A DNA stretch of 38,641 nt from Ferroacidibacillus organovorans. Its GTDB lineage: Bacteria; Bacillota; Bacilli; Alicyclobacillales; SLC66. A model generated the notes under the pieces. It saw nothing but the letters and a program-made list of their open reading frames with translations, ran no database searches and was not told the DNA's origin. How positions within the stretch are numbered: position 1 is the stretch's first letter; each line of letters begins with the position of its first letter. This document shows, one piece after another, positions 1-38,641 of this stretch. The stretch is taken from assembly GCF_001642725.1 (NCBI RefSeq), contig NZ_LSUQ01000023.1, positions 1-38,641 of the forward strand, given 5' to 3'. The position numbers and the translations under genes were made by a program.

Positions 1-2214
1 GAGCGGGCGCAACGTGTTGTTTGCCAAGATCATGTGCCCCGCTTCAAGCGCGAGATCCGCGCTCGCGCCCATCGCGACGCCGAGATTCGCTTCGACGAGC
101 GCCGGAGCGTCATTTATGCCATCTCCGACAAAACACACCTGTGTCCCCTCTTTTTTAAGTGCAGCAACGAGTCGCGCCTTATCGAGCGGCGTCTGTCGCG
201 CGTACCACTGCGTGATCCCTAATTGATCCGCGATGTGCGCCACCGCTTGTGGATGATCTCCACTTGCCAGCAAAATTTTGCACCCATCTCGTTTGAGGGT
301 TTCGATGACAGCGCGCGCCTCAGGTCGAATCTCACTTCCAAACGAGAGGATGGCCTTCACGTCATCATCAATGATGACGTAAGAAACCGTACTGCCCGCG
401 GCAGACCATGTTTGACACGTTTTCTGAAAACGTTGTGACACAGGGCACGCGAGGGGTGTGGCGCCAACTTTTACAGAGTGCCCCCGTACGGTCGCGTGAA
501 CCCCCCACCCGCCCACTTCGCAAAACGAAGCTACCGGGTGCAATTCGCACGCCTGATCATGTGCAAAGCGAAGGAGTGCGTCGGCGATTGGGTGTTGTGT
601 GGGGTACTCTGCGGACGCGGCCAAATTGAGCCAGGATGCAGTCGGCCTGTTCCCAGACGAACCCTCTGCCTTTTGCAAATCGACGTCGTCCGTGCACTGA
701 TAGGCCGTGACTGTCACTCGCCCAGTCGTCAGCGTTCCCGTTTTGTCAAAAAGAACAGCGGAGACTTTTTTCGCGCGCTCCATCGCGTCTTGACTGCGCA
801 GGAGAACACCGTGCTTCGCCAAGGCCTGCGCCCCGCTGAGCAACGCCACAGGCGTTGCGATACTCAGCGCGCATGGGCAACCGATGACCAATACTGAAAT
901 GGCGCGCAACCACGCGCTCGCGAGTGGGAGATGCGCGACGAAGAACCCGTAGACAAACGTAATCACGCCAAGCGTGAGTACCGCCGGAACAAAAATCACG
1001 ACAATGCGCTGCGCCAGATGGTTCCATGTTGACGTGGACGCCTGAGCGCGCCGCACGTAGTCGGCCGATTGGGAAAGCAGCGTCTCTTTGGCGCGCACCA
1101 CTTCGACGATCACGTCTGCGCCGTAGTGTGTCGTCCCCGCGTAAAGCAGATCGCGCACCCCTTTACTCACGCGTGTTCCTTCTCCCGTGAGTATCGCCTC
1201 ATCCACATCGCTCGCGCCGGAGACGATGCGCCCATCAACAGGAATAATCTCGCCTGAGCGGATGAGAACATGGTCATGCTCGCACACGCGCTCAACTGCG
1301 ATCCATTCTTCACGCATCCCCTGTTTGCGGCGCGCCTCGGTCGGCAGAATCTTTTGGACCATCTGTAAAACCGTCAGTGCGCGCTGTTTCGCCCCTGCCT
1401 CAAGGACGCGGCTCAGGAGAAGAAACGTAATCAATAACCCTGCGGTGTCAAAATAAAGGTAATCACCATTTAAGCGCAAACTGACGCAACTGTAGACAAA
1501 CGCAGACAAGCTCCCGATACTGACAAGCAGATCCATCGTGGGAACACCACGCGAAACGCTCGTCCACGCTCCGCGCAAAAACGGCCATCCGCTATAAAAA
1601 ATGGTAGGGATCGCAAGCGCAAGCAACCCGTACGATAGCGTCAACGCGAGAGGCTTTGAAAAAAGCGGGAGATCCCCTGACCAGACGGGAATACTCAGCA
1701 TCATCATGAAAAAGGTGAGAACAAGGGCAAGTGCAAGCCGTTTTCGCAAATCGAGCACGTTCAACGCATCCGCCTCATCTGCAATCACTCGCTGCAAGAC
1801 CGGATAGCCGAGCTTCTTTATCTCCGACGCAATCGTCGTGTCATCCAGGCGCTCTGCATCGTACATCACCTCCGCGAGCGATTGCACGTAGTCTGTTTTT
1901 ACAGAGAGGATCCCTTCGCGACGGCTCAACACATGCTGAATCAGTGTGCAGCACGATGGACAGAAAACGCCAGAGAGGGACAATCTTACAGTCTGCGGCG
2001 ATCCAGCGGATGACAAGGAACCAGACTCTTTGCGAACAGGCAGTTGGCTCAAAACATCAAAGCGAAAGCCTGGCTCACGCTTTAGACGCTCCACCTCTTT
2101 GGCGCCGAGCAATTCAAAGAGTTGCAGGCAAGCATGGCAACAAAACACACGCTTATCGCGGGGAATCGGTCGCACGATGGGCTGCTCACACAAGTCACAC
2201 GTTAGAATAGCCAT
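1..2214 (-). CDS. Copper-translocating P1B-type ATPase, FixI/CcoI-like (3' end outside window)
   Basis: The frame is open from the ATG at 2214 to the left edge, giving 738 residues with the C-terminus missing. It should pump copper across the membrane at the cost of ATP. Seen: a Cys-rich N-terminal metal-binding segment (CDLC at 6-9, FCCHAC at 24-29), an HMA-like domain with CPSCC at 85-89, four hydrophobic helices, the CPC ion-site motif at 446-448, the phosphorylation motif DKTGTLT from D490, a QHPIA motif and GDGIND at 697-702. The double N-terminal metal region is typical of FixI/CcoI pumps that supply copper to heme-copper oxidases rather than of plain CopA. The start overlaps the stop of the upstream gene by 13 bases, suggesting translational coupling. 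Only the last part of the hydrolase domain and the final helix pair are lost. The exact metal is inferred. Confidence 0.93.
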   Translation of the reverse strand, partial: MAILTCDLCEQPIVRPIPRDKRVFCCHACLQLFELLGAKEVERLKREPGFRFDVLSQLPVRKESGSLSSAGSPQTVRLSLSGVFCPSCCTLIQHVLSRREGILSVKTDYVQSLAEVMYDAERLDDTTIASEIKKLGYPVLQRVIADEADALNVLDLRKRLALALVLTFFMMMLSIPVWSGDLPLFSKPLALTLSYGLLALAIPTIFYSGWPFLRGAWTSVSRGVPTMDLLVSIGSLSAFVYSCVSLRLNGDYLYFDTAGLLITFLLLSRVLEAGAKQRALTVLQMVQKILPTEARRKQGMREEWIAVERVCEHDHVLIRSGEIIPVDGRIVSGASDVDEAILTGEGTRVSKGVRDLLYAGTTHYGADVIVEVVRAKETLLSQSADYVRRAQASTSTWNHLAQRIVVIFVPAVLTLGVITFVYGFFVAHLPLASAWLRAISVLVIGCPCALSIATPVALLSGAQALAKHGVLLRSQDAMERAKKVSAVLFDKTGTLTTGRVTVTAYQCTDDVDLQKAEGSSGNRPTASWLNLAASAEYPTQHPIADALLRFAHDQACELHPVASFCEVGGWGVHATVRGHSVKVGATPLACPVSQRFQKTCQTWSAAGSTVSYVIIDDDVKAILSFGSEIRPEARAVIETLKRDGCKILLASGDHPQAVAHIADQLGITQWYARQTPLDKARLVAALKKEGTQVCFVGDGINDAPALVEANLGVAMGASADLALEAGHMILANNTLRPL

Positions 2215-2945
2215 GCATTCACACTCGGGATCCAGTGATTCATCGCAAGTCCCCTCAAAATAAACAGAATGCCACTGCACGTCATCACGGTGGCGGACAC
2301 GTTCGCAAAAATTCTTCCCTGCAAGCGCTTCTTCCCGTACCAACCGATGATGGCAACCGCAAGAAGCGAGGGAACCGTCCCCAATCCAAACGCGAGCAAG
2401 CTGAGCCCGCCTGCGAGAGCAGAACCGGTCGCTGACGCGGCCAATAACAACGCAAACATAAGCCCGCAGGGGTGCAAACCGAGCAGCGTGCCGGAGAAAA
2501 AGGCGTAGCCTGCTGAGGTTCTCTGCATTCCTTCTCGCAGCACACGCTGAATCGGCTTCCACGAGAGGATGGACCAGCGCTCAATGAACCCACCACCGTG
2601 CCCCGTGCGAAACTCGTCCACTGCCCAACCGATCATGAGAATTCCCCCCACAAGCCCTGAGATCGCTTCGATTCCCGTCGCGCTGCGAAGGGTGTTTAAA
2701 AAGGATCCCATCTCCCCAAACACTGCGCCAAGACACATAAAAGCGGTCACACGTCCCAGATTGTGCAGCAACTGACTTTTTAGAAACGCGACCAAAATAA
2801 AATGTGGTGAAGCGCCTTGCTCCGCTTTGACGCGCGCTCCTAAGCTGTATGCGAGAACGAACGGCCCGCACATTCCCGAACAGTGGAGAAACCCCTGAAT
2901 AAACCCGATCAAAAGCGCCCCACTCATCAGCATATAAAGCTGCAT
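2202..2945 (-). CDS. TauE/SafE-like (DsbD_2 type) membrane protein
   Basis: A 247-residue protein with about six hydrophobic helices. The first helix carries FLHCSGMCGP, the Cys-x3-Cys-Gly-Pro signature of the DsbD-related transmembrane family often annotated as sulfite exporter TauE/SafE. In many genomes such proteins sit next to fixI/ccoI and help copper or thiol handling during oxidase assembly, which fits its position directly upstream of and overlapping the copper ATPase. The ATG at 2945 has a GGAGGTG ribosome binding site seven bases upstream. Sulfite transport is a less likely role in this context. Family membership is fairly sure, substrate unknown. Confidence 0.82.
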   Translation of the reverse strand: MQLYMLMSGALLIGFIQGFLHCSGMCGPFVLAYSLGARVKAEQGASPHFILVAFLKSQLLHNLGRVTAFMCLGAVFGEMGSFLNTLRSATGIEAISGLVGGILMIGWAVDEFRTGHGGGFIERWSILSWKPIQRVLREGMQRTSAGYAFFSGTLLGLHPCGLMFALLLAASATGSALAGGLSLLAFGLGTVPSLLAVAIIGWYGKKRLQGRIFANVSATVMTCSGILFILRGLAMNHWIPSVNAWLF

Positions 2946-2973
2946 GTAAACCCACCTCCGCCTACCGCACGGT

Positions 2974-3558
2974 TTACCAACTGCTACTCGCCAGAATGTT
3001 TGTTAGCATCATAAAAACCAGCACCGTTTGAAAAAGCAACGCAAGCCACAAACGATTCGGGAGCAGTATGCTCCACGCGCTACCCGTGAGAAATCCCGTG
3101 AGAACGAGTGAGAGATTCGCTTCGACAAAAAGCCAGATGTGTCCATCAAGAAACGCATTGAGTGTCGGAAGTGTCCACAAGGGCACCGGGAGCATGCCTA
3201 AAAAGACAATGCAGGCGGCGATAGAGCGCAGGAGTTCCTTACGCTTTGTTTCTGCCGTTTTAGGCAGCAACGTGCGCAGCAGCGTCTCTCCGACACGACG
3301 CGTGGAAATCGGTAACGACAGACCCACGATGACACCGCAAAGTGCGAGTGCAAAATAGACAATCGCGTGAGGTAAGACCACCGCGCGGCGGTCTGCTTGC
3401 GTGATCAGAAAATCCACTTGGCGCGATACGGCTGCGATAAAGATCATCAGCGCGATCGTGCGCCACATGAGAATCGTCTTTGACCTCACCCAGTCAAACG
3501 AGGTTGTGATGGATAGCGCGCGCTTAGGAATGGACTTCGATGGAATCGCTTTGCTCAT
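2974..3558 (-). CDS. Small polytopic membrane protein in the copper-module operon
   Basis: A 194-residue protein not recognised as a named family. It has a basic N-terminus and about five hydrophobic stretches (near residues 30-50, 65-85, 110-135, 145-165 and 175-190), with no Cys or His-rich motif. The ATG at 3558 is preferred because AAGAGGTG lies six bases upstream; the in-frame GTG at 3567 falls inside that ribosome binding site. Its 5' end overlaps the 3' end of the FixH-like gene and it is 28 bases from the next gene, so it belongs to the same operon. It may be a membrane partner in oxidase or copper assembly; this is inferred only from position. Confidence 0.75.
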   Translation of the reverse strand: MSKAIPSKSIPKRALSITTSFDWVRSKTILMWRTIALMIFIAAVSRQVDFLITQADRRAVVLPHAIVYFALALCGVIVGLSLPISTRRVGETLLRTLLPKTAETKRKELLRSIAACIVFLGMLPVPLWTLPTLNAFLDGHIWLFVEANLSLVLTGFLTGSAWSILLPNRLWLALLFQTVLVFMMLTNILASSSW

Positions 3559-3943
3559 AGAGGGCACCTCTTATCGCGAGTAAAAAATGGATCGTCCACC
3601 TTCCCCGCATCGTAAATAGCACATCTCCTTCATAGCGTTCGGGTGCGACCGGACGCATCACAGCTTCCACCGCCGGCATGCTCATGCCTAGCATCGTTGC
3701 TCTCACGCGCACCGATTGAATCTGCGTACGACGCATCTCCGACGGCAGTCGTACGCTGATCCGCACGCGCACCCATCTCAACTCGTAAAGTTTTGCAGGA
3801 AAACGGAGCAGTGTGACGCGGATTCCCTCTTTTTGAGCAGGGACGGCACTGGGGAGCGCATCCTGGAAATTTCCACAACCGAGCAAACCGCTCATCACGA
3901 GGGCGATGGAAAGGATCGACTGAAGCTTTACATCCCTCATCAT
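3524..3943 (-). CDS. FixH/YtkA-like lipoprotein
   Basis: A 139-residue exported lipoprotein. A hydrophobic signal ends in a lipobox LLGC, and the mature part resembles the FixH/YtkA-like family: an extended beta-rich domain with GMSMPAVEAVMRP, then RYEGDVLFTMRGRWTIHF, the usual G-x-W strand near the end. FixH proteins accompany FixI-type ATPases in oxidase maturation, and this gene heads the operon that contains one. The start is uncertain: an in-frame TTG at 3964 also exists, but ATG at 3943 or 3940 gives a normal lipoprotein signal. A copper-binding role via the Met and His-poor face is possible but not shown. Confidence 0.78.
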   Translation of the reverse strand: MMRDVKLQSILSIALVMSGLLGCGNFQDALPSAVPAQKEGIRVTLLRFPAKLYELRWVRVRISVRLPSEMRRTQIQSVRVRATMLGMSMPAVEAVMRPVAPERYEGDVLFTMRGRWTIHFLLAIRGALYEQSDSIEVHS

Positions 3944-4075
3944 CTCCCGGCATCGCTCCCACAAATCTGGTTAGACAGTCAACAAATTGCTTAGCTGGAA
4001 CTTCATGCATACCTTTTACGTTTGCAGATCATATTATCCCTAAACCAGATCGAAAGAGGTGAGATTCTCAAAGAG

Positions 4076-4606
4076 ATGAAAACGAAATCAAGATGGATGA
4101 TCGGCGCGATGACAAGCGCGCTGTTGCTGACAGGTTGTGATGCGCAAATTCAGAGCAACCCGTCATCTTTGATGGTGACAGACGCTGCGACACAGACCGT
4201 CAATCTTTTTCTCTCAATGGCGCGGCACAGCGAAAACCTCTCTGCCAATTTTAACGGCTATGCAAACGGCCAACTGGTCATTACCGTACCTGTCGGATAC
4301 ACCGTGGCGCTTCACGTGACGAATGACGGAGGAATCCCATATGACATAGGCGTTTACGATGCGGCACAGCACGTCGCCTTTGCCGGATCTGCGCTCTCCA
4401 TCTCCGATTTGGAGAACAATCCCACGGCAGGCATCATGCCAGGCAACTCGCAGACCCTTCGCTTTGTCGCGAATCGCGTCGGCAATTTCCGTTTAGAAAA
4501 CATGCTGTATCGCTACCCAACCCACGCCCCAACCCATGAACCGCTTGGCATGTGGGCACAGTTTCGCGTGGTCTCGTCAGGCGTGCCGAGTGTTCAAGTT
4601 GAGTAA
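4076..4606 (+). CDS. Sulfocyanin-like lipoprotein lacking usual copper ligands
   Basis: A 176-residue exported protein with signal and lipobox LTGC. The mature domain resembles sulfocyanin, a one-copper electron carrier: FNGYANGQL, a VPVGYTV strand, an xPxxI loop and a terminal GMW. At the expected first His the sequence has Tyr (IPYD, Y89), and where sulfocyanins have LxCG it reads LENM (residues 140-143), with no Cys in the mature protein beyond the lipid-modified one. Several His (THAPTH) and the Met of GMW (M159) remain. It therefore may not bind type 1 copper. ATG 4076 is chosen over a TTG at 4022 because it starts a normal signal peptide, with AGAGGTGAG upstream. It precedes the cupredoxin and oxidase genes. 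Confidence 0.8.
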   Translation: MKTKSRWMIGAMTSALLLTGCDAQIQSNPSSLMVTDAATQTVNLFLSMARHSENLSANFNGYANGQLVITVPVGYTVALHVTNDGGIPYDIGVYDAAQHVAFAGSALSISDLENNPTAGIMPGNSQTLRFVANRVGNFRLENMLYRYPTHAPTHEPLGMWAQFRVVSSGVPSVQVE

Positions 4607-4667
4607 GGGGTTTTGACGTACGTGAGGATGATCGATAGGACGATTGAAAAGTTCGGAGGGTTTACGT

Positions 4668-5300
4668 ATGCAGGAGGATTCTTCACTGCGACGAGTTGAT
4701 CCATCAAGACGCGACCCACACTGGAGCGCAACCACGTTTTTTGTCGTTCTCGGTTTGGTCGTCTTGATCAGTATCCTCTCGCTTTTTTTGAAACGGCCCA
4801 TAAGTGATGCGACCGCCGCGATGACAGGCACAACGCTAAATGAGCCAGTCACGCAGATTGAGCAATATGACTATGGTTTCGAACCACACCACATCACGTG
4901 GCGGGCAGGTGACCAGGTAACCATCTCACTTCACAACCGCAGCACAACACACTGGCATGAGATGATGCTCGGCCGCGGCTACGACTATACGCCTTCCGCA
5001 TTTGGTCCGATCGCAACACAGTTTGACACTGATTTTTGGAACGGCATCCATGTCACGTTCAGCGGTGCAAACCATGTTGACAACTTGTGTGTCAACAAAG
5101 CGATCGCTAAATTTATCGGCCCGATGCCAAACATCGTGACGGGCGGGAATTTTAGTCCAACACTGCAACCAGGCGGCAGTCTCAACATGACATTTACAGT
5201 GCCGAATAAACCGGGGACATGGCACTACGGGTGCTTCGTGCAACAGTACGTGCATTACATGGCAGGGATGCGGGGAACCATTACCATTTTGCCAAGGTGA
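4668..5300 (+). CDS. Membrane-anchored cupredoxin
   Basis: A 210-residue protein with one N-terminal transmembrane helix (about residues 28-46) and an outward cupredoxin domain. The type 1 copper ligands appear complete: a His in HWHE (95 or 97), then C189 in YGCF, H196 in YVHY and M201 in AGM, giving C-x6-H-x4-M. A roughly 60-residue insertion containing NHVDNLCVNK lies between the first His and the Cys and is longer than in plastocyanin-like proteins. The ATG at 4668 has CGGAGGG seven bases upstream. Position between the sulfocyanin-like gene and oxidase subunit II suggests it passes electrons to the CuA site. Partner and potential are inferred. Confidence 0.88.
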   Translation: MQEDSSLRRVDPSRRDPHWSATTFFVVLGLVVLISILSLFLKRPISDATAAMTGTTLNEPVTQIEQYDYGFEPHHITWRAGDQVTISLHNRSTTHWHEMMLGRGYDYTPSAFGPIATQFDTDFWNGIHVTFSGANHVDNLCVNKAIAKFIGPMPNIVTGGNFSPTLQPGGSLNMTFTVPNKPGTWHYGCFVQQYVHYMAGMRGTITILPR

Positions 5301-5354
5301 AGATTCGGCAACGCATTACCGTTTCATGTACATGAAAGAGAAGTAGGGGTGAAC

Positions 5355-6146
5355 ATGATCGATATTCTACTGTTTGCATTCTTTTGGCTGATCGCAACGC
5401 TCCTTGGTGAGTGGGGGGTTCACGCCATGGAGGCGCGCGGGTTGTATTATAGCGCAGCCACATCGCAGGCGCTCGATGGCGAAAAAGCGGTTGCTTTCAT
5501 CCTGACGATGCTCGTTCCGGTCATCGCGTTTGTCGTGGTGATGTTGATCTACACGGCGATCCGATTTCGTTCGCGAAAATCACTTCAGTTTCGCGACAAC
5601 AAAGTGTTTATCGGCATCTGGGTTTTGTTCAGTATCGCGCTAAATATTCTATTCTTTGTGCACCCTTCTGCTTCAGCGCTAGAACAGATGTTTAACAATG
5701 AAGAGGCTCGTTTGAATCGTCACGATCTGATTGTCAATGTCACGGCACGCCAGTGGGAGTGGATCTTCAGCTATCCGCAATACGGAATTCAAACCGCTGA
5801 AGACAGCAACGGCAACAGCACACTGTATTTGCCAGTCAACCAAAATGTGCGTTTTGTTTTACGTTCCTATGACCCATACCACACGTATGATCCGAATGGG
5901 GCTGTGATACACGATTTCTGGATTCCGGCATTCGGGCTAAAGCAAGACATCATTCCGGGAGAAACGCGTCTCGAGTACGTTCACACGAACAAGATCACAT
6001 CGTACGACGTCGATCCGATGGTTCGGGTGCAATGCGCGGAAGTATGCGGTCCAGGCCATCCCTTCATGGAGGCGCCAGTGCATGTCGTTTCCTCCTCCGA
6101 TTTTATGAAGTGGGTACAAGCTCAGCGCAAACTCGAAGCATCCTGA
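5355..6146 (+). CDS. Cytochrome c oxidase subunit II (CuA)
   Basis: A 263-residue subunit II of a heme-copper oxidase. The binuclear CuA site is complete: H186 in HDFW, then C227, C231, H235 and M238 in CAEVCGPGHPFM, plus the aromatic electron-entry motif ARQWEW. It appears to have three N-terminal hydrophobic helices (near 3-20, 46-70 and 84-103), one more than the common two. No cytochrome c domain is fused at the C-terminus, so the donor is a separate protein, plausibly the cupredoxin just upstream. ATG 5355 is preferred over GTG 5349 because AGGGGTG is well placed for it. Confidence 0.95.
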   Translation: MIDILLFAFFWLIATLLGEWGVHAMEARGLYYSAATSQALDGEKAVAFILTMLVPVIAFVVVMLIYTAIRFRSRKSLQFRDNKVFIGIWVLFSIALNILFFVHPSASALEQMFNNEEARLNRHDLIVNVTARQWEWIFSYPQYGIQTAEDSNGNSTLYLPVNQNVRFVLRSYDPYHTYDPNGAVIHDFWIPAFGLKQDIIPGETRLEYVHTNKITSYDVDPMVRVQCAEVCGPGHPFMEAPVHVVSSSDFMKWVQAQRKLEAS

Positions 6147-6200
6147 TGATTCATAGAAAGATTCATCAGGAACAATTCCCCTAAATAAAGGAGCATTTGG

Positions 6201-8069
6201 ATGAGCGCTAATGCTGCGGGACTAAGCGGTGTGGATACCGCAAACCGCCAAAGACGGCGAATAGCTCCGCCTGTTATTCGCGGACTGTTATGGGCTGCCA
6301 TCGGATTTCTCGTCTTTAATACGCTGGTGAGCCAAGTCATTGATCGACAACCGTATGACCCATTTGTCACGCGCGTCTCCGCAACAGTCGGATGGGCTGC
6401 CGCAGTCATTGGCTGGTTGCTTGGCGTCGGTGCGTGGGAAGTGATTGTTCGCCCCTTTTTCGGCCACCCTGTAGAGTGGGACATCCCGAATGATTGGCGC
6501 CGCTACTTCATGTTCAGCACAGATCACAAAGTGGTTGGTCTTCAATACATTTTCACGACCACGGGGAGTTTTCTTCTGGCTGGATTGGCTGCCATGATGA
6601 TGCGGATGGAATTGATGAACGCAAAACTGTGGGTTTTCACAAATCCGGGCGCTTATCTGACAACCGTCGGCATTCACGGCACCGTCATGATGTTTTCTGT
6701 CGGAACGGTCGCATTGGTCGGAGGTTTCGCAAACTATTTCATTCCGCTAATGATGGGTTCTAACTCATCCGCCTATCCGCGCATGTCAGGACTCAGCCAC
6801 TGGCTGCTTCCGGCAGGTATCGCCACTGTATTTCTCAGTCCACTGCTCGGACAGTGGACAACCGGTTGGCGCGCTTATGCGCCATTGTCAGGGCAAGATC
6901 CGTCAGGGATCGTGTTTTACTATCTTGGAGTGTTTGCGATGACCACGTCATCCCTGCTCGTGGCGATCAATCTGACCGCGACCATCATCTTCAATCGTGC
7001 GCCCGGACTCACCTGGAATCGGCTACCGATGTTTGGGTGGGGAATTCTCGCGGTTAGTCTGCTCACCATTATTTGGGTGCCTGAGATTCAAATGACGTTT
7101 ATCATTTCTCTCCTCAACTTGATCGTACCCTTTTCACTTTTTGAGCAAACCGGCTCACCGCTCACCTATATGGAGTCGTTTTGGCTTTTCGGTCACCCGG
7201 AGGTATACATCATCGTCGTTCCAGCATTCGCGCTGTGGCAGGAGATCATCCCTGTCATGGGTCAAAAAACGTTGTTTGCAAGACAGTGGGGCGTGCTCGG
7301 CCTCGTGTTTGTCATGCTGTTCAGCGGTCTGGTTTGGGCGCATCACATGTTTACAAACATGCGCAACAGCGAGATGCTTCCGTTTTCCTTTTTTACAGAG
7401 ATGATCTCGATTCCGACTGGTTTCTCTTATCTGGTCGTACTCGGCACGCTGTGGGGGGCAAGACTAAAGTTCAGTACGCCTACTCTTTTCGTGCTGATGA
7501 GCATGTTCAATTTTCTCATCGGGGGGATCACGGGCGTTCTCTTGGCCGACCCTGTCATCAATCTGCAAACACACGACACCTTTTTTGTCTTATCTCACTT
7601 TCACTACACCGTGATTGGCTCTATGGTCTTCACGTGGCTCGCTGCAGCCTATTACTGGCTCCCTAAATTGTCCGGGCGCATGTACAACGAAACCCTAGGT
7701 AAATTGGGCGCAATCTGGGTATTTATCGCATTCAACTCAGCGTTTGGACAAATGTTCTTCGTTGGACTTCGCGGCATGAATCGCTGGGTTGCAGTCTACC
7801 CACAGTATCTACAAAACATGAATTTTTCAATTTCCATGTTTGCCTTTTTACTGGGATTGGGATTCCTGTTTAACTTTGTGCATATCACATGGATGTGGAA
7901 TAAAGGGAAGCCAGTTGGGCAAAATCCGTGGAATGGCAAAACTTTAGAGTGGTTTGGCACACCAAAACCTGGGATTGCCACGTTCAGCCCACTTCCGCAC
8001 GTTGAGACAGGCTTTTACGATTACAGCGAAAACACGCCACCAACACCATCACCGCCAAAAAGGATGTGA
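6201..8069 (+). CDS. Heme-copper oxidase subunit I
   Basis: A 622-residue catalytic subunit. The heme and CuB ligands are present: H159 in HGTVMMF, H332 with Y336 in GHPEVY, H381-H382 in WAHHMF, and H466/H468 in HFHY. It carries an extra N-terminal region with about two added helices before the usual STDHK start. Two residues that feed protons in typical A-type enzymes are replaced: the Asp of the GAPDMAFPR motif is Ser (S189 in GSNSSAYPR) and the Lys of PTGIK is Ser (S409 in PTGFS). The Glu of HPEVY (E334) is kept. ATG 6201 has AAAGGAG seven bases upstream. The electron donor is probably a copper protein. Confidence 0.95.
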   Translation: MSANAAGLSGVDTANRQRRRIAPPVIRGLLWAAIGFLVFNTLVSQVIDRQPYDPFVTRVSATVGWAAAVIGWLLGVGAWEVIVRPFFGHPVEWDIPNDWRRYFMFSTDHKVVGLQYIFTTTGSFLLAGLAAMMMRMELMNAKLWVFTNPGAYLTTVGIHGTVMMFSVGTVALVGGFANYFIPLMMGSNSSAYPRMSGLSHWLLPAGIATVFLSPLLGQWTTGWRAYAPLSGQDPSGIVFYYLGVFAMTTSSLLVAINLTATIIFNRAPGLTWNRLPMFGWGILAVSLLTIIWVPEIQMTFIISLLNLIVPFSLFEQTGSPLTYMESFWLFGHPEVYIIVVPAFALWQEIIPVMGQKTLFARQWGVLGLVFVMLFSGLVWAHHMFTNMRNSEMLPFSFFTEMISIPTGFSYLVVLGTLWGARLKFSTPTLFVLMSMFNFLIGGITGVLLADPVINLQTHDTFFVLSHFHYTVIGSMVFTWLAAAYYWLPKLSGRMYNETLGKLGAIWVFIAFNSAFGQMFFVGLRGMNRWVAVYPQYLQNMNFSISMFAFLLGLGFLFNFVHITWMWNKGKPVGQNPWNGKTLEWFGTPKPGIATFSPLPHVETGFYDYSENTPPTPSPPKRM

Positions 8070-8074
8070 TCAAA

Positions 8075-8656
8075 ATGTCCAGTCATAACACCTACACAAA
8101 AACCTCATTACGGATAGGGCCACTGTCCGAGCGCGATTTGAGGAAAAATCGCTTCGGTATGAGCTTATATTGCATTTCGCAAGCGGTACCCTACTTCTTG
8201 CTTATCAATATTCGCTTTGTGATTGCCGGGAATTTCGTACCTGTCGGCCTGAATCTGTGGTTGGGAGGAATCATTCCGACCGTCGCGCTACTCGTCGGAA
8301 TCATCCCGCTTTTCACCGCGCGCGCTGCATTGCAAAAAGACGACATTCCACGCGTTCGCAGCCATGTCATGACTGCGATGCTTCTTGGCTTGATCGGTCT
8401 GCTCAGCCTGCTGTTCCCACTCTGGTTTCACAATTTTGATGCGCTGAGCCCATTTGGAGAGATTGATCTGATCTCACTCGGTGTCGCCAGCTTCTACACC
8501 ATAATTGCTCTGATCGTCGCCTGGGGCGTCTATCTTCGTCTCGGTAAAGGGCTCATCCGAAAAGAGACCGGTTGGGGCATCGAAGCGACCATTTGGGTCT
8601 ATGCGTTTAATGCGATCGCCTGGACTGCGCTTTTCTTCACGCTCGATCTCTTGTAA
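8075..8656 (+). CDS. Oxidase subunit III-like membrane protein
   Basis: A 193-residue protein with about five hydrophobic helices, directly downstream of subunit I. The first helix (FGMSLYCISQAVPYFLL) resembles the start of cytochrome oxidase subunit III, where the usual Ser-Glu-Ala is Ser-Gln-Ala, and the length fits the short five-helix form. ATG 8075 is preferred because AAAGGA is about ten bases upstream; a GTG at 8066 overlapping the subunit I stop is the alternative. Assignment rests partly on gene order, as subunit III conservation is weak here. Confidence 0.8.
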   Translation: MSSHNTYTKTSLRIGPLSERDLRKNRFGMSLYCISQAVPYFLLINIRFVIAGNFVPVGLNLWLGGIIPTVALLVGIIPLFTARAALQKDDIPRVRSHVMTAMLLGLIGLLSLLFPLWFHNFDALSPFGEIDLISLGVASFYTIIALIVAWGVYLRLGKGLIRKETGWGIEATIWVYAFNAIAWTALFFTLDLL

Positions 8657-8708
8657 GGCGTATCCGCTCCTCTCCGTACAATCGAGCACCTAAGGAGTGA
8701 ATTTATTT

Positions 8709-8903
8709 ATGAGATGGCCAACCGCCCCCTTTTATATTCCGTACAGCCCAGGTATGCCGGACTGGTGGGATCTTGTTTGGTGGGTCTTTCAACTCGGCAT
8801 CATGTCCTTGCTGCTCTGGTTTTTAGCAACCGTAGCGATGCGAGTCGATCGCGACTTTGTCAAGACTGGGCAGTCGCACGATCTGCAAGACGACGATGTT
8901 TAA
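8709..8903 (+). CDS. Small one-helix protein of the oxidase operon
   Basis: A 64-residue protein with a Trp- and Pro-rich N-terminus (PDWWDLVWW) and one transmembrane helix (about 22-43), ending in an acidic tail QDDDV. AAGGAGTGA lies about nine bases before the ATG. Small single-helix subunits are common as the last part of bacterial oxidase operons (subunit IV or CoxD-like), and this position fits, but there is no recognisable sequence family. Confidence 0.72.
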   Translation: MRWPTAPFYIPYSPGMPDWWDLVWWVFQLGIMSLLLWFLATVAMRVDRDFVKTGQSHDLQDDDV

Positions 8904-8918
8904 GGAGGTTCAGGAACG

Positions 8919-9413
8919 ATGAGACCCTTGCGATTTCGCCTGCATAGAAGAATAAACGCCTTCGCGGTTTTAACCTTCACCTTGATCTCTTGCTCCGGGT
9001 TTGCCTTTGTACGCGATCGCGAACCTGACAAGAGTCATGTGCACATCAATGATTCAAACGCTCTGCAAAACGCCACCGTCAAAAAAACTGCATTTCACCC
9101 ACGCCTTGATCTAGGAAAAGCGATCACTGCACAGATTCCAAACGTCTCATTTGCCACTGTACTCCAACGTAAAGATGACCTTTACGTTGGAATCGCAACG
9201 AGGGATGGTAAAAATCTCACACCATTGTTAGAGCATCAAATTATGACAACCGTTCAATCCGCGGTTCCATCCGCACAGCATATTTTGATCAGTACAGACA
9301 AGACGCTGGTGAACCACTTCCAGATCTTTTCAAGCTCTTTTAAAAACGGGAGCACATCTGGAAGCGATCTGATCATCAGCGATGTTGAGCGGGTGTTCCC
9401 ACAACTAAAATGA
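8919..9413 (+). CDS. YhcN/YlaJ-like lipoprotein
   Basis: A 164-residue protein with a basic N-terminus, a hydrophobic signal and a possible lipobox LISC. The mature part has the layout of the YhcN/YlaJ sporulation lipoprotein family: a helix leading to a PNVSFATVLQRKDDLYVGI strand pair, then a long helix and QHILISTDKTLVNHF. Members are found in endospore formers and localise to spore or membrane surfaces, function mostly unknown. AAGGAGG lies about 11 bases upstream, and the gene follows the oxidase genes by 15 bases, so it may be cotranscribed with them. No link to respiration is established. Confidence 0.7.
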   Translation: MRPLRFRLHRRINAFAVLTFTLISCSGFAFVRDREPDKSHVHINDSNALQNATVKKTAFHPRLDLGKAITAQIPNVSFATVLQRKDDLYVGIATRDGKNLTPLLEHQIMTTVQSAVPSAQHILISTDKTLVNHFQIFSSSFKNGSTSGSDLIISDVERVFPQLK

Positions 9414-9425
9414 ACGTTTCAAGGA

Positions 9426-9797
9426 TTACGTCTCCAAATGGAACGATTTAGGAAGCACGACGCGATGCAGGCCCTCTTCAAACAACGCAAGCACGATCGC
9501 GATAGCTTCTGCGACATAAAAAGGGACGATGGTAAAATTGCTCATTCCTAAAGAAAGAAGCGAAATGACCAATAGGAACGCCATTTTATCAACATAAAGC
9601 GTCGGAAAACTCCCGATGCGCGGCAAGACGACCCAGTCCAGGATGAGCCCTACCGCCGCGACGGCCAACGACGTGAGAGCCAAATCCCAGTAGCTGTCAT
9701 AAAGCGTAAAGATGCGATCAGCAATTGTGATCACCAGTAGGCTGAGGACAAACTTCGCGATAAAGTCAAAAACGGGACGTCGGAGTGGCTCGTTCAT
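9426..9797 (-). CDS. DUF2512 (YndM-like) membrane protein
   Basis: A 123-residue protein with four hydrophobic helices and the conserved LDWVVLPRIG loop seen in DUF2512 proteins of Bacillota. Function of the family is unknown. The second ATG (9797) is chosen because AGGAGG is seven bases away; the first ATG at 9803 is only two bases from it. The gene converges on the YhcN-like gene with a 12-base gap and no visible terminator between them. Confidence 0.8.
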   Translation of the reverse strand: MNEPLRRPVFDFIAKFVLSLLVITIADRIFTLYDSYWDLALTSLAVAAVGLILDWVVLPRIGSFPTLYVDKMAFLLVISLLSLGMSNFTIVPFYVAEAIAIVLALFEEGLHRVVLPKSFHLET

Positions 9798-9941
9798 TCT
9801 CATTCCTCCTTTTGATTTTGTACGTCATTATGTCCGCAAATGAGTTGGGCAATACTCCCCCAAAATTGGATGAAAAGGCGAATAGGCCAAACAAGATGCG
9901 GCATATTCTCTGAGGAATTTCCATCTGGGGAGTGACAGGCC

Positions 9942-10568
9942 ATGCCTTGGTTCTTGTTAGGATTAGCGATCTTGCTCGGGGTTCGACACGCATCAGCACC
10001 CGATCACGTGATGGCGGTTACAACCTATGTCGAGCAAAATCACGCATCTGCGCGATCAGGAATTGGTTATGCGCTTCGCATTGGCCTTGGCCACAGCATC
10101 GGAATGATCATCATGGGCATCGCTGTCCTCTTTTTATTACACCACCTCCCTGGAACGTGGGGAACATTATTAAGCAGAGTGTCAGGTCTGTGGATTCTGC
10201 TTTTCTCAGGTCTGATCCTTGCGAATCTCTGGTGGGGGAAAGAACACTCAACCCTTCGCAACCGCGTGAGCCAGTGGGTCGGCTCGCGCTCATCGGCTTG
10301 GATTCTCGGAATCCTTCTCGGCCTGGCCGTGGCGCCGGGAGACTTGGCAATTTTCGGCTTGATGACCACACTCCCGAATCAAGTCGACGGCGCTTTGTTA
10401 CTTTTTAGTTTTTTGTTGGCCATGCTGACTTCTCTCTCAATTCTTGGCGCCAGTCTGGAATTTTTCCATAAATTAGGACGCGCGCAGTGGCACCGTTGGA
10501 CGACAAATGGGGTTGGCGTGCTTGGAATGGGTGTTGGCCTCGCGCTTTTATCAGGGATTCTTCACTAG
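9942..10568 (+). CDS. NiCoT/HoxN-like metal transporter
   Basis: A 208-residue membrane protein with about six helices. The first helix carries RHASAPDHVMAV, close to the RHAxDADH signature of nickel/cobalt permeases, and the next pair has the LGHSIGM motif of the same family. It is shorter than typical eight-helix NixA/HoxN proteins, so it may be a smaller relative such as the NicO or UreH-like group. ATG 9942 has GGGGAG about ten bases upstream. The following antiporter gene starts at or just after its stop. Metal specificity is not readable. Confidence 0.75.
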   Translation: MPWFLLGLAILLGVRHASAPDHVMAVTTYVEQNHASARSGIGYALRIGLGHSIGMIIMGIAVLFLLHHLPGTWGTLLSRVSGLWILLFSGLILANLWWGKEHSTLRNRVSQWVGSRSSAWILGILLGLAVAPGDLAIFGLMTTLPNQVDGALLLFSFLLAMLTSLSILGASLEFFHKLGRAQWHRWTTNGVGVLGMGVGLALLSGILH

Positions 10569-10588
10569 TGGGGAATGTCGATTTTTCC

Positions 10589-11848
10589 ATGTCGTCACTA
10601 CTCATCGTTTCCGTTCTGGCTGTGCTGGTTCCACTTTTTGTATCAAGAGTTACGTGGATTCGCATTCCCATCGTCGTCGGAGAAATCCTGGTGGGCGTCC
10701 TTGTCGGGAAGAGCGGATTTAACCTGATTCATACGAGTCAATGGCTCGAATTTCTGCGATTTTTTGGTTTATCCTATTTAATGTTCGTGTCTGGACTGGA
10801 ACTCGATTTTAAAACACTGCGTCCTGAAAAATTCGGGAAACACCGTGGATTTAGACACTCACTCACAGACGCGCCAATGTTTGCCGTGATTTCTTGCGCG
10901 CTAACGTTTGGGCTTTCTCTACTTTTTTCCATCTGGCTGCACGAGCACCATTTTATTAAAAGTCCTTTTCTCTTTGCATTGATCATCACGACCACATCGC
11001 TTACTGTGGTGGTGCCTGTGCTTAAAGAATATGATCTCATGCAGACTGCATTTGGTCAGCACATGATGGCGGCCGCTGTATTCGCCGATTTTTTCACCAT
11101 GCTGTTCATCTCTGTCGCCGCCTCGCTCTTTAAGGGGGGGCAATCCACGAGCGTCTTTCTCGTCTTCATCCTCATCTTCCTGCTTATTGCACTGTATCAC
11201 GTCTTTCAACGCTTTCCAGCGCTTACGGCCGTACGAAATCTCGCCCACGGAACAGCCCAACTCGGGATTCGCGCCTCCATGGCCCTCATGATCATCTTCA
11301 TGGCACTCTCACAAACCCTGGGCGTTCAAGTGATCTTGGGAACGTTTTTGGCGGGTGTCCTTGTCGGTTTGATCAATGAGCAAGAAAAAACGGACGTATT
11401 TCACAAATTAGACGCGATCGGTTTTGGTTTTCTTATCCCGATCTTTTTTATTATGGTGGGCGTTAATTTTAATCTTCATTCATTGCTTGTTGATCCCAAG
11501 GCGCTCTTGTTGCTTCCCCTTCTGTTCCTTGCAACCTATGTATTTAAAGCATTGCCCATACTCATCCTTCGCCTTTGCTACCCTTGGCGACAGACGCTCG
11601 CAGGCGCCACACTGCTCACAACACAAATGAGCGTAACCGTGGCCGCCGCAGCAGTCGGTTTAAAGATCGGAGCCATCAGTTCAGGCGTCGACACAGCCAT
11701 TGTCTTTGTCGCCATGTCGACCGCCGTCATCTCCCCTGTGATCTTTGGTAAACTACTGCCAGCGCGCGTCGATCAAAAAAAATCGCGCTCCCTTATGAGG
11801 CGTACCCGTCCACCACGACGTCCAGTTTCCCCATCTCAGGGTCAATGA
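10589..11848 (+). CDS. CPA2-family cation/proton antiporter
   Basis: A 419-residue membrane protein with 12-13 helices. The N-terminus (IPIVVGEILVGVLVGKSG) is typical of Kef/NapA-type CPA2 antiporters, followed by a helix motif VLGTFLAGVLVGL-like (LGTFLAGVLVGL seen). It should exchange Na+ or K+ for protons and help pH control. No TrkA-N regulatory domain follows. The start is uncertain: ATG 10589 is used, but GTG 10568, overlapping the previous stop, is in frame. The basic last 20 residues are encoded over the eroded 3' end of a carbonic anhydrase on the other strand (11793-11848), so this tail is probably not conserved. Confidence 0.86.
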   Translation: MSSLLIVSVLAVLVPLFVSRVTWIRIPIVVGEILVGVLVGKSGFNLIHTSQWLEFLRFFGLSYLMFVSGLELDFKTLRPEKFGKHRGFRHSLTDAPMFAVISCALTFGLSLLFSIWLHEHHFIKSPFLFALIITTTSLTVVVPVLKEYDLMQTAFGQHMMAAAVFADFFTMLFISVAASLFKGGQSTSVFLVFILIFLLIALYHVFQRFPALTAVRNLAHGTAQLGIRASMALMIIFMALSQTLGVQVILGTFLAGVLVGLINEQEKTDVFHKLDAIGFGFLIPIFFIMVGVNFNLHSLLVDPKALLLLPLLFLATYVFKALPILILRLCYPWRQTLAGATLLTTQMSVTVAAAAVGLKIGAISSGVDTAIVFVAMSTAVISPVIFGKLLPARVDQKKSRSLMRRTRPPRRPVSPSQGQ

Positions 11849-11998
11849 CGAGTCCGTGTACGAGACGTTTTTGGCATCAACGGGTGACGGCGGATCAGGC
11901 GCACGCTTTCTTGCACACTGTCTGGAATAGACTCGATACGCTGTAACCAAGAATGCAGATTGATGCCAGTCACTTCCAGTGTATCGCCTCTTACTCTA
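11793..11998 (-). pseudogene. Remnant of a beta-carbonic anhydrase (C-terminal part, frameshifted)
   Basis: Reading the minus strand from about 11990, one frame gives TGINLHSWLQRIESIPDSV then VRLIRRHPLMPKTS, and after a one-base shift (net) another frame gives VHGLVIDPEMGKLDVVVDG and a stop at 11793-11795. These match the C-terminal half of the YtiB-type beta-carbonic anhydrases, where HPLLP is followed by xVxVHGLVIDP and KLxVVxDGY. The zinc-binding N-terminal half is absent; its place is taken by the end of odhB, and no start codon is available. So this is a decayed and truncated gene. It overlaps the antiporter C-terminus on the opposite strand by 56 bases. Confidence 0.85.
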
Positions 11999-13246
11999 TC
12001 ATCCCTCCAAGAGAAGCGCTTCCGGATCTTCGATCAGTTGCTTGACTTTGACTAAAAACTGTACAGCCTCAGCGCCATCGACGATGCGATGATCATAAGA
12101 TAAAGCGATGTACATCATGGGGCGTATGACCACTTGTCCGTCACGCGCAACCGGGCGCTCCTGTATGCCATGCATTCCCAGGATGCCTACCTGCGGCGCA
12201 TTGAGAATAGGCGTCGAGAACAAGGAACCAAACACGCCGCCGTTCGTGATGGTGAAGGTGCCTCCCTGTAAGTCGCTCAATCCTAGTGTGTTTTCTCTCG
12301 CCTTTTTTGCGAGTCGAGCGAGTTCCTTTTCAATCTCTGCAAAAGACAAGCGATCCGCGTTTCGAATCACCGGAACGACCAGACCACCCTCTGCCGCGAC
12401 TGCGACACCGATGTCATAGTGACGTTTGATCACCATCTCATCCTCTTGAATCTCCGCGTTCAAAAGTGGATACGCCTTGAGCGCACCCACGGTCGCTTTC
12501 GTAAAAAAGGACATGAACCCGAGCGATGCACCATAGATTTCCTTAAATTTCGCCTTGCGGCGATTGCGGACTTCAAGCACACTTGTCATATCCACTTCGT
12601 TATACGTCGTCAGGTGCGCCGCGGTGTGTTGTGCCTCAACCAGGCGTTTTGCGATAGTGAGCCTTCTTCGCGTCATCTTTTGCCGCTCTTCATCGTTGCG
12701 CTGATCAGGAATTACGGGGTGCGATACCGATTCGCGCGCCGGGTGCGCGACACTTTGCTCCACGACAGGCGCGACATTGTCCGTGGTGTGACGCGGTGTG
12801 ATGACGACTTGACTCAGGTCGATCCCCCGCTCGCGCGCCTCTTTTCGAATCGACGGTGTCGAGCGCAGCGGAAAGAGCCCTTGCCCAGATGCGTTAGGGC
12901 GCACGGAAGGCGGTGGTGTAACAGATGTAACAGACCCTTCTTTTTTCACCGACGCTACATCTTCGCGGTTTGCGACAGGTACTTCTAACGATTGACGCAG
13001 TTCCTTACTCGATGAAGAATCAAGTATGCCGATCACTTCCCCGACACGCACCGTTTCCCCTACGCCCTTTTTTACACTCGATAGCATTCCGCTCTCTTCC
13101 GCAATCACCTCAAGGTTCACTTTATCCGTCTCAAGTTCTGCCACCGCTTCGCCCGCCGCGACGGTGTCACCCGCCTTTTTAAGCCAGTTGAGAATGGTTG
13201 CATCAACAATCGATTCTCCGAGTTCAGGCACGCGTATGTCGCTCAT
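11999..13246 (-). CDS. odhB: 2-oxoglutarate dehydrogenase E2, dihydrolipoamide succinyltransferase
   Basis: A 415-residue E2 that transfers the succinyl group to CoA in the TCA cycle. Domains in order: lipoyl domain with the lipoylated Lys in ETDKV (K42), a Pro/Ser linker, an E3/E1-binding domain ([14 protein letters not shown]), and the catalytic acyltransferase domain ending with SYDHRIVDG, which holds the catalytic His. ATG 13246 begins the conserved [12 protein letters not shown] and has GGGAGG ten bases upstream; an in-frame ATG at 13273 directly after the odhA stop is less likely. It is the second gene of the odhAB operon. The E3 gene is not in the window. Confidence 0.95.
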
Positions 13247-13273
13247 CGCTTGTGACCCTCCCTTTCGTCTCAT

Positions 13274-15859
13274 CTACTGAATGGGTGACACCCTAAGCGC
13301 TTCTTCCACCACTTTTCGCTGAAAATAATCATGCATGCCAGCCATTCCCTCAGCAGGACTCGCGCGATCCGGTCGACCTGCATAGCGAATCAGGATATCT
13401 TTTGACGATACCTCTGGCAATCGCGCCGCCACAAAACTCCACGCCCCCATATTTTTAGGTTCTTCTTGCGCCCACACAATCTGGCGCAAATGAGGGTACG
13501 AACGGATGATGTCGCGCAGAGCCGAAACTGGAAACGGATAAAGTTGTTCGACGCGCGCGAGTGCAATCTCGCCCGATGACTCTAAAGTGGATAGCATTTG
13601 CTCAAGATCGATCGCCACTTTGCCAGAGCATAAAACCAACTGTGTTACGCCTTCACGATTCTCGGAAAATCTATGAAGAACAGGTTGAAACATTCCTTCT
13701 GTCAGTTCGCTGACTGTAGATTGTGCCTGCGGATGGCGAAGCAGGCTCTTCGGAGTCATGACAATAAGCGGGCGTGGATCAACACGCAACACGGCCGCTT
13801 GCGAGCGCAGCAGATGAAAATACTGTGCGGCGGTCGTCGGATGGACAACGCGCCAATTGTCCTCGGCGGACAATTGCAAAAAACGCTCCAGGCGAGCGCT
13901 TGAGTGCTCTGGCCCCTGGCCTTCATACCCGTGTGGAAGAAGCAGAACAAGCCCCGACGACTGAAGCCATTTAGAGCGGCCAGAAGACAGAAATTGGTCG
14001 ATGATCACTTGACCAGCGTTTGCGAAATCGCCAAACTGCGCCTCCCAAATCACAAGTGTTTCCGGAGCTTGAATGGTATACCCATACTCAAACCCCATAA
14101 CCCCTACTTCAGAGAGTGGACTGTTGTACACGGCGAAAGACGCTTTTGCGTGAGGCAGCTGCTGTAATGGACAGTGCGTCTGGCTGACATTTCGATCGTG
14201 CAGAACGAGGTTTCTCTGGCCAAACGTGCCCCGCTGTGAATCCTGTCCGGAAATTCGAATCGGCGTTCCGGCGGCCAAGATCGCCGCAAACGCCAAAGTC
14301 TCAGCGTGAGCGAAATCCACGCTTCCATTCTCCGAAAAGACCGTCCTTCTGCGTTCAAGGATTTTTTCCAGTTTTTTGTACACAGCAAATGAAGATGGAT
14401 AGTGTAACAGCGCCTCGTTCATTTCCTGCAGTTGCTCGCGCGAAACCGATGAGACCCTGTCCACTTGCGTTACAAAAAAGTTCGAGTCTGCGGGCGCCAC
14501 CTGCCGCGTCTCGCCTTGTTTGACGACTGCGAATGCCTCAGTCAATTTGTTTTTTATTCGCTCACTTGCGAGTTCAAGCTCTTCATTTGTCACAACTCCA
14601 TCTTTAAACAAACGCTCGCCATAGATCTCGCGAACGGTGAGATGGGCTGTGATGCGCTCATACATTTGAGGTTGTGTAACAAACGGATCGTCCATTTCAT
14701 TATGGCCCCATCTACGGTACCCCACCAGGTCAATCAGAAAATCGCGATGAAAACGTTGCCGATACGCAAACGCCATCTGAACAGCAAAGAGGCACGCGTC
14801 AGGGTCATCCGCATCGACATGCACCACAGGGATCTCAAACCCTTTGGCTAAGTCACTCGCATAATGCGTCGAGCGCCCTTCATGTGCCTCGGCTGTAAAC
14901 CCCAGTTGATTGTTCGCGATGATGTGGATCGTCCCACCGGTCTGATAGCCGTCAAGCCTTGACAGATTCAGCGTTTCAGCGACAACCCCTTCGCCTGGAA
15001 AGGCGGCGTCCCCGTGCACCAGCATCGCCATGGCCTCATCCTGATGAAACACAGGCTGCCCTGCTTGATCGCGACCATCCTGGACCGCGCGCGCATAGCC
15101 CTCTACCACAGGATCGACAAATTCGAGGTGACTGGGATTATGTGCGAGGACAATTCGCACTTCGCGGATGTCATCTTCTCGAAGATCGCGATGTGCGCCG
15201 AGGTGATATTTTACATCTCCCGTCCACCCGTAGTTGATCCCAAGCGACCCTTCAGACGGAACGAGATCCTTGTTTGGCGCCATGTGAAACTCTGAAAAGA
15301 TGTCCGCATACGGTTTTCCCAGCACGTGCGCCAACACGTTCAACCGACCGCGATGTGCCATTCCCATCATGACCGTCTTGATTCCTGACGAGGCAGCCTG
15401 TTTGACAAGTTCGTCCACCATCGGCACGAGCATGTCGAGTCCTTCAAGTGAAAACCGTTTCTGCCCTGGAAATGCCCGCTGGAGAAATTTCTCAAACTCG
15501 TCCACTTCAAGCAGGCGCATAAGCGTCTCCCGGCGCAGATCTGGACGTCTCTTCGCCCTTGAGGTCATCAACATCTGCTCAAGCCAATCCTGCTCTTCCC
15601 CACTTGCCGTATGTGCGTATTCCATCACGAAACTGCCTTGATTCATCTCGCGCAAAAGCGCGCGTTTACCCTTCTCGCCATCCCTTGGGTGTACATGGTT
15701 TTGCGATTGTACAGGCATTCCATAAATCTGAAACCATTCCCTTGTCTCCTCATCGACACTCAGCGGATCTCGCAGGAAACGCTCATACAATTCTTCGACA
15801 TAGCCTGCGTTAGGCCCTGTGAATTGCTGCCATACACTCCCCGTTTCTTTAGTTTCCAC
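13274..15859 (-). CDS. odhA: 2-oxoglutarate dehydrogenase E1
   Basis: An 861-residue thiamine-diphosphate enzyme that decarboxylates 2-oxoglutarate and loads the E2 lipoyl group. Seen: the N-terminal GPNAGYVEELYERF segment, GMAHRGRLNVLAHV, the active-site block HGDAAFPGEGVVAETLNLS, the ThDP region FLIDLVGYRRWGHNE and the pyrimidine-domain block GTFGQRNLVLHD. It is somewhat shorter than many E1 proteins but has all the main blocks. The start is GTG at 15859 with GAGGGGG six bases upstream. Together with odhB it forms a two-gene operon. A -10-like TATAGT lies upstream on the minus strand near 15910. Confidence 0.96.
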   Translation of the reverse strand: METKETGSVWQQFTGPNAGYVEELYERFLRDPLSVDEETREWFQIYGMPVQSQNHVHPRDGEKGKRALLREMNQGSFVMEYAHTASGEEQDWLEQMLMTSRAKRRPDLRRETLMRLLEVDEFEKFLQRAFPGQKRFSLEGLDMLVPMVDELVKQAASSGIKTVMMGMAHRGRLNVLAHVLGKPYADIFSEFHMAPNKDLVPSEGSLGINYGWTGDVKYHLGAHRDLREDDIREVRIVLAHNPSHLEFVDPVVEGYARAVQDGRDQAGQPVFHQDEAMAMLVHGDAAFPGEGVVAETLNLSRLDGYQTGGTIHIIANNQLGFTAEAHEGRSTHYASDLAKGFEIPVVHVDADDPDACLFAVQMAFAYRQRFHRDFLIDLVGYRRWGHNEMDDPFVTQPQMYERITAHLTVREIYGERLFKDGVVTNEELELASERIKNKLTEAFAVVKQGETRQVAPADSNFFVTQVDRVSSVSREQLQEMNEALLHYPSSFAVYKKLEKILERRRTVFSENGSVDFAHAETLAFAAILAAGTPIRISGQDSQRGTFGQRNLVLHDRNVSQTHCPLQQLPHAKASFAVYNSPLSEVGVMGFEYGYTIQAPETLVIWEAQFGDFANAGQVIIDQFLSSGRSKWLQSSGLVLLLPHGYEGQGPEHSSARLERFLQLSAEDNWRVVHPTTAAQYFHLLRSQAAVLRVDPRPLIVMTPKSLLRHPQAQSTVSELTEGMFQPVLHRFSENREGVTQLVLCSGKVAIDLEQMLSTLESSGEIALARVEQLYPFPVSALRDIIRSYPHLRQIVWAQEEPKNMGAWSFVAARLPEVSSKDILIRYAGRPDRASPAEGMAGMHDYFQRKVVEEALRVSPIQ

Positions 15860-15942
15860 ACGAATCGCCCCCTCACAAGAACCACGGCACGATACCTTTT
15901 CTTCTTACTATACAATGCACTGAGAACTGCCATCGCCGATCT

Positions 15943-16242
15943 TTAAATGCGCAGTTGAGCTCTCGCCTCTTCTGACATACACTCAGGTGTCCACGGCGGA
16001 TCCCACACCACGTCAACATACACCATTGACACTCCTGTCGCATGTGCCGCCGCCCACTCTACAGACTGACTCAGCGTGTCGTGTGCAGGGCATCCCGGCG
16101 TCGTCATAGTCATCTCCACGTGAACCGTTCCTTGTTCCGTTTCTTCGATCACATAAATCAAGCCTAAATCCACCACATTAATCCCGATCTCCGGATCAAA
16201 GACTTCCTTTAGCCTTTCCCGTACCTCGTCCAAATCAATCAT
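15943..16242 (-). CDS. MIP18/SufT-type Fe-S assembly factor
   Basis: A 99-residue DUF59 (MIP18, SufT/PaaD-like) protein that helps insert iron-sulfur clusters. Typical sequence: VFDPEIGINVVDLGLIYVI, then MTTPGCPAHD with the conserved Cys. ATG 16242 has AAGGAG ten bases upstream and overlaps the stop of the preceding membrane protein by eight bases, so it is in the same operon. The link with a DUF2249 gene and an oxidase-like membrane protein suggests maturation of a respiratory or nitric-oxide related metal protein, an inference from position. Confidence 0.9.
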   Translation of the reverse strand: MIDLDEVRERLKEVFDPEIGINVVDLGLIYVIEETEQGTVHVEMTMTTPGCPAHDTLSQSVEWAAAHATGVSMVYVDVVWDPPWTPECMSEEARAQLRI

Positions 16243-17548
16243 GATCTGACAACTCCTTTCCCAACTTTTTAAGATCAAGCACGCGAAACATCTGAATACA
16301 GAATAACAGAATGGCAAAAGCCGTAAGGGTCGCACCAAAAACGGTAAGCGGCAGCCACATACTGATCTCTCCAGCCGTAAGCGTGACGACGCCGAGCGCA
16401 AATCCGATAAACACGGGTCGCGACGTACTCACATTGACAATATCGGCGATAACAGGCGCCTTGCCTGGCCCTTTATGATGGCTATAGCGTTTGCTCCAAA
16501 TCAAAAAGGGTACGATTTTATACGCAAATCCCATCATCGTCATGGTCACCCACCCTAGCAGATAAAGCGTTACGACACTTTTCCAAGACACTTGTCTGCC
16601 ACCCGTAACAGAAGCGACAGAGAACAGGCCAATCGCGAGAAGACCCGCCGCTAACGCATAGAATACGGCATGAATCGGCGCCTCAACCTTTTTTCTCATT
16701 CTGTGCCTGACCATGTCTTTAAGCGACACAGCCTGTAACACAATGACACACACCCCTGCCACTAACCCGAACCATGTGAACAGGGCCATGGAGCTCCAGA
16801 TGCCAAGGAGCAAAAAGAGCATTGCGCTATGCGCGAGAATCAGTGTCCACCTGTGCCACTTCGTTTGATACCCGTGAGCAAGCGTAAACATCGGCAACAA
16901 TTTATAGCTAAACCCGATGAGCAAGAAAGAGAAAAAACCGACTGCAGCCAGAAGAATGTGCGTTGCAATCAGTTGATTCATCCATGGTGAGAGGGCGTTC
17001 ATCGCACCTGAATCGACAGATAAGAGCACAATCGCTAGCGTTATCGCGAGAATGAGATAAACATGCGCAGACACGACGAAACCCCACATCACATCTTTCA
17101 CCTTGACCTGCGTGAGGGATCGGAGCATGACGATTGCATAGATGAAGAGTGCCACCACAGCCAGCCCGCCAAAAAGCAAAAATCCCGACGCCCACCACAA
17201 GCTCATCGAGATAAAAAGACCGATCAATGAGAGCGAATACAGCCAAAAATTAAAGCGTGCCAATGGAACATTCGCAATCGGAATCAGGAAAGCGACCGTT
17301 GCCAACTGATAAACTGCGCCCATGACAAAGGAAAGAAGGGAGCCAAGCGTAAGCATGTGCGTGAGCGCAACCAATGCAGGCGCCCCAGGATCGCCACTCG
17401 CAAGATGATGGGACTGAAAAGCGAGATCCATCGCAAAGATTCCGAAGCATACGATTCCAAACGTCATATAGCGAATGGGAACCGCAAAAGGTGGCGATTG
17501 GCTTACCATTCCCCCGCGACCCTTCGAGTGAATCGACGCTTGTTGCAT
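16235..17548 (-). CDS. Twelve-helix membrane protein, distantly oxidase-I/NnrS-like
   Basis: A 437-residue polytopic protein with about 12 helices. Three repeated blocks stand out: LTHMLTLGSLLSFVMGAVYQL, THILLAAVGFFSFLLIGFSY followed by KLLPMF, and LYLLGWVTMTMMGFAYKIVP. The pattern of a helix-start His, then Gly and Tyr, resembles stand-alone relatives of heme-copper oxidase subunit I or NnrS, although a full set of heme and CuB ligands (for example HPEVY or HH) is absent. A heme-binding role is possible. ATG 17548 has AAGGAGG nine bases upstream. It lies between the DUF2249 gene (13-base gap) and the MIP18 gene (overlap). Function unassigned. Confidence 0.75.
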   Translation of the reverse strand: MQQASIHSKGRGGMVSQSPPFAVPIRYMTFGIVCFGIFAMDLAFQSHHLASGDPGAPALVALTHMLTLGSLLSFVMGAVYQLATVAFLIPIANVPLARFNFWLYSLSLIGLFISMSLWWASGFLLFGGLAVVALFIYAIVMLRSLTQVKVKDVMWGFVVSAHVYLILAITLAIVLLSVDSGAMNALSPWMNQLIATHILLAAVGFFSFLLIGFSYKLLPMFTLAHGYQTKWHRWTLILAHSAMLFLLLGIWSSMALFTWFGLVAGVCVIVLQAVSLKDMVRHRMRKKVEAPIHAVFYALAAGLLAIGLFSVASVTGGRQVSWKSVVTLYLLGWVTMTMMGFAYKIVPFLIWSKRYSHHKGPGKAPVIADIVNVSTSRPVFIGFALGVVTLTAGEISMWLPLTVFGATLTAFAILLFCIQMFRVLDLKKLGKELSDHD

Positions 17549-17560
17549 ACAGAATCCTCC

Positions 17561-18040
17561 TTACGCCTCGTCGAGTGAACGAGAGATGCGGACACACACC
17601 GTTCCGTCAGGATCTTCGCGCACATCATGCGAGAAACCTGCGTCGTCAAGCTCTGGTAAGAGGAATGCGGGAACACGCTCATTCCAGATTTCAAGTCCTA
17701 ATACGCCGTCTTTTATCTCTGATTGATGTTCAAGGATTTCCAGTGTCCGCACCATCGGTTGGGGCGGTTGAAGCCCCCGATTGTCCAAGTGAAAATACGG
17801 GAGTTCCTCTGCTGACTTGTAAAAATCAACGACGTAGTGATCCGCTTCAAGCTGTACCACTGCGTGACGAAATCCGCGTTTTGCAAGAACATTTAAAAGT
17901 GGGTCTGGTTTAAATGTCGCGTGGAGTTGAAGTACATCCCCTACATCCAGTTCGGAGATCGCCGTCATGATGCGTTGGAACGGTTCTTCTTTCGCCCGAA
18001 GCATTTCGCGCACATCAAGATCAATCAGTCGCCTCGTCAT
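17561..18040 (-). CDS. Tandem DUF2249 protein
   Basis: A 159-residue soluble protein made of two DUF2249 units: residues about 5-75 (LDVREMLRAKEEPFQRI to HYVVDF) and 82-155 (LDNRGLQPPQPMVRTLEIL to VRISR). DUF2249 folds like TusA, and such genes often neighbour nitric-oxide, denitrification or cytochrome genes, as here where an oxidase-like membrane protein follows 13 bases downstream. The conserved Cys-Pro of TusA is not present in either unit; PPQPM occupies the corresponding position in the second. AGGAGGAGG lies about eight bases before the ATG. Biochemical role unknown. Confidence 0.85.
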   Translation of the reverse strand: MTRRLIDLDVREMLRAKEEPFQRIMTAISELDVGDVLQLHATFKPDPLLNVLAKRGFRHAVVQLEADHYVVDFYKSAEELPYFHLDNRGLQPPQPMVRTLEILEHQSEIKDGVLGLEIWNERVPAFLLPELDDAGFSHDVREDPDGTVCVRISRSLDEA

Positions 18041-18145
18041 TTTGCAGCCTCCTCCTGTTTCACTTCATTCACTAATGCCAACACGGTTATTTTCTCAAAA
18101 AACGATTCTTAAGGTTGTGCGCTGCGTCACGCTCACAACGTGTGA

Positions 18146-18829
18146 TCAGAGATACAGATCAGATCGCCACATTTTGTGGAGCGGTTCAATGGTCATCTGC
18201 GTATCTGGATGGAACTGATTGATAATTTGTCTCAGCCTCGCCTCGTCAACCGTGTGACCGAACTGGCTGCGGTGGGCGCTTGTAGCCAAACACTTTCGCT
18301 CAAACACACTCGTGATATCCACATAATAATTAGGTTCATCACAGTTGAAGAGATAGAGTTCCTGACTGCGGTGGCATACCACATCACCCGTGATCTGCTG
18401 CCTATAATACCAACAGTTCGCGCCTAAGTGTGCCGCCTCAATCATGGCAAACCCGATCGTACGGTGATCCGAGTGAATCTCATAACGCTTCCAAGGGTCA
18501 AACGTGAGAACAAGATCAGGCCGTATTCTTCGAACAAGGTGAAACAAGGTCTCCTTCAAATCGTTTGCGTATTGCAGTTCTCCGTCTTGATACCCCAATT
18601 GAATCACTTCACGAATGCCCAAGCGTTTCGCCGCAACCTCCATCTCTTGGCGTCTCATCTCGGCAATCGCGGGTGGAGATAGCGCAGGATCGTGGCTCCC
18701 TTTTTCCCCTTGCGTCCCAACGACCAGATACACGTCATTCCCCAGATCTGTCAATTTTAGAATCGTCCCCGAACAAAACACTTCATCATCGGGATGCGCC
18801 ACACATACCAGTACCTTTTTACCATTCAA
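18146..18829 (-). CDS. PIG-L/LmbE-family deacetylase (BshB-like)
   Basis: A 227-residue zinc deacetylase. The AHPDDE motif (about 11-16) and the HSDH motif (IHSDHRTIG) supply the metal ligands. In Bacillota such enzymes include BshB, which deacetylates GlcNAc-malate in bacillithiol synthesis, and other sugar deacetylases; the sequence alone does not separate them. The next upstream gene is a CoA-disulfide reductase, so a thiol-related role is attractive. The start is TTG 18829 with AGGTGA six bases upstream; an ATG overlapping it is out of frame. Confidence 0.85.
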   Translation of the reverse strand: MNGKKVLVCVAHPDDEVFCSGTILKLTDLGNDVYLVVGTQGEKGSHDPALSPPAIAEMRRQEMEVAAKRLGIREVIQLGYQDGELQYANDLKETLFHLVRRIRPDLVLTFDPWKRYEIHSDHRTIGFAMIEAAHLGANCWYYRQQITGDVVCHRSQELYLFNCDEPNYYVDITSVFERKCLATSAHRSQFGHTVDEARLRQIINQFHPDTQMTIEPLHKMWRSDLYL

Positions 18830-18852
18830 CGCGAGTCACCTAGCCTTCCCGT

Positions 18853-20517
18853 TCACGCCGTTTTCTTGCGCATTTCTTGTACGATCCAGCCGCCCGTCAA
18901 ATTGTACACCTCACGCACCCCAAGGCCGCGCAAGATCTGATACGCAAAATAACTTCTCTGTCCGCTTCGGCAATACACAACATGCGGTCGACTCCGATCG
19001 ATTTCAGTGATGCGCGCACGCAATTCATCCAATGGAATGTGAATCGCTCCCGGCAGGATTCCCTCGGCCACTTCTGACGGCTCTCGTACATCTATGAGAA
19101 TCGCTCCCAAATCCGCAACTTCTTGCAGGGTTTGAACCGTGCGCACTTCACCATCCATTACGTGTTCGGCTGTCATCGCCGCCATGATCACAGGATCTTT
19201 CGCAGAAGAAAATGGTGGCGCATACGCAAGATCCAGCATCGCCATCTCTTCGACGGTTAACTTCCCGGAAATGCTCGTCGCGATGACATCGATCCGTTTA
19301 TCAACGCCTTCTTCACCAGCGATTTGTGCACCAATGACGAGGTGACTCGACGAATCAAGAAGCAGTTTTATGGTCATATTTTTGGCTCCTGGATAGTACC
19401 CCGCGTGATGACCTGACGTACTATAGGACACTTGATACTTCAGATTTTCTGCGCTAGCCATTTTTTCAGAAAGTCCGGTCATCGCCAGAGTCACGTTTCC
19501 AAACTTGACAATCGCCGTGCCTAAAGCACCGCCAAACGTTTCATGCGCGCCGCAAATGTTCTGGCCGATGACGCGCGCTTGTTTGTTGGCGAGGCCGGCC
19601 AAAGGAATAAAGTGCGCCAGTTGATCGACGAGATGCGTCATCTCCGCCACGTCACCTGCCGCAAAGATGTTCGGATCGCTCGTCTGCAATTCCTGATTGA
19701 CGCGAACAGCGCCTGACACTCCTAATTCAAGGCCAGCATTCTTGGCCAGTGTAAAATCCGGCCGTACACCAATCCCAAGCAGAAACATGTCACCTTGAAC
19801 TGCGCGACCACTCTCAAGCAACACTTCTGTCGCCCGCTTTGCGCCTTGAAACGACACAATCCCGTCGCTGAGAATGGTCTCGACGCCGCGCTTCTTTAGT
19901 TCATCTAAAAGAGACGCGGTCATTTCGCGGTCAAAAGGAGGTAAGACTTGATCGGCTTTTTCAATCAAGACCACTTCGATCCCCAGGTGCGTCAAATTTT
20001 CCACAATCTCAAGCCCAATAAAGCCTGCCCCGACAATCACCGCACGGCGCACGTTTTGTGCTGCGATCCAGTCTTTCATTGCATCCGCATCAGGCACTGT
20101 GCGCAACTCAAAAATTCCTGGCAACGTTATCCCAGGCAAATTTGGAACGATCGGTTTCGCACCAACCGCCAGTACCAGTTTGTCATAAGACTCTTCAAAA
20201 CGTGTGCCATCGATTAAATTGACAACGCGAACGCATTTTCGCTCTCGATCAATCTCTGTCACCTCGTGATGCGTGTGCACATTCACGTCAAAGCGCCGTT
20301 TCAGCGACCCCGGCGTGTGCAAAAGAAGTGCATCTCGCTCAGTGATCACGCCTCCCACGTAATATGGCAGTCCACAATTCGCAAATGAAACATGCGTCCC
20401 CCTCTCAAACAGCACAATTTCAGCAGATTCGTCCATTCTTCTCACCTTGGCAGCGACGCCCGCCCCTACGGCAACTCCACCCACGATGACAACCTTATTG
20501 CGTGATGATCCGCTCAT
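18853..20517 (-). CDS. CoA-disulfide reductase with C-terminal rhodanese domain
   Basis: A 554-residue flavoprotein of the CoADR-RHD type. Seen: FAD-binding VVIVGGVAVGAGVAAKVRR, the redox Cys C48 in FANCGLPYY, NAD(P)-binding VIVGAGFIGLEIVENL, the second FAD motif AAGDVAEMTH, a dimerisation domain, and a rhodanese domain from about residue 455 with active Cys in YCRSGQRS. It may reduce CoA disulfide, CoA persulfide or polysulfide. ATG 20517 has GGAGG nine bases upstream; an in-frame ATG at 20541 is less likely. It follows a membrane protein gene by 136 bases and precedes the deacetylase. Sulfur or persulfide metabolism fits an acidophile sulfur oxidiser, but this is inference. Confidence 0.92.
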   Translation of the reverse strand: MSGSSRNKVVIVGGVAVGAGVAAKVRRMDESAEIVLFERGTHVSFANCGLPYYVGGVITERDALLLHTPGSLKRRFDVNVHTHHEVTEIDRERKCVRVVNLIDGTRFEESYDKLVLAVGAKPIVPNLPGITLPGIFELRTVPDADAMKDWIAAQNVRRAVIVGAGFIGLEIVENLTHLGIEVVLIEKADQVLPPFDREMTASLLDELKKRGVETILSDGIVSFQGAKRATEVLLESGRAVQGDMFLLGIGVRPDFTLAKNAGLELGVSGAVRVNQELQTSDPNIFAAGDVAEMTHLVDQLAHFIPLAGLANKQARVIGQNICGAHETFGGALGTAIVKFGNVTLAMTGLSEKMASAENLKYQVSYSTSGHHAGYYPGAKNMTIKLLLDSSSHLVIGAQIAGEEGVDKRIDVIATSISGKLTVEEMAMLDLAYAPPFSSAKDPVIMAAMTAEHVMDGEVRTVQTLQEVADLGAILIDVREPSEVAEGILPGAIHIPLDELRARITEIDRSRPHVVYCRSGQRSYFAYQILRGLGVREVYNLTGGWIVQEMRKKTA

Positions 20518-20653
20518 CTCTGATCGCCTCCATATACCCATAACGGTATATTCGTTTGAATTGATTTAATGATAAATCACATTCAGGGGCGACGTCAGAC
20601 CCGAATAGATCAGTTTTGAAATGTTCTCGACTAGTCCGTATGAGTGTTGCAAT

Positions 20654-21943
20654 TCAGTCTTCATGCGTGATGCGCTTAATTCTCCACTGCATGGCAAAGA
20701 GGAAGAATCCAAGAGTGGCGCTGACGCCTCCGATGGCGAGCACGTCATTAAATAGGCCGATTCGTCCTGATCCCATCCCGATCATGCCGAGGATCAGCAG
20801 CGCGGCACCCATCGTCGACAGGATCACTTGCGGCGTGGCGAGACGCGCAAACGCTGGCGCTCGATGTAAAAGGTGTGGAAAAAAAACATAGCCGACGCCG
20901 TAGACGAGTGTCGTGATCCACCCTAGAAACAGCAAGTGAATGGCTGGCAAAGAGAGTGGATCAAGTCCGAATGTTTGGCTGATGCCAAGAACAAAAGCAA
21001 ATGTCCACGCAATCCCCCACGCCAGTTTCACCGCCTGCTGCGCCTGTCGCATCGCAGAAGACATTCGTATTAGATACATCGCAGCGAGTACTGCAAACGA
21101 CAGCCCAATCGCGCGCTCGCCCAGACGATGCAGCCACCAGCCAGGTGGGAGGACTCCCGCCAAAAGGATGCCGATGAACCAGATCGATTGCGCGAGTTGC
21201 GCAATCTTTGGTGAAATCGCGATGGTGGGGCGATAGCGAGGAAACAGGTGCAAGGAGACGGATAAAACGGTTCCGGCAATCCATCCATCATAGAGAAGAA
21301 CGCGAATGCGGTCGGAGGATAGCCAGGGATCTCCTCCCTTCACGATGCCTTCCGCTGAGGCCAACAGCGTAGCGACAATCAATACGACTAGAGCAAGGGA
21401 GGTCCCGCGCTTCGCAACGCGATCTGTATCACGAATTTCGTCATTTTTCAGTTCAACATGAAATCCCGCAAAAGATGCAGGCCACTCCATCTCCGAGTTG
21501 ACGTAAAGGTGTTCTGTCGCAGAAATCGTCGGTTGTGATTTTCTTGCTTTTCTTGAGGTGGCCACTGCGCTGATGATCGCAATGAGAAAAAGGATACCTG
21601 CGGAGGTCTGAAAGAACCATCCCCAATGAACCCATAAAGGTCGCCTCAACCAATCTCCGAAGATGATCAACACGACACCTGCTTCTGCCGCAACAAAATG
21701 GAGCCACGGCAATCCTTTCCACGGCACGCGAAGCGACGCGAACAGTTGGAGCACCGCATAGGTCATCCCGTAGATGAGAAATGTGAGCCATCCGAACGGA
21801 TTGAGTTCCGCGTGGTAAGGAGAAAGGGCGTCCCACCAAGTCACCTGACTTGCCATCAAGGCTCCAAGTGTCGTCCCAATAAGAAAGTGTACAAGCGCAG
21901 CGATCAAAAAAGCTCGTGAAACTGGCTCGATTCGTATACGCAT
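20654..21943 (-). CDS. Polytopic membrane protein, distantly oxidase-I/NnrS-like
   Basis: A 429-residue protein with about 12 helices. Two similar blocks, PYHAELNPFGWLTFLIYGMTY and IHLLFLGWITTLVYGVGY then FFPHLLHR, give the H-x-GW-x-G-Y pattern of stand-alone heme-copper oxidase I relatives and NnrS-like proteins. A central loop of about 50 residues interrupts the two halves. The usual CuB ligands are not apparent. ATG 21943 has GGAGG six bases upstream; an in-frame ATG at 21976 lacks one. A Rex/FNR-like box overlaps its probable promoter. It resembles the 16235-17548 protein in layout but is not a close copy. Confidence 0.75.
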   Translation of the reverse strand: MRIRIEPVSRAFLIAALVHFLIGTTLGALMASQVTWWDALSPYHAELNPFGWLTFLIYGMTYAVLQLFASLRVPWKGLPWLHFVAAEAGVVLIIFGDWLRRPLWVHWGWFFQTSAGILFLIAIISAVATSRKARKSQPTISATEHLYVNSEMEWPASFAGFHVELKNDEIRDTDRVAKRGTSLALVVLIVATLLASAEGIVKGGDPWLSSDRIRVLLYDGWIAGTVLSVSLHLFPRYRPTIAISPKIAQLAQSIWFIGILLAGVLPPGWWLHRLGERAIGLSFAVLAAMYLIRMSSAMRQAQQAVKLAWGIAWTFAFVLGISQTFGLDPLSLPAIHLLFLGWITTLVYGVGYVFFPHLLHRAPAFARLATPQVILSTMGAALLILGMIGMGSGRIGLFNDVLAIGGVSATLGFFLFAMQWRIKRITHED

Positions 21944-22029
21944 CTCAATCCTCCAGTGATTTTCATCGAAATTCACGAATCCACAACCAGCTCTACCAAA
22001 AATTTCATCATCAGTATCTCATTTATTTC

Positions 22030-22056
22030 AATATAAAATTGTGTTTATCATCACAA
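22030..22056 (-). promoter_or_regulatory. Candidate Rex/FNR-like operator and promoter of the 21943 gene
   Basis: The minus strand at 22056-22039 reads TTGTGATGATAAACACAA, an inverted repeat close to the Rex consensus (TTGTGAA-N4-TTCACAA) and, with one mismatch, to the FNR/CRP core TGTGA-N6-TCACA. A -10-like TATATT (22035-22030) follows directly. The box centre would lie near -25, which suits a repressor such as Rex better than an activator. No strong -35 element is seen. Confidence 0.45.
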
Positions 22057-22058
22057 CA

Positions 22059-22097
22059 CGTAACAAGCTGCATCGAAGAACGATGCAGCTTGTTACG
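22059..22097 (-). terminator. Strong hairpin downstream of the beta-propeller gene
   Basis: A perfect inverted repeat with 17-base arms (22059-22075 and 22081-22097) and a five-base loop lies about 30 bases past the stop codon at 22129. It is likely a transcription end for the 22129-24557 genes. There is no clear T-run directly after it on either strand, so it could also stabilise the RNA or act as a boundary. Confidence 0.6.
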
Positions 22098-22128
22098 TCC
22101 AAGATGGATCTATGGATACTACACACGC

Positions 22129-23226
22129 TTAATGCAAGGCAATCCAACGATTTGATACGAGATGCGGGAATGTCGCTGCGAGCTTATCGTTCTTTAGGGA
22201 GATCGCGACGGTCTCTTTCATATCTTCAACGGTCGCATACGCGTACTGTCCCGAAGGGTCAATCGCGATACCGCTCAATTTCGCCATCGGAACGGTCGGA
22301 ATATTTTTCTCAAAGGTATTATTTCTTGCATTAAAAACCAGGATATTACCGCTAAATGAAGCAGCGTACACATGGTTCCCGCGCGGACCTACGGCCAATT
22401 GCATGTATCCACCCGTCGCCTTCATCATGTTCTTCATACTCCCCATATCTTGCATGCTGAATCCTCCACCTTCAGATTGATGGATGACGTTGGCGATGCG
22501 ATGAGTTTTTGTATTGACAACCGTCATATCACCGTTACTCCAATTTGCAAGCCAGAGTGTGTGTTTCTGAGGATCATAGACTGAATCCTCAATCATTCCT
22601 ACCGGAAGAGTGCCCGTCACCTTCCCAGACTTCAAATCGATCAGCGCTGTTTTACTCGCGGAATTTCCTGATAGATAAGCGATATTCCCTGCAACGGACA
22701 GCGTGTTGCCTCCCGTACTGATCTGCCAAATACGTTTAAGCGACGGAAGCGCATAGGCAGTTACAGATTTCCCACCTGTGATGATGAGTGTGTGATCATC
22801 GTTTGATAAGCTTGCGATTCGTGCACCGATAGGACTCGAAAAGTGAGAAATGACGCGGTGCGTTTGAAGATTGATCAAATACGTTTTACCTTGAAGCGTC
22901 GGTACATAAGCGATAGGACCTGCAACCGCAAGTTGAAACGCATTCGCATTTTTGAAAACTGGAACAGTAATCATTTTTGAAGTGTGCGCCTGTTCAAAAA
23001 ACACCATTCCATTCCCATTGCCCGAGGGCGGACTCGCCGCGGCGCCAACGAGAACATCCGAAGTATCGATTGAATTTTTCATCGTAGAATGCGTCATGCT
23101 CGATTTACTCTGATTCATTCCATTTGAGGTTTTCATCGAGTGGGCTGAAGCAATGACAGATCCACCGAGTGAAAAACCAATCATCAAACTTGAGGCAAGT
23201 ATCCCCGCCAACTTTTTCTTCTCCAT
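22129..23226 (-). CDS. Exported Met/His-rich beta-propeller protein (YncE/YVTN-like)
   Basis: A 365-residue protein with an N-terminal signal segment (KKKLAGILASSLMIGFSLGGSV), a Met/Ser/His-rich stretch (MKTSNGMNQSKSSM and following, residues about 31-55) and a beta-propeller of repeated strands such as AYVPTLQGKTYLINL, HTLWLANWSNGDMTVVN and HVYAASFSGNILVFN, like the YncE/YVTN family. A second Met-rich loop (MQDMGSMKNMMKATGGYM) lies near residue 265. Met-rich motifs often bind Cu(I), but this is unproven. ATG 23226 has GAGGAGG seven bases upstream. Expression is probably controlled by the BlaI-type repressor through the palindrome at 23244-23296. Confidence 0.83.
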   Translation of the reverse strand: MEKKKLAGILASSLMIGFSLGGSVIASAHSMKTSNGMNQSKSSMTHSTMKNSIDTSDVLVGAAASPPSGNGNGMVFFEQAHTSKMITVPVFKNANAFQLAVAGPIAYVPTLQGKTYLINLQTHRVISHFSSPIGARIASLSNDDHTLIITGGKSVTAYALPSLKRIWQISTGGNTLSVAGNIAYLSGNSASKTALIDLKSGKVTGTLPVGMIEDSVYDPQKHTLWLANWSNGDMTVVNTKTHRIANVIHQSEGGGFSMQDMGSMKNMMKATGGYMQLAVGPRGNHVYAASFSGNILVFNARNNTFEKNIPTVPMAKLSGIAIDPSGQYAYATVEDMKETVAISLKNDKLAATFPHLVSNRWIALH

Positions 23227-23243
23227 TAAACTTCCTCCTCTAA

Positions 23244-23298
23244 GACGTGCATAGGCACTTATACTACATAATGTAGTATAAGTGCCTATGCACGTCAA
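23244..23298 (-). promoter_or_regulatory. BlaI-type operator in a 53-base perfect palindrome over a promoter
   Basis: Arms of 26 bases (23244-23269 and 23271-23296) are exact reverse complements around one base. The centre reads TACTACATAATGTAGTA, very close to BlaI/MecI operators (TACTACAT/ATGTAGTA half sites). On the minus strand a promoter is superimposed: TTGACG at 23298-23293 and TACATT at 23275-23270, with 17 bases between. A bound repressor would cover the -10. Transcripts starting inside could also fold the remaining arm. Confidence 0.85.
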
Positions 23299-23328
23299 GG
23301 AATGATCCACTTTGCGCCCCAAGCTAGG

Positions 23329-24183
23329 TTAGCGACACCAAATAAGCACGCCCTCGCCTAGTGTGAAAAGAATGGCAACCGCTGTAGAAAGCATCCGATT
23401 ACGCAGTGGTACGTCCCACCAACCAGGCAATTGTCCTGACTCCATAACGTCGAGTCGCGCATGCAACGCACCCGTCAGACCGACCTGCGGTTCCTTTGTC
23501 ACAACGGATTTTGAAACCGCTAAAAGCGCCGTCAGTAGAGGAACCTCGTCCCCTTCACATGCAGAGATTGAAAACTGATCCGCCAAGAGTTCGCGACGAA
23601 TCAGATAACGCTTGTAGAGTAGCGAAACTGCAAGCGGATGAAGTGCTGCAGAGAGTGCTTGAAGAAGGGATTGTTGTAACGTGTCGCGCGCTAAGACATG
23701 GGCTACTTCATGATAGAGAACCGCCCGTAGTGAAGGCTCATCAAGCGTCTCCCACAACCCTTTTGACACGGCGATCTTCGGATGCTTAATCCCCCATGTA
23801 AATGCATAGCGTGCATCATCGTTATCCACTAAACACCATTCGATCTTTCCCTCATAATCGATAGGATTTTCACGACAAAGAGGCATAAGGGATGGATTCA
23901 CTGCAGTGAGGAATTTTTTTCTATACTCGATTTGATAGAGAATATTCGCGATGAGACGATACCAAAATACAAGAATGAGCAGCGCCAGAATGGCGACGAC
24001 TGCATAGAGCCAAAAAGGGATCATGGCAGATCGATTCATCGCGCTCATCCAAACAAGGTGGTGCAAGCTACTATAGAGTGCAAATCCTAGAACCGATTGA
24101 ACCATTATCGCAATACCTGCCGCCGTTAGCGAGTAAGTGTACATGTGAAACCTACGACCACGAGCCAAGATACGTCGTTTCAT
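23329..24183 (-). CDS. BlaR1/MecR1-like M56 membrane metalloprotease
   Basis: A 284-residue membrane protein. The zinc protease motif HEVAH (near residue 160) and the third-ligand motif ELLAD (RRELLADQFS) mark family M56. Hydrophobic helices lie near 17-40, 57-80, about 180-200 and at the C-terminus (260-280). Unlike BlaR1 it has no C-terminal penicillin-binding sensor domain, so the signal is not a beta-lactam bound there. Its ATG overlaps the stop of the BlaI-like gene (ATGA). By analogy it should sense a signal at the membrane and lead to cleavage of the repressor. Confidence 0.88.
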   Translation of the reverse strand: MKRRILARGRRFHMYTYSLTAAGIAIMVQSVLGFALYSSLHHLVWMSAMNRSAMIPFWLYAVVAILALLILVFWYRLIANILYQIEYRKKFLTAVNPSLMPLCRENPIDYEGKIEWCLVDNDDARYAFTWGIKHPKIAVSKGLWETLDEPSLRAVLYHEVAHVLARDTLQQSLLQALSAALHPLAVSLLYKRYLIRRELLADQFSISACEGDEVPLLTALLAVSKSVVTKEPQVGLTGALHARLDVMESGQLPGWWDVPLRNRMLSTAVAILFTLGEGVLIWCR

Positions 24184-24557
24184 TCTTCTTTCCTCATTTT
24201 TCGACGCTCTGCGAGCAAGCGCTCCAGTTGTTGAATCGAATCAGGCAAAAGTTCATCCATCGTATCAAGAAAGTGTGTAAGTCCCAGTTCTCCCGATTGA
24301 GAAAGCAGGTCAGACGCCGCTTTCGACGCGCGCGCCTTGATCACTTCCTCTGTCGGTTGTGCTTCGTATCGATAGTGGCGACGAGTCCCACTGCGAATCA
24401 ATAGCTTTTGCTCAACCAACCGATTCAATACGGTTTGCACAGCGGTCAAAGAGATATCTCGATCTTGACGAACGGCTGAACATACATCCATCGTCGTACA
24501 GGAGCCTTTCTCTCTCACAATCCAAAGCACCTGCTGTCGCAGGGCTCCTTTTTCCAT
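24180..24557 (-). CDS. BlaI/MecI/CopY-type transcriptional repressor
   Basis: A 125-residue winged-helix repressor. The N-terminal part (LRQQVLWIVREKGSCTTMDV, then LTAVQTVLNRLVEQKLLIR and HYRYEAQ) matches the DNA-binding domain of BlaI/MecI, followed by a helical dimerisation region. It probably represses its own operon through the operator at 24577-24589 and the beta-propeller gene through 23244-23296, and is removed when the M56 protease is activated. ATG 24557 has a GAGGCG sequence about nine bases upstream. The C-terminal Cys motif of copper-sensing CopY is absent. Confidence 0.92.
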   Translation of the reverse strand: MEKGALRQQVLWIVREKGSCTTMDVCSAVRQDRDISLTAVQTVLNRLVEQKLLIRSGTRRHYRYEAQPTEEVIKARASKAASDLLSQSGELGLTHFLDTMDELLPDSIQQLERLLAERRKMRKEE

Positions 24558-24571
24558 CGATTCATCGCCTC

Positions 24572-24611
24572 ATTTACTACGAATTGTAGAAATAAAGCCG
24601 CGACGTGTCAA
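24572..24611 (-). promoter_or_regulatory. Promoter and BlaI-type operator of the repressor operon
   Basis: On the minus strand TTGACA (24611-24606) and TACAAT (24588-24583) are 17 bases apart. The -10 lies within CTACAATTCGTAG (24589-24577), which has the same 13-base CTAC-N5-GTAG core as the palindrome in front of the beta-propeller gene. This indicates autoregulation with the same repressor geometry at both promoters. Confidence 0.75.
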
Positions 24612-24617
24612 CATCAC

Positions 24618-25286
24618 TCATAAACTGCGCACCACGCGGACATCTTTTAACTGTGAAACTTTTGTGTGAAGGATCTCTAGCAAATCTCCCCGAATCTCTT
24701 CATCCACCTCGCAAACCGTAATGGCGTAACCGCCTCGACGCCATCGCTCTAGGCTTAATCGAGCGATGTTATAGCCTTCTGAATCTAATACGTGGGACAC
24801 TTTTGCAAGAAATCCCTGTTGATCAGCGTGATATAAAATAAGCGTATTTTTTTCGCCTGAAAAACGAATCGAAAGACCGTCCAACTCTTGAACCTCAACT
24901 TTACCGCCCCCGAGAGAACTCGCGATCAAATCGACGTTGTGACGATCACCATGAAGAAGAACTGCTACTGTATTTGGGTGAAAGAAACCCAAATGTTCCT
25001 TTTTAAATGTGTAAACCAATCCAACTTCAGTCGCACGTTTATCAGCTTCCGATACAGCCGGATGATCCGTCGAATATCCCATGACGCCTGCCAGCAATGC
25101 CAAGTCTGTTCCATGCCCTTGGTAGGTTTCATAAAAGGAGCCCATCAGTCGAAACTCTACCGATCGCGGTTCTTCATTCAGGATTTCTCTCGCCAAATTC
25201 CCGATGCGCACGGCGCCCGCTGTATGGGAGCTGGATGGTCCAACCATCACAGGCCCGATCATCTCAAATGCGCTCTGATACTTCAT
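24618..25286 (-). CDS. sdaAB: L-serine dehydratase, beta subunit
   Basis: A 222-residue subunit of the iron-sulfur L-serine dehydratase that turns serine into pyruvate and ammonia. The N-terminal domain has GPVMVGPSSSHTAGAVRIG and LMGSFYETYQGHGTD, and a C-terminal ACT domain (TLILYHADQQGFLAKV to YAITVCEVD) may bind amino acids. ATG 25286 begins the conserved segment; CGGAGTGA lies about 13 bases upstream. It follows sdaAA by ten bases and is cotranscribed with it under the glycine riboswitch. Confidence 0.95.
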   Translation of the reverse strand: MKYQSAFEMIGPVMVGPSSSHTAGAVRIGNLAREILNEEPRSVEFRLMGSFYETYQGHGTDLALLAGVMGYSTDHPAVSEADKRATEVGLVYTFKKEHLGFFHPNTVAVLLHGDRHNVDLIASSLGGGKVEVQELDGLSIRFSGEKNTLILYHADQQGFLAKVSHVLDSEGYNIARLSLERWRRGGYAITVCEVDEEIRGDLLEILHTKVSQLKDVRVVRSL

Positions 25287-25296
25287 CGTCGTTGGA

Positions 25297-26187
25297 TCAC
25301 TCCGTTTCCACTTTTTTACCAAAGACGCGCTCGCGCAGCGCCTTTCCTGTCGGCGTTGCCGCGAGCCCACCTAATCCCGTTTCTCTTAGAGACTCTGGCA
25401 TCGCATTGCCAATCGCGTACATCGCTTGGATTACCTCATCAGCAGGTATGACACTTTTGACACCGGCAAGCGCCATGTCCGCGGCAGCTAAAGCGGTTAC
25501 AGCGTGGAGGCCATTTCGTATAATGCACGGTATTTCAACCAATCCTCCTACCGGATCACACACCAAGCCCAAAGAATTTTTGAGCGCCAAGCCGACGGCG
25601 TGCCCTACTTGTGTGGGCGTTCCACCGCCGAGTTCGACGATCGCACCTGCAGTCATTGCCGTGGCAGAACCGATTTCCGCTTGACAGCCGCCAGCTGCCC
25701 CTGAGATAGATGCAGAATTGGCAATGACAAGCCCAAGTGCCGCCGCTGTGAACAGTGCTCGCACAAGATCCTCTCGGGAATAGCGTCCAGAATCCAACAG
25801 CGAGATAAATACTCCTGGCAAGATCCCGGCCGACCCCGCGGTTGGTGTCGCCACAATCCGCCCCATTCCGGCGTTCACTTCATTGACCGAGAGCGCAAAC
25901 GACATCGCTTGGAGCGTCTGTGGCGCTAAAAAACTGGTTCCTCTCTTCAAATAAGCTCCGACGCGATGCGCATCCCCTCCAGTTAACCCTGTGCGCGAAT
26001 AGACAGGCGTTTCCACCCCTTTGCGCGCCGCTTCTTCCATGACGAAAAACTGTCGGTTCATGCGCTCCAAAATCTCTTTCTCTGTGTGCAAAGACTGCTC
26101 TATTTCGACCTCAAGCATAAGATTTGCGATCGATGTCTGTTTCTCATCAGCCATTCGAATGAGTTCATGCAAATGTGTGAACGACAC
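25297..26187 (-). CDS. sdaAA: L-serine dehydratase, alpha subunit
   Basis: A 296-residue catalytic subunit carrying the 4Fe-4S cluster. Seen: the TPTAGSAGILPGV block, SGAAGGCQAEIGSA with one cluster Cys, and LVCDPVGGLVEIPCI with two more. The start is GTG 26187, chosen because GGAGTGA is placed seven bases upstream and the resulting N-terminus (SFTHLHELIRMADE) fits the family; the open frame continues upstream through the riboswitch terminator but is not coding. First gene of the sda operon. Confidence 0.95.
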   Translation of the reverse strand: MSFTHLHELIRMADEKQTSIANLMLEVEIEQSLHTEKEILERMNRQFFVMEEAARKGVETPVYSRTGLTGGDAHRVGAYLKRGTSFLAPQTLQAMSFALSVNEVNAGMGRIVATPTAGSAGILPGVFISLLDSGRYSREDLVRALFTAAALGLVIANSASISGAAGGCQAEIGSATAMTAGAIVELGGGTPTQVGHAVGLALKNSLGLVCDPVGGLVEIPCIIRNGLHAVTALAAADMALAGVKSVIPADEVIQAMYAIGNAMPESLRETGLGGLAATPTGKALRERVFGKKVETE

Positions 26188-26225
26188 GCGTTCATCACTC
26201 CAATCCTTTTTTATCCATGCGAAGA

Positions 26226-26277
26226 AAATAAAAAGACAGAGGCAAGCAGGAATAAACCCTAACTTGCCTCTGTCTTT
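26226..26277 (-). terminator. Intrinsic terminator of the glycine riboswitch
   Basis: On the minus strand a 15-base perfect stem (arms 26277-26263 and 26246-26232) is followed by TTTTATTT. Its 5' arm contains CAGAG, which also forms the 3' side of P1 of the second glycine aptamer (pairing with CTCTG). The two folds exclude each other, so glycine binding should prevent termination and switch sdaAA-sdaAB on. Confidence 0.9.
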
Positions 26278-26457
26278 GAACCTGAAAGATCCAAAAGGAA
26301 GGACTGAGATGTCCAGCCGTTTCCTCTCGTTGCCTCGTCGGTAGCTGCAATCGCTTTTCCAGAGTTGCATCCTTCGCCGCTATTTTACCTGAGAGTTTCT
26401 GTGTTCGCTTAGGTGGCGCGCACATTGCCCCATCGGTGGTAGCCCGTACACTCTCGC
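26268..26457 (-). ncRNA. Tandem glycine riboswitch
   Basis: On the minus strand the leader shows both aptamers. The first has GAGAGT at the start, CCACCGATGGGGCAA and AAACTCTCAGGTAAAA. The second starts with ACTCTGGAAAAG, has CTACCGACGAGGCAACG and ends with CTTTCAGGTTCAAAGACAGAG. These match the conserved blocks of the B. subtilis gcvT-type tandem glycine riboswitch in the same order. It controls the serine dehydratase genes through the terminator that follows. Confidence 0.9.
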
Positions 26458-26502
26458 GTCGAAATCATTTGCCTTGTATTCAATTGTAAGCTTGCATCTT
26501 TC

Positions 26503-26531
26503 ACTATAGTCGCGAACCACATGATTTTCAA
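26503..26531 (-). promoter_or_regulatory. Promoter of the glycine riboswitch-sda transcript
   Basis: TTGAAA (26531-26526) and TATAGT (26508-26503) on the minus strand are separated by 17 bases, about 45 bases upstream of the first aptamer. A good sigma-A type match in the right place. Confidence 0.75.
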
Positions 26532-26581
26532 TCCCAATCGATACCTTAATGCTCCTACACGCTCTTTATCCGCCAATTCAC

Positions 26582-26610
26582 TTGACTAAATATAGTATCT
26601 ATTATATTGT
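26582..26610 (+). promoter_or_regulatory. Promoter of the MFS exporter gene
   Basis: TTGACT (26582-26587) and TATTGT (26605-26610) are 17 bases apart. The spacer is very AT-rich (TATAGTATCTATTATAT) and partly symmetric, so it may hold an operator for an unseen regulator. The region 26532-26692 between the divergent sda and MFS genes contains no coding sequence. Confidence 0.65.
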
Positions 26611-26629
26611 ATAAACAAATCATGCGGGC

Positions 26630-26688
26630 GTACCGTGGGACACACGGGCAGACGTCCGCGTCTCGCGGTGCCCTTTAAAAGGGAGAAA
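26630..26688 (+). other. Structured leader before the MFS gene
   Basis: The 80-base leader is GC-rich beside AT-rich promoters. GGGCGTACCG (from about 26635) can pair with CGGTGCCC (26665-26673 region) with a two-base bulge, an inner AGACG/CGTCT stem fits inside, and CCCTTTAAAAGGG next covers the AAAGGGAG ribosome binding site. It could limit translation, but no known riboswitch was recognised. Confidence 0.35.
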
Positions 26689-26692
26689 CAAC

Positions 26693-28213
26693 GTGACAAA
26701 CGACAACGAACACCACAAGAACACCACGTCGAAAGTTTGGGTCATGGTCACCGTTATGTTGGCCATGGTGTTGGCAGCGCTCGACATGACAATTGTCGGA
26801 ACTGCCATGCCAAGCATTATTAATGACCTGCACGGACTTGCAACGTACAGTTGGGTCTTTTCAGCCTACTTACTCACGTCGACTGTCCCCGTTCCTATCT
26901 TCTCAAAACTGGCCGATATGTACGGTCGCAAGCGCCTGTTTCTGATTGGCGCCGGCATTTTCACGATCGGCTCACTCCTTTGCGGAGTCGCTGTTACCAT
27001 GCCCCAACTGATCGCCTTTCGGGCGATTCAAGGCCTTGGCGCTGCAGGGGTTCTCCCTATCGCTCTAACCATCATCGGAGATGTCTTCACCATGGAACAG
27101 CGTGCGCGTATCCAAGGTTTCTTTTCAGCCGTCTGGGGAATCTCAGCAGTCGTGGGACCGCTGCTCGGCGCTGTCATCGTTGAATACACCAATTGGCGAC
27201 TTGTTTTTTATTTGAATGTCCCCATCGGCATTCTCGTCATGATTGTATTGGCACTCTCGTTCAAAGAGCGTAAAAGCGTCACAAAGCATCGACTCGACTG
27301 GCTTGGCACGATTCTCCTTTCTGCAGGTGTGACCCTACTCTTACTCACACTTGTGCAAGACTCGAGTCACCTACTCTCGCCATCGGCGATTGCAATGTTC
27401 ACGTTGGTTCTTGCCTGCCTTATCGCATTTGCATGGTGGGAACGTCGCGCCACTGAGCCTGTGTTACCCAGCATCTTGTTTCAACACCGCATGCTTCTCG
27501 TCGCAAACGGTGTTAATCTTTTTGCGGGGGCCGTGATGTTTGGCTTAATCTCGTACCTGCCACTTTTTGTACAAGGCGTTGAAGGTGGCTCACCGACACT
27601 CGCGGGTCGCGCGATTACACCGATGCTTATTGGTTGGCCACTCGCGGCACTCGTTGCAGGCCCCTTTCTTTTGCGCGTCGGATTTCGCATCATCGGTATC
27701 GTAGGGGGGCTTTTGATCGCCGTCGGATCAGCCATTCTCGCTGCTGCCTTGAACAGCGGCCAAGTCACGGTAGACGGCGCACTCTTCCTGATCGGCGTCG
27801 GGATGGGTCTTTCACTGACAGGGCTGCTCATTGCAGCACAAAATGCCGTTCCGTGGAATGTGCGAGGCGCAGTCACGGGCTCAAGTCAATTCTTTCGCAC
27901 GATCGGAGGCTCTATCGGCGTGGCGCTGATGGGCGCTATTTTAAACGCACAATTGACCACTCGTGCGATCGCGACGCACGCAGCGACGAACCCGTCGCTC
28001 ATCACGGAATCCCTGCTCTCTGCAAATGTGCGCGCCATGTTGCCAAACTCCGTGTTGACCACGTATGTACACATCTTGAACGGATCACTTCGCGATGTAT
28101 TTATCTCTGGATTCATTTTTTCACTCGCTGTCGCAGTACTTGTTCTGCTGATTCCAAGTAAGCGCACAGAACCCAAGACTTCTTCTCAAAGCGTTCATCA
28201 GATGTCATCTTAA
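26693..28213 (+). CDS. DHA2-family multidrug MFS exporter (EmrB/QacA type)
   Basis: A 506-residue transporter with 14 helices. Motif D1-like LDMTIVGTAMPSI in helix 1, the motif A loop KLADMYGRKRLFLIGAG and the motif C segment GISAVVGPLLGAVIV identify a proton-driven drug exporter of the DHA2 family. The start is GTG 26693 with AGGGAG eight bases upstream. It has its own promoter and terminator and no adjacent TetR or MarR regulator in the window. Substrate unknown. Confidence 0.93.
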   Translation: MTNDNEHHKNTTSKVWVMVTVMLAMVLAALDMTIVGTAMPSIINDLHGLATYSWVFSAYLLTSTVPVPIFSKLADMYGRKRLFLIGAGIFTIGSLLCGVAVTMPQLIAFRAIQGLGAAGVLPIALTIIGDVFTMEQRARIQGFFSAVWGISAVVGPLLGAVIVEYTNWRLVFYLNVPIGILVMIVLALSFKERKSVTKHRLDWLGTILLSAGVTLLLLTLVQDSSHLLSPSAIAMFTLVLACLIAFAWWERRATEPVLPSILFQHRMLLVANGVNLFAGAVMFGLISYLPLFVQGVEGGSPTLAGRAITPMLIGWPLAALVAGPFLLRVGFRIIGIVGGLLIAVGSAILAAALNSGQVTVDGALFLIGVGMGLSLTGLLIAAQNAVPWNVRGAVTGSSQFFRTIGGSIGVALMGAILNAQLTTRAIATHAATNPSLITESLLSANVRAMLPNSVLTTYVHILNGSLRDVFISGFIFSLAVAVLVLLIPSKRTEPKTSSQSVHQMSS

Positions 28214-28228
28214 CTTCCACCCTCTTCT

Positions 28229-28276
28229 GGCTCGACCTTCTATGTCCTTCACGGACAAGACCGGTCGAGCCGATTT
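28229..28276 (+). terminator. Terminator of the MFS gene
   Basis: GGCTCGACC (28229-28237) pairs with GGTCGAGCC (28263-28271), with an inner TGTCC/GGACA stem, followed by GATTTTT. It lies 15 bases after the MFS stop. From here to 28544 there is no gene: the region holds a promoter, a c-di-GMP riboswitch and its terminator. Confidence 0.88.
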
Positions 28277-28336
28277 TTAAACTACGTTATCTTGTTAATC
28301 GATAAAGCTGTTTCAACCCACGGATAGAATCACTTG

Positions 28337-28365
28337 TATTTATCCTCTGTTTTTCGTACTATAAT
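28337..28365 (+). promoter_or_regulatory. Promoter of the fapA-like transcript
   Basis: A perfect -10 TATAAT at 28360-28365 lies 22 bases before the riboswitch. The -35 is weak (TATTTA at 28337-28342 with a 17-base spacer, or TTGTAT at 28334-28339 with 20). Confidence 0.55.
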
Positions 28366-28387
28366 TTATGAATCGCGATAATTTCAT

Positions 28388-28468
28388 ATTGGCAAACCTA
28401 TCGAAAGATAGGGACGCAAAGCTACGGGTCTAAGGGCTGTCGCCTATGATCGCCGGGTTGCTGCCAGT
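28388..28468 (+). ncRNA. c-di-GMP-I (GEMM) riboswitch upstream of the fapA-like gene
   Basis: The conserved blocks are present in order: GGCAAACC, a GAAA-capped stem (CCTATCGAAAGATAGG), GGACGCAAAGC, a CGGGTCTAAGG stem part and GCCGGGTTGC, closed by TGGCA/TGCCA. This is the class I c-di-GMP aptamer. An intrinsic terminator follows (28488-28518), so binding of c-di-GMP probably controls read-through into the fapA-like and receiver genes. Direction (on or off) cannot be read with certainty. Confidence 0.92.
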
Positions 28469-28487
28469 TCACTGAGCATACCCGACA

Positions 28488-28518
28488 TCCCTATAAATTT
28501 AATGGGGAATTATTTTTA
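28488..28518 (+). terminator. Riboswitch expression-platform terminator
   Basis: TCCCTAT (28488-28494) pairs with ATGGGGA (28502-28508, one G-T pair) around an AAATTTA loop and is followed by ATTATTTTTA. It sits between aptamer and the start codon at 28545. Confidence 0.7.
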
Positions 28519-28544
28519 TGACAAACGGGAGCAGGTGAGCCGGT

Positions 28545-30386
28545 ATGTTAAAATCCATTTTTAAGTATTTCCAGCATGATCAAAAGAATAGTAACAATCA
28601 AGTTGCGGAGAATCCCCCGGCACAGCCCCTTCCCATTCCTTCGCCCAATTCATCATCTATTGACGGTTATGCATATATAGAGAATAACAAACTTGTTGTC
28701 GTCGACCCTAAAAATTACGGATTTTATGCAACGGTCATCGTTCCAGACGATGATCGACTGGAATTTAGGATCGACGGGAAAAAAACCATTGGTGAAGTTG
28801 TCGTCAGTGAACTCTATCAAATTGACGTGGTTACTCGTGGAAGAGAGCCTTCCACAAAACGATTCACGAGAGTTTCCGAAGATAAGCTCTCCGTCTCAGC
28901 GATTGTTCAGATTGAGACTGGAAGCAGCGTCATGCTATCCAATAGCCGACCCTCTTTGCAAACAGAACTTGTGATTGAAGAGTATGCAGAGGAACGAGAA
29001 GTTGAACCTGTTTCACCCTATGCGATTTTAACCTTACTCAAAGAACAAAACTTCCACGGAGAGATCGATTACTCTGCGATCCATCGATTATGCCAACTGT
29101 CAACCTCAGGTGAAGAAGTTGTTCTAAGAGGGATTGCTCCCAGCCAAGGGGAACCTGATCACCTAAACCAGATAAACCTCCCCGTTGAGAAAGATGATGA
29201 ATTACGTTTGACACACCCATCCCTCATTACGGCAGGAACCATTATCGTCGATCAACAATTGGGAAAAGAAGGAACTCCAGGACGAGATGTTTATGGGTTT
29301 GAGATTCCTGCCTCACAAAATGTCAAACCTCTCACGCTTGGGCAAGGTGTCATACGAGTAAATACACACATCGTAGCGGCAAAAAACGGTAGGCTCATCT
29401 TCTCAAAGCAGCGAATTGACGTCGTCTCTGAATGTGTTGTCGATCACGATGTAACCTCAGCAGACGGAAAAATCGTATTTGATGGAAATGTCATTGTAAA
29501 AGGCTCTGTACTTGATGGTGCACACATTCACGCAACAGAATCTGTTATCGTTTACGGAGATGTTTTTCACTCCACAATCTATGCCGAACAGGATGTCATC
29601 GTAGCGAGAACGATTCATAATTCAAAGGTTTGGGCAGGAAACTTAAAAACCATTTACAGCGACTTGAGTCCACTGCTTCTGCGAATGATCTCAGGTCTTG
29701 AGAAATTAAAGGAAGAGTATTTGTTGATGAAATCGCATGTACTAAAACGTTATGATGCACATGCCGTATTACCAAAAATCTCTTCCGTCCTTCTTGAAAA
29801 ACGGCATGTTGACTTACTGGATGATCTAGAGTTTTTCGTAAAAGAGTATCAAAACCACCTTTCCATCGATCGCGAATATCAATCCTTATCGGAATTGCTA
29901 TGTACGAAGTGGAAGGAAGTACAGCTTACCCCACTCTTAGAAGAAGATATTCAGAACTTACTCTCTAAGATGAAGGATTATCATGACCGAATTGTAAAAA
30001 TCACTCCCGGCATCTCGGTTATCCGTGTCTCCAATGCTATCTCTTCTTATCTGAATTCATACGGAAATATTTTCATTACGGATAAAGGATGTTTTTCAAG
30101 TAACCTTGAGAGCAAAAAGGCGATCGCCATACGCGGAAGTTTACGCGGTGGATTTGCAACGGCATACCATGCTGTATCCGTCGGTGAGTTGGGAAATTCA
30201 TATGGAATGGAGAGCAGCGTTCGCGTCACCAGCTTATCAGGAATGATTAAAATTGCACTGCGTCACTCCAATACGCTCGTTGAATTATGCGGTAAACGTG
30301 ATCGATGTTATTCAGAAGAAAATAATCTTTATTTAAGGGGCGATACGATCAATGATCAAAATCCTGTTAGTCGACGATTATCCTGA
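28545..30386 (+). CDS. FapA-family (DUF342) protein
   Basis: A 613-residue soluble protein of the FapA/DUF342 family. An N-terminal acidic and Pro/Ser-rich part precedes the family core, with a LTAGTIIVD-like strand region (TAGTIIVDQQLGKEGTPGRDVYG) and a right-handed beta-helix of short repeats (DGKIVFDGNVIVKGSVLDGA, then HATESVIVYGDVFHSTIYAEQ). A helical coiled region (about 370-485) follows, then another beta stretch. Relatives are linked to cell-surface, flagellar or polysaccharide functions. ATG 28545 has GGGAGCAGGTGAG upstream. It is governed by a c-di-GMP riboswitch and overlaps the receiver gene by 35 bases. No flagellar genes are nearby. Confidence 0.87.
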   Translation: MLKSIFKYFQHDQKNSNNQVAENPPAQPLPIPSPNSSSIDGYAYIENNKLVVVDPKNYGFYATVIVPDDDRLEFRIDGKKTIGEVVVSELYQIDVVTRGREPSTKRFTRVSEDKLSVSAIVQIETGSSVMLSNSRPSLQTELVIEEYAEEREVEPVSPYAILTLLKEQNFHGEIDYSAIHRLCQLSTSGEEVVLRGIAPSQGEPDHLNQINLPVEKDDELRLTHPSLITAGTIIVDQQLGKEGTPGRDVYGFEIPASQNVKPLTLGQGVIRVNTHIVAAKNGRLIFSKQRIDVVSECVVDHDVTSADGKIVFDGNVIVKGSVLDGAHIHATESVIVYGDVFHSTIYAEQDVIVARTIHNSKVWAGNLKTIYSDLSPLLLRMISGLEKLKEEYLLMKSHVLKRYDAHAVLPKISSVLLEKRHVDLLDDLEFFVKEYQNHLSIDREYQSLSELLCTKWKEVQLTPLLEEDIQNLLSKMKDYHDRIVKITPGISVIRVSNAISSYLNSYGNIFITDKGCFSSNLESKKAIAIRGSLRGGFATAYHAVSVGELGNSYGMESSVRVTSLSGMIKIALRHSNTLVELCGKRDRCYSEENNLYLRGDTINDQNPVSRRLS

Positions 30387-30780
30387 GACGCTTGAAGCGC
30401 TCTCGCAATTGTACGAACTGCATTCAAATGTAAAAATTGGGGGATGCGCTCTGAATGGAGCAGAGCTCTTTAAAATTCTTGAAAAGGATAACACATTTGA
30501 TATCATTTCCATCGATATTCAATTAGGGAAAGAAAACGGACTTCAACTTTGTGAAGAAATTTACCAAAAATATCCAAATTCTTTCATTTTAATGTGCTCA
30601 CTAGAAGCGAGTGAAGCAAATCAAAAAGAAGCAATTCGTGCAGGTGCATCTTATTTTTTAGCTAAACCGATTTCTTCTACCTCTATTCGAAAAGTGATTG
30701 AAGTTTATAAAGCTACAAGAATGAAACGGGCATTTCCCGAACAATTCGATCATTGGGTCGATGATCTTTTAATCAAGTAA
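30352..30780 (+). CDS. Stand-alone response-regulator receiver
   Basis: A 142-residue receiver domain without an output domain. Key residues are in place: D8-D9, the phospho-acceptor D55 in SIDIQ, S83 and K105 in AKPI. About 20 extra residues (RMKRAFPEQFDHWVDDLLIK) follow the receiver. It overlaps the fapA-like gene and shares its c-di-GMP-controlled transcript. With no DNA-binding part it probably signals by protein contact. The DegS-like kinase at 32283-32954 is a candidate partner, though that family usually pairs with NarL-type regulators. Confidence 0.92.
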   Translation: MIKILLVDDYPETLEALSQLYELHSNVKIGGCALNGAELFKILEKDNTFDIISIDIQLGKENGLQLCEEIYQKYPNSFILMCSLEASEANQKEAIRAGASYFLAKPISSTSIRKVIEVYKATRMKRAFPEQFDHWVDDLLIK

Positions 30781-30788
30781 ACTATTTC

Positions 30789-30808
30789 TGCAATCCAATT
30801 GCAATTTT
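30789..30808. terminator. Weak hairpin between converging genes
   Basis: TGCAAT-CCA-ATTGCA followed by ATTTT lies between the receiver stop and the end of the TPR gene. A short stem, possibly a weak two-way terminator. Confidence 0.35.
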
Positions 30809-30811
30809 GAA

Positions 30812-32278
30812 TTACGTTTGAAACAGTTCAAAAAAACGCTCCACAACGGTTTCGTCATACCGCATACCACATTGACTAGCGAGTTGGTGTAGACACTCAT
30901 CGTGCGTTTTTTGATGGATCGTGACTCCTTGTGTATACGCGTCAACAACACTCAAAACTTTCGCTAAAAAATTAATATCATTGGCCTGTTTTCCTTGGGG
31001 AAATCCTGATCCATCGAGAAGCTCATGGTGGTCGATAATGATGTCGATTACACATTGATCCAATTGGATCGTTTGTGCCATACTCACACTCAGCCATGGA
31101 TGCTTTTTATATTGTTCATAAGCTTGAACCGATCGATCGGGGTTTAGCACCAACTCGTGCTCTAATGCAGTTAATCCATAGTCTGCCAATCGCGCGGCGA
31201 GAATGAGACGATCTTTTTCAGTGTTTGACAAACCCAATTGATCTGCGAGCAATTTTACATAGTGAACTCGAACATCCAACAATGTAGAAATTTTTTTATC
31301 AATAAGTTCTTGAGAATTGATGGCATCGAGGATCGTAAGAAAAAGACGAATTTCTTGAAGAGAAATTCCATTTAAATCCGTGCCATCAGGGGTATCTGTG
31401 CAACTCGCTGACAACTCCATCCATTCCGTCACTTCAGAGTCAATATCCTGCCACTGTCTCCACATTCCTAATTGCCCAAAAAATAATTGAGCTTTCTCGT
31501 TTAGGCGAATTGCCAAATCCACCTCATGAAAGTGCATGGAGATTTGAGCTAACAGATGACATAAACGAGCAATTTCCTCTTTATCATAATTGATAATTCT
31601 GGACCAAACGAGACGAAGCGCTGCCTCTGCGTTATGAATACCTTCATGAATACGGCCTCTTAAGAGATTCATTCTCCCCATTTCAGAGATAATATCCATG
31701 TGCTGATCACCAGATATTGTGAAGGCACGGTTCAAATACTCCTCCGCCTGCTCAAAGTCTCCATTCTCTAGGTAGGCCAGCCCCAAATTGTTATAAAGAT
31801 CTGCGATGTATCCCTCTGAATCTTTAACCAAAGAAAAAAATTCTAAACTTTTATGAGCGCTGATCATCGATTGATCGTAAAAACCGTGAATGCCTTGAAC
31901 CGCAGAAAGGTTAAGGTACAAAAGACCACGTGTCTGAGCCGATATTTCATCTTTAAACTCAAGTAATTGATTGAGGTAGCGATAACTGGTATCAAACTCC
32001 GAAAGTCGTCGGTAGGCAACTGCGAGATGAACATGATACTTAACCCAGGCGTCTTTGCTGTGTGCGCATGAAATTGCTGATAAAAAAAGCCCGACAGACC
32101 GCTTATAATCTGTTAAATAAATCGATAATTTTCCTTGTTCATCATAAAACTCTCCCTTATTTTCATTATTTTGATCCTCTGACGTATGCTCTAAATTTCG
32201 CAGTTCATCAAGCGCTGCGTGAAAGAGGCCATTGGAAATGAATGCTTTCGCTTTATGTAAACGCTCTCCCCAATTCAC
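30812..32278 (-). CDS. TPR protein with degenerate HD-GYP-like domain
   Basis: A 488-residue cytoplasmic protein. Residues about 1-290 are helical repeats of TPR type (for example ADLYNNLGLAYLENGDFEQA and EEYLNRAF). The C-terminal part resembles HD-GYP c-di-GMP phosphodiesterases: HPWLSVSMA, then DHHELLDGSGFPQG and VLSVVDAYTQG. The first His of the family (H-x-x-R-V) is Leu and the HD of LHDIGK is Ala-Asp (AARLADYGL), so metal binding and catalysis are doubtful; GYP reads GFP. It may bind rather than cleave c-di-GMP. GTG 32278 has AGGAGTGAG six bases upstream and lies four bases after the kinase stop. An in-frame earlier start at 32332 is unlikely. Confidence 0.85.
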   Translation of the reverse strand: MNWGERLHKAKAFISNGLFHAALDELRNLEHTSEDQNNENKGEFYDEQGKLSIYLTDYKRSVGLFLSAISCAHSKDAWVKYHVHLAVAYRRLSEFDTSYRYLNQLLEFKDEISAQTRGLLYLNLSAVQGIHGFYDQSMISAHKSLEFFSLVKDSEGYIADLYNNLGLAYLENGDFEQAEEYLNRAFTISGDQHMDIISEMGRMNLLRGRIHEGIHNAEAALRLVWSRIINYDKEEIARLCHLLAQISMHFHEVDLAIRLNEKAQLFFGQLGMWRQWQDIDSEVTEWMELSASCTDTPDGTDLNGISLQEIRLFLTILDAINSQELIDKKISTLLDVRVHYVKLLADQLGLSNTEKDRLILAARLADYGLTALEHELVLNPDRSVQAYEQYKKHPWLSVSMAQTIQLDQCVIDIIIDHHELLDGSGFPQGKQANDINFLAKVLSVVDAYTQGVTIHQKTHDECLHQLASQCGMRYDETVVERFFELFQT

Positions 32279-32282
32279 GTTC

Positions 32283-32954
32283 TCACTCCTGATATACGGG
32301 TACTTGAATGATAAATGTACTCCCTTGCCCAATGCTAGAATGGATTTCCAATGTTCCTCCTAAATAGGCTGCTCTTTCTTTCATCCCGATGATTCCGTAA
32401 TGACCGGGAGGTGTATAACTCGTATCAAAGCCGATCCCATTGTCTTTAATGTCTACCACAAGATCACCTCCATTTTTTGAAATTAACACATCAATCGTTC
32501 TCGCTTTTGCGTGTTTCTTCACATTGTTAAGGATTTCCTTGATGAGTCGATAAATCGCCACCTGTTTTGCAGGCGCAATTTCACTAGAAAAAACGATCTC
32601 ATCCATTGTCATGAGAATGGGGATGCTCCAATTCTTCTCCAATTGTTTGCAGAGTTCCTTAACTGCTTCGAATAATCCAATTTCATCAATGGCAATCGGT
32701 CGTAGATCATAGATGAGATGCCGTATTTCATTCACAACAGCGCCCACTCTTTTGTGCAACTGATTTACCTGTACCTTAGCCATTTCCGGGTGACTGTCAA
32801 TCATTTGTTCAATAACATCGAGTTTCATACTGATATTTGTTAAAACTTGTGCAGGGCCGTCATGCAAATCTCGCGCGATTCTTCGCCGCTCTTCTTCAAG
32901 AATCCATATCCCGTGATCCATCTGATCATAGACAGGCAACGTAGGTTTTTCCAT
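32283..32954 (-). CDS. Soluble DegS-like histidine kinase
   Basis: A 223-residue HisKA_3/HATPase kinase without transmembrane or sensor domain. The phospho-acceptor is H31 in RIARDLHDGPAQ; N-box EILNNVKKHAKA, DNGIGFD and GIIGMKERA complete the ATP site. It has only about 20 residues before the H-box, so the signal must come from a partner, plausibly the TPR protein four bases downstream. Its ATG (32954) has only a weak GGATGA upstream. The gene starts 20 bases after a terminator with no room for a promoter. Confidence 0.92.
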   Translation of the reverse strand: MEKPTLPVYDQMDHGIWILEEERRRIARDLHDGPAQVLTNISMKLDVIEQMIDSHPEMAKVQVNQLHKRVGAVVNEIRHLIYDLRPIAIDEIGLFEAVKELCKQLEKNWSIPILMTMDEIVFSSEIAPAKQVAIYRLIKEILNNVKKHAKARTIDVLISKNGGDLVVDIKDNGIGFDTSYTPPGHYGIIGMKERAAYLGGTLEIHSSIGQGSTFIIQVPVYQE

Positions 32955-32974
32955 ATGAGATCATCCATTTCCAA

Positions 32975-33004
32975 GAAAAATAGGAGGGGAATCCATCCCC
33001 CTCC
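32975..33004 (-). terminator. Terminator after the secreted peptide gene
   Basis: On the minus strand GGAGGGG (33004-32997 region) pairs with CCCCTCC (32989-32983) and is followed by TATTTTTC. It separates the peptide gene from the kinase gene; expression of the kinase operon would need read-through or a promoter inside the peptide gene, where a TATAAT occurs at its stop codon. Confidence 0.8.
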
Positions 33005-33020
33005 TTCGATCTTTTTACAA

Positions 33021-33233
33021 TTATAACGCCGTTCTCCAACCGTCATGCGTCATCTTGCTGGTTGTTCCTGTCGCAGAGCGATGCGATTGCCCCTGAGCAC
33101 TGCCGGCATTTGATCCCATCGCCGTCGGTTTACCAGTACTACCACTAGAATGAATGACGTTTGCAAATGCAGGTGCTACATTTAAAGCGACTGCGACAGC
33201 GATCGTAGACAATGATATTACGAGTTTCTTCAT
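33021..33233 (-). CDS. Small secreted Gly/Ser/Thr-rich peptide under c-di-GMP control
   Basis: A 70-residue protein with a clear signal peptide (MKKLVISLSTIAVAVALN, cleavage after APAFA) and a mature part of about 46 residues rich in Gly, Ser, Thr, His and Ala, without Cys. No family recognised. ATG 33233 is chosen because GAGGGG is nine bases upstream; the ATG at 33242 directly abuts it. A c-di-GMP riboswitch precedes it and a terminator follows. It could be a surface or matrix component or a signal. Confidence 0.72.
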   Translation of the reverse strand: MKKLVISLSTIAVAVALNVAPAFANVIHSSGSTGKPTAMGSNAGSAQGQSHRSATGTTSKMTHDGWRTAL

Positions 33234-33262
33234 GACGATCATCCCCTCTTATCGGTTGGGTT

Positions 33263-33349
33263 CCGGCAACTCGGCCACCATAACACGTTAATCCATGTGT
33301 AGTAGGCCCGTAGCTTTGCGTCCCGATCTTTCGATAGGTTTGCCCGGTT
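33263..33349 (-). ncRNA. c-di-GMP-I riboswitch upstream of the secreted peptide gene
   Basis: On the minus strand: CCGGGCAAACC, CCTATCGAAAGATCGGG, GGACGCAAAGC, CGGGCCTAC and GGCCGAGTTGCCGG, closed by CCGGGCAA/TTGCCGG. The core differs from the 28388 riboswitch at only two or so positions from GCAAACC to CTA. No terminator is visible before the start codon, so control may act on translation near the GAGGGG ribosome binding site at 33243-33248. Confidence 0.92.
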
Positions 33350-33355
33350 AGCAAA

Positions 33356-33384
33356 ACTATTGCATATCCTCTTTGTGAAGTCAA
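33356..33384 (-). promoter_or_regulatory. Promoter of the riboswitch-peptide transcript
   Basis: TTGACT (33384-33379) and extended -10 TGCAATAGT (AATAGT at 33361-33356), 17-base spacer, on the minus strand. Transcription would start at about the first base of the aptamer. Confidence 0.7.
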
Positions 33385-33494
33385 TCTAACGAAATGTGGC
33401 CACTCCCTGCGCTCGGATAACAAACCCTAGAACTGGGGTATACTTCAATGATCCCATTCGATTCAGCAAAATCTCTCATTCGAGGTACTCTTCT

Positions 33495-34445
33495 GTGATC
33501 CGTACACTCTTGATTTCATCAGATCATAAAAGTCGCATCGATCATTACCCAACATCGCCAAAATCTGGGGAGTGGGGATGGTTACTCGCGTCATCGTGCA
33601 CGAGCGACGAGTGGACTGCGCTTTGCGACGAGTATCCATTGCATCCTGAAGAAATTAGAAAACTGACAACGTCTAGCGAATCAGGGTTGCGTTTTACGGT
33701 GAGCAGAGACCATATTTCCTTTATCATAACCTACCCCCATCCACCGATTGAATCATCAGCAAAGCCGCAGTTTTCAAATGCGCTTGTTGTTCTTCACGAG
33801 AAGTGGATGCTTGTCATCGGCGAAAATCAAATGCCAAATGCCGAGTCTCTGTTTCACGAGATGGAACTTCAAACCTACGATCACAAGCATCTGACATCCC
33901 ACGCACTCTCCCATCTCGATCAATTTGTCATCAGTGCCTACGCCGCGCTCGTCGAACCGATCGTGGCGCAGGCAGAAGAGGTGACAGACCATCTCAATCA
34001 TCGCGGAGAACTCTTTGAGCAAATTCGCACGTTACGCCATCAGGCGCGATGTGTCCTTTTGCCGCTTCGCGCACAGGCACGGATCTCGCAACTCTTGAAT
34101 GACGCAGCTCTCCCTTTCCTGACCGGATTACACAATATCTACTTTCTCGACGCGGCAGATCAGATGCATGGCTTGGCGGATCAACTGGCGGCCGTCCGCG
34201 ACAATCTCCTGGAATCCGTTGAAGGGTACACGTCCATTCAATCAAACCACATGAACAAAGTCATGAAAACCCTCACCATCGTATCGACGATTTTTTTGCC
34301 AGCAACCCTCATTGCAAGCATCTACGGGATGAATTTCCGTATCCCTGAATACGGTTGGAAATACGGTTACGCCTATTCCATAACACTCATGACGGCCATC
34401 GCCGTCCTATCGCTTTTGTTTATGCGCAAAAAAGGATGGTTTTAA
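33495..34445 (+). CDS. CorA-family divalent metal transporter
   Basis: A 316-residue CorA-like protein: a long cytoplasmic helical funnel (EQIRTLRHQARCVLLPLRAQ and on), then two C-terminal helices with the YGMNF selectivity motif between them and a basic end RKKGWF. It would carry Mg2+, Co2+ or Ni2+. The start is GTG 33495 with GAGGT eight bases upstream, which gives the family's normal length; an in-frame start at 33396 is less likely. The N-terminal domain is divergent. It points away from the c-di-GMP island. Confidence 0.92.
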   Translation: MIRTLLISSDHKSRIDHYPTSPKSGEWGWLLASSCTSDEWTALCDEYPLHPEEIRKLTTSSESGLRFTVSRDHISFIITYPHPPIESSAKPQFSNALVVLHEKWMLVIGENQMPNAESLFHEMELQTYDHKHLTSHALSHLDQFVISAYAALVEPIVAQAEEVTDHLNHRGELFEQIRTLRHQARCVLLPLRAQARISQLLNDAALPFLTGLHNIYFLDAADQMHGLADQLAAVRDNLLESVEGYTSIQSNHMNKVMKTLTIVSTIFLPATLIASIYGMNFRIPEYGWKYGYAYSITLMTAIAVLSLLFMRKKGWF

Positions 34446-34499
34446 AGCGCCGGGAGACACTGACAAAAGTACATCACACTGTAAAGGGAGAATGAATCC

Positions 34500-34862
34500 G
34501 TGTCCACGAAAAATCCATCGTCAAATAAATCAACACCCAAAGACGATAAAAAAGCAATTCATTTTCAAGTACAACAACAGTTGCAATTTGAACAGCAGAA
34601 ACTGCAAATCACGGACACATTGGGACAAGCCCTCCAGGAAATCCAGCAGGCAACCCAGTCGGAGAATACTCATCAATTGCCAAAAATCCAACAAAATCTG
34701 CAGATGGTCGCGCTACAAATGCAACAATTGCAACCTCCGAACACGCAACAGCCACAGATTCGGCAGCAGCTTGAACAGGTTCAGCAGCAGATTACTCAAG
34801 CCGCGCAAACGCTGAAAATGATTCACGATCTTTCTGCGAGTCACGATAGCTTTATAAAATAG
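34500..34862 (+). CDS. Glutamine-rich small protein
   Basis: A 120-residue soluble protein with about 32 Gln, arranged in helix-friendly runs (QVQQQLQFEQQKLQI, LQMVALQMQQLQ, QIRQQLEQVQQQITQAAQ) that could form coiled coils. The N-terminus is Lys/Ser-rich and there is no signal peptide. GTG 34500 has AGGGAG nine bases upstream. It lies 54 bases after corA and ahead of a terminator. No family recognised; spore or cytoplasmic scaffold roles are only guesses. Confidence 0.75.
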   Translation: MSTKNPSSNKSTPKDDKKAIHFQVQQQLQFEQQKLQITDTLGQALQEIQQATQSENTHQLPKIQQNLQMVALQMQQLQPPNTQQPQIRQQLEQVQQQITQAAQTLKMIHDLSASHDSFIK

Positions 34863-34887
34863 GCCACAAGATCATCCGTTTAAACAA

Positions 34888-34914
34888 AGGGGCGCCCCTA
34901 GAGACGCCTCTTTC
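34888..34914. terminator. Two-way terminator between converging genes
   Basis: AGGGGCG (34888-34894) pairs with CGCCTCT (34905-34911), followed by TTCTT on plus and preceded by bases giving CTTTGTTT on minus. It separates the Gln-rich gene from the molybdenum hydroxylase operon. Confidence 0.65.
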
Positions 34915-34956
34915 TTCAAACGAAGATATTTTTGCTCTCTGGATTCCTCACTGTGC

Positions 34957-35457
34957 CTATTCCTTGTCTCCGCCTTGCGTCGTCTGCGTTGAATGACGGA
35001 GCACCGCGTGTACGGCGTCTTTGATTTCCTGATACCCTGTACAGCGGCAGAGATTAGGCTGTAACCACTCTTTGATCTGCTCATCTGTAGGTTCCTTACA
35101 CTGTGTGACGAGCGCATGACACACAACGACAAACCCTGGTGTGCAATACCCACATTGAATCGCCCAGTAGTCAATGAATGCCTGGCGGATCGGGGAATCG
35201 ACAAGCCCTTCCGCTGTCGTTACGGAGTGTCCCACCGCCTCCACACCAAGCGTCAGACACGCATGCACCGGCACTCCGTCAAGCAACACGGTGCAGGCGC
35301 CACAATCACCGTTTTCACACCCAGGTTTGGCGCCCGTCAACCCAAGATCCCGAAGCGCGTGCAGCAATGTGTCTGATGAGCGCAATACGACCTCGCGGAA
35401 TTGCCCATTGACATGAACCTCAAATACACCTGGACGCAATCCACATCGCACGCTCAT
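34957..35457 (-). CDS. Molybdenum hydroxylase, 2Fe-2S subunit
   Basis: A 166-residue subunit with two 2Fe-2S clusters: plant-ferredoxin type CENGDCGACTV and the helical domain CGYCTPG with CRCTGY. It carries electrons between the molybdenum cofactor and FAD in xanthine dehydrogenase/CO dehydrogenase family enzymes. ATG 35457 overlaps the FAD-subunit stop (ATGA). Last gene of the operon. Confidence 0.95.
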   Translation of the reverse strand: MSVRCGLRPGVFEVHVNGQFREVVLRSSDTLLHALRDLGLTGAKPGCENGDCGACTVLLDGVPVHACLTLGVEAVGHSVTTAEGLVDSPIRQAFIDYWAIQCGYCTPGFVVVCHALVTQCKEPTDEQIKEWLQPNLCRCTGYQEIKDAVHAVLRHSTQTTQGGDKE

Positions 35458-36293
35458 ACCGCCCACCCCATTTGCTTAAGAATCTCTTCCAGCGTCAATT
35501 GGAGCACAAACTTGCGGTAATCTTCAGAACCCTCCAGATCATGAAGCACCTCATGCGGAAACTGCTCGATCACCTGCTTCACCCGCTCACACAGCGGGCG
35601 CGCACGGTTGCTCACAAGTTCCTCCAACCGCTCATCCCGAAAAGGAAACGCGCAGACGCCACTGAACGCCATCCGAATTCTATCCCCATCCTCAAGTGCC
35701 AAAACCGTGACAAGCGGATAATTTACGCTGGACTGCTTCGTTTTTTTGAGATGCACAAAAGTGTTCGCCACAAACGACCGCGGAATGTAAAACTGTGTGA
35801 TCAATTCGCCCGGCTTAAGGTTCAGAGCATGATGAAACACATCTGTAAAAGGCAACAAGCGCGCACCCTGAGGCCCGAAAAGTTTTACCTTGCTGTCACA
35901 CAGAAGAAAAGGCAACGCCATTTCGCGATACATCAGCCGCCTGCTCCCCACGTTTCCCCCCACCGTTATCTTGTTGCGCGCTGTGCGATCCGCAATCGCC
36001 TGCGCCGTCTGCCCGAACAGCGGAAAAATGTCCGAGTCTGCCAACTGATTTAGCGTGACGGCAGCGCCAATGACGATCTCTTCACCATCGATCCCAAGAA
36101 CTTGACACTCCGGCAGATCCTTGATGTCGATGATCGCATCTGCGGCCATTTGTCCCATGCGTGAAAAAGTGATGATTTCCGTACCCCCAGCATAGTAAAG
36201 CGCGTGCTGCCCCTGCGCCGCCGCAGTTTCATACAGCGCGACTGCCTCCGACGGAGTATTGGGACGGGAATAGGCAAAGTCAAACGCGATCAC
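35454..36293 (-). CDS. Molybdenum hydroxylase, FAD subunit
   Basis: A 279-residue FAD-binding subunit. YYAGGTEIIT and the ITVGGNVGS motif are the two FAD contacts of the CoxM/XdhB family. The start is GTG 36293 with GAGGGGGG nine bases upstream, overlapping the large-subunit stop by 14 bases. It should pass electrons from the Fe-S subunit to NAD+ or another acceptor. Confidence 0.93.
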   Translation of the reverse strand: MIAFDFAYSRPNTPSEAVALYETAAAQGQHALYYAGGTEIITFSRMGQMAADAIIDIKDLPECQVLGIDGEEIVIGAAVTLNQLADSDIFPLFGQTAQAIADRTARNKITVGGNVGSRRLMYREMALPFLLCDSKVKLFGPQGARLLPFTDVFHHALNLKPGELITQFYIPRSFVANTFVHLKKTKQSSVNYPLVTVLALEDGDRIRMAFSGVCAFPFRDERLEELVSNRARPLCERVKQVIEQFPHEVLHDLEGSEDYRKFVLQLTLEEILKQMGWAV

Positions 36294-38637
36294 TCCCGCG
36301 CACCCCCCTCGCTCTCCAGATTTCCTCCGGTGTTAAAGGCAGATGGTTTAGATCCACACCTGCTGCCACGGAAAGACCGTTGGCAAGCGCCGCAGGCATC
36401 CCGATGACACCGTATTCGCCTATGCCGCGCGCGCCAAACGGACCATCGATGCAAGGCGTTTGAACAAAATCAACCACGTACTCGTCTGGCTGCTCCCCAA
36501 ATCGCAACACCTTATACGTGCGCAATTGCGGATTGAGCACCCGACCCGTGTCGTCAAACTGCAACGTCTCACAACTGGCATAGCTGAGCCCCATAAACAT
36601 CCCGCCACGCATTTGCTGTGTCGCCGTCCCCACATTAATGATCGTACCCCCGTCGAGCACGGTCACGGCCTTCAGAATGCGATACTGATTATCGCGAGGA
36701 TTCCACGCCACTTCAACGCCTTGCACACCCACGGACCACCAGGGACCGGGCTTTCCAAATCCCGTTTTCGGATCCATCCCCGTGAGATGTTTTTGAATGT
36801 ACTTTCCACTTCCAATCACCTGCCCCATCACAGCGTGTCCACTCGGATATTTATAGCCGAGCGCAATCTCCCCGTACTCAACATAAAAGGAAGGGCTATC
36901 CTTTACAAACACCTTCCCATCGTCATAATCCAAATCCTCGGCCGCGCATTGAAGGACGATCGCTGCCGTTTGTTTGAGTTGACGTATCGCGTCGTCTGCC
37001 GCCTGAATCACCGCACGCCCCGCAAGAAATGTGCCTGTGCTCGCAACGGTGCGCCACTCATGAGGGTTGTACGCGGTGTCCACATCAATCGTAACTCGAA
37101 TTTTTTGGATATTTATCCTCAGTTTTTCTGCGAGAATTTGCGTGAGAGCCGTCTTTGTCCCTTGCCCAAATTCAACGGTCGCGACGTTTAGATTGACACT
37201 GCCATCTGCGTCAAACGTCAGAATCGCGCCAGCCTGTCCATTGGGTGGCGTCGTCGAGGTTTTCCAAAAACACGCCACCCCCTTCGCGCGGATCGTTCCG
37301 TCCGGCATTTCAACACGTTGTCCTTGATCCCACTGCAAAAGCTCCTGCGCGCGCGCAAGACACGCCTTCACATCGCCGATGTTACTCTTGGTCAATACGA
37401 CATGCGTTGGCGTGCTGTCCCCCGGTTTGAGCAGATTCTTTGCGCGCAATTCGAGAGGATCCATACCCAGTTTTCGCGCAAGCACGTCCATCGTGCGATC
37501 CATTGCAAACGTCAATTCAGGATGGCCGTAGCCGCGAAACGACGTGCCATACGGATGATTGGTATAGAGGCAGTACGAATCGCACCAAACGTTTGCGATA
37601 TCGTAGGGACCCGTGCAGTCAATCGCCGCCGCGCGCGTGATTCCAGCCGCTTGGTCGGAATACGCCCCGCCGTCAAAATAAAAGGTGATCTTTGCCGCGC
37701 GAAGGTGACCATTCGCATCCGTACCGAGCTTCAAGGTCGCCTGCAATCCAACGCGGCCAGGCGCCGTGCAGATATCCTCTTCCCGTTCGTACGCGAGACT
37801 GACCATCCTGCCGCGCACCGCCTGTGACGCGAGATAGGCGATTGGTTCGAGTTGAATCGTGCCTTTGCCGCCAAACGCTCCACCCACCATGGCCACGTGC
37901 ACGATGACGTTCCCAACATCGATGTTGAAAAACTGATTGAACAATTTTTTGATGCTAAACGGCGACTGCGTGGTAGAGTGCACGATGACCTGGCCGTTTT
38001 GCAAAATCTGCACGCGTGCGCAGCGCGGTTCGAGCGCCGCGTGATCCGATACGTTAAGAGAATAGTCCTGTTCAACCACACACGTGCACGTATTCCAAGC
38101 CTTTTCTACGTCGCCTTTGCGAATCTTTATGTGATTTGCAATGTGCGTTCCTGGAACCGGATGAACACTTTCGACGATTTTTGTGTACTGCCCTGACTGC
38201 TCATGAATCGTGCCTTTTAGACTTTGAAATGCTTCATACGGTGAATTCACAACGGGGAGTGGGTCATATTCAATACGCACGAGTTTTGCAGCTCGTTTGG
38301 CCTGATGCTCTTTGTCTGCAACAACAATGGCAATAGGTTCCCCAAAGTACCTCACCTTGCCAACTGCAAGCGGCTGTCGATCTGCAAGGATTGGCCCGAT
38401 ATGATATGGAAAGACATCACCCGTGACAATCGCGCGAACGCCAGACACCTTCCAAGCTTCTGATGTATCTACGCTTTTCAATACAGCATGTGCATAGGTG
38501 CTTGTCACCAATTTCGCGTGAAGCATCCCTTTGGGGTCGACATCATTGGTGTATTTATACTCAGCCGACGCCTTGTCCCAAACGTCGACTCGTGCCACCG
38601 GTTGCCCGATCAAGCCCGTGTTCGATGAGCCAGCCAT
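36280..38637 (-). CDS. Molybdenum hydroxylase, large (molybdopterin) subunit
   Basis: A 785-residue catalytic subunit of the xanthine dehydrogenase/aldehyde oxidase family. Seen: N-terminal RVDVWDKASAEYKYTNDV, VGGAFGGKG, the loop TSFRGYGHPEL and the catalytic Glu region GARGIGEYGVIG near the end. The order large-FAD-FeS is that of cox/ndh-type operons. Substrate cannot be told: purine, nicotinate or aldehyde are all possible; the CO dehydrogenase loop AYRCSFR is absent. The ATG at 38637 is four bases from the window edge, so the true start may be further upstream. Confidence 0.92.
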   Translation of the reverse strand: MAGSSNTGLIGQPVARVDVWDKASAEYKYTNDVDPKGMLHAKLVTSTYAHAVLKSVDTSEAWKVSGVRAIVTGDVFPYHIGPILADRQPLAVGKVRYFGEPIAIVVADKEHQAKRAAKLVRIEYDPLPVVNSPYEAFQSLKGTIHEQSGQYTKIVESVHPVPGTHIANHIKIRKGDVEKAWNTCTCVVEQDYSLNVSDHAALEPRCARVQILQNGQVIVHSTTQSPFSIKKLFNQFFNIDVGNVIVHVAMVGGAFGGKGTIQLEPIAYLASQAVRGRMVSLAYEREEDICTAPGRVGLQATLKLGTDANGHLRAAKITFYFDGGAYSDQAAGITRAAAIDCTGPYDIANVWCDSYCLYTNHPYGTSFRGYGHPELTFAMDRTMDVLARKLGMDPLELRAKNLLKPGDSTPTHVVLTKSNIGDVKACLARAQELLQWDQGQRVEMPDGTIRAKGVACFWKTSTTPPNGQAGAILTFDADGSVNLNVATVEFGQGTKTALTQILAEKLRINIQKIRVTIDVDTAYNPHEWRTVASTGTFLAGRAVIQAADDAIRQLKQTAAIVLQCAAEDLDYDDGKVFVKDSPSFYVEYGEIALGYKYPSGHAVMGQVIGSGKYIQKHLTGMDPKTGFGKPGPWWSVGVQGVEVAWNPRDNQYRILKAVTVLDGGTIINVGTATQQMRGGMFMGLSYASCETLQFDDTGRVLNPQLRTYKVLRFGEQPDEYVVDFVQTPCIDGPFGARGIGEYGVIGMPAALANGLSVAAGVDLNHLPLTPEEIWRARGVRGSDRV

Positions 38638-38641
38638 AACA

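Follow-up and report, generated by a model that had tools for sequence, protein, structure and literature searches.

A gene module under c-di-GMP-I riboswitches in acid-loving relatives of Bacillus resembles an undescribed peptide-signaling circuit

Surface components are often found in c-di-GMP regulons. RRNPP(A) systems, such as Rap-Phr, NprR-NprX and PlcR-PapR, combine a small propeptide (10-100 aa) with a TPR receptor (250-500 aa). The words HD-GYP, histidine kinase and c-di-GMP are absent from the main text of an RRNPP genome survey (PMC10075063). In the open-licence literature we found no description of an RRNPP system with an HD-GYP domain, of a c-di-GMP riboswitch with a peptide pheromone, or of FapA, or Alicyclobacillus, with a c-di-GMP riboswitch. 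Here we describe a locus of Ferroacidibacillus organovorans, in a window of 38,641 nucleotides (contig NZ_LSUQ01000023.1), together with a survey of 59 genomes of the order Alicyclobacillales. The module looks like a peptide-signaling circuit that has not been described.

Locus layout and conservation in Alicyclobacillales

A covariance search with the GEMM-I model recovered the two inward-facing aptamers proposed in an earlier sequence-only reading of this DNA, both above the RF01051 gathering score of 35 bits (Table 1). Between them lie FapA and receiver genes on the plus strand and peptide, kinase and TPR/degenerate-HD genes on the minus strand; Pfam domains and the signal-peptide ORF bore out the gene content then proposed. 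"Near-identical" was too strong a wording for the aptamers, which agree in the P2 hairpin and core and differ in P3 and its loop. Each had also been credited with its own promoter. Just upstream of the minus-strand aptamer there is a promoter-like consensus match; a sigma-70 scan of the plus strand before 28381 gave no match, although a TATAAT is visible at about 28360.

Table 1. Features of the locus, in window coordinates.
Feature	Position	Strand	Basis or detail
c-di-GMP-I (GEMM-I) aptamer, FapA-receiver operon	28381..28465	+	Rfam cmscan RF01051, 78.8 bits, E 5e-14
Terminator-like hairpin and T-run, aptamer-fapA gap	28488..28516	+	7-bp stem, -7.2 kcal/mol (-8.6 in sister genome)
FapA, DUF342-type beta-solenoid with coiled-coil insert	28545..30386	+	PF03961, PF20250
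Receiver, stand-alone, without output domain	30352..30780	+	PF00072, 75 bits; alignment of 12
TPR receptor-like protein with degenerate C-terminal HD-GYP	30812..32278	-	TPR families; HD_5, 69 bits
Histidine kinase HisKA_3/HATPase_c, sensorless	32283..32954	-	PF07730, 69 bits; PF02518, 49 bits
Terminator-like hairpin, gap between peptide and kinase genes	32982..33005	-	-16.6 kcal/mol, ATTTTT tail
Putative propeptide gene, 70-73 aa, signal-peptide ORF	33021..33242	-	start probably second Met, 33233 (MKKLV...)
Conserved C-terminal tail codons, THDGWRTAL	33024..33050	-	peptide comparison
Expression platform, peptide leader	33243..33265	-	S1 CGG 33265-33263 / CCG 33255-33253
Anti-SD CCC against SD GGGG, peptide-leader platform	33260-33258 / 33246-33243	-	
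c-di-GMP-I (GEMM-I) aptamer, peptide-kinase-TPR/HD operon	33262..33354	-	RF01051, 74.9 bits, E 4e-13
Promoter-like site TTGACT-17-AATAGT	33356..33384	-	consensus match only

The GC content in 1-kb windows is 0.39-0.44 inside the locus against 0.47-0.55 on both flanks, and that of the genes 0.36-0.42 (peptide 0.49) against 0.53 and 0.49 in the MFS and CorA neighbors. The AT-rich island of the earlier reading is thus real as a dip in composition. The dip does not point to a mobile island: the sister genome (G001) has the identical gene order between the same MFS and CorA neighbors and the same low GC, so the dip does not mark a recent insertion. A recent horizontal origin was rejected on these grounds, and also because the locus in other genera tracks their own GC.

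The 59 genomes contain 30 full-length TPR-HD loci. At 26 of these, a GEMM-I aptamer is followed directly by a small signal-peptide ORF, which starts about 19-32 nt downstream and is usually succeeded by the kinase gene. As for the other four, a transposase gene splits the kinase gene in one (L175), one reaches a contig end (L183), and two (L185, L186) belong to a single genus. The kinase gene separates the peptide and TPR-HD genes in the window and in most loci; in L053, L189 and L180 these are directly adjacent, leaving a minimal unit of riboswitch, peptide and TPR-HD without kinase. The FapA-receiver pair adjoins the TPR-HD locus in about half, and both operons have GEMM-I aptamers in many genomes of the order. 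Co-occurrence in relatives, on which the earlier reading depended, spans genera and extends to a second family within the order. In wider genome contigs, the TPR-HD search yielded one true orthologue, in Alicyclobacillus herbarius DSM 13609, and otherwise only HD-GYP proteins; the FapA query yielded no match.

The two operons are arranged convergently, divergently (L059, L061, L177), in tandem (L060, L062, L063) or as one operon (L064). We therefore rejected the inward-facing pair, once taken as the defining trait, as a functional feature; shared c-di-GMP control, not orientation, is the essence of the arrangement. The comparison supports the gene set as a conserved unit under c-di-GMP-I riboswitches.

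Leaders and expression platforms

The peptide-leader platform (S1 plus the anti-SD/SD pairing) can be formed in 26/26 leaders with compensatory changes in S1, a count made on real leaders only, with the register found per sequence and hence some search freedom. The MAFFT alignment, in which the rows of the window and L029 lie one column off the others, was not used for this count. In S2, the anti-SD/SD pairing, complementarity stands out clearly from shuffled sequence but only moderately from between-species swaps (274.5 vs 251.8, sd 9.9), because CCC fits any GGG. Together, the anti-SD element and the 3-bp stem could fold into an H-type pseudoknot that covers the SD. No description of this type of platform was found in the literature.

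A terminator-like hairpin lies 3' of the peptide gene at 17 of the 26 loci, and that of the window would raise peptide mRNA above receptor mRNA. From the hairpin ahead of fapA we infer a transcription-type platform. P1/terminator competition, sought in the window's fapA leader, was not significant (p 0.45). At the end of the FapA leaders of relatives stands a terminator with a 5' arm able to pair with the aptamer's 3' end, an architecture that in several relatives suggests that c-di-GMP lowers expression.

The peptide, the TPR protein and their partners

The peptides of the 26 loci are 44-75 aa long, within the RRNPP propeptide range. By simple scoring (not SignalP), all have a basic N-terminus and hydrophobic core, and 25 have an AxA-like site. 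Across the order their low-complexity middle varies without restriction, in contrast to the final 8-10 residues, which recur: a (P/H)DGxxxIW-like motif, chosen post hoc, is found in 24 of the tails against 5.6% of shuffles, the exceptions being L179 and, judged by reading, L060. The dN/dS of the peptide is 0.13 between the window and the sister genome and 0.07-0.3 among close pairs. The recurring tail, the pairing of peptide and TPR protein, and the expression platforms did not figure in the sequence-only reading.

The TPR-HD protein, for which the GTG at 32278 is preferred as start over the TTG at 32332, has 488 aa and so falls within the RRNPP receptor range. In its AF2 model (pLDDT 92, pTM 0.89), TPR residues 1-294 match Rap-phi3T with pheromone at Z 22.5, NprR-NprX at 22.2, Rap-CSF at 21.7 and RapH at 19.6, and NprR is also matched by sequence profile (E 8e-12). 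LGN/Pins and APPBP2 have TPR superhelices that equal or exceed Rap in score (Z 23-24), so the fold alone is no proof of pheromone binding. The HD domain matches DvhD (Z 22.6) and PmGH (4MCW; Z 19.7). Its HD-motif His is replaced by A or C, and the following Lys is also replaced, in 12/12 aligned relatives (LADYGLT in the window, MHDIGKV in 4MCW); "pseudo-HD-GYP" was apt in this respect. The HHExxDGxG(F/Y)P motif is retained (DHHELLDGSGFP), as are the KKHP His and the VVD Asp. Compared with an active HD-GYP phosphodiesterase, then, the domain lacks the HD motif and has the HHExxDGxGYP motif and the further predicted metal ligands.

The tail covaries with the TPR domain when HD and kinase are controlled for (partial Mantel r 0.48; 0.52 in a thinned set; p ~0.0003), in tests that do not fully remove shared ancestry. 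For HD the corresponding value was -0.16 and for the kinase 0.07, neither a sign of covariation with the tail; the export half of the peptide showed none with TPR (-0.06). The conserved, TPR-covarying part of the exported peptide is thus its C-terminus, which fits a propeptide better than a surface protein. The earlier proposal that c-di-GMP sets a surface protein gains no support from the analysis; of the c-di-GMP-module interpretation as a whole, the gene set and riboswitch linkage are supported, and the inward pair, surface protein and island are not, at least as first worded.

The peptide could instead be a structural or membrane-active secreted product (coat, amyloid-like or antimicrobial), with the TPR/HD protein sensing something other than the peptide, for example a nucleotide bound in the HD pocket or a partner protein, all in one c-di-GMP regulon. 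This would suit the frequency of surface components in such regulons, the metal-ligand positions left in the HD domain and, in the window's subgroup, the conservation of about 40 residues past the cleavage site, longer than a Phr pentapeptide. We consider it unlikely, given a variable middle beside a recurring tail and a covariation specific to the TPR domain.

In L033 both the phospho-acceptor His and the ATP motifs are missing from the kinase, so at least one genome can do without kinase activity. Operons of kinase, TPR and LuxR-type regulator genes (G011/G012, G051) tie the TPR protein to two-component signaling. The window's FapA exceeds the gathering scores of both its domains (PF03961, 61.1 bits vs 31; PF20250, 44 vs 27); its AF2 model has pLDDT 85, and its best Foldseek matches did not fall below E 0.27. 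Orthologues occur in 32 of the 59 genomes. Nothing favored reading FapA as a surface protein, and that candidate was rejected.

An ordinary regulon of unrelated c-di-GMP-controlled neighbors, with FapA serving flagellar assembly, seems very unlikely to us. FapA's flagellar name and the FapA-receiver pairs without a peptide operon in some genomes speak for it, as does the diversity of the other GEMM-I genes of the same genome (GGDEF-EAL proteins, a secreted coiled protein, XRE or winged-helix regulators). Against it, the linkage is repeated in all orientations and in two families, and no flagellin was detected in G014 (99% complete) or G050, both of which have FapA; the window's genome has flagellin. 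Less probable still is an inert peptide whose ORF acts as a cis-acting leader, c-di-GMP acting through translation from its SD on read-through at the hairpin that precedes the kinase gene: the ORF does lie between riboswitch and terminator-like hairpin at the 17 loci noted above, but signal-peptide features throughout, an order-wide conserved C-terminus, the low dN/dS of close pairs and covariation with another protein of the operon are not expected of a leader.

Proposed circuit and comparison with known systems

We favor, as probable though well short of certain, an RRNPP-like propeptide-receptor system gated by c-di-GMP, whose TPR protein bears a degenerate HD-GYP domain and which is coupled to a sensorless kinase and lone receiver. 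One c-di-GMP-I riboswitch would control translation of the propeptide, with kinase and TPR/degenerate-HD expressed through hairpin read-through, and the second would control FapA and the receiver. The propeptide would be exported through its Sec-type signal and processed, its short C-terminal tail being the signal part, and after re-entry the tail would be recognized by the TPR superhelix, as Rap and NprR recognize Phr and NprX peptides. Bound peptide would alter the effect of the TPR protein, via the degenerate HD-GYP, on the kinase and the receiver presumed to be its partner, and this would set FapA action. Counting against this propeptide-receptor reading are the kinase gene that mostly intervenes between peptide and TPR genes, unlike known RRNPP pairs, the long conserved stretch in the window's subgroup, the two off-motif tails and the degenerate L033 kinase. 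More tentatively, and with some doubt, the module may represent a new class of cell-cell signaling, in which a c-di-GMP riboswitch licenses both pheromone and receptor and a repurposed degenerate HD-GYP feeds kinase, receiver and FapA.

If the propeptide-receptor reading is true, intracellular c-di-GMP and peptide quorum sensing, usually studied separately, are joined at one RNA switch, and the pheromone receptors of Bacillota gain a type in which TPRs are combined with a degenerate HD-GYP and a co-encoded kinase. Concrete tails and candidate cognate TPR proteins are now available. Among them, the genome of the window has two paralogous pairs, with the tails THDGWRTAL and TSHGWREIW. A conserved SD-sequestering platform is also predicted for a GEMM-I riboswitch.

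Like the members of known GEMM-I regulons, the module has aptamers far above the Rfam gathering score and, in relatives, FapA leader terminators that can pair with the aptamer 3' end; unlike them, it has peptide leaders with a compact conserved platform right after the aptamer that may cover the SD. Its FapA shares both Pfam domains and the MinC_C-like beta-solenoid with FapA/DUF342 proteins and differs in an extra N-terminal beta region, in sharing its operon with a lone receiver and at times with an EAL or GGDEF-EAL gene, and in its retention by a nearly complete genome in which no flagellin was detected. With HD-GYP phosphodiesterases (PmGH 4MCW, DvhD, Bd1817) the HD domain of the TPR protein has the fold and HHExxDGxG(F/Y)P motif in common, whereas the HD-motif His and next Lys are replaced and the domain is fused to TPRs. 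As in RRNPP(A) systems, a small Sec-type propeptide with a conserved tail is encoded close to a TPR protein that has ~490 aa and an identical type of superhelix, the tail covaries with the TPRs, and there is a link to two-component signaling, as for Rap with Spo0F. Unlike those systems, the module is without helix-turn-helix or Rap N-terminal bundle, its effector is a C-terminal degenerate HD-GYP, a sensorless kinase gene mostly stands between peptide and receptor, and the whole is headed by a c-di-GMP riboswitch.

Paired riboswitches and a resident gene set

The sequence-only reading had placed an AT-rich region between paired inward-facing c-di-GMP-I riboswitches, and both features were recovered in the window. 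Two c-di-GMP-I (GEMM-I) aptamers, out of eight in this 3.03-Mb genome, flank the region at both ends in inward orientation, and GC content is 0.39-0.44 within it versus 0.47-0.55 on both flanks. On the plus strand, the aptamer is followed by FapA and a stand-alone receiver with overlapping reading frames; on the minus strand, the genes after the aptamer encode a small, probably exported peptide, a HisKA_3 kinase lacking a sensor domain, and a TPR protein whose HD-GYP domain is degenerate (TPR-HD). Because sister genome G001 carries this gene set between the same MFS and CorA neighbors, likewise with two inward-facing aptamers and reduced GC, the stretch is resident rather than newly acquired. 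A glycine riboswitch aptamer (47.5 bits) lies ahead of minus-strand genes starting at 26370.

Coordinates of individual features (G, genome; L, locus; C, contig)
Feature	Location	Position	Strand
TPR-HD gene	window	30812-32278	-
Receiver gene	window	30352-30780	+
Glycine riboswitch aptamer	window	26368-26468	-
Kinase gene of G007	L033	8069-8716	-
Second riboswitch-peptide-TPR-HD unit	L053 (G000:C4)	106000-116000	
Interrupted kinase gene with TPR-HD	L175 (G041:C55)	1-2500	
Poly-G tract	L061	about 120-140 nt 3' of FapA-side aptamer	
Poly-G tract	L062	about 100-120 nt 3' of FapA-side aptamer	

Co-occurrence in relatives, on which the earlier reading had hinged, was borne out. Other genera of the same family carry the set as a cluster (G008, G007, G013), and so do genomes from a second family of the order (G018, G033, G037, G038, G042, and G019 with a broken fapA); in G052, also of the second family, the rest of the set is clustered and the receiver was not found. 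The arrangement is convergent in the window, L029, L031, L058 and L180, divergent in L059, L061, L177 and two loci with a single aptamer each (L032, L033), tandem in L060, L062 and L063, and a single operon in L064. The inward-facing pair is thus one layout among several.

Searches with a TPR-HD profile turned up full-length members solely within the order (Alicyclobacillales); across 398 genomes of the class, matches outside it spanned the HD part alone. At 26 of the 30 full-length loci, the first ORF downstream of a GEMM-I aptamer encodes a small protein and begins about 19-32 nt past the aptamer; as genomes carry between 0 and 20 aptamers, the likelihood of their meeting by chance is negligible. 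The other four comprise one with a transposase-cut kinase gene, one at a contig end and two from one genus. In the first of these, L175, a transposase-like gene interrupts the kinase gene, TPR-HD is intact, and neither aptamer nor peptide was found beside them. Since L053, L189 and L180 keep aptamer, peptide and TPR-HD without the kinase, these three elements form the minimal unit. L053, in the window's own genome, also lacks FapA; its peptide ends in TSHGWREIW, and it offers a natural cross-talk control for the window's module. The remaining GEMM-I loci of this genome (L056, L057, L054, L055) lie, by eye, upstream of two GGDEF-EAL type proteins, an XRE regulator, a winged-helix-like regulator and a secreted coiled protein. 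In five loci (L186, L187, L188, L190, L191) luxS (S-ribosylhomocysteinase), a further quorum-sensing-related gene, lies directly 3' of TPR-HD after the kinase-TPR-HD operon, identified in L190 by PF02664 (183 bits) and in the others by sequence similarity.

Peptide tails and the putative TPR receptor

The small protein at the 26 loci has 44-75 aa, a Shine-Dalgarno (SD) site and a Sec-like N-terminus. Its middle is of low complexity and varies freely, and its final 8-10 residues recur across the order (e.g., THDGWRTAL, SDGYRMFW, HDGYRVIW, SPDGMVLIW, SPDGMIWIWD, SHGWREIW, SPDTLVRPIWD, TPDSTLPIVVE). A tail motif, derived post hoc from these same tails, matches 24/26 peptides versus 5.6% of shuffles. 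Comparison of window and sister genome gives a dN/dS of 0.13 for the ORF, which is thus under purifying selection. A terminator-like hairpin lies 3' of the peptide gene in 17/26 loci; peptide message would therefore exceed receptor message.

In an AlphaFold2 model of TPR-HD (pLDDT 92, pTM 0.89), residues 1-294 match structures of Rap and NprR with bound peptide (Z 22.5, 22.2, 21.7) and also the TPR domains of LGN and APPBP2 (Z 23-24), while residues 299-488 align to HD-GYP domains (DvhD, Z 22.6). Relative to PmGH, the HD-motif His is replaced by Ala and the following Lys by Leu, and the His is missing in 12/12 aligned relatives, so the domain is degenerate, as the pseudo-HD-GYP call had it. 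The HHE motif, KKHP His and late Asp are retained, and the domain may still bind metal.

Tail distance correlated with TPR-domain distance once HD-domain and kinase distances were removed (r 0.48, p about 0.0003; 23 loci having all three genes), and did so after close pairs were thinned (r 0.52, 18 loci), with the caveat that Mantel tests correct for shared ancestry incompletely. The same test gave no such correlation for the HD domain, kinase or peptide export half. As TPR and HD domains belong to one protein, phylogeny alone hardly explains this result.

Leader RNAs, FapA and two-component genes

Immediately 3' of the aptamer, all 26 peptide leaders can fold into two stems, S1 of 3 bp and S2 between anti-SD and SD, predicted to interlock as an H-type pseudoknot. 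Compensatory changes occur in S1 (CGG/CCG in most, CAG/CTG in L058, CTG/CAG in L060 and L063, CGT/ACG in L032) and S2 (CCC/GGG, TCCT/AGGA, CTCCT/AGGAG), and S2 complementarity of own pairs exceeds that of swapped pairs moderately and shuffled pairs strongly. FapA leaders differ, carrying mostly terminator-like hairpins. In those of L058, L176, L177, L180 and L183 the aptamer 3' end can pair with the terminator 5' arm, significantly versus shuffles in L180 and L183 only; this predicted layout is as expected if c-di-GMP lowers expression.

FapA is present in 32/59 genomes of the order, frequently 3' of a GEMM-I aptamer and at times preceded by an EAL or GGDEF-EAL gene. Its flagellar name may mislead, because G014 (99% complete) keeps FapA and flagellin was not detected there. 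In L061 and L062, where an EAL gene separates riboswitch and fapA, tracts of about 20 G, resembling those in phase-variable genes, lie close to the beginning of that gene. Stops or frameshifts break fapA in L058 and L062 (G038 and G019), perhaps by decay or phase variation.

H-box and ATP motifs are kept in all of 12 aligned kinases except that of L033, which has neither. There the phospho-acceptor His (HDG to SEG) and ATP-binding G-box are lost, and the G007 kinase is, judged by its motifs, a pseudokinase retained in the module. In G011, G012 and G051, a kinase is encoded together with a TPR protein without a recognizable HD motif, and a LuxR-type response regulator comes next in G011 and G051. 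The TPR protein is thereby linked to two-component signaling. The sole response regulator of the window's set is the receiver adjoining FapA, and we infer that it is the kinase's partner. The receiver and its orthologues have a short C-terminal extension, in many relatives ending in a recurring DDLLxxL-like stretch.

Relation to propeptide-receptor systems

The gene set, riboswitches, peptide conservation, tail-TPR covariation and folds are shown here. In the proposed pathway, the propeptide would be exported and then processed, and the processed peptide would be imported and bind the TPR receptor; phosphotransfer would take place within the module, with output via FapA. A search of the open literature found no description of this proposed c-di-GMP-gated propeptide-TPR-HD system. 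Its parts fit an RRNPP-like propeptide-receptor system, matching the defining features listed for that group (PMC10075063). It differs in three ways: a degenerate HD-GYP domain serves as effector of the putative receptor, the kinase gene usually lies between the peptide and receptor genes, and expression would be gated by c-di-GMP.
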